A stretch of DNA of 64,000 nucleotides from Taurinivorans muris (GTDB lineage: Bacteria > Desulfobacterota > Desulfovibrionia > Desulfovibrionales > Desulfovibrionaceae), in assembly GCF_025232395.1 (NCBI RefSeq), contig NZ_CP065938.1:992001-1056000 (forward strand). Direction: 5' to 3'. Made by a program: the position numbers and the translations under genes. The notes under the pieces are model-generated. The model was not told the DNA's origin. It worked only from the letters and a program-made list of their open reading frames with translations, and did no database searches. This document shows, piece after piece, positions 1-64,000 of the stretch (position 1 is its first letter; every line of letters begins with the position of its first letter).

Positions 1-1
1 T

Positions 2-391
2 GCATGCGAAAAAAGCCTGCCTCTTTTTAAAAAACTTGCCGAACCGCTGCGGGAAGAACATAAAGGAAAAGAGTTCGGAGCATTGCAAATGGTTTGCCTT
101 ATTGTCGGCTCCCTTGACGAAGCCCTTGATTACATTCATCAATACGGCTCACACCATACGGAAATCATTTGTACCGACAATTATGGAAACGCCCAACGCT
201 TTCTGCGTGAAGCCGATGCGGCAATGGTGGCGGTCAACGCATCTTCCCGCTTCAATGACGGCGGAGAACTCGGACTCGGAGCGGAAATAGGAATAAGCAC
301 AACCAAATTACATGCTTACGGACCCATGGGTGTTGAAGAATTAACCACAACCAAATTCGCAGTTTATGGTAACGGACAAATTCGCAAATAA
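2..391 (+). CDS. proA: Glutamate-5-semialdehyde dehydrogenase (gamma-glutamyl phosphate reductase), C-terminal part
   Basis: The reading frame is open from the window edge, so only the last 129 codons are present. ProA reduces gamma-glutamyl phosphate to glutamate semialdehyde in proline synthesis, in the cytoplasm. The visible end carries family landmarks: a GSHHTE motif, [23 protein letters not shown] and [10 protein letters not shown], all typical of the ProA C-terminus. The stop codon lies inside the start region of the next gene (nadD begins 26 bases before this stop), so the two are probably co-transcribed and translationally coupled. Identity is very secure; the upstream part is outside the window. 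Confidence 0.96.
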
Positions 392-1091
392 AAAAATCGG
401 TATCATGGGAGGGGCGTTCAACCCTTTCCATATCGGACACTTGCGCCATGCTATCGAAATTGCGGAAGAATTAAACCTTGACGCAATTGATTTGCTTGTC
501 TCCCACAATCACCCGCATAAAAGCAAAGAGGGGCTCCTGCCTTTTGAAATGCGCGTCCAATGCATTGAAAAAAGCTTGCAGCATATTGATTTCATCCATA
601 TCAATCAAATAGAAAAAGAAATCCAAGGCAAATCCTATACCGACATAATTTTGACGGAATGGAAAAAATCACATCCTTTGGCGGCGCCCTATTTTTTAAT
701 GGGAATTGAAGATTTCAGCGCCCTGCCCACATGGCATAACGGGCTCAAGCTCCACGAAATCACCCGTTTAATCGTTGTCGCGCGGCATGGAAAAACAGCG
801 CGGGATTTTTTTGAAATTGCAAAAACATATTGGAATAATTGCATAATTAAAGGAGAAAATGCGTCCTTACCCCTTCACGCGCAAAAAAAGGCGCAGCTTT
901 ACCTTTCAGAACAGAAAAATCCGCCTCAGCAGCCTGTTTGCACCTTCATCGATATTCCGACCCTGAATATCGACGCGACAACCATACGCAAATTATGGTG
1001 CAGCCGACACAATATCAGCGGTCTTGTTCATGACGGCGCAATACGATTTCTTGATGAGAACAAGGAAATCGTCAAAAAATACTGGGCATGA
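366..1091 (+). CDS. nadD: Nicotinate-nucleotide adenylyltransferase
   Basis: A 241-residue enzyme transferring AMP from ATP to nicotinate mononucleotide, giving deamido-NAD in NAD synthesis. The nucleotidyltransferase signature [11 protein letters not shown] is at residues 15-25. A TWHNGL segment sits mid-protein, and the C-terminal NIDATTIRK matches the family's ISxTxIR phosphate-binding motif. The ATG at 366 lies inside proA and has no clear Shine-Dalgarno sequence, so coupling to proA translation is likely; a later ATG at 405 would cut into the signature and is rejected. The length is slightly longer than usual because of an 8-10 residue N-terminal extension. proA-nadD adjacency is common in Desulfovibrio-type genomes. 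Confidence 0.95.
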
Positions 1092-1146
1092 AAATTTTCT
1101 AAAATTTTCCTTTACAAAGCATGCGCTATATCCTAAATAAGAACTC

Positions 1147-1167
1147 GCAGGCTCAGTCTGCCTTTTT
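1147..1167 (+). terminator. Probable intrinsic terminator after nadD
   Basis: GCAGGC and GTCTGC form a 6-bp stem (one G-U pair) with a TCA loop, followed by C and TTTTT. It lies 56 bases after the nadD stop and before the next gene. The stem is short, so confidence is moderate. Confidence 0.45.
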
Positions 1168-1199
1168 GTGTTTAAATTCAGCTATGTTATTGGTGAAAA

Positions 1200-1970
1200 A
1201 TGAAACTCTATAAAAGCCTTTGTGTCTATTTTGCCACAATATGCGTTATTTCAGCTATCAGCACCCTTTTGTTCACATTTTCAACATTCGATTTTGTGCA
1301 TATTGCGTTTTTAAGCGCTCCCGTATCTGTTTTTTCCGTAAGCATGGTCGGGCTTGTCGCCAGTTTTGTCATGTACAAAAGCACGCAGCAGACCCTCATC
1401 ATTTTGCTGAAACGCCGATCAGGACGCGTTTATGCGGAGCTTCTGCACCATAAAATGCGCCTTATCGATGTTATTGACGGAAAAAGCTATGTCGATATTG
1501 AAAAATACCTCTATCCCAAAGACGCTTTCATCAAAATCAAAAAGCTTCTTTACGATGAATACTTCGCGCTTTTCTCCTATGACCCGTTTTTCAAAAACAC
1601 GAAGTCATACAAAGCGGTTACGGACTTCAATTCCCTGCACCAAGACCTGCTCAACTACCTGCGCTCGCAGCATATTGACAACATTGAATACAACAACCTG
1701 AAAATCCTTTACCAAAAAGTATACAGACAACCTATCGTCGCCGATACGCCCGCGGAAAACTTCAACCACCCCGACATTATCGAGGCCATGGAAAATTTCC
1801 GTTCCGGCTTGGATTACGCCTTGTTCAATGCCGACACCATCATGACTTTCATCGACAAACACCTTGAAGCCCTTGATGAATACTTCCATACCGGCGAACC
1901 ATGGACAAACATTAAAGAACGTTTCAATCAGGAATTTCAACACTGGGTTCAAAATCCGGAAGAAAACTAA
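1200..1970 (+). CDS. Membrane protein of unknown function, two N-terminal TM segments
   Basis: I do not recognise this 256-residue protein. Residues about 7-30 and 38-62 are hydrophobic and look like two transmembrane helices. The remaining ~190 residues are charged, predicted mostly helical and probably cytoplasmic, rich in Tyr, Lys and Asp, with no Cys pairs, P-loop or other catalytic motif that I can see. It lies between nadD and rnc on the same strand, with a terminator on either side, so it may be transcribed alone. The ATG at 1200 follows a weak GGTG; no better start exists. The coding call rests on the long frame and on consistent composition. Confidence 0.75.
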   Translation: MKLYKSLCVYFATICVISAISTLLFTFSTFDFVHIAFLSAPVSVFSVSMVGLVASFVMYKSTQQTLIILLKRRSGRVYAELLHHKMRLIDVIDGKSYVDIEKYLYPKDAFIKIKKLLYDEYFALFSYDPFFKNTKSYKAVTDFNSLHQDLLNYLRSQHIDNIEYNNLKILYQKVYRQPIVADTPAENFNHPDIIEAMENFRSGLDYALFNADTIMTFIDKHLEALDEYFHTGEPWTNIKERFNQEFQHWVQNPEEN

Positions 1971-1974
1971 CAAA

Positions 1975-2001
1975 AGGGGGAACTCGTCCCCCTCTTTTTT
2001 T
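1975..2001 (+). terminator. Intrinsic terminator between the membrane protein gene and rnc
   Basis: AGGGGGA (1975-1981) pairs with TCCCCCT (1987-1993) across an ACTCG loop and is followed by C and seven T. It ends only 6 bases before the rnc start codon. It therefore either ends the upstream transcript just before rnc or attenuates read-through into rnc, and part of it would lie over the rnc ribosome-binding region. Confidence 0.75.
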
Positions 2002-2007
2002 ATACGT

Positions 2008-2712
2008 ATGCAAGAAAAACTTATCCTTTTACAAAAAGAACTGGGCTACACATTCAAAAATCCGGAACTGCTCACAACAGCATTGACGCACAGTTCCTAT
2101 ATCAACGAAAATTCCTGTTCCGAACATAATGAACGGCTTGAATTTTTAGGGGACGCAATTTTGGAAATCCATATTTCCGAAGAATTGTACAAACGTTTTC
2201 CAAATGCGCGCGAAGGAATTTTAACCCATTTCCGCTCCGCTCTTGTCAATGAAAAATCCTTGGCGGAACTTGCCGGACAGCTCCGCATTTCCGATTGTCT
2301 GCGGCTTGGCATAGGTGAAGAAAATCAAGGCGGCAGAACGCGTCCGGCTCTCATTGCCGACGCTTTGGAAGCTGTTTTGGGCGCGATTTATTTGGACAGT
2401 GATTTTGAAACATCGAAAAAAATCGTGCTTTCGTTATTTAAAAAGAAATTTCCCAAACAGGAAACAGTAATTCAGAAAAAAAGCTATAAAACGCAGCTGC
2501 AGGAATTCACACAAGCCCATTTTCACTATACCCCGGAATATGAACTTGTTTCCAGGTCAGGTCCGGAACACGACAAAACCTTTACGGTACGCTATGATTC
2601 GCCTCAAGGTTTTGCAATCACGGCAAGCAGCAGCAGCATCAAGAAAGCGGAACACCAAGCGGCGAAGCTTGCTCTTGAAAAATATCGGAAACTCGTTGGT
2701 GAATTTAAATAA
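2008..2712 (+). CDS. rnc: Ribonuclease III
   Basis: A 234-residue double-stranded-RNA endonuclease for rRNA processing and mRNA turnover. The family signature NERLEFLGDA is at residues 41-50. A second acidic cluster follows in ADALEAVLGAIYLD, supplying the second Mg-binding site. A C-terminal dsRNA-binding domain (from about residue 155) ends with the SSIKKAEHQAAKLAL helix. The frame is open upstream to 1864, but the ATG at 2008 gives the canonical N-terminus and length; the upstream extension overlaps the previous gene. Translation may be influenced by the terminator hairpin that ends just before the start codon. Confidence 0.96.
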   Translation: MQEKLILLQKELGYTFKNPELLTTALTHSSYINENSCSEHNERLEFLGDAILEIHISEELYKRFPNAREGILTHFRSALVNEKSLAELAGQLRISDCLRLGIGEENQGGRTRPALIADALEAVLGAIYLDSDFETSKKIVLSLFKKKFPKQETVIQKKSYKTQLQEFTQAHFHYTPEYELVSRSGPEHDKTFTVRYDSPQGFAITASSSSIKKAEHQAAKLALEKYRKLVGEFK

Positions 2713-2745
2713 AAAAGTCTATTCACAATACAATGAATAGACTTT
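2711..2745 (-). terminator. Intrinsic terminator for minus-strand (flagellin) transcripts
   Basis: A 12-bp perfect stem, 2714-2725 with 2734-2745 (AAAGTCTATTCA and its complement), has an 8-base loop. Read on the minus strand it is followed by a T-run, supplied by the A-tract at the end of rnc. It lies about 210 bases past the flagellin stop. In the plus direction there is no T-run, so it is a weaker end for rnc. Confidence 0.6.
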
Positions 2746-2952
2746 CAACATGTATACAAGACTATGCACATCCTTAAAACCTCCTCTCATATGCAAAAAC
2801 GCACACAAGATTATAAGGATACAATTAATAAGCATATTACTCAGGGACTTCTTCTGCCAGTGACGGCAGAAGAAAATCTCTGGTATACCTTATACCTAGG
2901 CGGAGAACTAAAACTAAGAACAACCTTAGTTTAGCAAATATGTTCCTAAATA
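2746..2952 (-). other. Flagellin 3' untranslated region with two hairpins
   Basis: No gene is seen. The region between the flagellin stop and the terminator holds two perfect inverted repeats: 2911-2918/2925-2932 (AAACTAAG with its complement), 20 bases past the stop, and 2849-2858/2865-2874 (TTCTTCTGCC with its complement). Neither is followed by a T-run in either direction, so I read them as mRNA-stabilising 3' structures of an abundant message. That role is inference. Confidence 0.4.
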
Positions 2953-3852
2953 TTATCCTATTAACTGCAAAGCCATTTGCGGTAATTGGTTTGCTTGTGA
3001 AAGCATGGAAACCGCAGAGTTGCTGAGAACTTGGTTTCTGACAAATTCTGTCATTTCCGTTGCGACGTCTACGTCGGAAATTCTGGATTCTGAAGCTTGG
3101 ACGTTTTCCGCCTGAATGGAAAGGTTGCTGATTGTCGCTTCCAGACGGTTTTGCATAGCACCAAGGTGGGCGCGGATATTATCCTTTGACACAATAGCTC
3201 TGGTAATGGCGTCAAGCGTCAGCTGCGCCATTTCCTGCGTTGAAATGGAAAAACCGCCGTTTGTCTTTGAAGCTTCGCCTGCGTTGTTTCCGAGACCTAA
3301 CGCTGATGCGGTGGTACAGCCGATTTTAATGTAATAGTAATCTTCGTCGGAATCGTTGCCTGTACCAAAGTGGATCTTAAGCTTGCCGACAGAATTTAAA
3401 CCGCTTCCGTCGTGGGTATCGTCACTTAATGTACCGTCAAGCAATTTGATGTTATTGAAGTCTGTCGCCATGGAAATACGAGTGATTTCCGAAGCCATTG
3501 CCTGATATTCAGAGTCAATCATAGCACGTTGGACAGAGTCGTACGTACCGGTGGAAGCTTGTTCCGCAAGCTCTTTCATGCGGATGAGCTTTTCGTCGAT
3601 GGTTTGCAAAGCACCATCAGCCGTTTGAATCAAGGAAATTGCGTCGTTGGCGTTACGCACACCTTGATGTAATGTTGAAATATCTGAACGCATAAGTTCG
3701 CGAATTGCAAGACCTGCTGCGTCGTCTGCCGCTGTACCGATACGTAAACCAGATGACAATCTCCGAGTTGAAGTTGAGAGTCTGTTATAGTGAGAATTCA
3801 AGTTTCTCGCTGTGTTCATTGCCATCATGTTATGATTTACAACTAATGACAT
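2953..3852 (-). CDS. fliC: Flagellin
   Basis: A 299-residue secreted filament subunit exported through the flagellar type III apparatus. The N-terminal D0/D1 region (residues 1-150) has the hallmark NTARNLNSHYNRL, RLSSGLRI, DDAAGLAIRE and QTADGALQTI segments. The C-terminal D1/D0 region has LGAMQNRLEATISNL, ISDVDVATEMTEF and a terminal QANQLPQMALQLI. The variable centre is short, giving a small flagellin like those of Desulfovibrio. A strong ribosome-binding site (AGGAGG) precedes the ATG, and a sigma-54 promoter lies 39 bases upstream. No other flagellar genes are in the window, so it is an isolated flagellin gene. Confidence 0.97.
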   Translation of the reverse strand: MSLVVNHNMMAMNTARNLNSHYNRLSTSTRRLSSGLRIGTAADDAAGLAIRELMRSDISTLHQGVRNANDAISLIQTADGALQTIDEKLIRMKELAEQASTGTYDSVQRAMIDSEYQAMASEITRISMATDFNNIKLLDGTLSDDTHDGSGLNSVGKLKIHFGTGNDSDEDYYYIKIGCTTASALGLGNNAGEASKTNGGFSISTQEMAQLTLDAITRAIVSKDNIRAHLGAMQNRLEATISNLSIQAENVQASESRISDVDVATEMTEFVRNQVLSNSAVSMLSQANQLPQMALQLIG

Positions 3853-3890
3853 AATTCACCCCTCCTAAGATTTAGGTATGCCTTTAGTAC

Positions 3891-3907
3891 AGCAATGAGC
3901 ATGCCAA
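3891..3907 (-). promoter_or_regulatory. Sigma-54 (RpoN) promoter of the flagellin gene
   Basis: On the minus strand the sequence TTGGCATG-CTCA-TTGCT matches the -24/-12 consensus (YTGGCACG-N4-TTGCW) except for C to T at one position, with the required GG-N10-GC spacing. The predicted start is about 28-30 bases before the flagellin ATG. Such promoters need an enhancer-binding activator, which is not encoded here. Confidence 0.8.
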
Positions 3908-4157
3908 AATATTTTTATACAATATTTTCAATATATTATTTAAACAGCATTAACAAGTCTGCAAAATTTTCCCAGTTTAATCCATATTTTTGACTTAATC
4001 GGAAATTCTTTCTCTCCCCGATTTTATTATAAGAATTTAAATTTAAAGAAAAATTTTCCTAACCGCGCCATGACTGAATATTTTGCTTTACACTTTTCCC
4101 AAGCCTTATTATGCTCGTTTAACATTAATATATTTAACAAATCAAAAAGAGGCCGCC
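3908..4157. other. AT-rich divergent intergenic region
   Basis: About 250 bases separate the flagellin promoter from the U32 protein start. I see no gene. The minus strand holds a CCGATTAA-like sequence that resembles a sigma-28 -10 element, but its spacing to any TAAA is wrong. A TTG-initiated extension of the U32 frame begins at 4083 without a ribosome-binding site. Confidence 0.4.
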
Positions 4158-6608
4158 GTGAGAACCCAAGCCAAAAAGAAAACGACAAAAAATACTTCCC
4201 GATATTCAAAACCTGAAAACACAGCAAAAAACAAAATTTCTACTAAAAAATCTCCCGCACATTCCGGAATAAAATTAAAAGATACCCCGATTAAAAATAC
4301 TCCGACTAGAGATACTCCGACTGATGAAAATTTCGCCATTCCTCATTTGGAAATAGAAGAACTCGCCTATAACGCAAAACTGAGCCCTATTCATTATCAG
4401 CCCACGGAAGAAAAAAAAGCTCTTTTGGGTTCACTGCAGCCCATTGAAGGGTTCAAGCCTGAAATTCTCGCACCTGCCGGTGACAAAGCGTCTTTTTTGG
4501 CAGGGCTTGCCGCAGGAGCCGACGCGGCCTATGTGGGATTAAAAAACTTTTCCGCCCGTGCCGGAGCCGACAATTTCAGCATTTCCGAACTTTCACAAAT
4601 GGTCAATCTCGCCAATGAATACGGAAAAAAAATCAATGTCGCTTTCAATTCGCTGGTGAAACCCAATGACATTCCGGCGGCGGGACGGCTTTTTAAACGG
4701 CTGGCGCGGGATGCCAAACCGAACGCCCTCATCATCCAAGACGCAGGACTTATCGATATTGCGCGCCAAGCAGGCTTTGAAGGTGAAATGCACCTTTCCA
4801 CCCTTGCCAATATCACGCACCCGAAAGCATTGGAAAACGCCTATAACTTAGGAGCGGACCGGGTCATTCTCCCAAGGGAAATCAATATTGACGAACTCAG
4901 GCTTATTGCGGAAAACTGTCCTGAAAATTTAAGTTTGGAACTCTTTATCCATGGGGCATTATGTTTCTGCGTATCCGGACGCTGCTATTGGTCCAGCTAC
5001 ATGGGCGGAAAAAGCGGACTGAGAGGGCGCTGCGTACAGCCCTGCCGCCGTGTGTATAAGCAAAAATCCCGTGAAGGGCGTTATTTTTCAAGCCAAGATT
5101 TTTCTCTCGATGTTCTCGTCAAATCGCTTCTTTCCATTCCGCAGCTCAACTGCTGGAAAATTGAGGGTAGAAAAAAAGGTCCGCACTATGTTTACCATAC
5201 GGTTTTAGCCTATAAACTTTTGCGTGACGAAGGAAACGCAGCCAAAAAAGAAGCGGAGAAACTTCTCGGAATGGCGCTCGGCAGAAGAAGCACCCATAGT
5301 CTTTTTCTCCCTCAAAACGAACAAGCAGTCACAGCGCCGGAAGAAAATACGGGCTCAGGACTTTTAGTGGGCAAAATCCAATTCGATATTGTGGAAGAAG
5401 CGAAAAGCAGCGCAAAAAAACAAGCGCAAAAAGATAAAAAAGCAAATAAAAATCAAAGCAGGCAAAATCTTTCCCTGCCTTATTTCAAACCTCGTATTCC
5501 TCTTATTCCGAAAGATCTGCTCCGTATCGGCTATGAAGACGACACTTGGCATTCAACCGTAAGCGTTACCCGCGCCATTCCCAAAGCAGGCACATTCACC
5601 ATAAAAAGCGAACGCCACAAAACCCCGAAAGCGGGAACCCCGGTTTTTCTCATTGACAGAAAAGAACCCGGACTTATCGCGGAATTAAACACATGGGAAA
5701 AAAAACTGGATGCCGCCAAAGCCGTAAAAAGCAGTGCCGTGGAATTCACTCCCAATTTGCCCAAACCTTGCCGCGCGCGTAAACAGCTCAATATCAACGT
5801 GCGTATTTCCCTTCCGCAAGGCAAAGAAACAAAAGCCGCAAGAACTTCATTGACCGGCTTATGGCTCAGCCCGAGCACGGTACGCGCTGTATCAAAAACC
5901 CTTGCGCCCCGCATTTCCTGGTGGCTTCCTCCTGTCATTTGGACAAACGAAGAACATATCTGGCAAAAAACCATTGCCGAAGCCATTAAAAACGGAGCCT
6001 TGCATTTTGTTTGCAATGAACCGTGGCAAATCGCCTTTTTCCAAAACTACCCCGCTTTCACCGCACGTTTTGAAAATTTCGGACAAGAAACAAAACAGGA
6101 AAAAGGCAAACCGAACAGTCCGGGCAGTAAGATAAAAGTTCCGAGAGGCGGAAAAAACAATCAGACGCAAACCATGTTTTCCTTGACTGCCGGACCATTC
6201 TGCAATGTGGCGAATGCCGCAGCCATAGCCCTTTTAAAACGCATGGGGTTTGATAACGCCATTGTGAGCCCGGAATTGTCCAGGGATGATTTTCTTTTGC
6301 TTCCGCGCCAGTCTTCCTTGCCTTTAGGTGTTGTTTTGGAAGGCTTTTGGCCCATGGGGCTTTCCCGCCACGACCCCGCATACCTAAAAAGCAATATCCC
6401 CTTTGAAAGCCCGAAAGGCGAACAGTTTTGGACCAAAAAATACGGGCAAAACCTTTGGATATATCCCGCTTGGCCTATGGATTTGTCCGGACACAAAACC
6501 GAACTTGAAAAAGCCGGTTACAGCTTTTTTGTCAAACTTGAAGAACATTGCCCCAATGAACAGGAAAGAAAATCCAGCGAATTTAACTGGAATAACGCAT
6601 TATTATAA
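4158..6608 (+). CDS. Peptidase family U32 (collagenase-like / tRNA- or rRNA-hydroxylation type) protein
   Basis: An 816-residue U32-family protein. Many members are prephenate-dependent tRNA or 23S rRNA hydroxylases or ubiquinone hydroxylation partners rather than proteases. After a basic, low-complexity N-terminus of about 90 residues, the catalytic-type domain starts at PEILAPAGD. It holds the signature ELFIHGALCFCVSGRCYWS and further RGRCVQPCR cysteines, giving the four-Cys pattern of the iron-sulfur-bearing subgroup. A long C-terminal region follows. I chose the GTG at 4158 because an AAAGAGG site lies 6-11 bases upstream; the TTG at 4083 has none. Substrate unknown. Confidence 0.85.
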   Translation: MRTQAKKKTTKNTSRYSKPENTAKNKISTKKSPAHSGIKLKDTPIKNTPTRDTPTDENFAIPHLEIEELAYNAKLSPIHYQPTEEKKALLGSLQPIEGFKPEILAPAGDKASFLAGLAAGADAAYVGLKNFSARAGADNFSISELSQMVNLANEYGKKINVAFNSLVKPNDIPAAGRLFKRLARDAKPNALIIQDAGLIDIARQAGFEGEMHLSTLANITHPKALENAYNLGADRVILPREINIDELRLIAENCPENLSLELFIHGALCFCVSGRCYWSSYMGGKSGLRGRCVQPCRRVYKQKSREGRYFSSQDFSLDVLVKSLLSIPQLNCWKIEGRKKGPHYVYHTVLAYKLLRDEGNAAKKEAEKLLGMALGRRSTHSLFLPQNEQAVTAPEENTGSGLLVGKIQFDIVEEAKSSAKKQAQKDKKANKNQSRQNLSLPYFKPRIPLIPKDLLRIGYEDDTWHSTVSVTRAIPKAGTFTIKSERHKTPKAGTPVFLIDRKEPGLIAELNTWEKKLDAAKAVKSSAVEFTPNLPKPCRARKQLNINVRISLPQGKETKAARTSLTGLWLSPSTVRAVSKTLAPRISWWLPPVIWTNEEHIWQKTIAEAIKNGALHFVCNEPWQIAFFQNYPAFTARFENFGQETKQEKGKPNSPGSKIKVPRGGKNNQTQTMFSLTAGPFCNVANAAAIALLKRMGFDNAIVSPELSRDDFLLLPRQSSLPLGVVLEGFWPMGLSRHDPAYLKSNIPFESPKGEQFWTKKYGQNLWIYPAWPMDLSGHKTELEKAGYSFFVKLEEHCPNEQERKSSEFNWNNALL
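4281..4325 (+). repeat. Three 15-bp tandem repeats within the U32 gene
   Basis: Three imperfect 15-bp units encode DTPIK, NTPTR and DTPTD in the low-complexity N-terminal tail of the U32 protein. The unit is a multiple of three, so changes in copy number would keep the frame. Confidence 0.7.
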
Positions 6609-6635
6609 GAAATTCCTCCTTACGGAGGAATTTCT
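6608..6635. terminator. Bidirectional hairpin between convergent genes
   Basis: A perfect 12-bp stem (AGAAATTCCTCC, 6608-6619, with 6624-6635) has a TTAC loop and overlaps the stop codons of both convergent genes. The T-rich flanks are modest, but the position argues for shared termination. Confidence 0.6.
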
Positions 6636-7780
6636 CATCCCTTTCTGCGTTTATATTTGTAAAAAATATCCCGTACCGTTTTAAAAGGCTTTTCAATTTT
6701 CCGTATGAAAGGACGGCTGTCCCTCTTCAATTTCAATAAGCTCCTATACCAAGCAAATTGAAGTAAAAACTTCTTTCTTTTATTGTTCGCCGACATTTTC
6801 CTATACGGACCGCTTTGCCGTATCGCCAGCAGCTCTTCCGCAAAAACCGGAACTTCTTTCGCCATATCCCACCACAAATCAAGATTGGGGTAATAAAAAA
6901 ACGTATAATCGTCCGCAACCCTGAATCCGTCGCTGTCCCACGGTTTCACGGAATAATGGATAATTTCGGGCGAATCCAAACCGTCATAAAACCCTTCACC
7001 CGCAAACGCTTCCGGCTGTTCTTTCCATTTTTTTTTAATTTTTTCCGGCGATACCGTATTGTGCCACATCAAATTCCACCTATACGGCAAAATTTTCACT
7101 TCGTCTTTAAAAACCGCGTTCAAGGCATCCTGGTCCGGACACAAGACCTGATACGCATTCAAAAAACGCATGACTTTTTCCTGTATGTTTTCTTTCCGCC
7201 AATTCTCCATATCAATCAGCATGACACCTGAATTGAAATAGCAAAAATGCCGTTCAAAAGAATATTCCCCCTCCCCTTTGGAACATTTCAGCCTATGTTT
7301 CAACTGCGGAAAATTCGGAACGGCTGCAAGCGTTTTACCCCCCAAATCCTGCACCATGAAAGCGCGGATATCCGTATTCACCAGCGTGTCGCCATCCAAG
7401 TAAACGGCACGTCTGACATTTAGGGGCAAAAATTGCGCTGCCATTATCCGGTAATAGGCAGAAAAATTTTTCCGCCAACGCGGAAAATCAAGAAAAAGCC
7501 TGTCGTCAAGAAAATGCAGTTCAACGGATACGGGATAAATTTCCTTTAACTGTTTTTCCAGTTCATTGATTTTCTGTATTGTTTCCTCTGAAAGAAAATC
7601 CGTCAAAATATGAAAGCAATATGCTTCTTCGCACGCTTCATCCGCATTGCCGGCACATAAAACAGTACGCCCCCGTTCCTTATACGAAACGTTTTCATCC
7701 GTATTTCTGACTATGCTTGTCATGCAAACGCAAATATAAGGAATATATTTTTCATTTCCATTAAAAATAATATGATACAT
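6635..7780 (-). CDS. Family 8 glycosyltransferase
   Basis: A 381-residue retaining glycosyltransferase of the LPS galactosyl/glucosyltransferase type. Expected GT8 landmarks appear in order: AYYRIMAAQFLP, the metal-binding DGDTLV (DxD), the acceptor-side FNSGVMLIDMENW, PDQDALNAVF and the C-terminal HYSVKPW (second metal ligand). A basic C-terminal tail after residue ~320 suggests peripheral membrane association. The start has GAGGATGGC just upstream. It stands alone between convergent and divergent neighbours, so the acceptor is unknown; LPS or surface glycan decoration is the likely role. Confidence 0.9.
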   Translation of the reverse strand: MYHIIFNGNEKYIPYICVCMTSIVRNTDENVSYKERGRTVLCAGNADEACEEAYCFHILTDFLSEETIQKINELEKQLKEIYPVSVELHFLDDRLFLDFPRWRKNFSAYYRIMAAQFLPLNVRRAVYLDGDTLVNTDIRAFMVQDLGGKTLAAVPNFPQLKHRLKCSKGEGEYSFERHFCYFNSGVMLIDMENWRKENIQEKVMRFLNAYQVLCPDQDALNAVFKDEVKILPYRWNLMWHNTVSPEKIKKKWKEQPEAFAGEGFYDGLDSPEIIHYSVKPWDSDGFRVADDYTFFYYPNLDLWWDMAKEVPVFAEELLAIRQSGPYRKMSANNKRKKFLLQFAWYRSLLKLKRDSRPFIRKIEKPFKTVRDIFYKYKRRKG

Positions 7781-7940
7781 GCCATCCTCGTTTGTTTAAC
7801 GCATCAACTATACCGAGTTACAGGAAAATTGCAAGAAAACTCCCCCTTGGGAACGGGAAACGCCCTTCAAACTCTTTTCTTTACATTTTACAAAATTACA
7901 CCTATACTTCATCTTCATCATTCACAAAAAGGAGCTATCC

Positions 7941-8261
7941 ATGGCTTACGATATCCGTTTAGTAAAAATCGTCACAGGCGAACTCACAATCGGTAAATAC
8001 GACGCAGAAGCGAAAGCGCTTACCGAAGTCGCCATTATGCAAACCGTTCCTTCCCAGCAAGGCGGCGTACAAATCATGCTTCTTCCTTATGGTTATCCAT
8101 TCGAGCAAGAATTTTGCGGTAAAATCGAAGAAAAGCATTTTCTCTACGTGTACTCAAAAGTTCCGCAGGAAATTACGGATAAATACCTTGAAAACAGTTC
8201 AAACATCACGTTGAAATCCGGCGGATTGGATCCGAATCCTTCCAGCGGCATTATTTTATAA
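7941..8261 (+). CDS. Small Sm-like (LSm-fold-like) protein of unknown function
   Basis: A 106-residue protein beginning with a pattern reminiscent of Sm1/Sm2 folds: LVKIVTGELTIGKYD, then a variable stretch, then VQIMLLPYGYPF. The rest (residues 60-106) has no motif I know. A strong AAGGAG site precedes the ATG. Short proteins with this layout occur beside housekeeping genes in Desulfovibrio-like genomes and as phage Sm-like proteins. The fold call is pattern-based and tentative. It is followed by a hairpin terminator and then the radical SAM gene. Confidence 0.75.
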   Translation: MAYDIRLVKIVTGELTIGKYDAEAKALTEVAIMQTVPSQQGGVQIMLLPYGYPFEQEFCGKIEEKHFLYVYSKVPQEITDKYLENSSNITLKSGGLDPNPSSGIIL

Positions 8262-8281
8262 TTTTTTAACGGTATCATTTT

Positions 8282-8310
8282 GAAAGTGAGAGGAGTTTCC
8301 TCTCATTTTC
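8282..8310 (+). terminator. Hairpin after the Sm-like gene
   Basis: GAAAGTGAGAGGA (8282-8294) pairs with TCCTCTCATTTTC (8298-8310) across GTT, with one G-U pair. The U-run is poor (TTTTC within the stem), so it may be a weak terminator or a processing structure ahead of the radical SAM gene. Confidence 0.45.
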
Positions 8311-8328
8311 CTATTAAAAAGGGTTGTT

Positions 8329-10920
8329 ATGCGTGAAATTTTAGCCTTGCTGCCGAAACCGAGCCGTTATCTGGGCATTGAAGAAGGTGCTGCCGAAGTT
8401 GATTTATCCAAAACACGGCTCCATACGGTTTTGGCGTTTCCCGACATGTATGAAGTCGGAATGTCATATTTGGGGCATAAGATCTTATACAGCCTTTTAA
8501 ACAACCACCCCGAAATCACTGCCGAACGGGTTTTCACCCCCTGCCGTGAAGCCGCCCAAATTTTACGTGAACACGGTATCCCCCTCGCAACCCTTGAAAG
8601 TGACACCCCTCTCGCCAAAACGCACCTGATCGGCTTTAGTATCACTACCGAACTTTGTTTCACCAATCTTTTATATATGCTCGACTTGGCGGATATTCCC
8701 CTGCGCGCGGAAGACAGGGGCGATGATTTGTTCGCCTACCCTATAATCATGGCGGGGGGAGGCTGCACCATCTGCGCCGAACCTGTCGCACCGTTCATGG
8801 ACATCATGGCGCTTGGCGAGGGTGAAATCATGATGCCTCCGCTTATGGAATTATTGATTGAAGCCCGCCGGAAAAAATGGACAAAAACACGATTTTTGGA
8901 AGAAGCGAGCCGTATTTCCGGAATTTATGTTCCGCGTTTCTTTGATTTGAATGCTGACGGAAGTTTGACTCCGAAATTGAGCGGCTACACGAAAATCAAA
9001 CGCCGTGCGGTGGCTGATTTAAAAGACGCCCGTTATCCCGACAAACAAGTTGTTCCTTTCGGGGCGGTTCACAACAGGCTTTCCCTGGAAATCGCCCGGG
9101 GCTGCACAAGAGGCTGCCGTTTTTGTCAGGCAGGCATGACGCTCCGCCCTTCACGGGAAAGAAATGTTGAGGAAATAAAAGGCATTTTGGACTCTTGCCT
9201 TGCAAAAACAGGTTTTGACGATGTTTCTTTTCTCGCTTTGTCTTGCGGCGACTTTTCCATGCTCAAACATTTATTTTTAGATTCCGCCGAAAAATGCAAA
9301 AAAGAACAAGTTTCCATATCCCTGCCATCTTTGCGGGTCGGCTCTGTGGACGGCGATATCATGCAAGCCATGGCGGGTATCAGAAGAACGGGCGCAACCC
9401 TCGCTCCCGAAGCAGGCAGTCAAAGGCTCCGCGATGTCATCAACAAAGGCGTTACCGAAGAAGCCCTTATCCACCATGTCCGCCAACTGGTCGGTTATGG
9501 CTGGCAGCAGGTAAAACTCTATTTCATGATCGGACTGCCCACAGAAACCTATGAAGATTTGGACGCCATTGTCGAACTTTGCAAAAAGGTGCGTGATTGC
9601 TGCCGCATTCCCGATGAAAAAGGCTATATCGAAGGTCCCCGCATAGCAATCACGGCAGCCCTTTCCCCGTTTGTTCCGAAAACCCACACGCCTTTTCAGT
9701 GGGAAGCGCAAATTTCACTGGAAGAAATGAAAAACCGCATTTTTTATTTGCGTGACCAGTTCAAAAAACAAAAAGCCCTTGTCATGCGTTGGCACGAACC
9801 TGCCATGAGCCACCTTGAAGGCATTATTTCCCGCGGTGACAGGCGGCTTGCCCCTTTTATCGAATGCGCATACAAGAAGGGCGCAATCTTTTCCACATGG
9901 GTTGAGGGTTTCAGCCTTGAACCATGGTATGAAGCAGCCAAAGAATGCAATATTAATATTGAGGAATGGACAGGAAAAAGGGATATTTCCGCCGCGCTTG
10001 CATGGGACCACTTGGAAACGGGAGTAAGCAAAGAATTTTTGCTCAAAGAAAGAGAACGCGCCCTGCAAGAAAAAATCACGGAAGATTGCCGTTACCATGC
10101 CTGCCGAAATTGCGGCGCATGCGATACGAAGGCAGGTCCTTCGCTTCTCAAAGAAGACGGGGACGGTCCGCTGCAAACGAAACTCAACCAAACAAGCAGA
10201 GATCAGATTGAATTCGGTGAAATCCCGGCTCATAATCCCAGCCAAAAAGCGGAAGCGCCGCATATTGCCGACAGCCTCAAACAAAAAGCCGTCCGTTACC
10301 GTATTTGGCATAGGAAATTGGGACAAGCGGCTTTTTTAAGCCAACTGGAAATACAAGCTCTTTTCGATAGGGCAATGCGGAGAGCTAAACTGCCCTTGGC
10401 GTTTTCCCAAGGCTTTCACCCCATGCCACTGCTCACATTCGGCATGGCGCTGACAACAAGCATAGAAAGCGAAGCGGAATGGTTCGCCATAACCCTGCGA
10501 ACCCGCATGAAAAAGGAAGAAGTTGTCAAAGTGCTGAACCCCCATATGCTGCGCGGCATGGAAATCACCCATATAGAAGAAATGCCCCTTACCGGAACAA
10601 TAGGAAGCGCCGTCAGGGAAACCTTCCTTTTAGGGCATACGCGCTATGATAATGAAACCATTTGGAACCGTATGGAGCAATTTGCCCTGCAAAAAGAAGT
10701 CATGCACAGCAAAACAAATAAAAAAGGCGTATTGAAATCCCGCAATATCCGCCCTGTGCTCATTGCATACGAAAAGGCTGAACACCCTGATTTTGCCGTG
10801 AAAATGACCTTGTCTTGGGAAGAAGGCTATATTTCTCCCATAACCTTCAGCCAATTCATTCTTGAAAACAGCTCGGGCGCGGACATAAAAATCCGCAAGA
10901 CAACACAGTATTTTGCATAA
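8329..10920 (+). CDS. Radical SAM protein (TIGR03960 type) fused to a DUF2344 (TIGR03936) domain
   Basis: An 863-residue fusion. Residues 1-~230 resemble the B12-binding-like N-terminal domain of this radical SAM class (PDMYEVGMSYLG, GGGCTICAEP). The radical SAM cluster motif CTRGCRFC has its cysteines at 259, 263 and 266. A CRYHACRNCGAC segment near residue 590 could bind another metal or cluster. From about residue 650 the DUF2344 domain follows (KLGQAAFLSQLE, AFSQGFHPMP). In many bacteria the two parts are separate adjacent genes, often near ribosomal or Rne/Rng genes; fusions are known. A role in RNA or ribosome modification has been suggested but is not proven. Confidence 0.92.
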   Translation: MREILALLPKPSRYLGIEEGAAEVDLSKTRLHTVLAFPDMYEVGMSYLGHKILYSLLNNHPEITAERVFTPCREAAQILREHGIPLATLESDTPLAKTHLIGFSITTELCFTNLLYMLDLADIPLRAEDRGDDLFAYPIIMAGGGCTICAEPVAPFMDIMALGEGEIMMPPLMELLIEARRKKWTKTRFLEEASRISGIYVPRFFDLNADGSLTPKLSGYTKIKRRAVADLKDARYPDKQVVPFGAVHNRLSLEIARGCTRGCRFCQAGMTLRPSRERNVEEIKGILDSCLAKTGFDDVSFLALSCGDFSMLKHLFLDSAEKCKKEQVSISLPSLRVGSVDGDIMQAMAGIRRTGATLAPEAGSQRLRDVINKGVTEEALIHHVRQLVGYGWQQVKLYFMIGLPTETYEDLDAIVELCKKVRDCCRIPDEKGYIEGPRIAITAALSPFVPKTHTPFQWEAQISLEEMKNRIFYLRDQFKKQKALVMRWHEPAMSHLEGIISRGDRRLAPFIECAYKKGAIFSTWVEGFSLEPWYEAAKECNINIEEWTGKRDISAALAWDHLETGVSKEFLLKERERALQEKITEDCRYHACRNCGACDTKAGPSLLKEDGDGPLQTKLNQTSRDQIEFGEIPAHNPSQKAEAPHIADSLKQKAVRYRIWHRKLGQAAFLSQLEIQALFDRAMRRAKLPLAFSQGFHPMPLLTFGMALTTSIESEAEWFAITLRTRMKKEEVVKVLNPHMLRGMEITHIEEMPLTGTIGSAVRETFLLGHTRYDNETIWNRMEQFALQKEVMHSKTNKKGVLKSRNIRPVLIAYEKAEHPDFAVKMTLSWEEGYISPITFSQFILENSSGADIKIRKTTQYFA

Positions 10921-10936
10921 CCCGCTTTTTTACTGA

Positions 10937-11977
10937 TTAATTAATAATATCGGAATAACTTTTCAATCCATAGAGGGGGACTGCGGTTGTCACAGCCCGG
11001 ATAAGGGCTTTTTCCATCACCAGCGTGCTGAATACGCCCAAGGCGTTGATATCCGTTTCTTTCTGTCCTAAACTCACGGTATAGACAGTGTCGCCGTCCG
11101 CCATGGTATGCACCGGGCTGATGACGCGGGCGAAAGCGTTATGCGTCACAGAAGAAATTTTTGCAAGACCTGCTTTGTCAAATCGGGCATTTGTAAACAC
11201 AATGCCCAGTGTCGTATTGGCAATGCTTTCTTTTTGCGCAAAAATATTTTGCTCTTCTTTTGACAAAAATTTTAAAAATTCCGTCTGCACAGTTCTTTCA
11301 GCTGAAAAAGATTTTTTATCGGGTGCTAAAAGACCTGCTATTTTTTGTCCTGTTTCGGGAATAAAAACATCCCCCAAAGCATTTAATACAACGACGGCAC
11401 CAACCTGTATTCCGTTGCATTCCGCGGCATACGCGCCAATTCCCGTTTTCATGGCATATTCCATACCGCAAATTTTTCCGGTGCTCGCGCCTATGCCCGC
11501 ACCGACACAACCTTCTTTAAAAAAATCATTACGGGCATTTTGGCAGGCTTCATAAGCCATTTCCCGAGTGGGACGGATATAAGGACTTCCCACAGCCAAA
11601 TCAAAAATGCAGGAATGGCAGACCAAAGGAACCCTCGTCACACCGACATCAAAGCCAATACCTTGTTCCTCAAGATACCGCAAGACTCCTCCGCTCGCAT
11701 CCAAGCCAAAGGCGGAGCCGCCGGAGAGCACAAGGGCATGCAGCCCGCCCGCTCCCCTTTGAGGGTCAAGCAAAGGCGTTTCACGGCTCGCAGGTCCTCC
11801 CCCGCGAATATCACAGCCGACCGGGCTAAGTTTGTCAAAAAGAAATACGCTTACCCCCGTGCCTCCTTCGCTGTCATGAGCATGTCCTGCTTTAAATCCT
11901 TGAATGGCAAAAAGGGGAATTTCCTGTATCTTCATGATATTTTTTCTTTTATGGTTTGGCAGGTCCGTTTTCCTCAC
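10937..11977 (-). CDS. P1 family (S58, DmpA/NylC-like) peptidase
   Basis: An N-terminal-nucleophile hydrolase of about 346 residues. The family cores are clear: RGGGPASRETPLLDP, LSGGSAFGLDA, GVGAGIGASTGK and GAVVVLNALGDV. The autocleavage site is expected at Asn254-Thr255 in the ANTTLGIV segment, followed by the conserved HTMADGDTVY. The enzyme would self-process into alpha and beta chains; substrates of the family include beta-amino and D-amino peptides. Two starts are possible: GTG at 11977, just after the MFS stop codon, or ATG at 11935, which gives the usual N-terminus MKIQEIPLF. The gene is probably co-transcribed with the MFS transporter. Confidence 0.9.
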   Translation of the reverse strand: MRKTDLPNHKRKNIMKIQEIPLFAIQGFKAGHAHDSEGGTGVSVFLFDKLSPVGCDIRGGGPASRETPLLDPQRGAGGLHALVLSGGSAFGLDASGGVLRYLEEQGIGFDVGVTRVPLVCHSCIFDLAVGSPYIRPTREMAYEACQNARNDFFKEGCVGAGIGASTGKICGMEYAMKTGIGAYAAECNGIQVGAVVVLNALGDVFIPETGQKIAGLLAPDKKSFSAERTVQTEFLKFLSKEEQNIFAQKESIANTTLGIVFTNARFDKAGLAKISSVTHNAFARVISPVHTMADGDTVYTVSLGQKETDINALGVFSTLVMEKALIRAVTTAVPLYGLKSYSDIIN

Positions 11978-11983
11978 TTCGCT

Positions 11984-13219
11984 TCATTGCTGCTCCGCAT
12001 GGGAAAACACATAGGTATCCTTGGCGACGAAACTGCAGACAAGAGCGAGAACGGCGCTCAATAAAACAAGCCCGCAAGCCATTTGATACGAACGTACCGT
12101 ATCATAGCCAGCCTGCGCTGAATAGGTTAAAATTTTCCCGAACCATATTTGCGTCAAAGCCGTCCATAGGGGATAAAACATGTTGAACAAACCGAGTGCC
12201 GTACCGGTCAGCTCTTTCGGACAGATTTCCTTCACCATGGTATTGCAGATATTGGAACCTGAAACCCCGCACATGAACATGATGCCCAAAATGACAAACA
12301 TGACGTAATTCAAATGTCCCGCGGCGAACACGAACAAGAAACAAGGAACTGCATAAATCACGGTGATCAGGATAAGGACCTTTTTCCTGCTGCGGAAAAC
12401 CATGTCAGATAAAAAGCCTACGGAAAATTGAATAAAAATAAGACATGTCCCGCCAATGGAAATAACGGAAGAAAGCTGCATGAAACCATAGGAGGAAGTT
12501 TTTTGCATGTATTCGATAAACCAAAGATTTATCATCATATAAATGGAACCGGTCGCCACCATCTGCCATAAGCACATAGGCCAAAAATGCTTATTTTTCA
12601 CAACAATCAAAAGCCCTTTCATCACCCCTTTGAATGTTGCTTTTTCTTTTTTGGGCGTCTGATAAGGGGAAATTTCCGGAATAAAGAAAAACCAGCAAAA
12701 GGTCAGCCCTAAAATAATCGCAGCCATAAGAAGCATAGCACCGCGCCACGTCAGAATTTGCGTGACAAACAAAAGCGGGGTCGCGGCTAAAACCGGTCCC
12801 AGTTCGCTTATGCCGCACAATATGCTGTTCGCCCTCGCGAAGGTCTGCGGGATGAACCAAAGGCTGAGCATGGTAATGGAAATAACGGATAAGGATACCC
12901 CTACCCCGATAAAGAAACGGGAAATAATCACCTGCGTCTGTGTTTGGGAAAAAGCGAAACAAAGGGTTGAAAAACCTGCAATCAAGGTAAAAATAATTAA
13001 AATTTTCCGAGGTCCGAAAGCGTCTGCCAAAATTCCGGCAGGCAGCTGCATGAAACCGTAAGAAAACATGGTTGCGGCGCTGACGTATCCGATATTCTGC
13101 GGTGTGAAAGCAAAATCAAGTGCCATGTAATCGACAAGCACGGTAGGACAGCTTCTTGACAAGAGGCTGAGCAAATACCCGACAGCACAAAGAATCAGAA
13201 CAAAATAACTTTTTCGCAT
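11984..13219 (-). CDS. Major facilitator superfamily transporter
   Basis: A 411-residue, roughly 12-helix transporter. The MFS motif between TM2 and TM3 reads GILADAFGPRK, and its counterpart in the second half reads GFLSDMVFRSRKK. An RFFIGVGVSL segment matches the motif in TM4, and 'ETGTALGLFNMF'-like sequence (LTGTALGLFNM) occurs late. I use the ATG at 13219, which has GGGGTGCGG just upstream; a TTG 12 bases earlier is possible. The substrate is unclear; the fold resembles organic anion/sugar-acid or peptide-type MFS carriers. Co-transcription with the P1 peptidase suggests peptide or peptide-breakdown uptake or efflux, but this is inference. Confidence 0.88.
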   Translation of the reverse strand: MRKSYFVLILCAVGYLLSLLSRSCPTVLVDYMALDFAFTPQNIGYVSAATMFSYGFMQLPAGILADAFGPRKILIIFTLIAGFSTLCFAFSQTQTQVIISRFFIGVGVSLSVISITMLSLWFIPQTFARANSILCGISELGPVLAATPLLFVTQILTWRGAMLLMAAIILGLTFCWFFFIPEISPYQTPKKEKATFKGVMKGLLIVVKNKHFWPMCLWQMVATGSIYMMINLWFIEYMQKTSSYGFMQLSSVISIGGTCLIFIQFSVGFLSDMVFRSRKKVLILITVIYAVPCFLFVFAAGHLNYVMFVILGIMFMCGVSGSNICNTMVKEICPKELTGTALGLFNMFYPLWTALTQIWFGKILTYSAQAGYDTVRSYQMACGLVLLSAVLALVCSFVAKDTYVFSHAEQQ

Positions 13220-13237
13220 TCCGCACCCCAAAGACGA

Positions 13238-13483
13238 TTAAAACTCCACTACCCGCCCGCTCTGCGCCACTTCTTTCAATAAAGCCAATGCCTCACCGGC
13301 TTCTTTTTCTTCAAGCACGCGAAGGGCGAAACCGGCATGAACTATCATGTAATCGCCAATTTCAGGAGGATTTTCCAAAAGCATGGTGGAAACGGTCAGA
13401 TATGTTTCTCCCTCGCCCACACGGACTTTCGCCATATCGTCTTCCAAAACTTCCGTAACGCATACGGGAACTGCTAAGCACAT
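13238..13483 (-). CDS. hypC: HypC/HupF hydrogenase maturation chaperone
   Basis: An 81-residue protein starting MCLAVP, the invariant HypC N-terminus whose Cys2 binds the iron centre during assembly of the Fe(CN)2CO group of NiFe hydrogenases. The internal GDYMIVHAGFAL motif is also diagnostic. A GAGGTG site precedes the ATG. No other hyp gene is nearby, so the chaperone is orphaned from its usual operon. It implies that the organism makes a NiFe hydrogenase. Confidence 0.95.
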   Translation of the reverse strand: MCLAVPVCVTEVLEDDMAKVRVGEGETYLTVSTMLLENPPEIGDYMIVHAGFALRVLEEKEAGEALALLKEVAQSGRVVEF

Positions 13484-13622
13484 AATCGCACCTCATTTTC
13501 AAATGGATAATTCCTTATACTTCTTTTCTTATCCTCTGACAAGCAAAAGCCCCATTAACCCGTTTTTATTTTTATTGCCAAAACAAAAAAAATAGTCTAT
13601 TTAAATAAACGCGGGAAAATAT

Positions 13623-14402
13623 ATGATATACAAAATACCTATTGATATTTTCATAAAGATACTTGACACGTTGGGCGCACTGACCCTTTTTCTTTTTGAT
13701 GCAGTTATTGCCACCAAAAATGTCCGTCACCTGTTAAACAAAATTTTCAATCAAGTTTTCGTCATCGGGGCGCAATCGATCTTCGTCATTTTGCTCATCG
13801 GGATTTTTACCGGTCTTGTGCTCGGACTGCAAGCTTTTTACGCCATGAGCATGTTTGAAGCGCAAGGCATGCTCGGCTCACTCATTTCTTTGACCCTCAT
13901 CCGTGAAATGGGTCCTGTCCTAACAGCCATCATGGTTGCGGCAAGGGCGGGAAGCGCCATGACAGCCGAAATCGGCGTTATGCGTATCAGCGACCAAATC
14001 GACGCTCTTGAAGTTATGGATATTCATCCTATCGGCTATCTGGTCAGTCCCAGATTATGGGCGGCGCTGATTTCTTTTCCTCTGCTCACGGCGATTTTCA
14101 ACATCATCGGACTTATCGGCGGTTATTTGTCCGCCTGCGTCCTTTTAGGGCTCAACAGCGGACGCTATATGTCCGGCATAGAATCTTCCGTAATGCTGAG
14201 CGATGTGAACGGCTGTATGCTCAAATCCCTTGTTTTCGCCGTTATCGTTATTTTAATCTGCTGCTACCAAGGCTATTTCGTGCATGACAGAAAAGACTCC
14301 AAAGGTCCTGTCGCTGTCGGAAATGCGACGACTTCCGCAGTTGTCACAAGCTGCGTATTGATTTTAGTTGCCGACTATGTTCTCAGCTCCATTCTTTTAT
14401 AG
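13623..14402 (+). CDS. mlaE: Mla lipid-transport ABC permease (MlaE)
   Basis: A 259-residue inner-membrane permease of the DUF140/MlaE family, which moves phospholipids between inner and outer membranes for outer-membrane asymmetry. It has about five to six hydrophobic segments and the hallmark core LTLIREMGPVLTAIMVAARAGSAM followed by AEIGVMRISDQIDALEVM. It begins a tight operon, mlaE-F-D-C-A. The start has only a weak GGGA site. The neighbours confirm the assignment. Confidence 0.95.
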   Translation: MIYKIPIDIFIKILDTLGALTLFLFDAVIATKNVRHLLNKIFNQVFVIGAQSIFVILLIGIFTGLVLGLQAFYAMSMFEAQGMLGSLISLTLIREMGPVLTAIMVAARAGSAMTAEIGVMRISDQIDALEVMDIHPIGYLVSPRLWAALISFPLLTAIFNIIGLIGGYLSACVLLGLNSGRYMSGIESSVMLSDVNGCMLKSLVFAVIVILICCYQGYFVHDRKDSKGPVAVGNATTSAVVTSCVLILVADYVLSSILL

Positions 14403-14410
14403 GAACCATT

Positions 14411-15238
14411 ATGAATTCGTCATTACAAAAAGCTTGGGATATTAAAATTGAAAATCTCTCTTCCGGCTATAAAGACGTTACGGTTATAAAAAGCATGAAC
14501 GCCCATATCCCCGCACAAAAAATCACGGCTGTTTTGGGTGAATCAGGCTGCGGCAAAACAACGCTCATAAAAACTTTTTTAGGGCTTATTCCCATTAAAA
14601 GCGGAAAACTTTTTTTTGCGGATAAAGACGTGACAGCTCTCAATGAAAAATCGTTCCGTATCATGCGCAGGCGGTTCGGCGTTCTCTTTCAAGACGGCGC
14701 TTTGCTGAGTTCCCTCAATTTGCTTGACAATGTCGCCCTTCCTTTAATGGAACATACCAAGCTTTCCAAACAAACCATCAGGAAAGCCGTGCTTGAAATC
14801 CTTGATCTGGTGGGATTGAAAGACGCAGCCTACCGGTATCCCAGTGAGTTGTCAGGAGGCATGCGAAAACGCGCAGGGCTTGCAAGAGCTATCATCACAG
14901 AGCCCCCCCTCCTTTTTTACGATGAACCGACCTCCGGACTTGACCCGATCACGTCCCTGCGGATGGACAGGCTTTTGCTGGATATGCAATCTTACTATCA
15001 GCATATGACCACTATCCTCATCACCCATGACATGAACAGCGTAAGCCGCGTTGCCGACCATATTCTGCTTGTCAAAGACGGTATCGCCCACTTCAACGGC
15101 ACAAAGGAAGACTTTTTCTCCTCTTCCGACCCCTATATCAAAAATTTTCTGGAACAGGAAGAAACGCAAAAACAAAACCATGTGCTTCCGGATAATCCGG
15201 AAGTGCGCCAAGCCCTTGATGCATGGCTCGAAAGTTAA
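14411..15238 (+). CDS. mlaF: Mla lipid-transport ABC ATPase (MlaF)
   Basis: A 275-residue ATPase that pairs with MlaE. Walker A GESGCGKTT is at residues 43-51, the ABC signature is LSGGMRKRAG, Walker B is LLFYDEPTSGLD and the switch histidine is in ITHDM. GMRKRAGLARAI is the typical variant of the signature in MlaF/TrgD-type ATPases. It lies 8 bases after mlaE with a GGAACC-type site, so it is translated from the same message. Confidence 0.95.
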   Translation: MNSSLQKAWDIKIENLSSGYKDVTVIKSMNAHIPAQKITAVLGESGCGKTTLIKTFLGLIPIKSGKLFFADKDVTALNEKSFRIMRRRFGVLFQDGALLSSLNLLDNVALPLMEHTKLSKQTIRKAVLEILDLVGLKDAAYRYPSELSGGMRKRAGLARAIITEPPLLFYDEPTSGLDPITSLRMDRLLLDMQSYYQHMTTILITHDMNSVSRVADHILLVKDGIAHFNGTKEDFFSSSDPYIKNFLEQEETQKQNHVLPDNPEVRQALDAWLES

Positions 15239-15268
15239 ACACATTAAGAAAAATATTTTGAGGTAATC

Positions 15269-15709
15269 ATGGTAAAAAAACAAAGCGCTGTCGGAATATT
15301 TGTTTTAATCGGCCTTATCTGCCTTGGCTATTTAACCGTAAAACTGGGGAAAATGGAAATTCTCGGAAGCAACACCTACACCGTTGAAGCGCAGTTTTCC
15401 TCCGTCCAAGGGTTAAGAAACGGTGCGAACGTTGAAATTTCCGGTGTCCAAGTGGGACGTGTCAGCGCCATTGAGCTTGACACGGAAACATATACAGCCA
15501 AAATCAGCATGAAAATCAACAATACCGTTGCGTTGAGCGAAGATACAATGGCGGCGATAAAAACAAGCGGGCTTATAGGCGATAAATTTGTGGAACTCAC
15601 TCCGGGAGGCTCTGACGAGCTTTTAGCCGAAGGGGCATATATTACGGATACAGAACCGCCTGTCGATTTAATCGCCCTCATTTCAAAATACGTATTTGGG
15701 AGTTTATGA
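15269..15709 (+). CDS. mlaD: Mla periplasmic lipid-binding MCE protein (MlaD)
   Basis: A 146-residue single-pass inner-membrane protein with one MCE domain. An N-terminal anchor (residues 8-26) is followed by the MCE pattern: VEAQFSSVQGLRNGANVEISGVQVGRV, then an IKTSGLIGDKFVELTPGG segment. MlaD hexamers collect lipids above MlaFE. A GAGGTAA site precedes the ATG. The last codons overlap the start of mlaC. Confidence 0.95.
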   Translation: MVKKQSAVGIFVLIGLICLGYLTVKLGKMEILGSNTYTVEAQFSSVQGLRNGANVEISGVQVGRVSAIELDTETYTAKISMKINNTVALSEDTMAAIKTSGLIGDKFVELTPGGSDELLAEGAYITDTEPPVDLIALISKYVFGSL

Positions 15710-16356
15710 TGTATAAAGTAATCCTATCCTGTTTATTGGCATTATCGGTTTCCGTCTGCGCAGCCTTTGCCGACCCTGGAACACCGAAACAGCGTGTTGA
15801 AGACGGCAGCGCAAGAATTTTCAATCTCCTTTTGCAGGAAGAATTTCAAAATCCGCAAACAAGACCGAACGTATTGAAAGAAATCGAAAAAGAGCTGATC
15901 AGCTTCTTTGACTTTGAAGAGTTTGCGACCCGTACTGTCGGACCTAAATGGCGCCAGTTCACTCCTGAACAAAAAAAACGCTTTACTGAAGCGTTCACCG
16001 AATTGCTTAGAAATTCCTATATCGACACGCTCAATTCCTATAACGGGGAAACCCTCGCCTATGTCGGCGAAGTCCGCTCCAAGGACGGTAAAAAAGTTGA
16101 AGTCCATACGCTCTTTAAAGGACAGGAAAAGGATTATCCCGTATCATTCCGCATGATTGTAAAAAACGACATTTGGGTTGTCTATGATGTCATCATCGAA
16201 GGAATCAGCATGATTAAAAATTACCGCGAACAATTCCATGATATTTTAATCAAGGCAAGCCCGGAAGAGCTCATCACCCGTATCAAACAAAAAGCAAACG
16301 ATAAGAAAAACGAAATCGGAACCAAAGAAAAAAACAAAGACACAGATAAAAAATAA
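15706..16356 (+). CDS. mlaC: Mla periplasmic phospholipid carrier (MlaC / Ttg2D family)
   Basis: A 216-residue secreted protein with a signal peptide ending near CAAFA. It has MlaC family features: DFEEFATRTVGPKWRQ, TPEQKKRFTEAFTELLRNSY and a C-terminal VVYDVIIEGISMIKNYREQF. It would shuttle phospholipid between MlaA at the outer membrane and MlaFEDB. The start overlaps the mlaD stop by 4 bases. The C-terminus is a Lys/Asp-rich tail. Confidence 0.95.
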   Translation: MMYKVILSCLLALSVSVCAAFADPGTPKQRVEDGSARIFNLLLQEEFQNPQTRPNVLKEIEKELISFFDFEEFATRTVGPKWRQFTPEQKKRFTEAFTELLRNSYIDTLNSYNGETLAYVGEVRSKDGKKVEVHTLFKGQEKDYPVSFRMIVKNDIWVVYDVIIEGISMIKNYREQFHDILIKASPEELITRIKQKANDKKNEIGTKEKNKDTDKK

Positions 16357-16359
16357 ATA

Positions 16360-17172
16360 ATGAAAACACATATGCCAAAAATCCTTTTCACATTTTTTTT
16401 ATGCGCGGCATTTTGCGTAAGCAATGCCGTTGGTTTTTCCTTTGCGAAACAGTTGATTATCCCACCTGAAGTCATTGTTTCCGAGGATTATTTCGATGAT
16501 GATTATTTTGATGACGAATACGAGGACGAGGCTTCTTTTGTTCCGCATGATGACACGTTCAGAGCGTGGAACACGTTTTGGCACAATATCAATGATTATG
16601 CTTTGATGCGTGTTCTGAAACCGGCCCATAACAAATACGGCGACATCACCACCCCGGAAATCCGCACGGGTTTCAAAGCGTTCCGTGAAAACATAAAAAC
16701 CCCGAAACGCATGTTAAATGCTTTTTTACAAGGAGATGTCGATCAGTTTTTTATTGAAATCGGGAGATTTATTGTCAACACGACAACAAGCCTGGGCTTT
16801 GTCGATGTGGCAAGCGTCAACAACAAGCCCCTTTCCCCTTATACCCCTGAAAATCTCCGCTTCGGCTACACGCTGGCAAAATGGGGCTTTCCGGAAGGAG
16901 CGTATTTTGTCATTCCTTTTTACGGACCTTCCACGATCCGTGAAACCGTCGGCACCGGGGTTGATGTGTTCAGCAACGCTTTCGACTATCTCATAGCGTG
17001 GTATGTCTATACCCCGACGGAACTTTTCTTGGCTTTCAACGGATTAGACGATTTTATTCCGCCTTATGAAGCAATCACCTCCCATGCCGTAGACCCGTAT
17101 GTGGCGCTTAGGAACGCATATTTGGAAACTCTCTACCTTTCAAAACCCATTGTTTCAAAACCGAAAAAGTAA
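16360..17172 (+). CDS. mlaA: MlaA/VacJ family outer-membrane lipid-asymmetry protein
   Basis: A 270-residue VacJ-family protein. The core is intact: TFWHNINDYALMRVLKPAHNKY-type start, FIVNTTTSLGFVDVA, LAKWGFPEGAYFVIPFYGPSTIRE and VGTGVDVFSNAFDYL. Two oddities are visible. The N-terminal signal has no convincing lipobox (its cysteines lie inside the hydrophobic stretch without G/A at -1), whereas the E. coli protein is a lipoprotein. A strongly acidic Asp/Glu/Tyr patch spans residues ~44-63 before the core. It follows mlaC by 3 bases, completing the mla operon. Confidence 0.93.
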   Translation: MKTHMPKILFTFFLCAAFCVSNAVGFSFAKQLIIPPEVIVSEDYFDDDYFDDEYEDEASFVPHDDTFRAWNTFWHNINDYALMRVLKPAHNKYGDITTPEIRTGFKAFRENIKTPKRMLNAFLQGDVDQFFIEIGRFIVNTTTSLGFVDVASVNNKPLSPYTPENLRFGYTLAKWGFPEGAYFVIPFYGPSTIRETVGTGVDVFSNAFDYLIAWYVYTPTELFLAFNGLDDFIPPYEAITSHAVDPYVALRNAYLETLYLSKPIVSKPKK

Positions 17173-17181
17173 GGAGCTGTC

Positions 17182-17610
17182 ATGCAAAACAAAACCGTCA
17201 ATACTTTTCCCGTCACATGGGAGCAAGTTCACCGTGACGCTTTGCGTTTAGCCAATAAGCTGAAAGAAATACAAAAATTTGACGCAATCCTTGCCGTTTG
17301 CCGGGGAGGGCTTGTGCCCGCCGCCCTTATCGCACGGGAACTCAATATCCATGTTATTGACACTGTTTGCTTTGATACCAATCAAAATCAAGAACATATC
17401 ATAAAAATTTCTTCTTTGCCCGACAAAAACCTGCTTGTCGTCGACGATATTGTAAATACCGGAAACACGGCGAAAACGGTCCGCAAACTCTTTCCTGCCG
17501 CTCATTATGCCAGCCTTTATATCAAGGAAGACTATAAAACGCTTATAGATTCGTATATCACAGCAGTAGACCAAAACACATGGTTTATTTTTCCATGGGA
17601 ACATGAGTAA
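17182..17610 (+). CDS. Phosphoribosyltransferase (Gpt-like xanthine/purine type)
   Basis: A 142-residue type I phosphoribosyltransferase. The PRPP-binding motif reads LLVVDDIVNTGNT (residues ~90-102). The upstream loop AVCRGGLVPAALIAREL and a C-terminal WFIFPWE segment resemble xanthine-guanine phosphoribosyltransferases, which salvage xanthine and guanine to nucleotides. A GGAGCTGTC site precedes the ATG 9 bases after mlaA, so it is part of the same operon. The exact base specificity cannot be read from sequence. Confidence 0.88.
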   Translation: MQNKTVNTFPVTWEQVHRDALRLANKLKEIQKFDAILAVCRGGLVPAALIARELNIHVIDTVCFDTNQNQEHIIKISSLPDKNLLVVDDIVNTGNTAKTVRKLFPAAHYASLYIKEDYKTLIDSYITAVDQNTWFIFPWEHE

Positions 17611-18669
17611 ATGAACCCTAAACTGCAGTCACGGATTTTGGCTTGCCTTGCCGTTTTATGTTGGATTTTGCTTTTTCATTCACAGACAAATCTTATCATT
17701 ATGGCAAGCGCCATAGCGTTTTTAACCTATCCTTTTTTTCAGCGGCTCAACAAAAAATTCAGCATTTGGTTTTCTGTCGGAATTTACTATGCCTGCCTCG
17801 CCCTGCTTTTTATCATTCCCATTGTCCTGATTACGGTTCTTGTCACTCCGCAGGCTGTCAACGGCTATAAAACCATTCTCCTGTGGGTCGATAAAGGATT
17901 GGAACTACCCCCTGTGGCTGAACAATATATCAATCATGTTTACATATGGCTGGACGCCATTCCCGGCTTTCAAGACCTGCAAAGTTCCACTGCGGAAATA
18001 AGCGGAACAATAAAACGAAACCTTTCCAAATTCTTGCAGCTGCTTTTAACGGGCGGTATCAGCTTTGCCGGCAGCACCATAAATATTGCTCTGCAGCTTT
18101 TTTTGATTATTTTCCTTGCCGGGCTTGCCGTTGTTTATGCAAAAACATGTTACAAACTTGCCGTCAGAATCACGGGGCTTCCGCAAGAGTGTATCGACAG
18201 GTTCATCATCGCCCTGCAACGAGCTGTGCGCTCCATTTTTTTGGGAATTTTCTTTGTCGCTTTCGTGCAGGGAATTTTAACAGGTATCGGATTTTTCATT
18301 TTCGGCGTGAACGATGCGGCTTTTTGGGGATTGGCAGCCATGATTTGCGCCGTCATTCCGATTTTGGGAACAGCCCTTATCTGGATGCCTATCGCCATTA
18401 CGGTTTGGGTCGGCGGTTCTTTTTACAGCGCGCTCGGCATTGTGCTTTGGGGCATCATCATTGTTGCGGGGGCTGACAACTTTTTACGCCCTTATTGCCT
18501 TCAAAAGGGCATAAAAACATCCATCATCGTTTTATTTTTCGCTATCATATGCAGTATCATCGCTTTTGGCCCGATCGGGCTTATCCTCGGTCCCACCCTT
18601 GTGGCACTTGGCATTCAAGCCGTGGAAGAAAGCGATTATTTATTGCGGAAAGCGGAACATATGGAATAG
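17611..18669 (+). CDS. AI-2E family transporter (YdiK/PerM-like permease)
   Basis: A 352-residue inner-membrane protein with about eight hydrophobic segments. The family's C-terminal core is clear: FVQGILTGIGFFIFGV, FWGLAAMICAVIPILGTALIWMP and DNFLRPYCLQKG, then a final FGPIGLILGPTLVAL segment. Members export small molecules, and some act as Na+/H+ antiporters; despite the family name, AI-2 export is not general. It starts at the base after the previous stop codon, so it ends the mla operon. Confidence 0.9.
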   Translation: MNPKLQSRILACLAVLCWILLFHSQTNLIIMASAIAFLTYPFFQRLNKKFSIWFSVGIYYACLALLFIIPIVLITVLVTPQAVNGYKTILLWVDKGLELPPVAEQYINHVYIWLDAIPGFQDLQSSTAEISGTIKRNLSKFLQLLLTGGISFAGSTINIALQLFLIIFLAGLAVVYAKTCYKLAVRITGLPQECIDRFIIALQRAVRSIFLGIFFVAFVQGILTGIGFFIFGVNDAAFWGLAAMICAVIPILGTALIWMPIAITVWVGGSFYSALGIVLWGIIIVAGADNFLRPYCLQKGIKTSIIVLFFAIICSIIAFGPIGLILGPTLVALGIQAVEESDYLLRKAEHME

Positions 18670-18714
18670 AAGCGCTTACCCTTCTTAATGACCCGCAAGA
18701 ATTAAATTCCATAA

Positions 18715-18742
18715 AAAAAGCAGGACATTCGCCCTGCTTTTT
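18715..18742. terminator. Bidirectional intrinsic terminator
   Basis: AAAAAGCAGG (18715-18724) pairs with CCTGCTTTTT (18733-18742), with an 8-base loop. A- and T-runs on either side make it work in both directions, between the convergent AI-2E permease and zinc-ribbon genes. Confidence 0.85.
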
Positions 18743-18764
18743 CGGTATTAGAAAAAAAGCCAAG

Positions 18765-18995
18765 CTAAAAATAATCCAAGTCAACGGCGGAATAGCCGTT
18801 TCCCATCATCAGCTTCACATACTGCACGCTCCGTTCATTGACCGGCAAAATAGGAAAAACATTCTGACAATTTTCACACTTCACAGAACGCGGGCTCGTG
18901 GGTGAAATCAACACATTTTTTTGCCCGCAGTGAGGGCATTCATAAACGAAAATAAGCTCCAAACCGCTTGGGGCAACCGGTTTCACAATATCCAT
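18765..18995 (-). CDS. Small zinc-ribbon protein
   Basis: A 76-residue protein with a CPHCGQ...CENC arrangement (CxxC-x17-CxxC) that should bind one zinc ion. The rest has no recognised domain; the C-terminus ends GYSAVDLDYF. A GAGGGG site precedes the ATG. It lies 10 bases downstream of gpmI on the same strand and so is likely the last gene of the rsfS-gpmI operon. Function is unknown; a nucleic-acid or protein-binding role is only a guess. Confidence 0.8.
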   Translation of the reverse strand: MDIVKPVAPSGLELIFVYECPHCGQKNVLISPTSPRSVKCENCQNVFPILPVNERSVQYVKLMMGNGYSAVDLDYF

Positions 18996-19005
18996 ATCAT
19001 CCCCT

Positions 19006-20532
19006 CTATATCAAAGACCGGCCGTCCATTTCCGCCGGTTTTTCTTGTTTCCAAAGGGCAAGCAAGGTCGGGGCGATATCTCCGAGCTTTCCTTCTTTTT
19101 CGGTCTTAACCGACCCTGTTCCGCTGAGTATTAAAAACGGTACTTTGTTCATGCTGTGGGCTGTCTGCGGTTTGCCTTCACCGTCGAACATTTCTTCCAC
19201 ATTGCCATGGTCAGCGGTTACGCAAACATACATATTTTCCCGCAAAGCCGCTTCAATGATTTTTTTCGCGCAGGAATCAACCGCTTCGCACGCCTTTACC
19301 GCTGCGGAAAGATTGCCGGTATGCCCGACCATATCGGGATTTGCCAAATTGCAAACAATAAAATCAAAGCGAGAACTCCGTATTGCCGCCACAAGTTTAT
19401 CCGTAACTTCAAAAGCGCTCATTTCCGGCTTCAAATCATACGTCGCAACGCTTTTGGGAGAATTTACCAAAATTCGCTCTTCGCCTTGAAACGTTTCTTC
19501 CCTGCCTCCGCTGAAAAAATAGGTGACATGCGCATATTTTTCCGTTTCAGCGATACGCAGCTGCTTCAAGCCGTGTTTCGCAACCCATTCCCCCAAGGTA
19601 TTGGGCAAAACATCTTTGCCAAAAGCCGCGGGCAGAGGCAAATCCGCTTCATACACCGTCATGGAAGCCATAGAGGTTAGCGGAACAAATTTTCTTTGAA
19701 AACCGGAAAATTCCTTATCGAGAAAAGCATGCGCAAGCTCCCTCGCCCTGTCCGCCCTGAAATTGAAAAAGAAAATTCCGTCGCCGTTTTGGACGGTCGC
19801 TTCTTCTTTTGCCAAAAGCAAATGCGGTTCTATGAACTCATCGGTAATTTCTTTCGCATAAGAAGCGGATAAAACTTCTTCGGCGGAAGAAGCGGTATCC
19901 GACACGCCGTCGACCAGCATATTCCAAGCTTTTTCCACACGTTCCCAGCGCTTATCCCTATCCATCGCATAGAAGCGCCCGCAAATGCTCGCCAATTTGC
20001 CGCCATACTCATCCATGGCGCTTAAAATTTCCTGCACATAATGCATGCCGGACGTGGGCGAAGTATCCCTTCCGTCCGTAAACGCGTGCAAATAGACAGG
20101 AACATTCTGTTCTTTCGCCAAACGGAGCAGCGCTTTTATATGATTGATATGGCTGTGCACGCCGCCGTCGGAAAGAAGCCCCATCAAATGCAGGCGTCCG
20201 TGCTGTTTTTTGATTTGTTCACAAAGCCTAAGCAAAACAGGATTGCGGTAAAAATCGCCATTTGAAATAGCAGCGTCAACAGCTTTCATATCCTGCAAAA
20301 CAACTCTTCCCGCCCCGATATTCAAATGCCCGACTTCGGAATTGCCGATAAACCCGGCAGGAAGCCCGACCGCTTCGCCCGAAGCTTCAAGCCTTGCCAA
20401 GTTACTGTCAGCCAACAGCGCATCCAGATAAGGCGTGTTCGCGAGTTTCGCGGCATTTCCGGCACTTTCTTCCGCAAGCCCGTAACCGTCCAAAATGAGC
20501 AATAACGTCTTAGGAACAGCCCCCATACTCAT
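19006..20532 (-). CDS. gpmI: 2,3-bisphosphoglycerate-independent phosphoglycerate mutase
   Basis: A 508-residue Mn-dependent glycolytic/gluconeogenic enzyme interconverting 3- and 2-phosphoglycerate. The N-terminal metal site is LILDGYG. The phospho-acceptor serine is in GNSEVGHLNIGAGR, and other core segments are FTDGRDTSP and FFNFRADRARE. The C-terminal metal site is CVTADHGNVEEM. Its start overlaps the rsfS stop as ATGA, so the two are translationally coupled. A second in-frame ATG two codons later is equally possible. Confidence 0.96.
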   Translation of the reverse strand: MSMGAVPKTLLLILDGYGLAEESAGNAAKLANTPYLDALLADSNLARLEASGEAVGLPAGFIGNSEVGHLNIGAGRVVLQDMKAVDAAISNGDFYRNPVLLRLCEQIKKQHGRLHLMGLLSDGGVHSHINHIKALLRLAKEQNVPVYLHAFTDGRDTSPTSGMHYVQEILSAMDEYGGKLASICGRFYAMDRDKRWERVEKAWNMLVDGVSDTASSAEEVLSASYAKEITDEFIEPHLLLAKEEATVQNGDGIFFFNFRADRARELAHAFLDKEFSGFQRKFVPLTSMASMTVYEADLPLPAAFGKDVLPNTLGEWVAKHGLKQLRIAETEKYAHVTYFFSGGREETFQGEERILVNSPKSVATYDLKPEMSAFEVTDKLVAAIRSSRFDFIVCNLANPDMVGHTGNLSAAVKACEAVDSCAKKIIEAALRENMYVCVTADHGNVEEMFDGEGKPQTAHSMNKVPFLILSGTGSVKTEKEGKLGDIAPTLLALWKQEKPAEMDGRSLI

Positions 20533-20909
20533 ACCTTTTTCGCCCTTTCGGAAAGAACGACGCTTTCCGCCTCACGCCACAAATTTTCCAATTGGAACAA
20601 TTCACGGGTTTCTTCCTGAAAAATATGCACGACAATATCATTCAAATCAACAAGAACCCAAGTTCCTGCCTGATACCCTTCTGTTGACAAAATTTCAAAT
20701 TTCTCTTTTTTGCTTTCCATGATGATATGGTCCGCCAAGCTTTTGGCATGACGGGCGGAACTTGCGGAAACGATGACAACAATGTCCGTGACAGCGCTTT
20801 TCACATCCAACACTTTAATATCTTTAGCTTTGCCCTCGACAAGCCATGTATAGACATACTCGGCTTTTTCCTTAACGGGCAGAAGCGAAAACTTTTTTTC
20901 TTTCGCCAT
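20529..20909 (-). CDS. rsfS: Ribosome silencing factor RsfS (Iojap)
   Basis: A 126-residue protein that binds ribosomal protein L14 and blocks 30S-50S joining when nutrients are scarce. Family features are VLDVKSAVTDIVVIVSASSARHAKSLADHI and the terminal WVLVDLNDIVVHIFQEETRELFQLE. I use the ATG at 20909, preceded by GGAGAATAGGA; a longer open frame to 21017 lacks a site and adds an unconserved tail. It is coupled to gpmI. Confidence 0.94.
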   Translation of the reverse strand: MAKEKKFSLLPVKEKAEYVYTWLVEGKAKDIKVLDVKSAVTDIVVIVSASSARHAKSLADHIIMESKKEKFEILSTEGYQAGTWVLVDLNDIVVHIFQEETRELFQLENLWREAESVVLSERAKKV

Positions 20910-21079
20910 TCCTATTCTCCAAGGGATTTTTTCCCAGTTTAGCAAAATTTTTCCACAAGCACAAATAACATTTTTGTAAATTTTTTGTTCCCTATCCGCT
21001 TTATCTTGACCTTGCAAAAAAAATGATGCATAAAAAAAATAACTTTTGTGAAAGGTATGCTGTAAGGAGTGGATTAATT

Positions 21080-22378
21080 ATGATGTTTCAACAAGATTTA
21101 GAAACCTTGCCAAGAGAAGAATTAAAAGAGCTGCAGCTGAGAAGACTGCAAGATTTATGCGCGCGCCTGTATGCGAACGTTCCATTCTATCAAAGAAAAT
21201 TTGACGAAATTGGAATTACGCCGAAAGATATAAAATCCCTTTCTGACATAAAATACCTTCCTTTTACGGAAAAACAAGATTTGCGTGACAATTATCCCTA
21301 CGGCTTATTCGCCATGCCTAAGGAAAATATCGTCCGCCTGCACGCCTCAAGCGGAACAACGGGAAAAGCGACGGTGGTCGGCTATACCCACAGGGATATC
21401 AACAACTGGGCGAACTGTATGGCACGATCTTTCGCATCCGTCGGGCTGACCCAAAAAGACATGATACATATCGCCTACGGATACGGACTTTTTACCGGAG
21501 GACTCGGAGCGCACTATGGGGCTGAACAGCTTGGCGCCGTAGCAATTCCGATGTCAGGAGGCTCCACCAAGCGTCAAATCCAGCTTATGCGCGATTTTGA
21601 AGCCACAGCCCTTTGCTGCACTCCTTCCTATGCCCTATACCTTTATGAGGCAGGGCTTGAATCCGACATCAATTTTAAAGAACTTCCTTTGCGTATCGGT
21701 GTTTTCGGGGCGGAACCATGGACGGAAAACATGCGGCACGAGATAGAGGAAAAACTTTCCATCAAAGCGTATAACATTTACGGGCTTTCCGAAGTCATGG
21801 GTCCAGGAGTCGCCTGTGAATGCGAAGCGAGCGCCAACGGACTCATGCATATCCAAGAAGACCATTTCTACCCTGAAATTATCGACCCGATAACCGGAGA
21901 ACAGCTGGAAGACGGCGAAGAGGGCGAACTTGTTCTCACAACCCTCACCAAAGAAGGCGTGCCGCTTCTTCGTTACAGAACAAGGGACATCACTTCCATC
22001 AACACAACGCCCTGCGCCTGCGGCAGAACCTTTAGAAGAATCAACCGCCTGAAAGGACGTTCCGACGACATGCTCATCATTCGCGGCGTCAACGTGTATC
22101 CGCAGCAAATCGAGGGTATCATCATCGAAGCGGAAGGAACGGCTCCTCATTACCAAATCATCGTCACCCGCGAAGGCGCGCTGGATACTGTTGAAATTTT
22201 AGTGGAAATCGCAGAAGGAACCTTTACCGATACCATTAAAGGCTTGCAGCAACGCGAACAGAAAATTCAAAAGACAATCAAGGAATTTCTTGGGGTCACA
22301 ACCAAGGTTCGCCTTGTCGAGCCCAAAACAATCGAAAGGACCGACGGCAAAGCGAAACGGATAATCGACAAACGTTAA
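21080..22378 (+). CDS. paaK: Phenylacetate-CoA ligase family AMP-forming enzyme
   Basis: A 432-residue adenylate-forming ligase joining an aryl or related acid to CoA. The P-loop reads [17 protein letters not shown]. The adenylation core has [15 protein letters not shown] and the hinge RYRTRD, and the C-terminal domain contains [10 protein letters not shown]. Anaerobes usually carry several PaaK paralogues, often with indolepyruvate oxidoreductase; no such partner is in view, so the substrate is not certain. The start at 21080 follows AAGGAG at 21064-21069; an ATG at 21083 is the alternative. It is followed two bases later by the PHP-like gene. Confidence 0.9.
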
Positions 22379-22380
22379 TA

Positions 22381-23055
22381 ATGATAGACTTTCATATTGA
22401 AATCAATGAGCAACTCCCCCCGGCTTCCGCTGTTTTTTACGCAAAAAGTTTGGGACTGCGCGCTATCGCCCTTATTGCCGATACAGACCATATCCCTGTT
22501 TCGGCAGAAGCAATCCGAAACGGGAATACGCAGAAAGCCATAAACGCCTCACCGCATATCGCCTCGCTTTTGGAAACGCAAAAATATATCCATGAGCTCG
22601 CTGTTTATTATGATATGCAGGTGATTTTCGGAATACAGCTGCGGCATGTTCCGCCCGCTCTTCTTGAAACGGCTGTTGCGTTTTACCGCTCCATTAACAT
22701 TCCTTTCATCGGCGTACACGGGGAAAGCATTTCCGACATTGTGGAAAAGGGCACTAATTTTTCCGCAATAAGGGCGAAAGCGGATATTCTTTTCAATGCG
22801 GGGCTTATTGACGAAAAATGCGTGGAACTTGCCAAAGAAAACAATGTGTTCCTTGAAGTTTCAACCCACCCGAAACACGCTTACGCCAATACGCATTTGG
22901 CAAAGCTTGCCGATAAGCACGGGGCGAAACTCGCCCTTGGAAGCAAGGCGCGCTCACTGCATGAAATCCATAGCCCTGAAATGCAAAGGATGATTTTAAA
23001 AGGGGCTTGCGTAGAAAAGGAAAACAGCTATGAATTATTACAAAAAATCCAATAA
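22381..23055 (+). CDS. PHP-fold protein with degenerate metal-binding motifs
   Basis: A 224-residue protein that follows PHP-family phosphatases/phosphoesterases in layout but not in active-site residues. The start DFHIEI replaces the usual DxHxH. FGIQLRHVP stands where active homologues have GxE. VHGESI retains the histidine of the VHGE motif. The C-terminal LGSKARS replaces the usual D-A-H. The remaining pattern (FLEVSTHPKHAYANTHLAKLADKHGAKLALGS) fits the family well. It starts 2 bases after paaK. It is probably catalytically dead or altered; function unknown. Confidence 0.75.
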   Translation: MIDFHIEINEQLPPASAVFYAKSLGLRAIALIADTDHIPVSAEAIRNGNTQKAINASPHIASLLETQKYIHELAVYYDMQVIFGIQLRHVPPALLETAVAFYRSINIPFIGVHGESISDIVEKGTNFSAIRAKADILFNAGLIDEKCVELAKENNVFLEVSTHPKHAYANTHLAKLADKHGAKLALGSKARSLHEIHSPEMQRMILKGACVEKENSYELLQKIQ

Positions 23056-23072
23056 ATTTAAAGGAGTACAAT

Positions 23073-23309
23073 ATGGCAGAATGTCCAAAATGTAATGGTT
23101 CCGGAAGGCAATCCTGCGGTGTTTGCTGGGGCGGGCAAAGACAAATTCTTTGCATGGGCTGCAGCGGACGCGGTTACATCAAACATGAAGACGGCACCAA
23201 AGAAACTTGCAAACGCTGCAACGGTGCAAAATTTTATATTCCATTAAGCTGTCCGAAATGCGATAACAGCATACCATGCCCGCACTGCAACGGAACGGGA
23301 AAAATTTAA
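23073..23309 (+). CDS. DnaJ-type zinc-finger miniprotein
   Basis: A 78-residue protein made almost only of CxxCxGxG-like repeats: CPKCNGSG, CGVCWGG, CMGCSGRG, CKRCNGAK, CPKCDN and CPHCNGTG. These match the cysteine-rich domain of DnaJ without a J domain, so it could bind zinc or unfolded protein. An AAGGAG site precedes the ATG 17 bases after the previous stop, and a strong terminator follows. It may be a stand-alone chaperone module; function is inference only. Confidence 0.8.
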   Translation: MAECPKCNGSGRQSCGVCWGGQRQILCMGCSGRGYIKHEDGTKETCKRCNGAKFYIPLSCPKCDNSIPCPHCNGTGKI

Positions 23310-23328
23310 TCCTATCTGTTTAACATTA

Positions 23329-23357
23329 AAAAATGTGGGAATAGTTCCCACATTTTT
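23329..23357 (+). terminator. Intrinsic terminator after the paaK operon
   Basis: A 13-bp perfect stem (AAAAATGTGGGAA, 23329-23341, with 23345-23357) has a TAG loop and a closing T-run, 20 bases after the zinc-finger gene. It also faces the end of prmA and may work both ways. Confidence 0.85.
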
Positions 23358-23396
23358 CTTTTAATATTTTCATAAGAAAGAAAAGAGTCTAAGAAA

Positions 23397-24269
23397 TCAT
23401 CCCCAATAAAGCGATACCCATTCCCCGTCTTTCATATCTGTTTCCTGCCGAAATTGCCGTGCCTTGCCCATTCTTTCATAGGCTTTTTCCAAATCAGCGA
23501 CTTGTATTCCTAAAAATCCTGATAAAATAAGCATATGGTTCGGGCTTACCGCATTAATAATATCCTCCGCCATTTCCCGCAATGGCTGGGCTAAAATATT
23601 TGCGATAACGACGTCAAATTGCAGCCCTTGCACTTTCTCAATGCTTCCCAGTCCGACAGTAAAATCTTTCACGGAATTTAACACGCAGTTTTCCTTTGCG
23701 TTATCCACAGCCAAAGACTCAATATCCAACCCGCAGCCCGTCAGCCCGTAATGCGTGCACGCAATGCCCAAAATACCCGTGCCTGTTCCCAAATCCAAAA
23801 AACGCTGACCTGCGCGGATTTTGCCCTCATGATACAAAGCGGTTATGGCTTTCAAACACAAAACGGTGCTGGCATGATGCCCTGTTCCGAAGGCTGATTT
23901 CGGCTCGATGATGATAGGATAAAGCTTTTGGGGATTTTCATAGCTTTTTGCAAGCCAAGGGGGCAAAATAACAAAATCTCCCGCTTCAATGGGCGTAAAA
24001 TATTCTTTCCATGCATTGGTCCAGTCAGCCTGCACGATTTTTGAACGCAAACACTGTGCTTCCGGCAAGAAATTTCGTATCTGAACCGCAAGGGCATTTA
24101 AAAGCTCCCCGTCCTCGCAATGCAGCGTCAATTTTATCTGCCCCGTGGCGAGGCTTTCCTCTTCCCAGCCGTAACTGAGGGCTTGACCGACAAGTGCTTC
24201 CGCAAGAGCGAAATCTTCCTCTTCAACAAGAATTTCCAAGCGTTCAAGATATTTTTCTTCTGTATCCAT
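23397..24269 (-). CDS. prmA: Ribosomal protein L11 methyltransferase
   Basis: A 290-residue SAM-dependent enzyme that trimethylates ribosomal protein L11. The N-terminal substrate-recognition domain includes WKEYFTPIEAG. The signature EPKSAFGTGHHAST precedes the SAM-binding motif FLDLGTGTGILGIA. The catalytic ANILAQPL stands where N-terminal-methyltransferase enzymes have the conserved NIL. An AGGAAAAAC site precedes the ATG, 11 bases after pyrR, so the two are co-transcribed. Confidence 0.94.
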   Translation of the reverse strand: MDTEEKYLERLEILVEEEDFALAEALVGQALSYGWEEESLATGQIKLTLHCEDGELLNALAVQIRNFLPEAQCLRSKIVQADWTNAWKEYFTPIEAGDFVILPPWLAKSYENPQKLYPIIIEPKSAFGTGHHASTVLCLKAITALYHEGKIRAGQRFLDLGTGTGILGIACTHYGLTGCGLDIESLAVDNAKENCVLNSVKDFTVGLGSIEKVQGLQFDVVIANILAQPLREMAEDIINAVSPNHMLILSGFLGIQVADLEKAYERMGKARQFRQETDMKDGEWVSLYWG

Positions 24270-24280
24270 ACTGTTTTTCC

Positions 24281-24808
24281 TTATTGAGGAAGAAGCCTTA
24301 CTTCATCGATTCCGTCCAACTCTTCCAAAAGCACGTCGATCTGTTCGCTTTTTGCCGTATTCACCTGCTTTCCGACATACGCGGCATAAATAGGCAGTTC
24401 CCTATGTCCCCTGTCCACAAGCACGAGTAAATCAATGGAACAAGAACGCCCGTAATCCTGCAAAGCCTCAAGCGCCGCCCTTACGGTTCTGCCTGAATAT
24501 AAGACATCATCAATCAAAATCACCCGTTTTCCCTCAATGGAAACCGGAATATCCGAAGCCGTCAGTTCGGGAATTGCGGCAAGCGAAGTCCAGTCATCCC
24601 GGTACAAACTGATGTCAAGCGTTCCCTGAATGACTTTCCTGCCTGTTTTTTCAAACAAGATATCCGCCACTCTGTTGGATAAGTACACACCTCTGCGGAC
24701 TATCCCGACTAAAACAACATCGTCCAAATTTTCGTATTTTTCCAATATCTGATACGCCAAACGCTCTAAAGTACGCGCCATTTCGTTTTTATTCATAAGA
24801 ACTTTCAT
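24281..24808 (-). CDS. pyrR: PyrR bifunctional pyrimidine regulator / uracil phosphoribosyltransferase
   Basis: A 175-residue member of the PyrR family. The PRPP motif reads VILIDDVLYSGRTVRAAL. LVDRGHRELPI and VGKQVNT are typical of PyrR. In low-GC Gram-positives it binds mRNA leaders of the pyr operon; in Proteobacteria it may act mainly as an enzyme or regulator. No PyrR-type attenuator is visible nearby. I use the ATG at 24808, which has GGAG 5 bases upstream; an upstream frame to 24841 has no good site. Confidence 0.92.
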   Translation of the reverse strand: MKVLMNKNEMARTLERLAYQILEKYENLDDVVLVGIVRRGVYLSNRVADILFEKTGRKVIQGTLDISLYRDDWTSLAAIPELTASDIPVSIEGKRVILIDDVLYSGRTVRAALEALQDYGRSCSIDLLVLVDRGHRELPIYAAYVGKQVNTAKSEQIDVLLEELDGIDEVRLLPQ

Positions 24809-24978
24809 AACAACTCCTGTACGATGCAAGGCAAGCACCATAATTAATTGTACCCGAACACAAAATTATTGCAATGAAATTTTAGCAAGAATTTTATCAG
24901 AAAAAAATAACATGGTTAAAACCATGCTTAATCATTGGAAAATTAAATTCCATATCCGGAATAATCAAAATTCCGACA

Positions 24979-25007
24979 TTGACAAATCCGTATTTGCAAC
25001 CTATTTT
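24979..25007 (+). promoter_or_regulatory. Sigma-70 promoter of the selenoprotein gene
   Basis: A perfect -35 TTGACA (24979-24984) is followed after 17 bases by TATTTT (25002-25007). The start would be near 25014, giving a leader of about 37 bases. An AGAGGA site precedes the ATG at 25051, and a small inverted repeat (ACGCA-TAG-TGCGT) lies in the leader. Confidence 0.65.
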
Positions 25008-25050
25008 AATAATACAAACATTCACGCATAGTGCGTTAGAGGAAAAAAGA

Positions 25051-25377
25051 ATGATTAAATTATCAGAAAATGCCAAAAAAGAACTTGATGCTTTTTTCGC
25101 AACAAAAGAAAAAAGCACCATTCGTGTTTTTTTAGCTCCCGGCGGCTGACGCGGTCCTAAATTATCTTTGGCTCTGGATGAGTCCAAATCAGATGATACA
25201 ACAGTGGAAGCAGAAGGATATACATTCTGCATTGAAACAAGCTTACTTTCACAAATTGGTGGTGCGACCATCGACATTACCTATTTAGGCTTTACTGTCG
25301 AACCTGAAATTCCGCTCAACGCGTCCGGTTCTTCCGGCTGCTCCAGCTGCAGCAGCGGCGGTTCCTGCTCCATCTAA
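25051..25377 (+). CDS. HesB/IscA-like selenoprotein (UGA at codon 33 read as selenocysteine)
   Basis: The frame starts at ATG 25051 after AGAGGA and runs 108 codons, interrupted by one TGA at 25147-25149 and ending with TAA at 25377. The residues around the TGA are LAPGG-U-RGPKLSLALDE, matching the first metal-binding motif of the IscA/HesB scaffold family, where this position is Cys or, in known HesB-like selenoproteins, Sec. A YTFCIE segment follows mid-protein, and the C-terminus is Cys/Ser/Gly-rich (GCSSCSSGGSC), standing in for CGC. A hairpin fitting bacterial SECIS rules lies 17 bases after the TGA. A simple gene finder would truncate it at 32 codons or start it at 25168. It probably binds or carries Fe-S clusters, selenium or sulfur; the exact role is unknown. 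Confidence 0.85.
25167..25188 (+). promoter_or_regulatory. Candidate bacterial SECIS element
   Basis: TTTGG (25167-25171) and CTC (25172-25174) pair with GAG (25180-25182) and, after a bulged T at 25183, CCAAA (25184-25188). The apical loop is TGGAT with G at its second position. The base of the stem is 17 nt after the UGA. Stem length, the bulged U, loop size and distance fit the published pattern for bacterial SECIS elements; the pairing was derived by hand. Confidence 0.65.
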
Positions 25378-25388
25378 TTTATTTCAAT

Positions 25389-25416
25389 GTATTCCCACAG
25401 CTTTTTGTGGGAATAC
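25389..25416 (+). terminator. Intercistronic hairpin between the two HesB-like genes
   Basis: A perfect 11-bp stem (GTATTCCCACA, 25389-25399, with 25406-25416) has a GCTTTT loop and lies 11 bases after the selenoprotein stop. Only CTTT follows, so termination would be partial. It also lies directly upstream of the paralogue, which has no visible ribosome-binding site, so it may set the ratio of the two proteins. Confidence 0.5.
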
Positions 25417-25431
25417 CTTTATGACGCTATG

Positions 25432-25755
25432 ATTGAAATCAGTTTAAACGCCCGAAAAGAACTGGAAACTTTCTTTTTATCCCAAGAAAAACAACCTATC
25501 CGTCTTTATTTAGCCCCGGGAGAGCAAAGCTCCAGACTGGAATTTATTTTGGATTCTCCGACGGAAGGGGACGAAGTTATCGCCGTGCAGGATTTTGTTT
25601 TCTGCATTAATGCTGAATTATTGAAAAAATGCGGCGGTATTCATATTGATGTCACTGATGATACGTTTATCGCAGCCCCCCGCATTCCTTTTCCGAAACG
25701 AAGCGCTTGTTCCGGAACAAGCTGCGGTACGTGCGGTTCTTCCTGCAAAAAATAG
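25432..25755 (+). CDS. HesB/IscA-like paralogue lacking the Sec/Cys position
   Basis: A 107-residue protein aligned along its whole length with the upstream selenoprotein: LSAR/NARKELE-like start, RLYLAPGE, RLEFILDSP, VFCINAELLKKCGGIHIDV and a C-terminal CSGTSCGTCGSSC tail. The motif that holds Sec in the neighbour reads APGEQSS here, one residue shorter and without Cys or Sec. The Cys-rich tail and the mid-protein cysteines are kept. The start at 25432 gives the best alignment; a longer frame from 25387 would cross the intercistronic hairpin. No Shine-Dalgarno sequence is evident. A regulatory or partner role for the selenoprotein is possible. Confidence 0.82.
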   Translation: MEISLNARKELETFFLSQEKQPIRLYLAPGEQSSRLEFILDSPTEGDEVIAVQDFVFCINAELLKKCGGIHIDVTDDTFIAAPRIPFPKRSACSGTSCGTCGSSCKK

Positions 25756-25774
25756 AGATAAAAAGGTTTGAAAA

Positions 25775-26239
25775 ATGAAATGCCCTTTTTGTAATTCAAT
25801 TCTTGAAAACGGATACTGCAAATCCTGCGAACGACAAATTCATGAACTTTATCGTCATCCCAAAAAAGCGGAACACGAAGAAAAACCTGAAAATGAAGAA
25901 GTGATTGAACCTGAAATCGTTGACGAGGAAGAGACCAATTCCCAGCGCGCTTATCGTAATTTCCGGCAATCTCCTCTTTTTACCCAATATGCATTCACAA
26001 ATGTCAATATGCACGATTCCTGCCTTACCGGCATTATCAGCTTCGGACTTATCTTTTTCGTTTTTCTGCAAATGGGTTTTTTAGCCGCCTTAGGCTTCGC
26101 ATTTTTCACGTTTATCGGAAAAATCATTTCCTTGATCATTTCCGTAAAAAGCCTTTTAAAAGGCAAAATCATATCCCCTATCATGCTCGATGTCGCCATT
26201 TGGATTATTTCCTATTGCCTTGTGACATGGCTTGCATGA
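25775..26239 (+). CDS. Zinc-ribbon membrane protein of unknown function
   Basis: A 154-residue protein beginning with a rubredoxin-like/zinc-ribbon knuckle pair (CPFC...CKSC, residues 3-18). A Glu-rich acidic linker (residues ~30-55) follows, then a short helical region. Two or three hydrophobic segments (residues ~87-150) end the protein, so the ribbon probably faces the cytoplasm. It follows the HesB-like paralogue by 19 bases with AAAAGG upstream, suggesting a shared message. I do not recognise the family. Confidence 0.78.
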   Translation: MKCPFCNSILENGYCKSCERQIHELYRHPKKAEHEEKPENEEVIEPEIVDEEETNSQRAYRNFRQSPLFTQYAFTNVNMHDSCLTGIISFGLIFFVFLQMGFLAALGFAFFTFIGKIISLIISVKSLLKGKIISPIMLDVAIWIISYCLVTWLA

Positions 26240-26295
26240 TTTAAACATAATCAAAACTTACAGCTAATATCATAATTATATTGCCATATAAACAT

Positions 26296-26324
26296 AAAAC
26301 AGCCCGGTCCATTCGGGCTGTTTT
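26296..26324 (+). terminator. Intrinsic terminator
   Basis: AAAACAGCCCG (26296-26306) pairs with CGGGCTGTTTT (26314-26324) across a 7-base loop. It ends the selenoprotein cluster 57 bases after the zinc-ribbon gene. Confidence 0.85.
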
Positions 26325-26416
26325 ATTAATTTTAATTGCACTCGCCCTTTTTTTCCCTATTTTCAATCCGTTTCCTGTCCGGCAGTACCCTTTTATGCAT
26401 ACTTGCAGATTAAATC

Positions 26417-26445
26417 TTGACTAATTCAAATAATCTGCCAATATT
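26417..26445 (+). promoter_or_regulatory. Possible promoter of the M48 protease gene
   Basis: TTGACT at 26417 is followed after 17 bases by AATATT at 26440. The -10 is imperfect (4 of 6). The leader would be about 50 bases and carries AGGAGAGG before the ATG at 26500. The rest of 26325-26416 shows nothing else. Confidence 0.4.
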
Positions 26446-26499
26446 ACATACATTGCATCAAAAAATTCAAAACATTTTATTTTTTAGGAGAGGAAAAAC

Positions 26500-27312
26500 A
26501 TGAAAATTAAAAAAATATTGTTTCAGGCAGCCCTTATTCTGTTATGTTTGGCAGGAACAACTCCCGCCATGGCGTTTGATTTGAACAAAGCGATAAGCGG
26601 AGCGACAAAAGCCGTGAAAGCCGTCACCCTGACCGACGAACAAATGGCGGAATATGTAAAGGAATACGTTGACTGGATGGACAAGAACAACAAAGTTTGC
26701 GCAGCCAACGATCCATACACCGTCCGTTTGAAAAAATTGACCAAAGGCTTGGGCGATGCAGACGGTATCCCCTTGAACTTCAAAGTGTACCATGTGAAAG
26801 ATGTGAACGCTTTCGCCTGTGCCGACGGCAGTGTGCGCGTATTTTCCTCATTGATGGACATCATGACCGACGAGGAATTGCTGGGCGTGATAGGCCATGA
26901 AGTGGGACACGTGGCGCACAGGGATTCAAAAGAAGGCTTCCGTACGGCATTGCTGACATCAGCATTGAAGGACGGCATTTCATCCAAAGGGGGAAAAACG
27001 GCTGTTCTGACAGATTCACAGCTGGGTGATTTGGGGGAAGCATTGGTCAACGCTTCCTATTCGCAAAAACAAGAATGTGCGGCTGATGATTACGGTTACG
27101 AATTTCTGAAAAAAGCGGGCAAAAATCCATGGGCTATGGCATTGTCTTTCCAAAAGCTGAAAAAAATGCAGGAAGGAGCAGGGGGTGCCAAGAAAAGCAG
27201 TGCGTTGAACCAGTTGTTTTCAACCCACCCGGACCTTGACAAGCGTATCGAACGCATGGAAAAGCGCGCCACAAAAGAAGGCATAAAGAAACCTGCAAAC
27301 ACAAAAAAATAA
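26500..27312 (+). CDS. Periplasmic M48 family metalloprotease
   Basis: A 270-residue secreted protein. The signal peptide (residues 1-25) ends near PAMA. The zinc-binding HEVGH motif is in GVIGHEVGHVAHRDS at about residues 130-144, and a downstream glutamate ligand lies in KQECAADDYG. FSTHPDLDKRIERM is the typical M48C-type ending. It resembles LoiP/YggG-like proteases that act in envelope protein quality control. A strong AGGAGAGG site precedes the ATG, and a terminator follows. Confidence 0.92.
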   Translation: MKIKKILFQAALILLCLAGTTPAMAFDLNKAISGATKAVKAVTLTDEQMAEYVKEYVDWMDKNNKVCAANDPYTVRLKKLTKGLGDADGIPLNFKVYHVKDVNAFACADGSVRVFSSLMDIMTDEELLGVIGHEVGHVAHRDSKEGFRTALLTSALKDGISSKGGKTAVLTDSQLGDLGEALVNASYSQKQECAADDYGYEFLKKAGKNPWAMALSFQKLKKMQEGAGGAKKSSALNQLFSTHPDLDKRIERMEKRATKEGIKKPANTKK

Positions 27313-27346
27313 CTCAAAGACACAAATTTTCCGAAATTGCGGAGAT

Positions 27347-27377
27347 AAAAAATCCTGCATGCGTTGCAGGATTTTTT
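27347..27377 (+). terminator. Intrinsic terminator of the M48 protease gene
   Basis: AAAAAATCCTGCA (27347-27359) pairs with TGCAGGATTTTTT (27365-27377) across TGCGT, 35 bases after the stop codon. Confidence 0.88.
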
Positions 27378-27395
27378 GTTCGCCGCTTCAGTGCG

Positions 27396-27421
27396 AAAAG
27401 AGCGGCAAAAGCCGCTCTTTT
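27396..27421. terminator. Bidirectional terminator between the M48 gene and the feo operon
   Basis: AAAAGAGCGGC (27396-27406) pairs with GCCGCTCTTTT (27411-27421) with an AAAA loop. Read on the minus strand it ends the feo transcript 20 bases after the small Cys-rich gene. Confidence 0.8.
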
Positions 27422-27441
27422 ATTCGTCATTCACAAAACGC

Positions 27442-27567
27442 TCATTTTTTGCAGTTTGAGTTTTTAGAACATTTATCGCAATACGAACATGTGTTTTTGG
27501 TCCGTATTTGTTTAATCGCATAAATCACAGCCACGGCAATTAAAGCTATTACAATGATGTCACTCAT
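27442..27567 (-). CDS. FeoB-associated Cys-rich membrane peptide
   Basis: A 41-residue peptide with one transmembrane segment (residues 3-18) and a C-terminal CSYCDKCSKNSNC cluster. This matches the small FeoB-associated Cys-rich membrane protein family. The ATG at 27567 has AGGA 10 bases upstream and lies 9 bases after the feoB stop, so it belongs to the feo operon; a terminator follows. It probably helps FeoB in Fe(II) uptake in the inner membrane, in the place FeoC holds in gamma-proteobacteria. It is too short for most gene finders. Confidence 0.85.
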   Translation of the reverse strand: MSDIIVIALIAVAVIYAIKQIRTKNTCSYCDKCSKNSNCKK

Positions 27568-27576
27568 GATTTTTTC

Positions 27577-29703
27577 CTAGTACTTGTTATAAGGGTTTCT
27601 GCGTATCAACATATACACAATAAAAACAACCGCACCAAAGCCTGCAAATGTTCCAAACGTAAACACGCCGGTCGTCATGAATGTTCCCAACTGGTAAATG
27701 ATGAGAGAAACAACATAGGCGAGCGCGCATTGGAACGTAATGGCAAACCATGTCCATGCAGGATTATTCATCTCCCGCTTGATCGCCCCGATAGCCGCAA
27801 AACACGGGGCGCAAAGCAAGTTAAAGACAAGGAACGCATAGGCTGAAACTTTGGTAAAATCATTGGCGAACAAAGTCCAAAATTCTTCACCGCTTTCAGC
27901 AACCTCCGCAAAACCGTAAAGCACCCCGAGCGTGCTGACAACGTTTTCTTTCGCAATAAGCCCGGTCACAGTTCCGACGGTCGCCTGCCATGTTCCGAAG
28001 CCCACCGGAGCAAATAACGGAGCAATGATATTGCCAAGAACGGCAAGCAAGCTTTCATCGCTATTTTCCACAGCGGCAAAACTGCCGTTTTCAAATCCAT
28101 ACCCCTGCAGAAACCACAGCACAATGGAAGAAAGCAGGATAACGGTTGTCGCCTTTTTGAAAAATGAAACACCCCGTTCCAAAGTCACGCGCAAAATATT
28201 TCCAAGCACAGGCAAATGATAGGGAGGCAGCTCCATAACAAAAGGACTTGGAGTTGACGCGAAAAGCTTTGTTTTTTTCAGCATGATGCCGGAAATGACA
28301 ATAGCGAAAATGCCCATAAAATACGCTGACGGAGCAACCCACCATTCACCGCCGAACAATGCCCCGGCAATAAGGGCGATAATAGGAAGCTTAGCGCTGC
28401 ATGGAATAAAGGTCGTCGTTAAAATCGTCATCCTTCTGTCACTTTCCGTTTCAACAGTACGGGAAGCCATAACTCCGGGAATACCGCAGCCGCTGCCGAT
28501 GAGCATAGGAATAAAAGACTTGCCGGACAAACCGAATTTACGGAAAATTTTATCCATGATAAAGGCAATGCGCGCCATATAACCGATATCTTCCAATATG
28601 GCGAGAAGAAAAGAAACCAATAAAATTTGCGGAATAAAACCGAGCACCGCCCCGACACCGCCGACAACGCCGTCAACGACAAGACCCGCAAGCCACCCGC
28701 TTGTTCCGGAACGTTCCAACCATTCATTTAAATTACCCTGCACAAATTCCCCGATAATGATATCGTTGGTATAATCCGTGGCAAGAGTTCCCAGCGTCGT
28801 CACAGAAATATAATAAACAAGGAAAATGACAGCCGCGAAAATCGGAATGGCGTAAAAACGGTTTGTCACGATACTGTCAATTTTTTCAGAAAGCGTTACT
28901 TCCCCTATGTTCTTTTTTATGACCAAGCGTTCAATTTGCTTGGTGATAAACAAATAACGCTGATTGATAATGATACTTTCGGAATCATCATCAAGATCTT
29001 TTTCACAGTTTGCAATATGTTCCTCAATATGGGCGAGCTGTTCTGCATCGAGCTTCAGTTTTTCCTGAATATCGGCGTCACGTTCAAAGAGTTTGATAGC
29101 GTACCAGCGGACTTTATCGGCAGGAACCAGTTTTTCAATGATTTCTTCAATATGGGCGATGGAATGTTCAACAGTCCCTTCAAAAATCGAAGGCAAATGC
29201 TTTTGCTCTTTCTGCATTTTCGCAAGCTCGACAGCTTTTGCGACAGCCTCTCTTGAGCCTTCTTTCAAAAGGGCGGACGTTTCAAACACGGGACAGCCGA
29301 AAACCCTTTCCAATTCCTGAATATTGATGGTGTCGCCCCGTTTGCGGATGACATCAATCATATTGAGAGCAATGACAACAGGAATGCCAAGTTCCAGAAG
29401 CTGCGTCGTCAGATACAGATTGCGTTCTATATTGCTGGCGTCCACTATATTTAAAATAACGTCGGGACATTCATCCAATAAAAAATTCCGGGAAACAACT
29501 TCTTCCGAAGTATAGGGTGATAAAGAATAAATTCCGGGCAAATCCTGAATTTGAATTTCCTTTTCATCTTTAAAATAGCCCATTTTCTTTTCAACGGTAA
29601 CTCCGGGCCAGTTCCCGACATACTGATTGCTGCCTGTCAAGTCGTTGAACATGGTAGTTTTGCCGCTATTGGGATTGCCTGTCAATGCAATAGTGATACT
29701 CAT
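27577..29703 (-). CDS. feoB: Ferrous iron transporter FeoB
   Basis: A 708-residue inner-membrane Fe(II) transporter. The N-terminal G domain has G1 GNPNSGKTT (residues 8-16), the G3 DLPGIYSL and G4 NMID. A helical guanine-dissociation-inhibitor-like region follows, and the C-terminal half has about 8-10 TM helices with the paired gate motifs (LIGSGCGIPGVMASR; LCAPCFAAIGAI). It is preceded 3 bases earlier by feoA and followed by the small Cys-rich gene. The operon is probably Fur-repressed. Confidence 0.97.
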   Translation of the reverse strand: MSITIALTGNPNSGKTTMFNDLTGSNQYVGNWPGVTVEKKMGYFKDEKEIQIQDLPGIYSLSPYTSEEVVSRNFLLDECPDVILNIVDASNIERNLYLTTQLLELGIPVVIALNMIDVIRKRGDTINIQELERVFGCPVFETSALLKEGSREAVAKAVELAKMQKEQKHLPSIFEGTVEHSIAHIEEIIEKLVPADKVRWYAIKLFERDADIQEKLKLDAEQLAHIEEHIANCEKDLDDDSESIIINQRYLFITKQIERLVIKKNIGEVTLSEKIDSIVTNRFYAIPIFAAVIFLVYYISVTTLGTLATDYTNDIIIGEFVQGNLNEWLERSGTSGWLAGLVVDGVVGGVGAVLGFIPQILLVSFLLAILEDIGYMARIAFIMDKIFRKFGLSGKSFIPMLIGSGCGIPGVMASRTVETESDRRMTILTTTFIPCSAKLPIIALIAGALFGGEWWVAPSAYFMGIFAIVISGIMLKKTKLFASTPSPFVMELPPYHLPVLGNILRVTLERGVSFFKKATTVILLSSIVLWFLQGYGFENGSFAAVENSDESLLAVLGNIIAPLFAPVGFGTWQATVGTVTGLIAKENVVSTLGVLYGFAEVAESGEEFWTLFANDFTKVSAYAFLVFNLLCAPCFAAIGAIKREMNNPAWTWFAITFQCALAYVVSLIIYQLGTFMTTGVFTFGTFAGFGAVVFIVYMLIRRNPYNKY

Positions 29704-29706
29704 CGT

Positions 29707-29937
29707 TTACCCCTCCGCCTCAACTTCGATCATTCCGGCATCTTCCTTACGCAAAGAAAGCATATATCCTCTTAATGTCACCTCGACAGGATCACCAAGA
29801 GGAGCGGTCCGCACCAATTTGATTTTACAGTCTTTAGTAATTCCCATATCCATAATCCGCCGTCTGACCGGTCCCTCTCCGTGAACCTTAAGAACCTTTA
29901 CGGAACCGCCGATAGGCACGTCTTTTAAAGTATACAT
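29707..29937 (-). CDS. feoA: FeoA family protein (second copy in operon)
   Basis: A 76-residue SH3-like protein: LKDVPIGGSVKVLKV, RRRIMDMGITKDCKIKLVRTAPLGDPVEVTLRGYMLSLRK-type core (split here for the reader), typical of FeoA. It would bind the cytosolic side of FeoB and modulate iron transport. It lies between the other feoA and feoB, with short gaps of 7 and 3 bases, and ends EVEAEG. Confidence 0.94.
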   Translation of the reverse strand: MYTLKDVPIGGSVKVLKVHGEGPVRRRIMDMGITKDCKIKLVRTAPLGDPVEVTLRGYMLSLRKEDAGMIEVEAEG

Positions 29938-29944
29938 AATTTTC

Positions 29945-30160
29945 CTAACTCACATAAACGTTTTGAGCAAAATCCTTATCGATAGCATAAGAGCTGTCTT
30001 TTGTCCTGACAATCAAATTTCCGCGTTCCGCCAAAGCAATTGTTATTTGCGCACCTTCGCAAAAACCCAATTCCTTAAAACGGGTTTTGATTTCATGTCC
30101 GGCTTTGATTTTGCGGATAATCAGTTTTTCACCTTTACGGGCTAAAGCTAACGGAAACAT
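29945..30160 (-). CDS. feoA: FeoA family protein (first copy in operon)
   Basis: A 71-residue FeoA-type SH3-like domain. The core reads KTRFKELGFCEGAQITIALAERG and SSYAIDKDFAQNVYV. I use the ATG at 30160, which has GAGGA 8-12 bases upstream; a longer frame from TTG at 30196 lacks a site. Two tandem FeoA genes before FeoB are common in Desulfovibrio-like genomes. A -35/-10 promoter and a Fur-like box lie upstream. Confidence 0.92.
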   Translation of the reverse strand: MFPLALARKGEKLIIRKIKAGHEIKTRFKELGFCEGAQITIALAERGNLIVRTKDSSYAIDKDFAQNVYVS

Positions 30161-30199
30161 AGCCTTTTCCTCAACAGAAACAATTTGTTTTTTCAATAT

Positions 30200-30214
30200 T
30201 GAAAATCAATTTCA
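30200..30214 (-). promoter_or_regulatory. Putative Fur box upstream of feo
   Basis: On the minus strand TGAAATT-G-ATTTTCA is a 7-1-7 near-palindrome, matching the TGAAAAT-N-ATTTTCA Fur site type. It sits just downstream of the predicted -10, where repressor binding would block transcription. Confidence 0.65.
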
Positions 30215-30219
30215 ATTTC

Positions 30220-30248
30220 ATTTAATGCAAAACCCGTTTATTTGTCAA
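30220..30248 (-). promoter_or_regulatory. Sigma-70 promoter of the feo operon
   Basis: On the minus strand a perfect TTGACA (30243-30248) and TTAAAT (30220-30225) are separated by 17 bases. The Fur-like box follows at once. The promoter begins within 25 bases of the EamA gene's stop, so feo is transcribed independently. Confidence 0.7.
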
Positions 30249-30268
30249 GATTAAACAGAACTATTTTT

Positions 30269-31156
30269 TTAAATATTGTTTTTACGCAGCTTAGGGATGA
30301 CAGAAAGCAGAATAATGGCGCACCCAACAATCAAAATACCGAACGCTTTCTCAAGCGTCATTCCCTCGCCAAAATAAAATATCCCGATAAATACGGCGGT
30401 CAAAGGTTCAAGCACTCCGATAATGGCAACGAACACCGTTCCGATTTGCGGCAAAGCATAAATAAGAAGCATATTGGAAGCAACTCCGGTGATCAGCGCC
30501 GACCCCAAAATATACATCCATTCATCAACCGTGGACGCAATAAAAAAATTTCCGGAAAAAAGCATATAGACAAGGCTTGCCAATGCTCCGAACAAAAAAA
30601 GATAAAAAGAGAAAACCTCTCTTGAAACATCCCGTGCGGGCAATTTCATCAGCAAAACGATATACACGGCATAGCCGAGCCCCGCAAGCAAACTCAATAC
30701 CAAACCGAGCATGCTTATCGCGATGTTTCCGGAAAAAAATCCCGAGAGCAAGCCAACCCCCAAACTTGTCAGACAGATAAGAACAATTTTATAACATTCC
30801 AGCTTTTCACGAAAAAATACGGCGGAAAGCAAAAGCACGAAAATGGGGTTGGTATAAAAAACCGTTGTCACCAAGCCGCTGTCCGCATACCTCAGGGCAA
30901 GAAACAAAAACAAGGCGATAATGAAATAATTCGCCCCATGCAGCATAATGCTGCAAAGCGATTTGAAAGAAATTGCAAAACTTTTTCCTTTTGCAAAAAG
31001 AAAAAGCCCCATAAGCACGGCAGCGGTAAAAAAACGATAAAACAACGTCAAATCGCTCGTATACCCAAGCTCATAAAGAGGCAAAGCAAAAAAAGGGATA
31101 AACCCGAAAAAGATGGAGGAAAACGCCGCCTGAACGGCGCCAACGCTTTTATTCAT
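30269..31156 (-). CDS. EamA (DMT superfamily) transporter
   Basis: A 295-residue inner-membrane protein with ten hydrophobic segments in two EamA repeats. Landmarks are RFFTAAVLMGLFLF, VTTVFYTNPIFVLLLSAVFFREKL, and in the second half VLEPLTAVFIGIFYFGE followed by GILIVGCAIIL. Substrates of the family include amino acids and metabolites; none can be inferred here. The ATG has GGGGAGA just upstream and the gene lies 30 bases after the lipoprotein gene, so it may be the last gene of that operon. Confidence 0.9.
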   Translation of the reverse strand: MNKSVGAVQAAFSSIFFGFIPFFALPLYELGYTSDLTLFYRFFTAAVLMGLFLFAKGKSFAISFKSLCSIMLHGANYFIIALFLFLALRYADSGLVTTVFYTNPIFVLLLSAVFFREKLECYKIVLICLTSLGVGLLSGFFSGNIAISMLGLVLSLLAGLGYAVYIVLLMKLPARDVSREVFSFYLFLFGALASLVYMLFSGNFFIASTVDEWMYILGSALITGVASNMLLIYALPQIGTVFVAIIGVLEPLTAVFIGIFYFGEGMTLEKAFGILIVGCAIILLSVIPKLRKNNI

Positions 31157-31186
31157 ATTCTCCCCATAAAAAACAGCAGCGTTTTC

Positions 31187-32095
31187 TTATTTTTGAATAA
31201 TGCAGTATAAGGCTTCCCTTGTCGCCGTCTGAACAAAAATCTTATGTCCGAAAACTTCGATTTGCGGTGAATTCATTTTCACTTCTGCGTATTCCGAAGC
31301 TTTATCCGAATGATTGTAAATTTTTCTGAATTGTAAAGTATTGCCTTTTTTTCCCAGATACACAAGGGAATAATTATTTTCAGAAAGGGCTGACTTCTTT
31401 GTTGTTGTCAGCTGCTTAAACGTTATGTCAAGCTTTTCCGTATTCAAATCTATCGCAACCATTTCCAAATTACTTCGCAAATAATGCCTTGTATCAAGCA
31501 AGCCTTTTTCCGTAATTCCGACATATACATCACCGGCTAAAACATAATGGCGGGGTTCCACGGTTTCAGAAGAATTTTCCAAAATCTCTCCCGCCCCTGC
31601 GCTTTCCGCCCTGCTCTGCGGCAAATAATATTCGGCAGGAACTTCTTTCAAGGTTTGCAGCGGATAAATGATATTCCTGTCAAATTCGACAAACTTCACT
31701 TTGTTGGTTTTAGTGCCTTGCTGCAGCTCTTTAAAAGTTTTCGGTTCTTCATAAGCGATTTTAACGCTTTTACCGGGCACAACATAAGGCAAGGATATTT
31801 TTTGCTCTTTTTCATTGGAAACCGTCAAGACGGCTTGATTTGCGTACACGGTTTTCGCTTTTCCGATGGTGAAATTTTTAAAAGAATGAATTTCCGGCTC
31901 GTGCACTTTGTCCCGCACGCTTTCAGCAATTAAAAACTCGCTCTGCGGATAATGTTTTTCAACCAATATGGCGGCGACTTCAACGTTTTGAGGACTGCAT
32001 GCCGTAAGAATTGCCAGCGGAATAAGTAAAAAAACGTTTTGCGAAGGCAATTTTATCTTCAATGGTTTTAAGGTCTTTGTAATTATTTTCAACAT
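31187..32095 (-). CDS. Putative lipoprotein linked to the ATP-grasp/transglutaminase cluster
   Basis: A 302-residue protein. A basic N-terminus and hydrophobic stretch end in the lipobox ILTAC with Cys33, so it is predicted to be an envelope lipoprotein. The mature part is rich in beta-like segments with no domain I recognise. Its ATG at 32095 lies 116 bases inside the upstream ATP-grasp gene in another frame; a TTG nearer the lipobox (about residue 16) could be the true start. It is the fourth gene of the cluster. Homologues of the other three are known together elsewhere; this one is not obviously part of the standard set. Confidence 0.72.
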   Translation of the reverse strand: MLKIITKTLKPLKIKLPSQNVFLLIPLAILTACSPQNVEVAAILVEKHYPQSEFLIAESVRDKVHEPEIHSFKNFTIGKAKTVYANQAVLTVSNEKEQKISLPYVVPGKSVKIAYEEPKTFKELQQGTKTNKVKFVEFDRNIIYPLQTLKEVPAEYYLPQSRAESAGAGEILENSSETVEPRHYVLAGDVYVGITEKGLLDTRHYLRSNLEMVAIDLNTEKLDITFKQLTTTKKSALSENNYSLVYLGKKGNTLQFRKIYNHSDKASEYAEVKMNSPQIEVFGHKIFVQTATREALYCIIQK

Positions 32096-32966
32096 ACTGC
32101 AATCTGGGCTCCAATCCCCTGAAGTTCGCTATCTGAATGGCAAGTCCGGGACGCGCATTCAGCTCCAAAATAAGCGGTCCTAAATTTTTGTCAAGAACCA
32201 TATCGACACCGACATATCCAAGTCCTGTCAGCTCCGTGCTTTGCGAGGCTTGATACAATAAAACATCCCAATAAGGAACTTGGAAATCTATCAAACTATG
32301 CAGCGTATCCGGGTGTTCCGTAATAGGCTCGTTCTTCCAAACAGCCCGTACGGTTTTTCCTGTTGCTATATCCACCCCTACACCTAAAGCCCCCTGGTGC
32401 AGATTCGCTTTGCCGTCCGACTCCTTTGTTGGCAAACGCACCATGGACATAACCGGAACACCGTGGAAAACAATGATCCGAATATCCGGCACGCCCTGAT
32501 AACTGATAGGCGAAAAAACAGGATCGAACTCGACGCACGCTTCAATTATGGCTTTATCGGGCAAACCGCCTAAACTATACATACCGCTGATAATTTTTGA
32601 ACAATGGTATTTGATGTCGGCAAGGGAATAGACGCTGCCGTCAACCTTGTAATACCGTTCGCCGAATTTTCTTTGGATAACCAAGATACCGTTGCCCCCG
32701 GAACCGCGCGAAGGCTTTATGGCGAAAGATTCACGCCCTTCAAGAACCTTGTCCAGACGGCGCAGTTCATATTGCGTATTCAGCAATCCATACAGTTCCG
32801 GAACCTTCAAGCCCGCCCCCAGCGCCAGCTTTTTCGTCAGAATTTTATCGTCCACCAATGGAAAAAGGGAACGCTTATTCAAAGGCAAAATATAATCCGC
32901 ATTGCGTTTATTCAGGGCGATAACCCCGCACTCCTTCAAGCGCCTGTAACGTTGCAGCAAATTCAT
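31980..32966 (-). CDS. RimK-like ATP-grasp ligase (alpha-L-glutamate ligase-like)
   Basis: A 328-residue ATP-grasp protein. Landmarks are VDDKILTKKLALGAGLKVPELY, FAIKPSRGSGGNGILV (ATP-binding loop), DIRIIVFHGVPVMSMVRLP, LHQGALGVGVDI and LGPLILELNARPGLAIQIAN (metal-binding end). Enzymes of this type add amino acids to proteins, peptides or cofactors. It belongs to a known three-gene association with a 7TM pseudo-transglutaminase and a retropepsin-like protein. The start codon overlaps the stop of the 7TM gene (TAATG), so translation is coupled. It is cytoplasmic; the substrate is unknown. Confidence 0.9.
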   Translation of the reverse strand: MNLLQRYRRLKECGVIALNKRNADYILPLNKRSLFPLVDDKILTKKLALGAGLKVPELYGLLNTQYELRRLDKVLEGRESFAIKPSRGSGGNGILVIQRKFGERYYKVDGSVYSLADIKYHCSKIISGMYSLGGLPDKAIIEACVEFDPVFSPISYQGVPDIRIIVFHGVPVMSMVRLPTKESDGKANLHQGALGVGVDIATGKTVRAVWKNEPITEHPDTLHSLIDFQVPYWDVLLYQASQSTELTGLGYVGVDMVLDKNLGPLILELNARPGLAIQIANFRGLEPRLQYVENNYKDLKTIEDKIAFAKRFFTYSAGNSYGMQSSKR

Positions 32967-34489
32967 TATTTACCTTCCGCAAAAGCTTTGAAACGGAACA
33001 AATCCATTAATCTGTATCCCGTATAGCGGCCAACCAAAAGCGTGAACGCCAAGAAAACCAGCTGCACTTCCGGATAAACAAAAAGAATGAATTCAATATA
33101 CTGGGATACGAATATCAAATAAGCCAAAACAGCGATGAACAAACTGCCCAACCCCTGCCTGATGGCGGCGCTCGCCCCGTTTTCATCCCAAACAATAGCC
33201 ATTCTTTCAATGGTCATTGTCAAAATAATCATCGGGAACATGGCGACGGACAATCCGTAATTGAAGCCCAGCCTATAACTGACAACACTTAAAATCGCCA
33301 TGATAAGCACGACAATGATGAGTATCGCCGCAAGACGCGGAACAAGAAGCAAATGCAGTTTTTCAAAAAGCAGCCTGAAAAACATGCCGATACCGACAAT
33401 GGTGCTGAACAGAAGAATGCCCGCGAAAAGTTTCGTTTCCACAAAAGAAAGGGCTATCAAAATAGGCATGAACGTACCGAATGTGCTTACGCCTATCACG
33501 TTTCGCAAAATGACAAGCAGCAGCGCCCCGAGCGGAATAAGCAAAATGGTTTTAAAAAGTTCCTGCGTTTCGACAGGCAGGCTAAAAAGCGAAAAAGCCG
33601 TTATTGCAGGGGAAGTTTTTCCGATAATGGCGAAACTGTTTTCAATTTGCGATTCAATGCGCTTCTGCACGGAAATATTGACATGCAAATTGTCTATGCC
33701 CGTCCCTTTCGCCATAGGTTCGGAACCGCGCCACAAAGGCAGGAAGTTTTTCGGAACGGAAAAAATGCCGTTATTGAAATCAAAGGTTATCCATTTATTG
33801 TTCACATACACTTCAATCCAGTGTTCAAGAGAAACGTTTCTTCCGGCATACAAGGGAACGCCGTGCATGGCTTCTGATGCGACACCCGCCAAAGCCAAAA
33901 GACGCACCGTTAAATTCACTTTCGACAAGTTGCTTTTCAGCCCTTCCACAAGATACTTCGTATTCTGATCCTGCGGATGCTTGATTTCTTCCACAAGCAA
34001 AGAAATAAAACTTTCAGAATCAAAGGATTTTTGACCTATCAAACTTAAAACATTGTCGGCGGCGACAAGCTGCGCCTGCGTGAAAGTATTGTCGACAAGC
34101 AAGGGAGGGGGACTGTCCGGAACCGTATATTCTTCATTCTTTTGACGTATTGCGGCGGAATAATAAATCACTTGCTTGCCGTCAGCCCTGCGGATGGTGA
34201 AACGGACAGAGCGTCCCCGCTCTTTTTCCGAAACAACGGCGCCGTAACCGCGGGCGACAAAATGCTCATTGCTGATATCAAAAAGATAATCGGATTGTGG
34301 AATATGTAACTCAACACTGCTTGCGCTGTCATCCGCATTAAACACGATTTCCGTTTCAATATTCCACACGGTGGAATTTTTATCGGGCGTCAGCGGAAAT
34401 CCTAAAACAAACACCTTATACGCCACGACGGTAAGTGAAACAACAATAAGCAGCATACTCAAAATATGGAAAAAAGAAAATCTTTTCAT
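32966..34489 (-). CDS. Pseudo-transglutaminase fused to seven TM helices (UUP1 family)
   Basis: A 507-residue inner-membrane protein. An N-terminal anchor (residues 7-29) leads to an extracytoplasmic region with a transglutaminase-like fold: VEGLKSNLSKVNLTVRLLALAG, then SLEHWIEVYVNNKWITFDFNNG, which keeps the His and Asp. The catalytic Cys is missing; its segment reads SKVNLTVRL. About seven hydrophobic helices (residues ~310-500) complete the protein. This matches the 'inactive transglutaminase fused to 7TM' family found with RimK-like ligases. It may present a substrate to the partner proteins; role unproven. Confidence 0.88.
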   Translation of the reverse strand: MKRFSFFHILSMLLIVVSLTVVAYKVFVLGFPLTPDKNSTVWNIETEIVFNADDSASSVELHIPQSDYLFDISNEHFVARGYGAVVSEKERGRSVRFTIRRADGKQVIYYSAAIRQKNEEYTVPDSPPPLLVDNTFTQAQLVAADNVLSLIGQKSFDSESFISLLVEEIKHPQDQNTKYLVEGLKSNLSKVNLTVRLLALAGVASEAMHGVPLYAGRNVSLEHWIEVYVNNKWITFDFNNGIFSVPKNFLPLWRGSEPMAKGTGIDNLHVNISVQKRIESQIENSFAIIGKTSPAITAFSLFSLPVETQELFKTILLIPLGALLLVILRNVIGVSTFGTFMPILIALSFVETKLFAGILLFSTIVGIGMFFRLLFEKLHLLLVPRLAAILIIVVLIMAILSVVSYRLGFNYGLSVAMFPMIILTMTIERMAIVWDENGASAAIRQGLGSLFIAVLAYLIFVSQYIEFILFVYPEVQLVFLAFTLLVGRYTGYRLMDLFRFKAFAEGK

Positions 34490-34491
34490 AA

Positions 34492-34968
34492 CTAATCAGC
34501 GATAATGAATTGTTTTGAAGAATCAACTACAATGCCGTGTTTGAGAAAGTTCCTGCCCAGCAAAACCCGATAATCGAAACGTTCGCGGTCCGCAAGATTC
34601 ACTTCCACATCATGGCTGATGTTTCCGACAGAAATATTGAGCATGACAACGGGACGCTCCTGTATGCCCCCTGTGCGAAGTCTGATTCTGGCGACCCGCA
34701 CCCTTGGAACGGTGAAATTCACCTTATCGCCGTCGTCAGTCACCAAATTGAACTCCACATAGGTTTTCTTGCCGTCTTTATACGTACGCACGATTTCCGC
34801 ATCAACGGAACAAACATCCGCACCGGTATCCAATTTCGCAGGAAGCAGCACCCCATTGATTTTAACATGTTCAATATAGCCCGCCACTTCCGTTTCTTCG
34901 CCGGAACAAGCCGTTATTACCGTCATAATCAATACGCCCGCCAACAGTTGAATAAATTTTTTCATCAA
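34492..34968 (-). CDS. Retropepsin-like (RimB/'ATP-dependent zinc protease'-type) lipoprotein
   Basis: A 158-residue protein with an N-terminal signal ending in the lipobox VITAC (Cys21). The aspartyl-protease motif LDTGADVCSVD is at residues 46-56, followed by the LLGRNFLKHGIVVD flap/end segment typical of this family. Homologues are often annotated 'ATP-dependent zinc protease' because of their link with RimK-like proteins, but the motif is that of retropepsins. It is the first gene of the operon and ends 3 bases before the 7TM gene. Confidence 0.85.
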   Translation of the reverse strand: MMKKFIQLLAGVLIMTVITACSGEETEVAGYIEHVKINGVLLPAKLDTGADVCSVDAEIVRTYKDGKKTYVEFNLVTDDGDKVNFTVPRVRVARIRLRTGGIQERPVVMLNISVGNISHDVEVNLADRERFDYRVLLGRNFLKHGIVVDSSKQFIIAD

Positions 34969-34992
34969 ACACCTTCAAACTAAGCTTTTAAA

Positions 34993-35020
34993 AGTTTACT
35001 CAAATCAAATCAGATGTCAA
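34993..35020 (-). promoter_or_regulatory. Promoter of the retropepsin/7TM/ATP-grasp operon
   Basis: On the minus strand TTGACA (35015-35020) is followed after 16 bases by TAAACT (34993-34998). It lies 25-52 bases upstream of the retropepsin start. Confidence 0.5.
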
Positions 35021-35060
35021 TGATGAAAAAAATCTATAAAAACAAAGTTTCATGGCATTA

Positions 35061-35088
35061 AAAAAAAGGTGCTCCGCAGGCACCTTTT
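35061..35088 (-). terminator. Intrinsic terminator of the amidase gene
   Basis: On the minus strand AAAAGGTGC pairs with GCACCTTTT (35064-35072 with 35080-35088), with a 7-base loop and a run of eight T. It ends 9 bases after the amidase stop. Confidence 0.85.
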
Positions 35089-35096
35089 GAAAACCC

Positions 35097-36863
35097 TTAT
35101 TTGTTCAATTCCGAAGCATATTGATGAATACCGTTCGCAATGCCTTCCGCCAAACCGTTTTTGTATTTTTCCGATAAAAGGCGTTTCGCCTCGGCGGAAT
35201 TGGACGTATAACCCATCTCAATCAAAATGCAGGGCATGGACGAACCTATCAGAACATGAAACGGCGCGCCCTTTGTGCCGTTGTTTTTTATGGAATAGCC
35301 GCTCTTTGCGATTTTACGGACAGTATTTGACTGAACTTTTTGGGCAAGGCGTTTTGATTCTTGGATACGGGCTTTGACCAGCATATCGCCTAAAATTTTC
35401 TCCATTTCTCCAAGCCCGCGTTTTTCAACGCCGGCGTTTTCAATCGCGGCAAGCCGAATTGCCTGTTCATCACCCGTGAAATCCAGATAATATGTTTCAA
35501 AGCCCTGCGCATTGGCGTTCACGCTCGCATTCGCATGCAGCGAAATAAAAAGGTCCGCTTTATGCTTTCTTGCTATATCAGTCCGTTCATAAAGCCCGAC
35601 ATATTTATCCGAAGAACGTGTCAGATAGACGTTATATCCTGCCGATTTGAGAACGCCCGCTATTTTTTTAGCAATTTCAAGATTGAAATCTTTCTCTTTG
35701 ATAGTATTATTGATAGCTCCGGGGTCTTTTCCCCCGTGTCCCGGGTCGATTACAATCGTATCGACTTTCAAGCCCAGCTGATCCGCAATTTTCGCGGCAA
35801 AAGTCGGAACATCGGCTTTCTTCGCTTTCACGGTTTTCTTCACTGCGGCGGAACTTGCTTTTTCCTGTTTCTTCTGCCCGGTGTTTTTCGTTTCAACCTT
35901 TTTGGTGTTTTTTGACGTTCCACTGCGCACGTTAATACCGGAATCCAACTGCTTGGAAGAATTGGTCGCTTCGATGATGAGCCTTGCCGGCTCGCGTTCA
36001 GACTTTACGGCATAGCGCAGCAGCTTTGAAAACTCCAATGTCACAACGCTCGTTCTGTTTTCTTCATCATACTCTATCTGATAACCGATAAAAATCCCGT
36101 TCTTTTTAAACGTATCCACAAGTTCCAAATTTTCAGAAGGCGCAACATTGTTCAGGGTGACAACAACATGGGGGTTTTCTTCGTCCCCTTGATATTTCGC
36201 CCGCCATGAAGCGATGGTTTCCATTGAAATAGTAATGCGGACCACATCATTTTTTAATTGCGAATTGATTTTCGTCAAAGTAATACTTGCCTGAGCCGGA
36301 CGGGAAATTTCGACAGTCCCCAAAGAAGCCAAAGCCCCGTCACCTATTTCCGCATAATATTTTTTGGCTTTCAAATGAAAATCACCGGTAGGATAATTCG
36401 CTATGCATTGTTTCAGATAGGCTTTTGCTTTTTTCGTATCACGAAGAACAATGTGAGCCAACTGGGCGGCATTGAAAAGAGCATCGTCAGCCAACGGGCT
36501 GAGTTCGTGCTTTTTCACCAAATACAAATACCGCTCTATCGCATGCTTGGCGTCCTGACGCACAAAAGAACGCTGCGCCATTTGGTCAAGAGCGTAGGCA
36601 GAACGAAAAAGAGCGGCAGGCCTGTTATTCCATGTCGCGTTATTACGATAGATTTCATAAAACTCATCGGATAATTTCAACCAGTTATGCCTGTATTCAC
36701 TGCGTTTCTTATCGTGAATCAACCGGTTCAATTCGATTTTCGCATTGTCATACGCCGAAGGCTCCGAATAAGCCAACGCAAAACTGACCGCAATAACAAA
36801 AATTACAGCAACCAACTGTAAAAAAAGCAAAAAAACAGTATTACGCCAAAAAAACGAACGCAT
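35097..36863 (-). CDS. amiC: N-acetylmuramoyl-L-alanine amidase (AmiA/B/C type) with TPR-like and AMIN-like regions
   Basis: A 588-residue periplasmic peptidoglycan amidase that frees peptide stems during cell separation. A signal peptide ends near ALA. Residues ~35-170 are helical TPR-like repeats, ~180-300 form an AMIN-like beta domain, and a Lys-rich linker follows. The Amidase_3 domain starts TIVIDPGHGGKDPGA, with the later catalytic segments FISLHANAS and LIEMGYTSN. The TPR-AMIN-amidase order is seen in Desulfovibrio. I use the ATG at 36863 because it gives a good signal peptide; starts at 36905 and 36959 exist without clear sites. Confidence 0.92.
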   Translation of the reverse strand: MRSFFWRNTVFLLFLQLVAVIFVIAVSFALAYSEPSAYDNAKIELNRLIHDKKRSEYRHNWLKLSDEFYEIYRNNATWNNRPAALFRSAYALDQMAQRSFVRQDAKHAIERYLYLVKKHELSPLADDALFNAAQLAHIVLRDTKKAKAYLKQCIANYPTGDFHLKAKKYYAEIGDGALASLGTVEISRPAQASITLTKINSQLKNDVVRITISMETIASWRAKYQGDEENPHVVVTLNNVAPSENLELVDTFKKNGIFIGYQIEYDEENRTSVVTLEFSKLLRYAVKSEREPARLIIEATNSSKQLDSGINVRSGTSKNTKKVETKNTGQKKQEKASSAAVKKTVKAKKADVPTFAAKIADQLGLKVDTIVIDPGHGGKDPGAINNTIKEKDFNLEIAKKIAGVLKSAGYNVYLTRSSDKYVGLYERTDIARKHKADLFISLHANASVNANAQGFETYYLDFTGDEQAIRLAAIENAGVEKRGLGEMEKILGDMLVKARIQESKRLAQKVQSNTVRKIAKSGYSIKNNGTKGAPFHVLIGSSMPCILIEMGYTSNSAEAKRLLSEKYKNGLAEGIANGIHQYASELNK

Positions 36864-36959
36864 AAAAACACCAACTTTATTTGTATAATTTTCCCTATAC
36901 AGCATTTCGGAACATAAGCCGATTAACTTTAGGAAAATCACAAGAACGGACTTTATCAT

Positions 36960-37316
36960 AAAAGATAAAGTAAAGTCACTATATTATGCAGTCTTTTTTT
37001 TCTATAATAATTTTATATTTTTTCTATATTTTTTTTAGACTTTTTATAGTAAAATTATAATCTCACACAATCATTGTACAGTTTAAAAAAAGTTTTCTCT
37101 ACAAATAAGAACTGTTCCTTATAAGAAAAACAAAAAAAATTAAAAAAATTTTTTGCAAACCTTAACAGACTGATTAAAACCGCTTTCCCGATAAAAACCG
37201 TTTTGCCGACAACAATATAAAAAACATTCACTTTTCAAAGACTTTTCCCCTTTAAATAAGCATTCGCTTCGTTCAAACCAAAAAATTGCCGTTTCTCCGA
37301 CCCTTCCCTTTTTCCA
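36960..37316. other. AT-rich gene-free region
   Basis: About 360 bases between the amidase and thiE are very AT-rich with long A and T runs. A 71-codon minus-strand frame (37140-37355) covers part of it, but its composition is poor, it overlaps the thiE terminator and it matches no family I know. I see nothing else; the amidase promoter probably lies at the low-coordinate end. Confidence 0.5.
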
Positions 37317-37349
37317 AAAAAAAGTTTCTCTGAAAGAGAAACTTTTTTT
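37317..37349 (-). terminator. Intrinsic terminator of the thi operon
   Basis: A 14-bp stem (37317-37330 with 37336-37349), including GTTTCTC/GAGAAAC, has a TGAAA loop and a T-run on the minus strand, 22 bases after thiE. Confidence 0.85.
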
Positions 37350-37370
37350 CTTCAAACAATATTGCGCAGT

Positions 37371-38024
37371 TTATTTTTGAAACGCTCTTAAAAATTCTTT
37401 GACCGTCGCATCAATATCCTTTGCTGAACAAATAGCCGAAACAACAGCCACGCTTTCAACCCCCGCCTGTAAAATCTCCTGCGCATTCCGCGTATTGATT
37501 CCGCCGATAGTCATAAGCGGTATGGTGCATTTTTGTTCATCTAAAAACGCGCGCGCCCTCCGCATGCCCTCAATGCCCCAAGCGGGCGCCGTATCCTTTT
37601 TCGTCTCGGTCGGAAAAACAGGGCTGACAGCAATATACTGCACTTCTTCCTTTACGGCTCTTTCCAAGGTTTCCATTGTCGGAGCGGTTAAACCGATAAT
37701 GCGTCTTGTTCCCATTAAACGGCGGGCATCGGCAACAGGCATGTCGCTTTGTCCCAAATGCACGCCGGCAGCCCCTGACGCCAAGGCGATATCAACCCTG
37801 TCATTGATAATGACAGGAATATTGTACCGCACCTGCACTTCTTTAACCAGAACTTTAGCCAGCGCTAAAAAATCACGGGTATTGTTATTTTTTTCCCGTA
37901 TCTGAACAGCCTGCACGCCCGCCTGCACAGCCTGCAAAACAACATCGACAAGAGGACGCCCCAGACACAAGTCTTGGTCTGTCACCAAATACAGCCCGAA
38001 ATCGCGAAAATCCGACCACTCCAT
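37371..38024 (-). CDS. thiE: Thiamine-phosphate synthase
   Basis: A 217-residue TIM-barrel enzyme joining the pyrimidine (HMP-PP) and thiazole (THZ-P) parts of thiamine. Landmarks are QIREKNNNTRDFLALAK, IINDRVDIALASGAAGVHLGQSDMP, PVFPTETK and IGGINTRN (phosphate loop). It follows thiM by a few bases, with GGAG before the ATG at 38024. A GTG at 38030 is an alternative start. No thiC or thiG is present here and no TPP riboswitch was seen, so the operon may serve salvage. Confidence 0.95.
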   Translation of the reverse strand: MEWSDFRDFGLYLVTDQDLCLGRPLVDVVLQAVQAGVQAVQIREKNNNTRDFLALAKVLVKEVQVRYNIPVIINDRVDIALASGAAGVHLGQSDMPVADARRLMGTRRIIGLTAPTMETLERAVKEEVQYIAVSPVFPTETKKDTAPAWGIEGMRRARAFLDEQKCTIPLMTIGGINTRNAQEILQAGVESVAVVSAICSAKDIDATVKEFLRAFQK

Positions 38025-38036
38025 AATCACTCCGAT

Positions 38037-38828
38037 TTATTCCATAGTTACACGTTTTGCGGCATCGGCATAATCAGCAGAATACAGCTCATCAATAAAA
38101 CACGGCAAAAAAGATCCCGGACCTTGGCATTTTTTTCCGGCTTTCTCTCCTGCACCGGCAAATAACGCCATGGCGGAAACAGCGCCGATAAAAGGCGTTT
38201 TCGCAACAGCCATGCAGGCTCCCGTCACCGCCGTTGCGGAACAGCCAATGCCGGTGACAAGCGTCATGAGGGGGTCCCCGCCTTGCACATAGGCAAATTG
38301 TGTTCCGTCCGTAATCATATCCACTTCACCGCTGACACTCACAACAGTTTGAAAATTCCGGGCGAGGCGTTTCGCCTGTTCTTTGACTTCCAGACTTCCC
38401 TTTGTGCTGTCCACACCTTTATTTTCCCCGAGTTCACCTGCAAGAGCCATGATTTCCGAACCGTTTCCCCGCACTATGCATGGTTTTACAGTCCGCAAAA
38501 TGGAAAGGGCGGTTTCCGTACGCAAACGGGAAGCCCCCGCCCCGACAGGGTCGAGCACCACGGGTTTTTTATATTTATTGGCAAAATCACCCGCCACATT
38601 CATGGAAGCAATTGTATGTTTATCGAGCGTACCAATATTAAGAACCAATGCATTGATAATTTTGACCAAGTCTTCCAATTCTTCCTGAGCGTGCGCCATA
38701 AGCGGAGAAGCCCCAGCCGCCAAAAGCACATTGGCATTGACCTGCATGACAACCAAGTTTGTTATGCATTGAACCAAAGGGCTTTTTTGACGCATAGCCT
38801 GCAACGTTTCCAAAACTGCTTTTTGCAT
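38037..38828 (-). CDS. thiM: Hydroxyethylthiazole kinase
   Basis: A 263-residue ribokinase-fold enzyme phosphorylating 4-methyl-5-hydroxyethylthiazole for thiamine salvage. Landmarks are QCITNLVVMQVNANVLLAAGASPLM, VLDPVGAGAS, RGNGSEIMAL and MTLVTGIGCSATAVTGA, the last holding the catalytic Cys. A GAGGG site precedes the ATG. It lies between the nitroreductase and thiE in one transcription unit. Confidence 0.95.
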   Translation of the reverse strand: MQKAVLETLQAMRQKSPLVQCITNLVVMQVNANVLLAAGASPLMAHAQEELEDLVKIINALVLNIGTLDKHTIASMNVAGDFANKYKKPVVLDPVGAGASRLRTETALSILRTVKPCIVRGNGSEIMALAGELGENKGVDSTKGSLEVKEQAKRLARNFQTVVSVSGEVDMITDGTQFAYVQGGDPLMTLVTGIGCSATAVTGACMAVAKTPFIGAVSAMALFAGAGEKAGKKCQGPGSFLPCFIDELYSADYADAAKRVTME

Positions 38829-38837
38829 GATTCCCTC

Positions 38838-39446
38838 TTATTTTTGCAGCAGCAAAACATCTTTCAATGCACGTTTAGGAACCATGTTACAGCCCCTTTC
38901 ATCATGATAATACTGCGTTTTTCCGTCTTCTTTCACTGTTGTTATTTCACGGTTTTGATTTGGTTTTCCCAAAAGCATCAATAAATCAGGGATAAGTTTC
39001 GCCCCTGATTCTTCATCGTAAAAAGAAACCCCCTCTTTTTGCAGAATATCCGCAACAACCTCTTTTTTAAACGCTCCCACCATACAGGCGGCATATCCTT
39101 TTTCCGCAGCCCCAAGCTGAATGGTCTGGGCGGCTATGCCGATATCCATAATACCGAACTGCGTTTTTTCCTGCGGCGCAAGCAAGACAATGAACGCCAC
39201 GGGAGAATCGATTCCCCGCTGCGGCTTTTGCTCGGGAGGCAAAGCCCCGCCAAGCACAAAAGACTCTTCTATTTTGGTACGGAGGCTTTTATCCTGCACA
39301 ATCACATAACGGATGATTTGCGCATTGCGGGCGGAAGAAGTAATGCGCGCCGTATCGACAAGGTCAATTAAAATTTCAGAGGGAATTTCCTCCTGACAAA
39401 AACGCCGGCAAGTCCTTGCCTGCATAACCAACTCTTTCAATTCCAT
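38838..39446 (-). CDS. Nitroreductase family protein
   Basis: A 202-residue FMN-dependent oxidoreductase-like protein. The N-terminal RTCRRFCQEEIPSE replaces the usual R-S-x-R-x-F motif, SSARNAQIIRYVIV matches the FMN-binding SPSaxNxQP-type segment, and DIGIAAQTIQLGAAEKGYAACMVGAF is typical. It sits in the thi/maf operon with AAGGAG before the ATG. The substrate is unknown. Confidence 0.88.
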   Translation of the reverse strand: MELKELVMQARTCRRFCQEEIPSEILIDLVDTARITSSARNAQIIRYVIVQDKSLRTKIEESFVLGGALPPEQKPQRGIDSPVAFIVLLAPQEKTQFGIMDIGIAAQTIQLGAAEKGYAACMVGAFKKEVVADILQKEGVSFYDEESGAKLIPDLLMLLGKPNQNREITTVKEDGKTQYYHDERGCNMVPKRALKDVLLLQK

Positions 39447-39455
39447 ACTTACTCC

Positions 39456-40223
39456 TTAAACGGTTATCGCACCATTCCACAATAAAAATTCCACACATTT
39501 CGCAACAGGCAAACCTATGACAGTATCCAAGCAGCCATACACGGAAGAAGACAAAAAACTTCCCGTACCGCTTATGCCGTATGCGCCGGCTTTATCAAAC
39601 CCCTCGCCGGTTTTCGCATATGCTTCCAAAACGGCGTCCGCCCACGGCGCAAACGTCACCTCCGTCTTATCGGAAAAAACATAGCATGCCTTATCCGCCA
39701 TATCGGTAAAAGCGACAGCGGTTATCACCGCATGGGTTTCTCCTTTCAGCTTTTTGAGCATGGCAAAGGCTTCTTGTTCCGACCTTGGCTTTCCCAAGAC
39801 TTCCCCCGCCATGCAAACTATGGTGTCGGCAGTGATAATGGAAATATTTTTACTTTCTTCGGTCAAATGAGAGAATGAAAACGTTTCAAAAGGAAACGAT
39901 AAGGGCTGTTCTGCGCAAGTTTTTTCAAAAACAGCGGAAATCGTATGCCCCTCTTCCAAAACCCCCAAATAAGACAAAGCGCCGTAAGCTTTTGACCGCA
40001 CCATTCTTTTCACGTATTCTTCAGGCTTTTCATTTCCGCAAGGACGTTCTTCCCGGTCATGAACCCCCAACACGCCCCGTTTCGGGATGGAATATTCCCG
40101 TTCTTCATACAATTCATTTTTCTGTATGTTCAGCACCTGAAATTCCATGCCCAAATTTTTAAAAAATTGCTGCCTCCTTGGCGAACCGGAAGCAACAATG
40201 ATTTTTTTCCTTGTTTGAAACAT
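39456..40223 (-). CDS. maf: Maf-like nucleoside triphosphate pyrophosphatase with an insertion
   Basis: A 255-residue Maf-family protein; the usual length is about 190-200. The start ASGSPRRQQFF, the YVKRMVRSKAYG segment, ITADTIVCMAGEVLGKP and the final GSFLSSSVYGCLDTVIGLPV are canonical. An extra stretch of about 45-50 residues lies between SKAYG and ADTIV. Maf proteins hydrolyse dTTP/UTP or modified nucleotides. The gene abuts the previous one with little space. Confidence 0.9.
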   Translation of the reverse strand: MFQTRKKIIVASGSPRRQQFFKNLGMEFQVLNIQKNELYEEREYSIPKRGVLGVHDREERPCGNEKPEEYVKRMVRSKAYGALSYLGVLEEGHTISAVFEKTCAEQPLSFPFETFSFSHLTEESKNISIITADTIVCMAGEVLGKPRSEQEAFAMLKKLKGETHAVITAVAFTDMADKACYVFSDKTEVTFAPWADAVLEAYAKTGEGFDKAGAYGISGTGSFLSSSVYGCLDTVIGLPVAKCVEFLLWNGAITV

Positions 40224-40224
40224 G

Positions 40225-41085
40225 TTATTGAACAGGTTCCTGCGTCACATCTTCAGGATTGATGTCGACAACGCGTCCTTGCAGCCAAAAAATCATATCG
40301 ACTTCATCGCCGGCTTTCGGAACATATCCTTTTTGGCATGCTTTTGCAGGCACAAACATCAAAATACGGATATTTTCCTTATCTCCGAAAGTGGATACGA
40401 AACGGTAGATTTTTTCACCGCCTTTCGGTCCGAAAACAAATTCCTCCACTTCTTCGACAACGACACGCGCCTGATATTCGGAAGCGGTATCTGTCGGAGC
40501 GAGCAAACGTTTTCCTTGTATGTCGACTTTCAATGCCGGAACATCCAAACGGGTTTTGTCAGGATTTTCTTTCAGCCATTTTTCGGCATGGACTTCATAA
40601 TAAGGACCGCTTGTGACAGTGATTTCGTCAAGCAAAGCGCGGCGCAAACCAAGGCAAAGCCCAGACAGATAAAAGGTCTGTTCAATGCCTTCGGTCAAAT
40701 CGATTTTATGGTCACGGAAGAAGAGAGGATCGTAAAACCAAAGAATTTGCTCGGATTCTCCCGCAAAACAGCCGACTTCCCCTTCCAGTCCGTTTTTCCA
40801 CGCATAAGTCGTTTCAATACGCAACGTATTCGGATATCCCTCCATAAAAGGAAAAATGGCTTTAGGCTCAAGCTTTCCCTCCGCTTCGCCGCCGACGATG
40901 ATGCCTGCCCGCAAAAGCGGTTCCTTAGGCCAGGCCATTACAAAATTTTCCTGATTTCCGTCTTTGGCATGCCAAATGGGGCGGGTTCCCCCTTCATCAA
41001 CGACGACTTTCATCACATAAGGCAATTCTTTCAAGTTATTTACAAGAACACTCCAAGGTTTCACCAAAAGTTCTTCATGTTTCAT
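40225..41085 (-). CDS. Conserved hypothetical protein
   Basis: A 286-residue protein with no signal peptide and no catalytic motif that I recognise. It is rich in acidic residues, Trp and aromatics (for example PLFFRDHKIDLTEGIEQTFYLSGL), and looks like a soluble beta-rich protein. GAGGATAAAG precedes the ATG, and the frame is followed one base later by maf, so it is the first gene of the maf-nitroreductase-thi operon. Homologues probably exist in related Desulfovibrio genomes; the function is unknown. Confidence 0.8.
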   Translation of the reverse strand: MKHEELLVKPWSVLVNNLKELPYVMKVVVDEGGTRPIWHAKDGNQENFVMAWPKEPLLRAGIIVGGEAEGKLEPKAIFPFMEGYPNTLRIETTYAWKNGLEGEVGCFAGESEQILWFYDPLFFRDHKIDLTEGIEQTFYLSGLCLGLRRALLDEITVTSGPYYEVHAEKWLKENPDKTRLDVPALKVDIQGKRLLAPTDTASEYQARVVVEEVEEFVFGPKGGEKIYRFVSTFGDKENIRILMFVPAKACQKGYVPKAGDEVDMIFWLQGRVVDINPEDVTQEPVQ

Positions 41086-41288
41086 TCTTTATCCTCGCAT
41101 AGAAAACTACATAAACTATGATATATTCATAACAGATTTTTTTTATAAGGTCCATATGCAAAAAAATGCAGCGCCGTATAAAAAATTTTACAATAAAAAA
41201 GTATTATATCAATAGATTACAATTTTTTTAAACAATTCTTGCAAAACCATGTTTCTTTATGGTATGCTTCACGGATAGGGAAATACGA

Positions 41289-42731
41289 ATGATTATGAAC
41301 GATATGGAAGAAGAAACGCAATCTTTAGGATACGCTCCGCTCAAAATTGAAGAGCTTTCACAAAATTTACAAGAAGCTTGCTTCAGTGCAAACTGGAAAA
41401 CCCTCATGCCCGTCCAAGCGCATAGCCTTCCTTATACTTTGAAAGGCTATGATGTCATGGTGCAGTCCCAAACCGGCAGCGGAAAAACAGGAGCTTTCCT
41501 TCTTCCGTGCCTAAAAAACATCGATGCGGAAAAAAATGTCTGCCAAGCGCTCATTCTTGTTCCGACAAGGGAACTTGCCCAGCAAGTGGAACATGAAGCG
41601 AAAATCCTTTTCCGCGGTACGCTTTCCTGCCTTTGCCTTTACGGGGGAACAAAATACTCAAAGCAGCTGCAAGCCCTGCAAAACGGCGTCCAAGTCGTTA
41701 TCGGAACTCCGGGTCGGGTGCTTGACCATTTACTGCGCCGTTCCTTAAATCTTTCCCAACTGAAAACGCTTGTTTTCGATGAGGCGGACCGCATGCTTTC
41801 CGTCGGCTTTTATCAGGACATGCAGGAAATCAAACGTTTCGTTCCGTCCCAAAACGTGCAGGTCGCGCTTTTTTCCGCAACCTATCCTCCTGATGTTCTC
41901 AATATTTCCAAAAGTTTTCTGCATGAGCCTAAAATAATCAGCCTCTCGCAAGGCGAAGTGCATGTTGCCAAAACCTCGCATTATTTCTGCGAATGCAGCC
42001 CCATGGATAAAGACAGATGCCTCACCCGCATCCTTGAAAAAGAAAATCCCAGCCAAGCGATTATTTTCTGCAACACCAAGAACAATGTGCATTACATTGC
42101 GGGAGTTTTGCAGGGTTTTGGCTATAACGCTTCAGAATTTTCCGCTGATTTGCCCCAAAACAAGCGTGAACAAGTTTTGGAAAAATTACGCAGCGGTTCG
42201 CTGCAATATTTGGTTGCGACGGATGTTGCGTCACGCGGTATCGATATTCCCCACCTTTCCCATGTTTTTCTATACGAAGTCCCGGAAGACAGGGAAGCGT
42301 ATATCCACAGGGCAGGACGCACGGGACGGGCGGGAGCCGCAGGCACTGTCATTTCCCTTGTGGATATTATGGAAAAGCTTGAATTGGAACGGCTTGCAAA
42401 ATCTTATAAAATAGATATGCTGCCTTATCCCGACCCGAGTAATGAAGAAATCGCCCAGCTTGTCAGCGAAAGAATGGCTAACCATCTCAACAAACTGCGG
42501 CGCGGCAGAACAGGATTGGAACTGGAAAGGGCGAAACGCTTCATCCCCTTACTCAAAGACCTTGCGCATGATTTTGATGATATTGAAAACATTCAACTTT
42601 TAACCATGCTTTTTGACAAGGAATATCAGCAAAGCTTATCGGATAAAAGAGAAGAAAAACCAGTAATTCAAAATACGAAAAGAAAATTTTATAAGAGAAA
42701 TAAAAAAGAAACGACACGCACCAAGGGTTGA
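41289..42731 (+). CDS. DEAD-box ATP-dependent RNA helicase
   Basis: A 480-residue RNA helicase. The Q-motif region WKTLMPVQAHSLP leads to Walker A SQTGSGKTG, followed by PTRELAQQ, TPGRVLDHL, DEAD (VFDEADRML), SAT and the C-terminal HRAGRTGRAG. A basic tail (KRKFYKRNKKE) ends it. Such proteins act in ribosome assembly or RNA decay. I use the ATG at 41289 with AGGGAA upstream; an ATG at 41259 has no site. It opens a run of genes on the plus strand. Confidence 0.94.
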   Translation: MIMNDMEEETQSLGYAPLKIEELSQNLQEACFSANWKTLMPVQAHSLPYTLKGYDVMVQSQTGSGKTGAFLLPCLKNIDAEKNVCQALILVPTRELAQQVEHEAKILFRGTLSCLCLYGGTKYSKQLQALQNGVQVVIGTPGRVLDHLLRRSLNLSQLKTLVFDEADRMLSVGFYQDMQEIKRFVPSQNVQVALFSATYPPDVLNISKSFLHEPKIISLSQGEVHVAKTSHYFCECSPMDKDRCLTRILEKENPSQAIIFCNTKNNVHYIAGVLQGFGYNASEFSADLPQNKREQVLEKLRSGSLQYLVATDVASRGIDIPHLSHVFLYEVPEDREAYIHRAGRTGRAGAAGTVISLVDIMEKLELERLAKSYKIDMLPYPDPSNEEIAQLVSERMANHLNKLRRGRTGLELERAKRFIPLLKDLAHDFDDIENIQLLTMLFDKEYQQSLSDKREEKPVIQNTKRKFYKRNKKETTRTKG

Positions 42732-42733
42732 TT

Positions 42734-43207
42734 ATGAGTGATGCAAATTCTGATTTCCTTATGGAACAATATCAAGATGTTGCCAATAATTTCACGGCGC
42801 TTTTATCTGATTTTGATTATGCCGATGAAATGGAATTATTGAACATCAGCCGGTTGAATTTTGTTTTAAGAAAAAATCTGTCACAAGAATTTGAAGTGTT
42901 GTATATCGCATTATGGTATAATTGCCTCAAAACTTCGTTTCCGGAAACCTATGAAGCGATTTTTCAGCAATTTCTCAAATATAATCTCCCGCAGAAATAC
43001 AAGAGCGCGAAACTCCAAGAAATAACGACAAGAATCCAAATGTATATCGAGTTAATGGGAAACAATGCGAGCACGGATTTGACTCCTATTTCCCACCATC
43101 TCCTTTCTTTTTTAAAGTTCGACGAAGCGAGCCAGCGCACCTATGAAATGAAAATCACGCTTCACCTCAGAAAAGTTTACACCTATCTTTTCGAAAGACT
43201 CATTTAA
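42734..43207 (+). CDS. Hypothetical helical protein
   Basis: A 157-residue protein predicted to be mostly alpha-helical, with no signal peptide, cysteine pairs or known motif. It starts 2 bases after the helicase stop with AAGGG at 42724-42728. It precedes trmI by 10 bases, suggesting a role in RNA metabolism only by position. A TTG at 42728 is an alternative start. I do not recognise it. Confidence 0.78.
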   Translation: MSDANSDFLMEQYQDVANNFTALLSDFDYADEMELLNISRLNFVLRKNLSQEFEVLYIALWYNCLKTSFPETYEAIFQQFLKYNLPQKYKSAKLQEITTRIQMYIELMGNNASTDLTPISHHLLSFLKFDEASQRTYEMKITLHLRKVYTYLFERLI

Positions 43208-43217
43208 AGGAAATTTT

Positions 43218-44135
43218 ATGCCGCAATACGGTGAGTTAACCTATCTTGTTTCAGTAAAAGACAAAAAAAAACTGCTCAGAATCAAAGAAAATGAAGATTG
43301 GCAAACACAGCACGGGCTTGTCCGCATGGAAGATATTGTCAATACCCCTTTCGGCGGAGAAGTAAAAAGCTCGCTCGGCGTGCCTTTCCGCGTTGAAAGG
43401 GTGGAACTTTTCGATTTGATTATGGGAATAAAGCGCCAAACCCAAATCATGTACCCAAAAGACATGGGACTTATTTGCATGAAACTCGGGGTCGGAAACG
43501 GACGGACCATTTTGGAAGCCGGTTCCGGTTCTGGCGGACTTACCATTGCCCTTTCCTGGTTCAGCGGCGAAAAAGGAACTGTGCACAGTTTTGAAGCGCG
43601 TGAGGAATTTCATAAACTCGCTCAAAAAAATGTGGCATGGGCGGGTGTCGGGCACAATGTGCATTTCCACCACAGGGATATTGCCGACGGTTTCGGTATC
43701 GACGATCCTGAAATTTTAAACGGAAAAAAAGCTGACGCGCTCTTTTTGGATGTCCGTACGCCTTGGGATTATTTGGACCAGGCTTTAAAAGCCCTTGTCG
43801 ATGGTGCGCCCATCGCCTTTTTACTCCCTTGCGTCGATCAAGTTTCAACCCTGCTTCTCGCTCTTGAAAAGGGTCCTTTTGAAAATACGGAAGTTCTTGA
43901 AATTTTGGTGCGTCCGTGGAAAGCTGTTCCGGACAGACTGCGTCCTGCGGACAGGATGTGCGCCCACACATGTTTTTTGGTTTTCACAAAACACCAGCAA
44001 AAAAGCCCTGAATGGGATAAGCATATCAAACTCGGAACCCGTGAACGCAAACAATATGCGGCAAAAATGAAACGGTTGGGGCTTGATGCCGAAGAAGAGC
44101 AGGATTTTGACGAAAACGGCATTCAAGAGGAATAA
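43218..44135 (+). CDS. trmI: tRNA (adenine-N1)-methyltransferase
   Basis: A 305-residue SAM-dependent enzyme of the TrmI/Trm61 family, which methylates A58 of tRNA. The N-terminal beta domain is followed by MYPKDMGLICMKLG, the SAM motif LEAGSGSGGLTIAL, DIADGF and ALFLDVRTPWDYLDQAL, typical of TrmI. The C-terminus is charged. An AAGGAAA site precedes the ATG, linking it to the upstream genes. Confidence 0.92.
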   Translation: MPQYGELTYLVSVKDKKKLLRIKENEDWQTQHGLVRMEDIVNTPFGGEVKSSLGVPFRVERVELFDLIMGIKRQTQIMYPKDMGLICMKLGVGNGRTILEAGSGSGGLTIALSWFSGEKGTVHSFEAREEFHKLAQKNVAWAGVGHNVHFHHRDIADGFGIDDPEILNGKKADALFLDVRTPWDYLDQALKALVDGAPIAFLLPCVDQVSTLLLALEKGPFENTEVLEILVRPWKAVPDRLRPADRMCAHTCFLVFTKHQQKSPEWDKHIKLGTRERKQYAAKMKRLGLDAEEEQDFDENGIQEE

Positions 44136-44189
44136 ACCTTTTTTCAAAAATGAAGATACCGGTCTAGACCTTGATTTTTTTACAGCACA

Positions 44190-46175
44190 ATGAACATAAC
44201 ATTGCAAAATATATCAAAAGCCTATGGCGGCAAAGACATTTTAGTTGATTTTTCCTTGGATGTCGTTGACGGCATGCGCCTTTGCGTTTGCGGTCCGAAC
44301 GGAAGCGGCAAATCCACGCTCATACGCATCATGGCTAACGCTTCTCCTCCGGATGCGGGACGTGTCATTACTCCCAAAAATTGCCGTATCGGCTATGTGG
44401 AGCAAATCATTGAAGAAAGTGAACTCGATTCCGAGCTGTTGGCTTGGGTGCAGTCCGCCTTGCCCGACTGGAGCGATTTTTGGCAGGAATGGGATAAAGC
44501 CCATAAGGAAAACGATGAGCAAACGCTGAACCGCCTTATGGCGAAACAACACGAATTGGAAATCCAATACGGCTATAATCCCGAACAAAAAGCCCAAACC
44601 GTCCTTTCCGGCTTAGGTTTCGATAAAAGCAAATGGACGCTCAGCTTGCGCAAACTTTCCGGCGGCTGGCGTGAAAGGGCGAAGCTCGCCCGTGTCCTTG
44701 TAGCCGGCGCGGATGTGCTTTTGCTTGACGAACCGACAAACCACCTGGATTTGGACGCAGTCGAATGGCTTGAAGAATTTTTGCTGTCTTTCAAAGGCTC
44801 TCTTATTTTTGTCGCCCACGACAGGGTCTTCATGGACCATATCAGTTCGCATATCCTCTATCTGGGCGCGTCAAAACCTATTTTGCGCAAAGCGACATTT
44901 TCCCAGTTTCTTGAAATGCAAGAGGAAATCGAAGCACAAAGGGAAAGGGAAGCAAAAAAACTGGCTGAAGATTTAAACCATAAAATGGAATTCATCCGCC
45001 GTTTTAAAGCCAAAGCAACAAAAGCGAGACAAGCCGCTTCCCGCCAAAAGCAAGCGAAACGTCTTGAAAAGGAAATGGAAAATTACAAGCCGGAGCCCAA
45101 AAGACGCGAACTTTCTTTTAAATGGCCGGAAGCCTCCAAAAGTGAAAAAATCGTTCTTTCTGTCGCTGATTTGTATTTTGAATTTCCTGACGGAGTGAGC
45201 TTGTGGAATAAACTCACGTTCACCCTGTTCCGCGGGCAGCGCATCGGGCTTGTCGGGCATAATGGCTGCGGAAAATCAACATTATTGAAAATATTGGCAG
45301 GCAAATTGGCAAAAACAAGCGGACAAATCCAAATGGGCTCGCTGACGAAACCCGGCTATTACAGCCAACAGCAAACAGAAACCCTTGAATTGAAAGGTAC
45401 TGTTCTTGGCGAGATGAGGCGGCTTTCCGACCCCCGCACCACGGAAGAGGAATTGATGAGCGTGCTGGGCCTGTTCCTTTTAGGGCAAAATTATTTCGAC
45501 AGACAAATTTCCGCCCTTTCAGGCGGGGAAAGAAGCAGGCTCGCTTTGGCAGTCTTATTTTTAGCCCGTTGCAATTTCCTCATTTTGGACGAACCGACCA
45601 ACCACCTTGATTTGGAAAGCCGAGAAGCCTTGGCGGAAGCCTTGGAAAGTTTCGACGGAACAGTCCTTCTTGTCGCCCACGACAGGCATTTACTCTCAAC
45701 CTGCGTCGATGAAATATGGGAAGTCACAAAGAACGGTTTTGTCATTTATGAAAACGGCTTTGAAGAATATGAAGAAAACCGCCAAAAAGAAAAGCAAAAA
45801 GCAAAAATTCATGCCATAGCTCAAAATCAAGCGCAGCAACCCGCCATAAAAACAAATCTCTCCCGCGAAGAACAAAAACGCATTAAACGTGAACAGGCGG
45901 AACAGCGTAACACCCTTTCACGGGAATTGAAACCTCTGCAGGAAGAATATGAAAAACTTGAAAGGCAAATGGAAACAACCCTTGAAAAGCAGACGGAAAT
46001 AGAAGAACTGCTCGCCACGCAGGAAGTATACGAAGACGGGCAGCGCGCAAGCCGGCTTTTAAAAGATTTTCATGCCATTCAAATCCAAGCGGAACAAGAA
46101 TTGGAAACGTTGAGCGCGCTTGAAAAAAAGATCAATGCCTTAAAAGAAACGTTCCAAACCTTTTCGGAAAATTAG
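44190..46175 (+). CDS. ABC-F family ATPase
   Basis: A 661-residue soluble protein with two ABC cassettes. The first Walker A is GPNGSGKST and the second GHNGCGKST. The signatures are LSGGWRERAKLARVL and LSGGERSRLALAVL, both followed by DEPTNHLDL. A charged coiled-coil linker lies between them and a coiled-coil C-terminal extension after residue ~540. ABC-F proteins act on ribosomes, and the C-terminal coiled coil resembles Uup. It follows trmI by 54 bases, and no transmembrane partner is present. Confidence 0.93.
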   Translation: MNITLQNISKAYGGKDILVDFSLDVVDGMRLCVCGPNGSGKSTLIRIMANASPPDAGRVITPKNCRIGYVEQIIEESELDSELLAWVQSALPDWSDFWQEWDKAHKENDEQTLNRLMAKQHELEIQYGYNPEQKAQTVLSGLGFDKSKWTLSLRKLSGGWRERAKLARVLVAGADVLLLDEPTNHLDLDAVEWLEEFLLSFKGSLIFVAHDRVFMDHISSHILYLGASKPILRKATFSQFLEMQEEIEAQREREAKKLAEDLNHKMEFIRRFKAKATKARQAASRQKQAKRLEKEMENYKPEPKRRELSFKWPEASKSEKIVLSVADLYFEFPDGVSLWNKLTFTLFRGQRIGLVGHNGCGKSTLLKILAGKLAKTSGQIQMGSLTKPGYYSQQQTETLELKGTVLGEMRRLSDPRTTEEELMSVLGLFLLGQNYFDRQISALSGGERSRLALAVLFLARCNFLILDEPTNHLDLESREALAEALESFDGTVLLVAHDRHLLSTCVDEIWEVTKNGFVIYENGFEEYEENRQKEKQKAKIHAIAQNQAQQPAIKTNLSREEQKRIKREQAEQRNTLSRELKPLQEEYEKLERQMETTLEKQTEIEELLATQEVYEDGQRASRLLKDFHAIQIQAEQELETLSALEKKINALKETFQTFSEN

Positions 46176-46201
46176 CCGCACGTCACGGCTCTTGCCCGAC
46201 C

Positions 46202-47026
46202 ATGAAAATAACTCCCTCCCTTGCAGTTCCTTCCTATGTCATTCCCGCTTCAACAAAGGAAAACATCCTTTTTTTGCAGGACAAGACAAAGGAAATTTCC
46301 TTGCTTTGTTTTGAACCGTCTCTCCCCGTATTGGAGGATTTGTCCTCTTTTCAAGGTTTCTGGCACCTGCACCTGCCCTATTCCGTTCCCCATGATTTTT
46401 ATCATTCACCCGAAAAATACATGCAAACAGCTCCCGCTTATTCGGCTCAAACGCTTTGGAATAACGCGTGGCAACACGCCGGCACCTTGCGCGATATGGA
46501 AATTTTTGCCAAAAGCTGCATAAAAATCGCATTGCACTGCCAAAAACTCAACCCAAAATACTATGTTCTGCATTTGCCCGACAGCCAAGAAAAAAACGCC
46601 GCCTCTTTTTTGGAATATTTTCTTCGGCAATGGCAAAAAGAACTTCCTCTTGAATTGTTATGTCTGGAAAATGTTAAAAACGCTTCCTATTTCGATTATG
46701 AAAAAATCATCCTTTCCTCTTCCTGTTCCCTTTGCTTCGACCTTGCCCACGCCCTGACCTACAAACAGGAAAACTGTCTGGAACAAAAAAAATTCATGGA
46801 AAAAGTCAAAATAGTTCATTGGTCCGCCCCTTTTGAAGAAAATACCCAACAATATGGCAAAGATAAACATTTAAACCTAAATCACTTGAAAAAACATGCA
46901 AGCTATTGTATAAAAACCTTAAAAAGCGTACCGCAAAACACAACCCATGTTTTGGAACTGTTTTCCTGGGAAGAAATTGAAAAATCCAAACAATTCCTTT
47001 TCCAGCTTTTTGACCGATGTTTTTAA
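46202..47026 (+). CDS. cbiR: CbiR-like cobamide-remodelling TIM-barrel protein
   Basis: A 274-residue protein of the AP-endonuclease/xylose-isomerase-like fold. SYVIPASTKENILFLQDKTKEISLLCFE, HLHLPYSVPHDF, YVLHLPDS, LCLENVKN, CFDLAHALTY and VLELFSWEE suggest the metal-binding strands of this fold. The pattern resembles CbiR, which hydrolyses the nucleotide loop of corrinoids. That would fit an organism using several cobamides. The assignment is from pattern memory and is tentative. Confidence 0.65.
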   Translation: MKITPSLAVPSYVIPASTKENILFLQDKTKEISLLCFEPSLPVLEDLSSFQGFWHLHLPYSVPHDFYHSPEKYMQTAPAYSAQTLWNNAWQHAGTLRDMEIFAKSCIKIALHCQKLNPKYYVLHLPDSQEKNAASFLEYFLRQWQKELPLELLCLENVKNASYFDYEKIILSSSCSLCFDLAHALTYKQENCLEQKKFMEKVKIVHWSAPFEENTQQYGKDKHLNLNHLKKHASYCIKTLKSVPQNTTHVLELFSWEEIEKSKQFLFQLFDRCF

Positions 47027-47043
47027 GTTAAGGCGAAGAAATT

Positions 47044-48102
47044 ATGGCGTATTTCCGTTTGCTCAATACACAGCTGACAAGCATCAACACCTTGCTTGCC
47101 AAAAGTGACAATTGGCTCATCCTTATCAATGCAGATCCCGATGCGATGGCCAGCGCCTTGGCGTTGCAGCGCCTTATAGGCAAAAAAGTCAAAAGCGTCC
47201 ATATTGCAAGAATTAACGCAATCACCCGTCCTGACAATTTGGCGATGATAAAAAAACTGCATATCCATATGCGCAGCTGGGAACCGGGCATGCAAAAAAA
47301 ATATCAAAAATTCGCCATTGTCGATTCCCAGCCTCATCACAGTCCGCTTTTTAAAAATATTCCCTTTTCCATAGTCATCGACCACCACCCGCTTCCCCAC
47401 AAGGACAATCTTCCGTTTTTGGCTGAAAACAACGTTTACGATGTCCGCCCGGATTACGGGGCGACAAGCACCATGCTCATCGAATATCTTTATAATGCGC
47501 AAATCCGTCCGGGAAGGTATTTGTCAACAGCTTTGCAATACGGCATACGCACAGACACGGGCACATTCGGAAGACAAACGACGGAAGTCGATTTAAGGGC
47601 TTACCACTATATGCTCCGCTATGCCGACCAAAATCTTTTGACACAGATTTTGCGAAGCGAATATTTTCTTGAATGGCTTCCGTATTTTTCCCATGCCTTT
47701 GAAAAACTCCGCCCTTGCGGGCTGGGACATTTCACCTATTTGACCAATGTGGAAAGCCCCGATATTCTGGTGGTTATCGCAGACTTCTTCCTACGGGTAT
47801 ACGGATTGAAATATATCATTGTTTCAGGCGTATACGAAAAAACAGCCATTTGCATTTTTAGGGGAAGCAAATACAACTTAGGCGAACTGGCTCAAAAATC
47901 TTTCAGCGACATTGGTTCGGCAGGCGGGCACACTTCCCTTGCGCGAGCGGAAATTTCATTGAAAATGCTCAAAGAAAAAGACCCCGCTCTGCATATTGAT
48001 TATCGAAGAAAAACATTTAAGACCGAAACCTATGAAAAAATCGAAGCCATACTTTTTAACATTTTAAAACAAAACGGTTCAGCACGGCAAATAACCAAAT
48101 AA
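47044..48102 (+). CDS. DHH family phosphoesterase (NrnA-like)
   Basis: A 352-residue protein. Metal-binding motifs appear in order: NADPDAMASALAL, DSQPHHS, VIDHHPLP, DYGATSTMLIEYL and YGIRTDTGTFGRQ. The C-terminal DHHA1-like region has GGHTSLARAEI. This fits NrnA/oligoribonuclease or phosphodiesterases that degrade nanoRNA, cyclic dinucleotide products or pAp. It follows the CbiR-like gene by 17 bases. Confidence 0.92.
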   Translation: MAYFRLLNTQLTSINTLLAKSDNWLILINADPDAMASALALQRLIGKKVKSVHIARINAITRPDNLAMIKKLHIHMRSWEPGMQKKYQKFAIVDSQPHHSPLFKNIPFSIVIDHHPLPHKDNLPFLAENNVYDVRPDYGATSTMLIEYLYNAQIRPGRYLSTALQYGIRTDTGTFGRQTTEVDLRAYHYMLRYADQNLLTQILRSEYFLEWLPYFSHAFEKLRPCGLGHFTYLTNVESPDILVVIADFFLRVYGLKYIIVSGVYEKTAICIFRGSKYNLGELAQKSFSDIGSAGGHTSLARAEISLKMLKEKDPALHIDYRRKTFKTETYEKIEAILFNILKQNGSARQITK

Positions 48103-48115
48103 AAGAGGTGATTTT

Positions 48116-48478
48116 ATGTTCAGCCAAGAATTTTTAACAAATCTTTTTCCACCGGAACGCACCAACGATTTCTTTGAAGCGCTTTTCGGCGATCCCGAAG
48201 ACGGCGCTTATGACATAAAAATGAGCTACCAAGGCAAAGAAAACAAAACACTGAAATTTTATTTCGAACTGCACGCCCGCCCTAACCAATGCCTGCGCTG
48301 CAACCTTACAACCGGTCTGCCTCCTGTTTTTGAAAGACACCCCATTATCGCCGCCAAAGCCATGGCGGAAAAAATCGCCGAACACGCGGGCTTTGCAAAC
48401 CACACATGGAAAATAGGGCAGACAATCCAGTACAGCGAAGCTGTCCACTATGTGCCTTTATATGTGACGGAAGCTTGA
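48116..48478 (+). CDS. Conserved hypothetical protein
   Basis: A 120-residue protein with PPERTNDFFEALFGD near the N-terminus, then FELHARPNQCLRCNLTTGLP (CxxC) and a C-terminal half of moderate conservation pattern. I know similar small proteins only from Desulfovibrio-type genomes. GAGGTG precedes the ATG. It may bind metal through CLRC, but no function is known. Confidence 0.8.
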   Translation: MFSQEFLTNLFPPERTNDFFEALFGDPEDGAYDIKMSYQGKENKTLKFYFELHARPNQCLRCNLTTGLPPVFERHPIIAAKAMAEKIAEHAGFANHTWKIGQTIQYSEAVHYVPLYVTEA

Positions 48479-48490
48479 CTTCCATAGTTA

Positions 48491-48519
48491 AAAAGGGCTT
48501 TCTCAACAAGCCCTTTTTA
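48491..48519. terminator. Bidirectional intrinsic terminator
   Basis: AAAAAGGGCTT (48491-48501) pairs with AAGCCCTTTTT (48509-48519) across a 7-base loop. It lies between two convergent genes (ends 48478 and 48556). Confidence 0.85.
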
Positions 48520-48555
48520 AAATATTTTCAAAATACCTTTTCCATGGAAAGGGTT

Positions 48556-49800
48556 TTACCGTTCCGACCAAATCAGGCGTTTGTTTTTCACTTTCAGCCT
48601 GCCAAGCACCAAACCGTTCCATGCCATAAGGACGTTTTTTTCTTTAAAATCACAGGAAAAACTTTGCCCGGAAAGCAAACCTTTTATTTTTTCAAGACCG
48701 TCTTTCCCCTCGAAATGAGTCATGGGCAAATCCCCTGCCATGCGCACTCTCGGCGAAAGCTGCACCTCGTTGGATTTTCCCGCTTTCCCCATATACATTC
48801 CCTGCCATGCAAAATTCTGCGGAAAAAATTTCGCCTGCCGGTGAACAAAATGCAGACTTTCCTTAAAGACGGCAATATCCCCATATTCAAGATAGTTTTC
48901 CGCAATTCCCAGTTCCTGCACATATTTTCTTGCTAACGGCTCCCCCCATTGTCTTTCCTCGGGAATAAAACTCTCCCCGCCATTTTTTTTGCGTAAACGG
49001 GCGACAAAAAAACCCTGCGTATCGCCTATGCGCGGTGAAAGCCTCCATACACCGTCCATGCCGAGCATAGGTTCATCCATGACAAATTCCGGAAGAGGAG
49101 AAAGTTTTTCAAGCGTCAAACCCAGCTCTTCCTGAGCGAATTTCACTTGCGCTTCATTTTCTTCAAGATTGGTCGTGCATGTGGAATAGACAAGCACGCC
49201 GCCGGGTTTGAGCAAGCGCTCGGCATTTTTGAGCAATTCTCTCTGCAGGCTGACAAGGGGCAATGTTTTTTCTTCTTTCCATATTTCCATGACACGGGGA
49301 TTTTTTTCAACAGTGCCCCAACCGCTGCAAGGCGGGTCAAGCTGAATAAAATCACAAAATCCGCCGGGAAGAGGAATATGCTGCCCTTCAAAACAGCAGG
49401 ACGCCGTTTGAAATAAACCCATTTGCTGTAAATTTCTGCGAAGTGTCGCAAGACGCGGCGGTGAAACCTCGTTTCCAAGAACAAAACCCTCTTCTCCCAC
49501 AATGTGCGCAAGCTGCCCTGTCTTGCTTCCGGGGCTTGCGCACATATCCAGCACAAAAGCCCCTCTGTCAGGCATGAGGGCGACAGGCGGAAGCATGGAC
49601 GCTCTGTCCTGTATGTAAATAAATCCAAAAAAACCCGCTATGGAAGCCCCCAAAGAAAACGGTTCTTCAAGCAAACGGCAGGCGGAAGAAAAAAAATCTT
49701 CCTCTTCCCATGAAAAACCTTGCAAAGAAAGCATTTCTTCTACAATTTTCCGTTCTTCGCCTTTACAAACAAATCGAAACGATCTTTTATACTGCTTCAT
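48556..49800 (-). CDS. RsmB/RsmF-type RNA cytosine-C5 methyltransferase
   Basis: A 414-residue NOL1/NOP2/Sun-family enzyme. Core motifs are IQDRASMLPP, VLDMCASPGSKTGQLA (SAM binding), LDPPCSGWGT (PC motif) and YSTCTTNLEENEAQV (catalytic TC motif). A C-terminal domain follows that may contact RNA. RsmF-type members methylate 16S rRNA C1407; target not proven. It has AGGTAA before the ATG. Confidence 0.93.
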   Translation of the reverse strand: MKQYKRSFRFVCKGEERKIVEEMLSLQGFSWEEEDFFSSACRLLEEPFSLGASIAGFFGFIYIQDRASMLPPVALMPDRGAFVLDMCASPGSKTGQLAHIVGEEGFVLGNEVSPPRLATLRRNLQQMGLFQTASCCFEGQHIPLPGGFCDFIQLDPPCSGWGTVEKNPRVMEIWKEEKTLPLVSLQRELLKNAERLLKPGGVLVYSTCTTNLEENEAQVKFAQEELGLTLEKLSPLPEFVMDEPMLGMDGVWRLSPRIGDTQGFFVARLRKKNGGESFIPEERQWGEPLARKYVQELGIAENYLEYGDIAVFKESLHFVHRQAKFFPQNFAWQGMYMGKAGKSNEVQLSPRVRMAGDLPMTHFEGKDGLEKIKGLLSGQSFSCDFKEKNVLMAWNGLVLGRLKVKNKRLIWSER

Positions 49801-49914
49801 AAAATTACCTGTGAGCTATTGCTTGCAACAATCATAAAAACAAGATATAAGTTGAAAATCTTGTTAAGACAAGAAAAAGAAACTATCAATCATTTGACAT
49901 CCATAGGAGAATAT

Positions 49915-51537
49915 ATGCGTATTTCTGTTTTACCGGCTGCTTTTCTTGGTCTTTTTGCTTTTGCACAAAACGCCCATGCAGCAGACTATGCCATTGCACA
50001 ATTCCAAGTAAACGGCTCCAACAGTTATCAATATCTTAAAAATGCCGTCCCGCCGATGTTCAACACGCGTCTTTTTGCCGCCGGGATGAACGAACCGGTT
50101 CCGACACAAGACAGTCTTGCCAATTCCGCTTCCCCTAAATCACAGAAAGAAGCGCAGGAACTTCGCAAAAAGCACAAGGCTGATTACCTTATTTACGGAA
50201 CGGTCAGCGTTATCGGCGACACGGCAAGCCTGGATGTGAGCGTTGTCGGCGACAACAATTATTTTTGGCAAAAATCATCACAAAACAACGTCAATAACCT
50301 TCTTGCGGGTATCAATGCCGTTGCGGGCAACATCAATCAGGAAGTTTTTAAAACAAGCGGCGCAGCATCTGCTCAAGCGCGAAGCACGGCACAGGGAAGT
50401 TCCTTTATCAATGCGGAAACCGGCGCTCCGAGCACGAATTATTTAAATCCCGAACTTCGCTATCAAGGTGTTGAAGAAAACAAATTCCGTTCCCAAACCC
50501 AACCTTTTGAATCCACGGGCATGCAAGTTGCGGATTTCAACGGCAACGGTTTTAACGAAATATTGCTTGGCAGTGAAAACGAAGTCATCATTTATTCTTA
50601 CAATGACAACCAATTAAAAGAACTTGCCCGCAAAAAGCTCTATTCTTCCGCCAATATCTTACGCATAAGCACTTTTCCCCATAAAGGAAGAAATTATATT
50701 GTCGTCGCGACCTGCGATGAAACCAACAACGATGCAAGAAGCTATATTCTGCTCTTCAACGGCAAGCAAATCCAAGAAATCGCCAATACCCGCTATTACC
50801 TGAACGTTGCAAAAACAAGCGCCCATGGCGACCCCGAACTTATCGGACAGAACGCCGATGCGACGCGTTTCGTGAAAGGTGCCGTGTTCAGAATAAATTT
50901 TGACGGAAAAAACATTTCCAAAGGCACAAACCTCAGCTCCCTGCCTTCAAAAGCCGATGTGTTCAACTTCACCTATGTGCCTTCTTCCCAAGACAGCGGC
51001 GATGTTATCGCTGTCATTGACGATCAGGACCGCCTGAATATTTTCAGCACAAGCGGAAAACTCCTTTCCAAAACGGAAGAATATTATGCCAGCACGGCAA
51101 ACCGCGTATCCGTAACGCGTGATATCGGCGGATTTGTTTCTCAAGAAGGTAAAATTGACGCTTCCTACCATTATGTTCCAAGTGCTGTCAATGTGGTTGA
51201 TATTGACAATGACAACAACTACGAACTGATTGTGACAAAACCCCTCAGCGTTGCCGCCAATCTTTTAAATAACTACCGCAATTATGCGCAAAGCGAAGTT
51301 CATGCCTTGCTTTGGGACGGTGTCGGCGCCAATCTTTTATGGAAAACCCGCCGTATCAAGGGAACCGTCGCCGACGTGAAAATCGCCGACCCCAATAACG
51401 ACGGTGTCCTCGACCTTGTCGTCAATGTCAACACCTACCCCGGAACAATGGGAATAAGCAAAATCAGGACCTTCGTAACCCTTTACCCCTTGGATACCAA
51501 TAATATCAACACTGACGCCATCAATTTTGCAGAATAA
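49915..51537 (+). CDS. Secreted FG-GAP/VCBS-like protein
   Basis: A 540-residue protein with a signal peptide ending AHA. An N-terminal region resembles TolB/CsgG-like envelope proteins (DYLIYGTVSVIGDTASLDVSVV). The larger part has beta-propeller-type FG-GAP/VCBS repeats with Asp/Asn-rich calcium-like loops: DFNGNGFNEILLG, DIDNDNNYELIV and DPNNDGVLDLVV. I use the ATG at 49915 with AGGAG upstream; the earlier start at 49720 adds an unconserved leader. It is likely envelope-associated; function unknown. A terminator follows. Confidence 0.88.
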   Translation: MRISVLPAAFLGLFAFAQNAHAADYAIAQFQVNGSNSYQYLKNAVPPMFNTRLFAAGMNEPVPTQDSLANSASPKSQKEAQELRKKHKADYLIYGTVSVIGDTASLDVSVVGDNNYFWQKSSQNNVNNLLAGINAVAGNINQEVFKTSGAASAQARSTAQGSSFINAETGAPSTNYLNPELRYQGVEENKFRSQTQPFESTGMQVADFNGNGFNEILLGSENEVIIYSYNDNQLKELARKKLYSSANILRISTFPHKGRNYIVVATCDETNNDARSYILLFNGKQIQEIANTRYYLNVAKTSAHGDPELIGQNADATRFVKGAVFRINFDGKNISKGTNLSSLPSKADVFNFTYVPSSQDSGDVIAVIDDQDRLNIFSTSGKLLSKTEEYYASTANRVSVTRDIGGFVSQEGKIDASYHYVPSAVNVVDIDNDNNYELIVTKPLSVAANLLNNYRNYAQSEVHALLWDGVGANLLWKTRRIKGTVADVKIADPNNDGVLDLVVNVNTYPGTMGISKIRTFVTLYPLDTNNINTDAINFAE

Positions 51538-51542
51538 AAACC

Positions 51543-51567
51543 GCCCGCTTTTTGCGGGCTTTTTTTT
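51543..51567 (+). terminator. Intrinsic terminator
   Basis: GCCCGC (51543-51548) pairs with GCGGGC (51554-51559) across TTTTT and is followed by eight T. It lies right after the FG-GAP gene. Confidence 0.88.
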
Positions 51568-51596
51568 CCGATGAAAAATGATTTGGAGAAACTGTT

Positions 51597-51857
51597 ATGC
51601 ATAAAAACACGCAATTGCCGGAAGTCACCTTTTCAACCTTTATCCTTTCGCTCGCCTCATCAACCCTTATGCATTTGGGGGAAGTTCCCAATCCCGACAC
51701 GGGCAAAACAGAAAAAAACATTCTTTTGGCGAAACACAGCGTCGACTTGCTCAATATGCTTGAAGACAAGTTCAAAAACGGACTGAACGCCGACGAACAA
51801 AAACTTCTTCAAGATATTCTCTATGAAGTGAAAATCAAATACATTCAACAAGCATAA
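51597..51857 (+). CDS. DUF1844 domain protein
   Basis: An 86-residue protein with the DUF1844 pattern: TFSTFILSLASSTLMHLGEVPNPDTG, AKHSVDLLNMLEDK and EQKLLQDILYEVKIKYIQ. GGAG precedes the ATG. It lies 12 bases before argC and may share its message. Function unknown; the family is widespread. Confidence 0.9.
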   Translation: MHKNTQLPEVTFSTFILSLASSTLMHLGEVPNPDTGKTEKNILLAKHSVDLLNMLEDKFKNGLNADEQKLLQDILYEVKIKYIQQA

Positions 51858-51869
51858 AAAGGAAAAACG

Positions 51870-52934
51870 ATGTATAAAGCAGGACTTATCGGCGTCACCG
51901 GCTATACGGGCATGGAACTGGCAAGAATTTTGGCGACACACCCGCAAATAGAACTTACGCACGCGACCTCAAGACAAGAAAGCGGCAAAAAAATCGAAGA
52001 CCTGTACCCTTTTTTACGCTCTTACAAAATCGGCTCGGTTTGCATAAGCGATTATGACGCCCAAGAACTCGCAAAAGAATGTGACATCATTTTTCTTGCC
52101 GTGCCGCACGGAACAGCCATGCAAAGCGCGGGCGAAATTTTCAGCATTGCGAAAACATTGAATAAAACGATAAAAATTATTGACCTATCCGCAGACTTCA
52201 GGATTAAAAATCCTGAAACCTATGAAGCATGGTATCAAATCAAACATACGGAGCAAGACCTTTTAACCCGGGCCGTTTACGGACTTTTCGATATTTATGC
52301 GGACAGCATAAAAAATGCCGATCTCATCGCAAACCCTGGCTGCTACCCCACAGCAAGCATTTTGGGTTTATATCCGGCTCTGAAAAATGCCCTCATACAA
52401 AACGATATTGTTATCGACGCAAAATCAGGAACAAGCGGAGCAGGCAGAAAAGCCCAGGCATCAAGCCTTTTTTGTGAAGTTTATGATAATTTCCGCCCTT
52501 ACTCCATCGGCGGGAAACACCGGCATACCCCGGAAATCGAGCAGGAACTCTCCGCCATCGCCAAAAAAGAAATCTTTGTTTCTTTCAATCCCCATTTGCT
52601 TCCCATTGAGCGGGGCATTTTGAATACCATTTATGCTCCGCTTGCGAAAGCTATTTCTGCGGAAAAAATTCACGCCCTTTATGCCGGCGAATACGAAAAC
52701 TCCCCCTTTGTGCGGGTTCTGCCTTCAGGGCAATTGCCGGAAACAAGAAACGTACGGGGATCTTTGTTCTGTGACATCGCCATAAGCGTTGATACAAGAA
52801 CCAATAAGCTCATCATCGCCTCCGCCATTGACAACCTTGCCCGCGGCGCGTCCATGCAGGCTGTCGCCAATGCAAACCTTTGCTTGGGCTTGCCTCTTGC
52901 GACAGGTATCAATAATGCCCCCTTATGTCCGTAA
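51870..52934 (+). CDS. argC: N-acetyl-gamma-glutamyl-phosphate reductase
   Basis: A 354-residue NADPH-dependent enzyme in arginine synthesis. The Rossmann start is GLIGVTGYTGMELARIL. The catalytic Cys is in ANPGCYPTAS, and GKHRHTPEIEQEL and ARGASMQAVANANL are conserved. It has AAGGAAAA before the ATG and is followed by a terminator, so it is not in one message with argB and argF. Confidence 0.96.
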   Translation: MYKAGLIGVTGYTGMELARILATHPQIELTHATSRQESGKKIEDLYPFLRSYKIGSVCISDYDAQELAKECDIIFLAVPHGTAMQSAGEIFSIAKTLNKTIKIIDLSADFRIKNPETYEAWYQIKHTEQDLLTRAVYGLFDIYADSIKNADLIANPGCYPTASILGLYPALKNALIQNDIVIDAKSGTSGAGRKAQASSLFCEVYDNFRPYSIGGKHRHTPEIEQELSAIAKKEIFVSFNPHLLPIERGILNTIYAPLAKAISAEKIHALYAGEYENSPFVRVLPSGQLPETRNVRGSLFCDIAISVDTRTNKLIIASAIDNLARGASMQAVANANLCLGLPLATGINNAPLCP

Positions 52935-52956
52935 ACAAGCATTTTTTCGCACAATA

Positions 52957-52979
52957 AGCTCACGCCGTGGGCTTTTTTT
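52957..52979 (+). terminator. Intrinsic terminator after argC
   Basis: AGCTCAC (52957-52963) pairs with GTGGGCT (52967-52973), with one G-U pair and a GCC loop, followed by seven T in all. Confidence 0.75.
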
Positions 52980-53034
52980 CTTTAAGGCAACTTCAAAAAT
53001 TACATTTTTGTTATCGACATCGTATTATTTTTTC

Positions 53035-53061
53035 TTGATTTTACGTAATATTTGCTATAAA
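53035..53061 (+). promoter_or_regulatory. Possible promoter of the NAGS-argB-argF group
   Basis: TTGATT (53035-53040) and TATAAA (53056-53061) are separated by 15 bases. The spacing is a little short; CTTGAT one base earlier gives 16. The leader is about 45 bases. Confidence 0.4.
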
Positions 53062-53112
53062 TTTCGACTTTCACACATTTTTAACAACATTAATGTTTAA
53101 AAAGGATTTGTT

Positions 53113-53655
53113 ATGGATTCTACTGCTGCAAAACCTTCCGAATGGAATTTCCAACTTCCGCAAATCAACCCGGACACGATAAAACTTTCCCATACCCCGC
53201 GCAAAGCGCGTATTGATGATGTCAACGCCATGTCAACGCTTATCAATGAATTTGCTTCCGCCAAAATCATGCTTGCGCGCGGACCGCTTTACCTTTATCA
53301 AAGCATTCAGGACTATATGCTCATAACAGGCGAAGCAGACGGAAAGGAAGTCGTTGTCGCCTGCGGCGGACTGCATGTTTTATGGGAAGATCTTGCGGAA
53401 ATACGCTCTGTGGCAGTGCACCCCGCCTTGCAAAACCGCGGGCTCGGCAAACTTCTGATTGACGCCCTTAGGGAAAATGCGAAAAGTATAGGCGTTAAAG
53501 ACTTGTTCGTGTTTACGCTCGCGCCTAAATTCTTTACCTCTGTCGGCTTCAGCGAAATGCCCCGTGAACAAATTCCCCCTGTTGTCTGGTCCGAATGTTC
53601 CAAATGCCCCAAGTTTTATAAATGTGACGAAATCGGCATGATTCAGCACTTATAG
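53113..53655 (+). CDS. argA: Short-form N-acetylglutamate synthase (GNAT)
   Basis: A 180-residue GNAT acetyltransferase. The acetyl-CoA motif reads VAVHPALQNRGLGKLLIDAL. The ending SECSKCPKFYKCDEIGM is characteristic of short N-acetylglutamate synthases seen in Desulfovibrio and related bacteria. It is followed 7 bases later by argB, which supports the assignment: it would acetylate glutamate with acetyl-CoA for arginine synthesis. Confidence 0.88.
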   Translation: MDSTAAKPSEWNFQLPQINPDTIKLSHTPRKARIDDVNAMSTLINEFASAKIMLARGPLYLYQSIQDYMLITGEADGKEVVVACGGLHVLWEDLAEIRSVAVHPALQNRGLGKLLIDALRENAKSIGVKDLFVFTLAPKFFTSVGFSEMPREQIPPVVWSECSKCPKFYKCDEIGMIQHL

Positions 53656-53662
53656 GATTTCC

Positions 53663-54478
53663 ATGAAACCATTAACTGTCATAAAATACGGCGGTCACGC
53701 CATGAGCGACCCCGTCCTCAATAAAGCCTTTGCCCAAAATATCAGCCTTGCCCGCGAAAAATGGGATATTGTCATCGGGCACGGCGGAGGACCGCAAATC
53801 AATGCACTTCTTGGCAAACTGAACATTGAAAGCTCTTTTAAAAACGGTTTGCGCATCACTAACGCCGAAGCCATGAAAGCGGTTGAAATGGCTCTTTGCG
53901 GCGATGTGAACACGTGGCTCGTAAGCTTGTTATGCAAAGAACACTGCAAAGCTGTCGGACTGACGGGCAAAGACGCCTGCACGCTTCTGGCAAAAAAAAA
54001 TGCCGATACCGAGCTTGGCTTTGTTGGCGAAGTGACACAGGTCAATCCGAACCTTTGCCGTATTTTGCTTGAAAACGATCATATTCCCGTTGTCGCCCCT
54101 ATCGGCTATGAAGAAAACACGGCAAACAGCCTCAATATCAATGCAGACACGGCAACGGGCGCTTTGGCGGGAGCTTTGAAAGCGGACGTTTTTATCCTTG
54201 TCACTGATGTCGCAGGAGTTTTGGATAAAAACAAAAATCTCTTGCCTCACCTCGAGTTATCACAAATACAAGCCCTAAAAGCTGATGAAACCATTTACGG
54301 CGGCATGCTTCCAAAAATTGAAAGCTGTGAACACGCCATTGACAAGGGCTGCAAAGCCGCCCTTATTTTTGACGGGAAAAATGCAGCAAACGTATCCGTT
54401 ATTTTAAATGAAGTGCACTACGCTCTTTCGCACAACGATTTTTCAAAACTCAATTACGGAACACTGATTACCCAATAA
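53663..54478 (+). CDS. argB: Acetylglutamate kinase
   Basis: A 271-residue amino-acid kinase phosphorylating N-acetylglutamate. Landmarks are VIKYGGHAM (lysine loop), IGHGGGPQINALL, RITNAEAMKAVEMAL, GLTGKDA, LNINADTATGALA and GGMLPKIESC. The start of the frame follows NAGS closely, and argF follows after 9 bases. Confidence 0.96.
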   Translation: MKPLTVIKYGGHAMSDPVLNKAFAQNISLAREKWDIVIGHGGGPQINALLGKLNIESSFKNGLRITNAEAMKAVEMALCGDVNTWLVSLLCKEHCKAVGLTGKDACTLLAKKNADTELGFVGEVTQVNPNLCRILLENDHIPVVAPIGYEENTANSLNINADTATGALAGALKADVFILVTDVAGVLDKNKNLLPHLELSQIQALKADETIYGGMLPKIESCEHAIDKGCKAALIFDGKNAANVSVILNEVHYALSHNDFSKLNYGTLITQ

Positions 54479-54487
54479 GGAGAAGAT

Positions 54488-55495
54488 ATGGCTGTTTCTT
54501 TAATCGGCAGAGATTTTTTGAAAATTGCGGATTTTACAAAAGAAGAATTACTCTATTTGCTCGATGTTGCGGCTTTTTTAAAAAAAGCCAACAAATCCGG
54601 CACGGAACAAAAATATATGCAGGGCAAAAAAATTGCGCTCATTTTTGAAAAAGACTCTACAAGAACACGCTGTTCCTTTGAATGTGCCGCTTTTGACCAA
54701 GGCGGACACGCCATTTATCTGAGCAGCGGTTCGCAAATCGGCAAAAAAGAGTCCATGGCGGATACGGCGCGCGTCCTTTCCCGCATGTTCGACGGTATCG
54801 AATACCGCGGTTTCGGACAGGAAATTGTCGAAACCCTTGCCAAATATGCCGATGTGCCAGTTTGGAACGGGCTTACGAACGAATCCCACCCCACGCAGAT
54901 TTTAGCGGATTTTCTCACCATGCGTGAGCACAGCACAAAAGATTTAAACGAAATAACGTTCGCCTATATCGGCGATTCCCGCTTCAATATGGCAAATTCC
55001 CTTATGCTCGGCGCTTCCATCATTGGCATGGATTGCAGAATAATTGCTCCCAAATCCCTGCAGCCTGAACAAAAATATCAAGACATGGCGCAAAAATTCG
55101 CAGAAAAATCCCATGCGAAAATCACCATTACGGACAATATCGAAGAAGGCGTTAAAAATTGCGATTTCCTCTATACCGACGTATGGGTTTCCATGGGAGA
55201 ACCGAAAGAAGCTTGGGCTGAACGCATCGCCCTTTTAAAACCCTATCAAATCAACAGCCGTGTCATGGCGCTGACCCAAAACCCAAACTGCAAATTCCTG
55301 CACTGCCTGCCGGCTTTCCATGACAGAAACACCACTATCGGCGAAGAAATTTATCAGGAATTCGGCTTGGACGGAATCGAAGTCAGCAATGAAGTATTTG
55401 AATCGGATGCTTCCATTGTTTTTGATGAAGCCGAAAACCGCCTGCATACGATTAAAGCCGTAATGGTTGCAAGTTTTGCAGACGTTCTTGGTTAA
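54488..55495 (+). CDS. argF: Ornithine carbamoyltransferase
   Basis: A 335-residue transcarbamylase making citrulline from ornithine and carbamoyl phosphate. The carbamoyl-phosphate loop is [12 protein letters not shown], followed by [19 protein letters not shown], the ornithine motif [10 protein letters not shown] and [10 protein letters not shown]. It ends the NAGS-argB-argF group; AAGGAGAAG precedes the ATG. Confidence 0.96.
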
Positions 55496-55566
55496 TCGTG
55501 CAAATGTTTAAACTTTTAACCGGCATTTCATACAACAACCGTACATAACTATTTTAATCGATACAA

Positions 55567-55610
55567 AAAACAGCCCTATGACAGAGTTATGACCATCATA
55601 GGGCTGTTTT
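55567..55610. terminator. Bidirectional intrinsic terminator
   Basis: A 15-bp stem (AAAACAGCCCTATGA, 55567-55581, with 55596-55610) has a 14-base loop and A/T-runs on both sides, between convergent argF and the symporter gene. Confidence 0.85.
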
Positions 55611-55628
55611 ATTTTGGTTAACCTATTG

Positions 55629-56843
55629 TTATTCTTCACTGTCCTGCGGCAATACAAAATCACCTTCAAGCTTTGAAACAAAAAGCGCACCGGTTGCGTC
55701 ACCAAGAACGTTCAATGATGTTCTCATCATATCAAGTATTCTGTCAACGCCGGCAATAACGGCAATGGCTTCCAGCGGAATGCCGACTTGCGTAAATACC
55801 ATGGTGATCATAATCAAAGCAGCCCCGGGAACACCGATACTGCCGATAGAAGCGAGCACAGCCATAACAATGATGAGAAGCTGCTTGTCAATGGTTAAAT
55901 CAATACCGTATAACGCAGCGGCAAAAATACCCGCAACTCCCATGTAAATCGCGGCACCGTCCATATTGATGGTATTGCCCAAAGGAATCATAAAACTGGA
56001 AACAGGTTTTGAAGCACCGAGCTTTTGCACGCTTTGCAGGTTTGTTGAAAGGGCTGCCGCACTGGATGTGCTTGTGAACGCAATAAGCAAAGGAGAAGCG
56101 ATACCTTTGAAAAATTGTCTGATTTTCAAACCGGTGAAACGGATACATGGGACATAGCATAAAAGGATATGCAATATGCAGGCAACAAACATAGTGATAA
56201 TAAGCTCAAGCAGAGGCAGCAAAACATCCAAGCCATACGTACCAACGGTAAAGGTCATCAAGCCAAAAACTCCGATTGGGGCATAATACATAATGGCAGT
56301 TGTAATTTTAAGCATTATTTCCGCCAAGCCTTCAAACATGCGAAGAACAACTTCATACTCTTTTTTCAGAGTGCTGCAAGCCATACCGACAAAAAGAGCA
56401 AAGAAAATAACCTGCAGCATATTCCCCTTAGTGAGTGCTTCAAAGGGATTTAACGGAATAATATCCATAAAGACTTTTAAAAGTGAAGGAGGATTTACAT
56501 TAAGAGCCTTAACTCCTTCCGTCGAAATGGTAAGACCTACACCCGGCTGAATTACATTCGCAATAACAACGCCAATGGTAACGGCAATAGCAGTTGTTCC
56601 AACATAGTAACAAAGCGTTTTTACCGCAATATTGCCAAGCTTATGCAAATCGCCGACAGAACTGGCACCGGCGACCAATGTTGTGAAAACAAGCGGAACA
56701 ACAACCATTCTGATGAGAGTAATAAAGATGTCCCCAAGAGGTTTGAAATACGCAGGGCTAATGCCGACAGCAGAAACAATCAAACCGCAAACACAACCTA
56801 AAACCAATGCCAAAAGCATTTGTGTTGTTAAACTTATTTTCAT
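55629..56843 (-). CDS. Dicarboxylate/amino acid:cation symporter (DAACS; GltP/DctA-like)
   Basis: A 404-residue inner-membrane symporter. FITLIRMVVVPLVFTTL, the serine-rich hairpin FTSTSSAAALSTNL, the NMDGAAIYMGV metal/substrate segment and GVDRILDMMRTSLNVLGDA are diagnostic of glutamate/aspartate or C4-dicarboxylate carriers. I use the ATG at 56843, which has AAGGAGG upstream; a frame to 56903 has no site. The promoter carries a perfect 20-bp palindrome that reappears upstream of the racemase, suggesting joint control. Confidence 0.93.
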   Translation of the reverse strand: MKISLTTQMLLALVLGCVCGLIVSAVGISPAYFKPLGDIFITLIRMVVVPLVFTTLVAGASSVGDLHKLGNIAVKTLCYYVGTTAIAVTIGVVIANVIQPGVGLTISTEGVKALNVNPPSLLKVFMDIIPLNPFEALTKGNMLQVIFFALFVGMACSTLKKEYEVVLRMFEGLAEIMLKITTAIMYYAPIGVFGLMTFTVGTYGLDVLLPLLELIITMFVACILHILLCYVPCIRFTGLKIRQFFKGIASPLLIAFTSTSSAAALSTNLQSVQKLGASKPVSSFMIPLGNTINMDGAAIYMGVAGIFAAALYGIDLTIDKQLLIIVMAVLASIGSIGVPGAALIMITMVFTQVGIPLEAIAVIAGVDRILDMMRTSLNVLGDATGALFVSKLEGDFVLPQDSEE

Positions 56844-56888
56844 AAGTTCCTCCTTGTTAGAATAAATGAAATATATATTTTTAAACTT

Positions 56889-56908
56889 ATATAATGTCGA
56901 CATTATAT
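56889..56908 (-). promoter_or_regulatory. Palindromic operator of the symporter gene
   Basis: A perfect 20-bp palindrome centred on GTCGAC (core TAATGTCGACATTA at 56892-56905) overlaps the predicted -10 and start site. The same core is found in the racemase promoter. The type resembles GntR-family (FCD) operators, but the regulator is not in the window. Confidence 0.7.
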
Positions 56909-56928
56909 TATTTTATTCACATAGTCAA
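56902..56928 (-). promoter_or_regulatory. Promoter of the symporter gene
   Basis: On the minus strand TTGACT (56923-56928) is followed by TATAAT (56902-56907) after 15 bases; with 17 bases the -10 would be TAATGT. Either way the -10 lies inside the palindrome. Confidence 0.55.
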
Positions 56929-57092
56929 TACAAAAAGCATTTATCCATGATATGTTGAAAAAATTTCGTATAAATTTCTTTATAAAATAAATAATTATCA
57001 TAAGATGAAAATAAAATGGCTCAGCATGAAAAATGATATTGATACGGATTTAGAGATAACCCGTTTTAAATAATTTATGAAAGTTTTATTTT

Positions 57093-57187
57093 AATCACAC
57101 AGCCGCAAAGTCTTATTTATTGCGTCTAAAAAGAAAATTTTTACGGTATTTAATGAGGATAGAGAATAACGCTGTGTGATTTTTTTA
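57093..57187 (+). ncRNA. Candidate structured RNA with terminator-like end
   Basis: AATCACACAGC (57093-57103) is complementary to GCTGTGTGATT (57171-57181), an 11-bp closing stem around a 67-base interior, followed by a T-run. The interior can form CGCAA/TTGCG (57104-57108 with 57120-57124) and TAAAAA/TTTTTA hairpins. The T-run follows only in the plus direction. No family match is known to me; it could be a small RNA or a multibranched terminator. Confidence 0.4.
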
Positions 57188-57388
57188 ACTTCTATTCCAT
57201 GAACTGACATTCAGAAATAATGGCAAAATTAATAAAACCATATTAAATACCAGTAAGAATACCATTTGCATTTTGATTGAAAAATAAACGCTACTAAATA
57301 AGAACAGGCTGGGATATCTCTCTAAATTGTTTAGAGTCATATAATCAATGTATTATAATAAAAATATGAAAAACAGGTAAACGTGATT

Positions 57389-57511
57389 TTGAACTTGGCA
57401 GTTCCACCCTTTGGGTGAGGGAGCGTCGGCACTTTGCTGTAGAAGAATGAAATCGAAGGGAATGCCCGATTTTACATCTTGTTAACCATTACGGCAATTG
57501 ATAATGGAACG
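57389..57511 (+). repeat. Interspersed repeat, copy A
   Basis: This segment is closely related to the reverse complement of about 61965-62095. Over the best 58 bases roughly 48 match, including GGGAGCGTC, TTGCTGTA and AGAATGAAATCG blocks; weaker similarity runs on through a TTA.CC.T.ACGG stretch. It ends right before the racemase promoter. In one frame the two copies encode similar peptides (QFHPLGEGASALCC and QFHSLGAGASASCC), but copy A has stops and a frame shift. Confidence 0.7.
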
Positions 57512-57512
57512 C

Positions 57513-57541
57513 TTGACAACAGAAAACAGAAAGTGTATTTA
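57513..57541 (+). promoter_or_regulatory. Sigma-70 promoter upstream of the racemase gene
   Basis: TTGACA (57513-57518) is followed after 17 bases by TATTTA (57536-57541). The palindromic operator starts 2 bases later. The leader to the racemase would be over 500 bases long. Confidence 0.6.
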
Positions 57542-57543
57542 TT

Positions 57544-57557
57544 TAATGTCGACATTA
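57544..57557 (+). promoter_or_regulatory. Second copy of the TAATGTCGACATTA operator
   Basis: A perfect 14-bp palindrome identical to the core of the symporter operator lies over the predicted start site. The flanks also match partly (TAT/ATTATTT on the right side). Confidence 0.7.
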
Positions 57558-58075
57558 TTATTATTTAAAGTTGTTATAAAAAAATCATTGCGAACGGCAA
57601 AGCTCTTAAATCACTAAATCCTTATCCACAAGCCGTTCAATTCAGCAGGTTAGCATGATTTCCGGGCAATTGGAAATCATCTCCTGAAATGAAAAACTTG
57701 CTGAAAACGCGTAAAAACTCAGGCAGAACAAACGTTAACATACTATATTCCTTTGGAATGAGACGAAAAAACAAAACATTGAAGAGGTGTAAAACCAACC
57801 GTAATCATAGCGAAATTGGGCGATTATAAAAATATCAGCACAATATATTCAACCAACAGTATTCAATAAAAAATTTTCCGGCATATTTCGCAGTGCCACT
57901 CACCGATTATTTTTAAACGCTTTGATTGAAATTGAGAGTATTGCCGCTTTGTAAAACGGAATTAAACTAAGGAGAACAAAGCATGAATTCAGCACAATTT
58001 CCACGCCGCGGGCATACGCAGAAAATATACGCTTGCCCAAAATCTTTTTAATATGAAACAAAGAGAGCCGGATAG
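57558..58075 (+). other. Long leader of the racemase gene
   Basis: About 520 bases without a convincing gene. It includes a 9-bp hairpin (ATGATTTCC 57655-57663 with 57672-57680), a 46-codon frame from 57689 with no ribosome-binding site, and a 22-codon frame with a good site (57983-58051, listed separately). Confidence 0.5.
57983..58051 (+). CDS. Possible 22-residue leader peptide
   Basis: The ATG at 57983 has a strong AAGGAG 10 bases upstream and opens a 22-codon frame with basic and aromatic residues. It ends 25 bases before the racemase start. A second 8-codon frame after it ends in TGA overlapping the racemase ATG (ATGA). Translation of these could bring ribosomes to the racemase start, whose own site is weak. 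It may also be chance. Confidence 0.3.
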   Translation: MNSAQFPRRGHTQKIYACPKSF

Positions 58076-58861
58076 ATGAAAAATGAAACGGGTGCCACCA
58101 CTGCAAAATGCATAGGCGTATTGGGCGGATTGGGTCCATATGCGGGGCTTGATTTCGTGCATAAGGTTTTTGACTGCACCAATGCCGCAACAGACCAAGA
58201 ACACTTGCCTGTTCTTTTATACTCGTTTCCCAATGCCATTCCCCCGCGGGTGGAGTTTTTGCTGGGAAAAACGACTATCAACCCAGGTTATGCCATGGGG
58301 GAATTATTGGTGCGTTTGGCAAAAGCCGGAGCAAGTGTTATCGGTATTCCCTGCAATACCGCTCACAGCGCCTCCATTTTGGATGTCGCGCTTGATATTT
58401 TATACAAATCGGGCTTTCAGGGACAATTTGTGCATATGATTGCAGAAACGGCAAACCATATCCGCACGGCACACCCGGCTGCCCAAAATGTGGGAGTGCT
58501 TTGCACGCAGGGAGCATATCATTCCAAAGTCTTCGATATGCATTTCAATAGGTATGGATTGAATGTTTCATATTTGGAAGATGAAGGAAGAGCCCTTTTA
58601 CAAAACGCTATCAGCAATTCAAGTTATGGAATTAAAGCTTTTTCAAGTCCCGTGACGGATAGGGCAAAAAATGATATTGGATTGCAGGCAGCACATTTGG
58701 CGGAAAAAAATGCCGATTGTATCATCATGGGCTGCACAGAACTTCCACTGGCGTTATCCGGCACGGATTTCCAAGGCATTCCTTTGTTAGACCCCACAAA
58801 AATTCTGGCTGAAAGTTTAATTAAGGCTTTCGATGCAACAAAACTGAAACATAATCATTAA
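58076..58861 (+). CDS. Aspartate/glutamate racemase family protein
   Basis: A 261-residue cofactor-independent racemase. The start GVLGGLGPYAGLDFVHKV is the N-terminal motif. The two catalytic cysteines are in IPCNTAHS and MGCTELPLAL. A likely role is interconversion of D- and L-aspartate or glutamate. The shared operator with the symporter gene suggests uptake and racemisation of an acidic amino acid as one pathway. The ribosome-binding site is weak, so coupling to upstream small frames is possible. A terminator follows. Confidence 0.92.
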   Translation: MKNETGATTAKCIGVLGGLGPYAGLDFVHKVFDCTNAATDQEHLPVLLYSFPNAIPPRVEFLLGKTTINPGYAMGELLVRLAKAGASVIGIPCNTAHSASILDVALDILYKSGFQGQFVHMIAETANHIRTAHPAAQNVGVLCTQGAYHSKVFDMHFNRYGLNVSYLEDEGRALLQNAISNSSYGIKAFSSPVTDRAKNDIGLQAAHLAEKNADCIIMGCTELPLALSGTDFQGIPLLDPTKILAESLIKAFDATKLKHNH

Positions 58862-58896
58862 AAAGACCTCTCTCCTCTGTATGCGAATACGCTCCG

Positions 58897-58920
58897 GGCT
58901 ATCTTGAATAGCCTTTTTTT
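58897..58920 (+). terminator. Intrinsic terminator of the racemase gene
   Basis: GGCTAT (58897-58902) pairs with ATAGCC (58908-58913) across CTTGA and is followed by seven T. Confidence 0.85.
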
Positions 58921-59152
58921 GCGATTAAGGATATGCTGCTGATAAAATCTTTAAACGCAATATATGATTACATGAACAAGAACATTTCCTGCTGATATTA
59001 AGAATAATTATCATCGAACAACCATAAAGCAAAACAACCTATCTTGCTTATTGCCAAAAAGTCTTGGGGAAAAACCATTTTTTTTACAATAGGAACATCA
59101 GAACGATTTTGTTCCGCCACCTTGGGCTTTTTTATGAATACAGCCACATTCT

Positions 59153-59161
59153 CCCCCCCCC
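59153..59161 (+). repeat. C9 homopolymer upstream of the MBOAT gene
   Basis: Nine consecutive C in an otherwise AT-rich leader, 60 bases before the start codon. Such tracts are prone to slipped-strand mispairing. Confidence 0.85.
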
Positions 59162-59188
59162 TTTTTCCCGATTTCGGCTTGACTATCC

Positions 59189-59202
59189 TATATATATATA
59201 TA
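59189..59202 (+). repeat. (TA)7 dinucleotide repeat in the MBOAT promoter region
   Basis: Seven TA units lie between a TTGACT (59179-59184) and the ribosome-binding site. A change in unit number would shift the spacing between a -35 and any -10 in the TA run. Confidence 0.8.
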
Positions 59203-59220
59203 TTGGAGCGAGGAGGAAAT

Positions 59221-60645
59221 ATGGTTTTCAGTTCTTTTGAATATTTTTTATGCTTCTTGCCCATAACGATTTTTATTTATTATTTTTTCCTCTACACCCG
59301 CTGCACAAAGTATTTATTATTTATTCTTATCCTAAGCTCTCTCTTTTTTTACGGGTATTGGGAGCCAAAAAACTTATATATTATCATTAGTTCCGTCCTT
59401 GTTAACTATTTTTTCAGCAAACTTCTGCTTGCAGAAAACAAATACAGAAAACCAATTTTCATTCTCTCGATTGTTTTCAATGTGCTTTTAATATTTATTT
59501 ATAAATACTTGGATTTTTCCATTTCCATAGTCAATTATTGCTTCAGACAGGAACTGCCCTATTTTCATATTATTTTGCCCATTGGCATCAGCTTTTTCAC
59601 ATTCCAGCAAATCGCATATTTATCCGACTGTTACACCAAAAAACATCTCGCTTCCAGTGAGGGTTTTCTCAATTACTGCTGTTTTATTTGCTTTTTTCCA
59701 CAGCTTATTGCCGGTCCGATAGTTCACCATAAAGACCTTATCCCGCAATTTTACTCTATTCAAAATCAAATCATCCGTTGGAAAAATATCCACTATGCAC
59801 TTTTATTTTTTGTCATCGGACTTTCCAAAAAATTGCTTATTGCGGATAATCTTTCCCCTCTTGTCTCCTATTGCTTCGATTCAGACATAAAACTTACCTT
59901 CCTTGAAGCGCTTTTTGGCAGTCTTTGCTATACGTTTCAACTCTATTTTGATTTTTCCGGTTATTCCGACATGGCGATCGGAAGCGCTCTTTTCTTCAAT
60001 ATCAAACTCCCCCACAACTTTTTCTCGCCCTATAAAGCTTTATCTATCAGAGATTTTTGGCGGCGCTGGCATATCACCCTTTCCATTTGGCTCCGTGATT
60101 ATATTTACATTCCTTTAGGCGGAAACAGAAAAGGAAAATTCCGCACGTATGCCAACCTCTTTATCACTTTTCTGATCGGCGGGATTTGGCACGGTGCGTC
60201 CATTACTTTTATCATTTGGGGGATCATGCACGGGCTTGCTCTCATCCTCCACAGAATTTGGAATGAAAAAAACGCATTCAAATTACCCGCTTTTTTCGCA
60301 TGGCTTCTCACGTTTTCTTTTGTCAATTTTGCATGGATTATTTTCAGGGCAAAAGAATTGAATGACATAACGAATTTTTTCAAAGCCCTTACCTTTCAGC
60401 GAAGTTTCAATTTCAGCAAACCTTTTATCCAAACAATCATCGAACCTATCCCCTTATATCCTGAAAAAGCGCTGCTTATTATTTCTGTTCTTTTTCTGAT
60501 AATTTTCACCAAAAATAGCCAGCAATTGCAAAACAAATTCAAAACATGCCGGTTTACTGTTTATTGCGCAATTCTTGCCGTACTTTGCATTTTAAAACTT
60601 CTTCACCCTGAAAACACGCAAGAATTCATTTATTTTCAATTTTAA
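59221..60645 (+). CDS. MBOAT family O-acyltransferase (AlgI/DltB-like)
   Basis: A 474-residue inner-membrane acyltransferase with about ten hydrophobic segments. Diagnostic segments are LPIGISFFTFQQIAYLSDCY, FFPQLIAGPIVHH, YFDFSGYSDMAIG, RDFWRRWHITLSIWLRDYIYIPLGG and GIWHGASITFIIWG, the last holding the catalytic His. It would transfer acyl groups, probably acetyl, across the membrane to a surface polysaccharide. GAGGAGG precedes the ATG. It is paired with the SGNH-like gene 11 bases downstream. Confidence 0.94.
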   Translation: MVFSSFEYFLCFLPITIFIYYFFLYTRCTKYLLFILILSSLFFYGYWEPKNLYIIISSVLVNYFFSKLLLAENKYRKPIFILSIVFNVLLIFIYKYLDFSISIVNYCFRQELPYFHIILPIGISFFTFQQIAYLSDCYTKKHLASSEGFLNYCCFICFFPQLIAGPIVHHKDLIPQFYSIQNQIIRWKNIHYALLFFVIGLSKKLLIADNLSPLVSYCFDSDIKLTFLEALFGSLCYTFQLYFDFSGYSDMAIGSALFFNIKLPHNFFSPYKALSIRDFWRRWHITLSIWLRDYIYIPLGGNRKGKFRTYANLFITFLIGGIWHGASITFIIWGIMHGLALILHRIWNEKNAFKLPAFFAWLLTFSFVNFAWIIFRAKELNDITNFFKALTFQRSFNFSKPFIQTIIEPIPLYPEKALLIISVLFLIIFTKNSQQLQNKFKTCRFTVYCAILAVLCILKLLHPENTQEFIYFQF

Positions 60646-60656
60646 TAGGTACCACT

Positions 60657-61769
60657 ATGTATAAACAAAGAATTATACTTTTTTTCTCTATTGTTCTTTC
60701 TTCATATGCGCTCTTATTCATTTTAACCTCCATATTCAGTATAACATATCCTCTTTACATACCAAATGCGGCATATTGGCTAAAAGAAGGATTTTCCATA
60801 AAAGAACACCGGGCAAAAACAATAGACACCCAAAAAATTTTTCTTGTGAGCGGTTCAAATACGCTTTTCAGCATATGCACACCATTATTGGAAGAAAAAA
60901 CAAACCAAAAAATTGTTAATTTTGGACTTAACGCATACACTCCTATAGAAATATATTTTGCAGAAATCAAAAAATATGCAAAACCCGGTGATATAGTAAT
61001 AATGCCATTGGAGTATAATTTTTACACCAATGAGAAAATTCTAGAAGATTGGGTAATTCGAATATTATTAACATGGGGCTCTGAATTTATCAAAGAATTT
61101 TCTGTAAAACAAATTTTAGAAATCTTATTTAAATCATTACCATACCTGCCTGAACGCATAATAAACCATGATATTAAATTTCCCGGCCGCAGCTATGAAG
61201 AATACATGCAAAGTTTAAATTCCAAAAATCCGCTGGCAATACTGAGAAGGGCTGACGGCGGGAATGCTTATAATTCTTTCGGGGATAAAATTATTGACAA
61301 TGAAAGCAAACTAAAACTTGATTTCTCCAACAGATATTTTTATCTGACAGATTTAAAAGACTTCCGCTTTCAACAACTCAAAGATTTTGCAGACTTTTTA
61401 GCAAAACAAAATATAAAACTTTTATTGACCTATCCTGTAACCATACAAAATCCGGAATTTGATTTAACCCAAAAAGAACATGCGGACAGACTGCAAAAAT
61501 TGACCGACAAAATTAAAGAACACGGACTTGACATCATCGGTATTCCAAAACTGTCAAACTTTGAATTAATATTCTCCTACGACAGCATATACCACCTTAA
61601 TGCCGAAGGTGCAATGCTAAGGACTTTATATGTTGCAGACACAATAAATTGCTATCTTGCAAACAAAACGCAAGAAATTCCAGACATGGAAGAATATAAA
61701 AAACAAAGAAAAGCGGAAGCGAAAAAGATGTTAGAAAAGTATAGGAAATTAGGATATTATCCTGAATAA
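60657..61769 (+). CDS. SGNH hydrolase-like partner of the MBOAT protein (AlgX/AlgJ/DltD-like)
   Basis: A 370-residue protein with one N-terminal membrane anchor (residues 5-30) and an extracytoplasmic domain. VSGSNTLFSI fits the nucleophile block of SGNH enzymes, LNAYTPIEIYF is block-II-like, and YDSIYHLNAEGA near the end gives the D-x-x-H pair. Together with MBOAT it would complete a polysaccharide O-acylation module, with the acyl group passed to the SGNH protein and then to the glycan. The gene is AT-rich compared with its surroundings. Confidence 0.8.
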   Translation: MYKQRIILFFSIVLSSYALLFILTSIFSITYPLYIPNAAYWLKEGFSIKEHRAKTIDTQKIFLVSGSNTLFSICTPLLEEKTNQKIVNFGLNAYTPIEIYFAEIKKYAKPGDIVIMPLEYNFYTNEKILEDWVIRILLTWGSEFIKEFSVKQILEILFKSLPYLPERIINHDIKFPGRSYEEYMQSLNSKNPLAILRRADGGNAYNSFGDKIIDNESKLKLDFSNRYFYLTDLKDFRFQQLKDFADFLAKQNIKLLLTYPVTIQNPEFDLTQKEHADRLQKLTDKIKEHGLDIIGIPKLSNFELIFSYDSIYHLNAEGAMLRTLYVADTINCYLANKTQEIPDMEEYKKQRKAEAKKMLEKYRKLGYYPE

Positions 61770-61791
61770 TATTAATAAAATTTTTCCGTAA

Positions 61792-61818
61792 AAAAACTCG
61801 GCGGTGTGCCGAGTTTTT
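61792..61818 (+). terminator. Intrinsic terminator of the MBOAT/SGNH pair
   Basis: AAAAACTCGGC (61792-61802) pairs with GCCGAGTTTTT (61808-61818) across GGTGT, 23 bases after the stop codon. Confidence 0.88.
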
Positions 61819-61964
61819 ATTTTTATCAACCTAGGGGATATTTCCCAATTAATTTAATATGTTTCATTTGAAAATTTTTTATTTTGTATAGTATGCCATG
61901 AATACTTGCAGCGGATTTCAACCCGACAAAAGGCAAGCTAACGAAGAAAAATTCCCTCTTTGCT
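61819..61964. other. Gene-free stretch before repeat copy B
   Basis: This short AT-rich stretch has no gene that I can support. A 69-codon minus-strand frame (61938-62147) starts in the next gene and runs through the repeat; I read it as non-coding. Confidence 0.4.
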
Positions 61965-62095
61965 CTCTCTCACCCTTGTTTCATTGTCTTTACCCGTGAC
62001 GGCTAAGGAGCCGAAACCCCGACTTTTACCCGATTTCATTCTTTTACAGCAAGAAGCTGACGCTCCCGCCCCTAAAGAGTGAAACTGAAACTGTC
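61965..62095 (-). repeat. Interspersed repeat, copy B
   Basis: The reverse complement of this stretch matches copy A at 57389-57511 over at least 58 bases at about 80% identity, with weaker similarity beyond. It lies just downstream of the CCA-like gene, in the same direction as that gene's transcript. It encodes a longer uninterrupted frame than copy A. Confidence 0.7.
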
Positions 62096-62112
62096 CGAAT
62101 TTTAAAAAAGTA

Positions 62113-63441
62113 TCAATCAGGGATTTTATCCATATTTTCAATAACAAAACGGATAGCTTCTTCCGTATTTTTCACTTCGCCGATAACCTGCGCGTTAAGC
62201 AAGGCTTCGCGAAGTCTGCCGACTTTCGGACCGGGAGCAAGATTGGTGTATTCCATAATTTCATTGCCGTTGAGCAGCGGTTCACGCATGGACAGCGGTG
62301 TTGTGCCGCGTTCCATAAACTTGATATTATGGTTGAAGTTTGTATAATTTCCGTTAGGAATAGCTTTAATTTGAGCCCGCGCAAGCTCGATGAGCCGTTC
62401 CTGATGAGGAAGTTCCAAGAATTTTTGCATGCCTCTGTCCGTCATCATGGACTGAAAACGGATTTGATTGCCGATAATCGCACAAATCGTATCAATATCA
62501 TCAGACTCAAAATGCATGCGGTATAAGATTTTACGGGTTATTTTCGCCCCTATTCTATGAAATTGCGTAAAATACCAACGGTCGTCAACCCTTTCCGCCG
62601 CATAGGCTTTTCCGATAGCGTGGAATAAGACCGCCACAGCTCCGACCCAATCATAGTGCAGCAATTCTTCCGGATAATATTTTAAACAGCGTATGGTAAA
62701 ATCAAAAACACTTTCTTCATCGTTTGTTTTTTTATTGGTATGTTGTTTCACCGCAGTCAGCGCGCCAAGTTCCGGAATAATTCCGTGCAGGATAGAACTT
62801 TCTTTCAATAATTCAAAAAAGCGCCACATGGATTCCGCCGAAACCAGACGCCACTCTTCAACAAAAGCATGCCCGGAAATATAATTGACGATATTGCTTG
62901 CATTTTTCACAATAGCAACCCATGTATTCGGGTCTATGGGCAAATCATAGTTTGCAGCAAAGCGCAGAGCCCTGATAGCAAGCACGTAATTTTTGTTCAG
63001 CGTCAAATGAGGAATGCCCTGCAATTTTATATAACCGCATGAAAAATCAGCAAAAACTTCATCAGAGCGCATGAAATTTTCCGTGCTTACAACAGCTTCA
63101 TACAGTTCCGGATTATACTTTTTGAGCTGGGTTACCATACGTTGTGTAAAAAACTTGCGTAAAGCCTCGGGGTGCGCATCAGCAGAGCAGTTGATAGGAT
63201 AAAAGCGGAATATGCAGCCGGATTCCCCTTTTAAAACCGCAAGTTCGCCCGGCTCTTCGGATTCATCAAGATTGGGGAAAAGTTTTTGCAATGTTTCCGC
63301 ATCAACATCACAGGCAATGGAAAATTCCTGAATATTTAAAAGTGCATTAATTTCATTCTGCAATGCCGTATTAATTAAATATGCATCATAACCGTTTCTC
63401 AATATTGTTTTGCAAATCGCTTTTGATTCACTCATTGGCAT
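62113..63441 (-). CDS. CCA-adding/poly(A) polymerase-like protein with degenerate NTase and HD motifs
   Basis: A 442-residue protein with the layout of tRNA nucleotidyltransferases: an N-terminal NTase-like head, an RNA-binding helical middle (ALRFAANYDLPID) and an HD-type C-terminal domain. The key residues appear lost. Where active enzymes have GGxVRD and DxD, this one has INTALQN and EFS. The HD-domain LLHDIGK reads LFHAIGKA. Strongly similar spacing keeps the family call safe; catalytic loss is read directly from sequence. I use the ATG at 63441 with AGAGGTG upstream; an ATG at 63435 and a GTG at 63450 are alternatives. Confidence 0.75.
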   Translation of the reverse strand: MPMSESKAICKTILRNGYDAYLINTALQNEINALLNIQEFSIACDVDAETLQKLFPNLDESEEPGELAVLKGESGCIFRFYPINCSADAHPEALRKFFTQRMVTQLKKYNPELYEAVVSTENFMRSDEVFADFSCGYIKLQGIPHLTLNKNYVLAIRALRFAANYDLPIDPNTWVAIVKNASNIVNYISGHAFVEEWRLVSAESMWRFFELLKESSILHGIIPELGALTAVKQHTNKKTNDEESVFDFTIRCLKYYPEELLHYDWVGAVAVLFHAIGKAYAAERVDDRWYFTQFHRIGAKITRKILYRMHFESDDIDTICAIIGNQIRFQSMMTDRGMQKFLELPHQERLIELARAQIKAIPNGNYTNFNHNIKFMERGTTPLSMREPLLNGNEIMEYTNLAPGPKVGRLREALLNAQVIGEVKNTEEAIRFVIENMDKIPD

Positions 63442-63592
63442 AAAACACACCTCTGCAAGGAATATGTAATTTTATATCATGGCGTTTCTTCAAAAACAAG
63501 TGAAAACATAAATTATTTTAACTTTTCTCCTCTGGCTTTTTTTTTCATTTTGGAATATACTGTCGGCGTTATAATTCTTATACGGAGCAATT

Positions 63593-64000
63593 ATGATTTT
63601 AGCAGATATTCATACCCATACGAACTATTTCCACGGCAAAAACACTGTTCAGGAAATGTATAACGCCGCTGTCGACAGCAACTTGCAATACTATGGATTT
63701 TCCGAACATACCCCACTTCCGGAAGGATTTTCCTGCCTTCTTTACCAAGAGGGGGATATGAATATTGCATTTGAAAATTATGTGAACGACGTCTTACTCC
63801 TTAAGGAAAAAACCGCTGATTACAATAAAGAAAATCTTTGTCAAATTCCGGAAGTCCTGCTGGGCATGGAGTTGGATTTCACCCCGCAGTATCCGGATTA
63901 CATGGACACCCTTATAAAAAAATATCCTTTTGATTATGTAATCGGCACCATCCACTTTGTCGGGGAACAAAACATCGGACTTTGGAACGCCGAAGACGCC
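63593..64000 (+). CDS. Histidinol-phosphatase-type PHP protein, N-terminal part
   Basis: The frame starts at ATG 63593 after CGGAGCA and is open to the window edge (136 codons). The metal-binding start DIHTHTNYFHG is intact, followed by GFSEHTPLPEGF and the segment LLGMELDFTPQY (GxE type), then YVIGTIHFVG. This matches HisK-type histidinol phosphatases of histidine synthesis. The C-terminus is outside the window. Unlike the PHP-like protein at 22.4 kb, its metal ligands are present. Confidence 0.9.
   Translation, partial: MILADIHTHTNYFHGKNTVQEMYNAAVDSNLQYYGFSEHTPLPEGFSCLLYQEGDMNIAFENYVNDVLLLKEKTADYNKENLCQIPEVLLGMELDFTPQYPDYMDTLIKKYPFDYVIGTIHFVGEQNIGLWNAEDA

Follow-up and report, generated by a model that had tools for sequence, protein, structure and literature searches.

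Although HesB-like selenoproteins have been on record for some twenty years, no function is agreed for them. Zhang et al. (2006, PMC1794560) included them among the selenoproteins of D. vulgaris and D. desulfuricans, and they have become a standard review entry, with the motif UxGP (PMC13188914). In Methanococcus, a HesB-like protein was seen by 75Se labelling and its function was described as not clear; a mutant of this protein still fixed nitrogen (PMC11097638). An Fe-S role is not established even among the characterised members of the family.

We analysed a stretch of 64,000 nucleotides from Taurinivorans muris, a sulfur bacterium of the mouse gut (contig NZ_CP065938.1, positions 992,001 to 1,056,000; here called the window), whose genome consists of 2.17 Mb in one contig. 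The window contains a HesB-like selenoprotein gene within an apparent three-gene unit. The selenoprotein family itself is already known and is not new; the less familiar parts are the Cys-less partner, the zinc-ribbon gene and the repeated Sec/Cys pairing. The features of the locus are listed below.

24979..25007, + strand: putative sigma-70-like promoter, TTGACA-17-TATTTT, with 10/12 consensus matches.
25051..25377, + strand: HesB/IscA-like selenoprotein gene, 108 codons, Sec at codon 33, identified from NF038090, PF01521, homologues and the predicted IscA fold.
25147..25149, + strand: in-frame TGA, the selenocysteine codon, at the first metal-binding Cys position of A-type carriers according to the homologue alignment.
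25167..25188, + strand: bacterial SECIS hairpin with loop UGGAU and a bulged U at 25183, recognised by its fold, pairing, compensatory changes and synonymous constraint.
25390..25415, + strand: perfect hairpin of 10 bp in the gap that separates the selenoprotein gene from the paralogue, a candidate for attenuation, processing or translation control.
25429..25755, + strand: Cys/Sec-less paralogue, APGEQSS in place of APGGURGP, 108 codons, identified from a sub-cut-off NF038090 match, the predicted IscA fold, its clade and dN/dS.
25775..26239, + strand: small zinc-ribbon membrane protein, CPxC...CxxC followed by hydrophobic segments.
26294..26326, + strand: intrinsic-terminator-like hairpin with a 14-bp stem and a T-rich tail, at the end of the three-gene unit.

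Translation of 25051-25377 gave 108 residues and a stop codon, interrupted solely by TGA at codon 33 within the motif APGG-U-RGP, as an earlier note made from the DNA alone had described, and a ribosome-binding-like GAGG lies directly 5' of the gene. The note had also assigned the protein to the known HesB-like selenoproteins, which was borne out by two family models. With C in place of U, the protein scored 96.8 bits against NF038090 (IscA_HesB_Se; cut-off 85), and the gene scored 89.6 bits when this model was run on the raw genome. The PF01521 domain reached 31.0 bits, above the gathering cut-off of 26.3. Like the Desulfovibrio proteins covered by NF038090, the protein comes from the same order, has Sec at the same position and has a SECIS just downstream, but the residue after its Sec is R, not A, S or G, its SECIS has a bulged U on the 3' side, and its non-TGA neighbour is Cys-less. 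It shares homology (37.8 bits) and the UxGP motif with TIGR01911 (HesB_rel_seleno), a sister subfamily that includes the HesB-like selenoprotein cited in reviews, yet lies below the cut-off of that model (66.35). IscA, SufA and ErpA (PF01521) have the same fold, the same Cys/Sec position after PGG and a Cys-rich C-terminus. The protein studied here differs from them in having Sec for Cys and a tail of the form CSSC...SC instead of GCG, and it falls far below their equivalog cut-offs. A structure model built from 13 sequences had IscA (1x0g, 1r94, 1s98) and SufA (2d2a) as its top Foldseek matches, with a flexible, Cys-rich tail (pLDDT <50). In agreement with the proposal that the TGA occupies the first metal-binding position of IscA-type proteins, Sec33 aligned with the Cys of PGGC in the A-type protein AQ_1857 (PDB 1nwb).

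Homologues were gathered by a search of relatives; a scan of the genome contigs with the single protein gave only three loci. Among the 58 aligned copies, TGA codon 33 was matched by TGA in 37 and by a Cys codon in 21, the two residues that the earlier note had proposed to look for at this position. TGA-bearing homologues were found in at least 51 of 59 genomes (counted at ≥78 bits), spread across the order, and an independent genome of the species, assembled from a metagenome (locus L047), also has TGA at this codon. The same-species match was the metagenome-assembled genome UBA8003 (99% identity), which PMC10507020 assigns to T. muris. The Sec decoding set of the genome is complete, comprising selA, selB, tRNA-Sec (selC) and selD, so the absence of selenocysteine genes that was named in advance as grounds for rejection did not apply. 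Among the 51 genomes with a TGA copy, selA was detected in 45; the other six are drafts of 67-94% completeness, and incompleteness presumably explains the missing gene. The only clear copies in genomes G010 and G012 were without TGA, and selA was not detected in either. The selD gene of T. muris (locus L051, G000:C1:1708917-1709840) also contains an in-frame TGA and probably encodes a selenoprotein itself.

The hairpin at 25167-25188, proposed in the note as a SECIS element starting 17 nt after the TGA, was found as described. It reads TTTGGCTC-TGGAT-GAG(T)CCAAA, with a five-nucleotide loop (25175-25179) that begins 25 nt downstream of the TGA and has G at position 2. It thus corresponds to the bacterial SECIS, a coding-region hairpin just after UGA with G within the first two loop positions, and this was conserved in 37/37 copies. 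The bulged U at 25183 stems from a Ser codon TCC that replaces Pro and is common to the genus. Folding of the single sequence was unremarkable (z = -1.9 for 29 nt and -1.2 for 54 nt; overall range -1.9 to -0.1), so thermodynamic folding alone fails to single out the SECIS, whereas comparison between homologues does. A stem of at least 6 bp was present in all 37 TGA-bearing homologues, versus only one of the 21 Cys homologues. The hairpin codons GCT-CTG-GAY-GAG were near-invariant in the TGA-bearing copies, the sole exceptions being two compensated pairs. For the residues A-L-D-E at positions +8 to +11, the 37 Sec copies used GCT (35) or GCC (2), CTG (37), GAY, and GAG for all 35 Glu; the 21 Cys copies used four Ala codons, five Leu codons and both Glu codons for the same residues. 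None of 5000 label permutations was as extreme as this difference. The test makes no correction for relatedness, but many Cys copies share a genome with a Sec copy, and the Sec copies do not form one clade. Codons flanking the hairpin varied in both sets alike. The two GCC-bearing Sec copies carry GGG for GAG, a compensated pair; pair 26-34 was kept through a two-sided change from T-A to C-G, and pair 23-37 through two-sided changes from G-C to T-A or C-G in several lineages. As far as sequence can tell, this synonymous constraint is the strongest evidence that the UGA is decoded as Sec and that the SECIS is under selection. The locus thereby offers clean evolutionary evidence of a selected UGA and hairpin, with the Cys copies, mostly from the same genomes, serving as an internal control. 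A search of Rfam at the locus gave no match worth keeping; the weak matches were mostly at the terminator, and all were below gathering scores.

Had the TGA been a true stop arising from a nonsense mutation or a sequencing error, the gene would be broken, and the open reading frames superficially look that way: the TGA closes a 56-aa frame, and a separate frame with a TTG start runs from 25168. The codon nevertheless recurs in the 51 or more genomes and in the independent genome of the same species, comparison with three sister species shows purifying selection on the frame past it (dN/dS ~0.10-0.28), and the hairpin codons are fixed. Conservation extends to both sides of the UGA, contrary to a downstream protein starting at 25168 with nothing conserved before it. 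Conservation across genera refutes the broken gene, to which we assign virtually no credence. Judged by these comparisons of sequence, the gene at 25051-25377 encodes a HesB/IscA-family selenoprotein, and the selenocysteine reading is correct. The note had warned that automated annotation would truncate or lose such a protein. Open reading frame calls are indeed split at the TGA, but an NCBIfam model exists for the family, and an annotation pipeline can therefore avoid losing the protein. The function that we consider very probable for this selenoprotein is that of a selenocysteine A-type Fe-S or iron carrier working with the NifU system and adjoining a non-chelating paralogue. By comparative sequence analysis, UGA 25147 is read as selenocysteine via SelB, tRNA-Sec and the hairpin at 25167-25188. 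In the alignment, Sec33 stands where A-type carriers have the first of their three metal-binding cysteines, and Cys97, Cys100 and Cys106 of the tail may provide the other ligands. The protein would then most likely carry an Fe-S cluster or iron from the NifU scaffold to client proteins in an anaerobe without SufBD. The genome encodes a full-length NifU (382 bits, above its cut-off) and gave no match to SUFBD_core; supply by a NifU-centred pathway is therefore likely. A whole-genome search with PF01521 found no further members over threshold. The selenoprotein gene itself was also missed in that search, which therefore excludes only typical members, and divergent A-type carriers may exist elsewhere in the genome. 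A redox function is assumed for most prokaryotic selenoproteins (PMC13188914), and the Cys-rich flexible tail would fit several thiol chemistries. A thiol/selenol redox protein, or a binder of soft metals or selenium, is on these grounds an unlikely but not negligible alternative to the Fe-S or iron carrier; the IscA fold and the ligand position of Sec speak against it, and a UxxC/CxxU motif is absent.

The paralogue claimed beside the selenoprotein gene is present at 25429-25755. Its start was placed at 25429 by alignment of homologues; the first ATG, at 25387, is not the start. With 53.7 bits against NF038090 (cut-off 85) it is, by that test, a divergent relative rather than a member. At the first ligand position, the paralogues of the genus read APGEQSS, APGNISS and APAENTS, so that both Sec/Cys and the GP motif are gone, while the tail cysteines C99, C102 and C106 are conserved. 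Its predicted structure has an IscA fold (mean pLDDT 83.7), with IscA proteins as top matches. The three complete Cys-less copies, one from T. muris and two from sister species, form one supported clade (100/98). The loss of the ligand and of the GP motif, together with a long tree branch, could point to a decaying, functionless duplicate. This is very improbable in view of a dN/dS of ~0.11-0.27 (with dS near saturation) and of an operon position kept in all four locus-holding genomes of the genus. Despite the ligand loss, the paralogue keeps an IscA-like fold by prediction and a Cys-rich tail, and it is under purifying selection. The main rival is a regulatory role like that of DsrR from Allochromatium vinosum. 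DsrR is an IscA-fold protein without cluster ligands that affects dsr expression, and its structure (2k4z) was among the fold matches of the paralogue. In contrast to DsrR, the paralogue retains three conserved tail cysteines, adjoins a selenoprotein gene and lies outside a dsr operon, and we regard a DsrR-like regulator that is no partner of the selenoprotein as possible, though rather unlikely. Tentatively, the paralogue most likely serves as a non-chelating partner or binds clients, or else it may supply one subunit of a mixed dimer or have a regulatory function. The genus thus presents a natural experiment, in which a partner copy has lost the Sec/Cys ligand and is still under selection. 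T. muris is cultivated, which makes the role testable. In the open-licence literature that was searched, no discussion of the Cys-less paralogue or of the zinc-ribbon gene was found.

The third gene, noted earlier as a zinc-ribbon membrane protein near the selenoprotein gene, was likewise recovered. Its protein matched no family in Pfam. The gene occurs in all four locus-holding genomes of the genus (T. muris included), 3' of the paralogue in each, and in G002 it is on a separate contig that begins inside the paralogue. The four Cys of the protein are invariant. Outside the genus, one weak, distant and unlinked match was obtained. One conceivable but unlikely arrangement is that the Sec protein pairs with the Cys-less paralogue as a dedicated mixed A-type carrier that has only one selenolate ligand set and may be held at the membrane by the zinc-ribbon protein. 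If so, the genus would have its own version of a Sec/Cys pair system that has arisen again and again in the order. The core of the promoter-like site, CATTGACAAA, is conserved 5' of the gene in all sister species compared. For the hairpin at 25390-25415, the arms are kept and the loops differ in two sister species (loci L053 and L055). The idea that this hairpin is a dispersed repeat was rejected, as it is the sole copy in the genome.

The earlier note could not place an arrangement of a HesB-like selenoprotein with a paralogue and a zinc-ribbon membrane protein. This holds for the Cys-less partner and the zinc-ribbon gene, which are peculiar to the genus, but not for the pairing of TGA and non-TGA copies, which is frequent in the order, the two lying within ~1 kb of each other in 17 of 59 genomes. 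Most genomes of the family have Cys in their second copy, and species G004 possesses both an upstream Cys copy and a Cys-less copy. A single clade of all TGA copies was rejected (AU p ~3e-44). Within a genome, the Sec copy and the Cys copy are often mutual closest relatives (loci L009, L010, L013/L077, L016 and L029). Such pairs may have arisen by recurrent duplication accompanied by Sec/Cys switching, or by gene conversion from one copy to the other. Genome G005, of the same family, holds an expanded set of nine HesB-like matches, several of them very divergent, with and without TGA (L057, L091, L092 and others). In G029 (locus L078, around position 3539, reverse strand), a third tandem HesB-like copy has His-Ala replacing Gly-Cys/Sec (FLSFMHASGPRL), apparently a second, independent ligand loss.

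Several further elements were observed around the operon. Between the pyrR gene and the operon lies an inverted repeat, AACATGGTTAAAACCATGCT, at 24909-24928, which is not conserved in sister species. Downstream, positions 26500-27312 encode an M48-family metalloprotease that is related to LoiP and scores below the LoiP cut-off. About 2 kb from the operon, the region 27577-30196 holds feoB on the minus strand with two small feoA-looking open reading frames upstream, and from its sequence this region looks like an iron-uptake neighbourhood.
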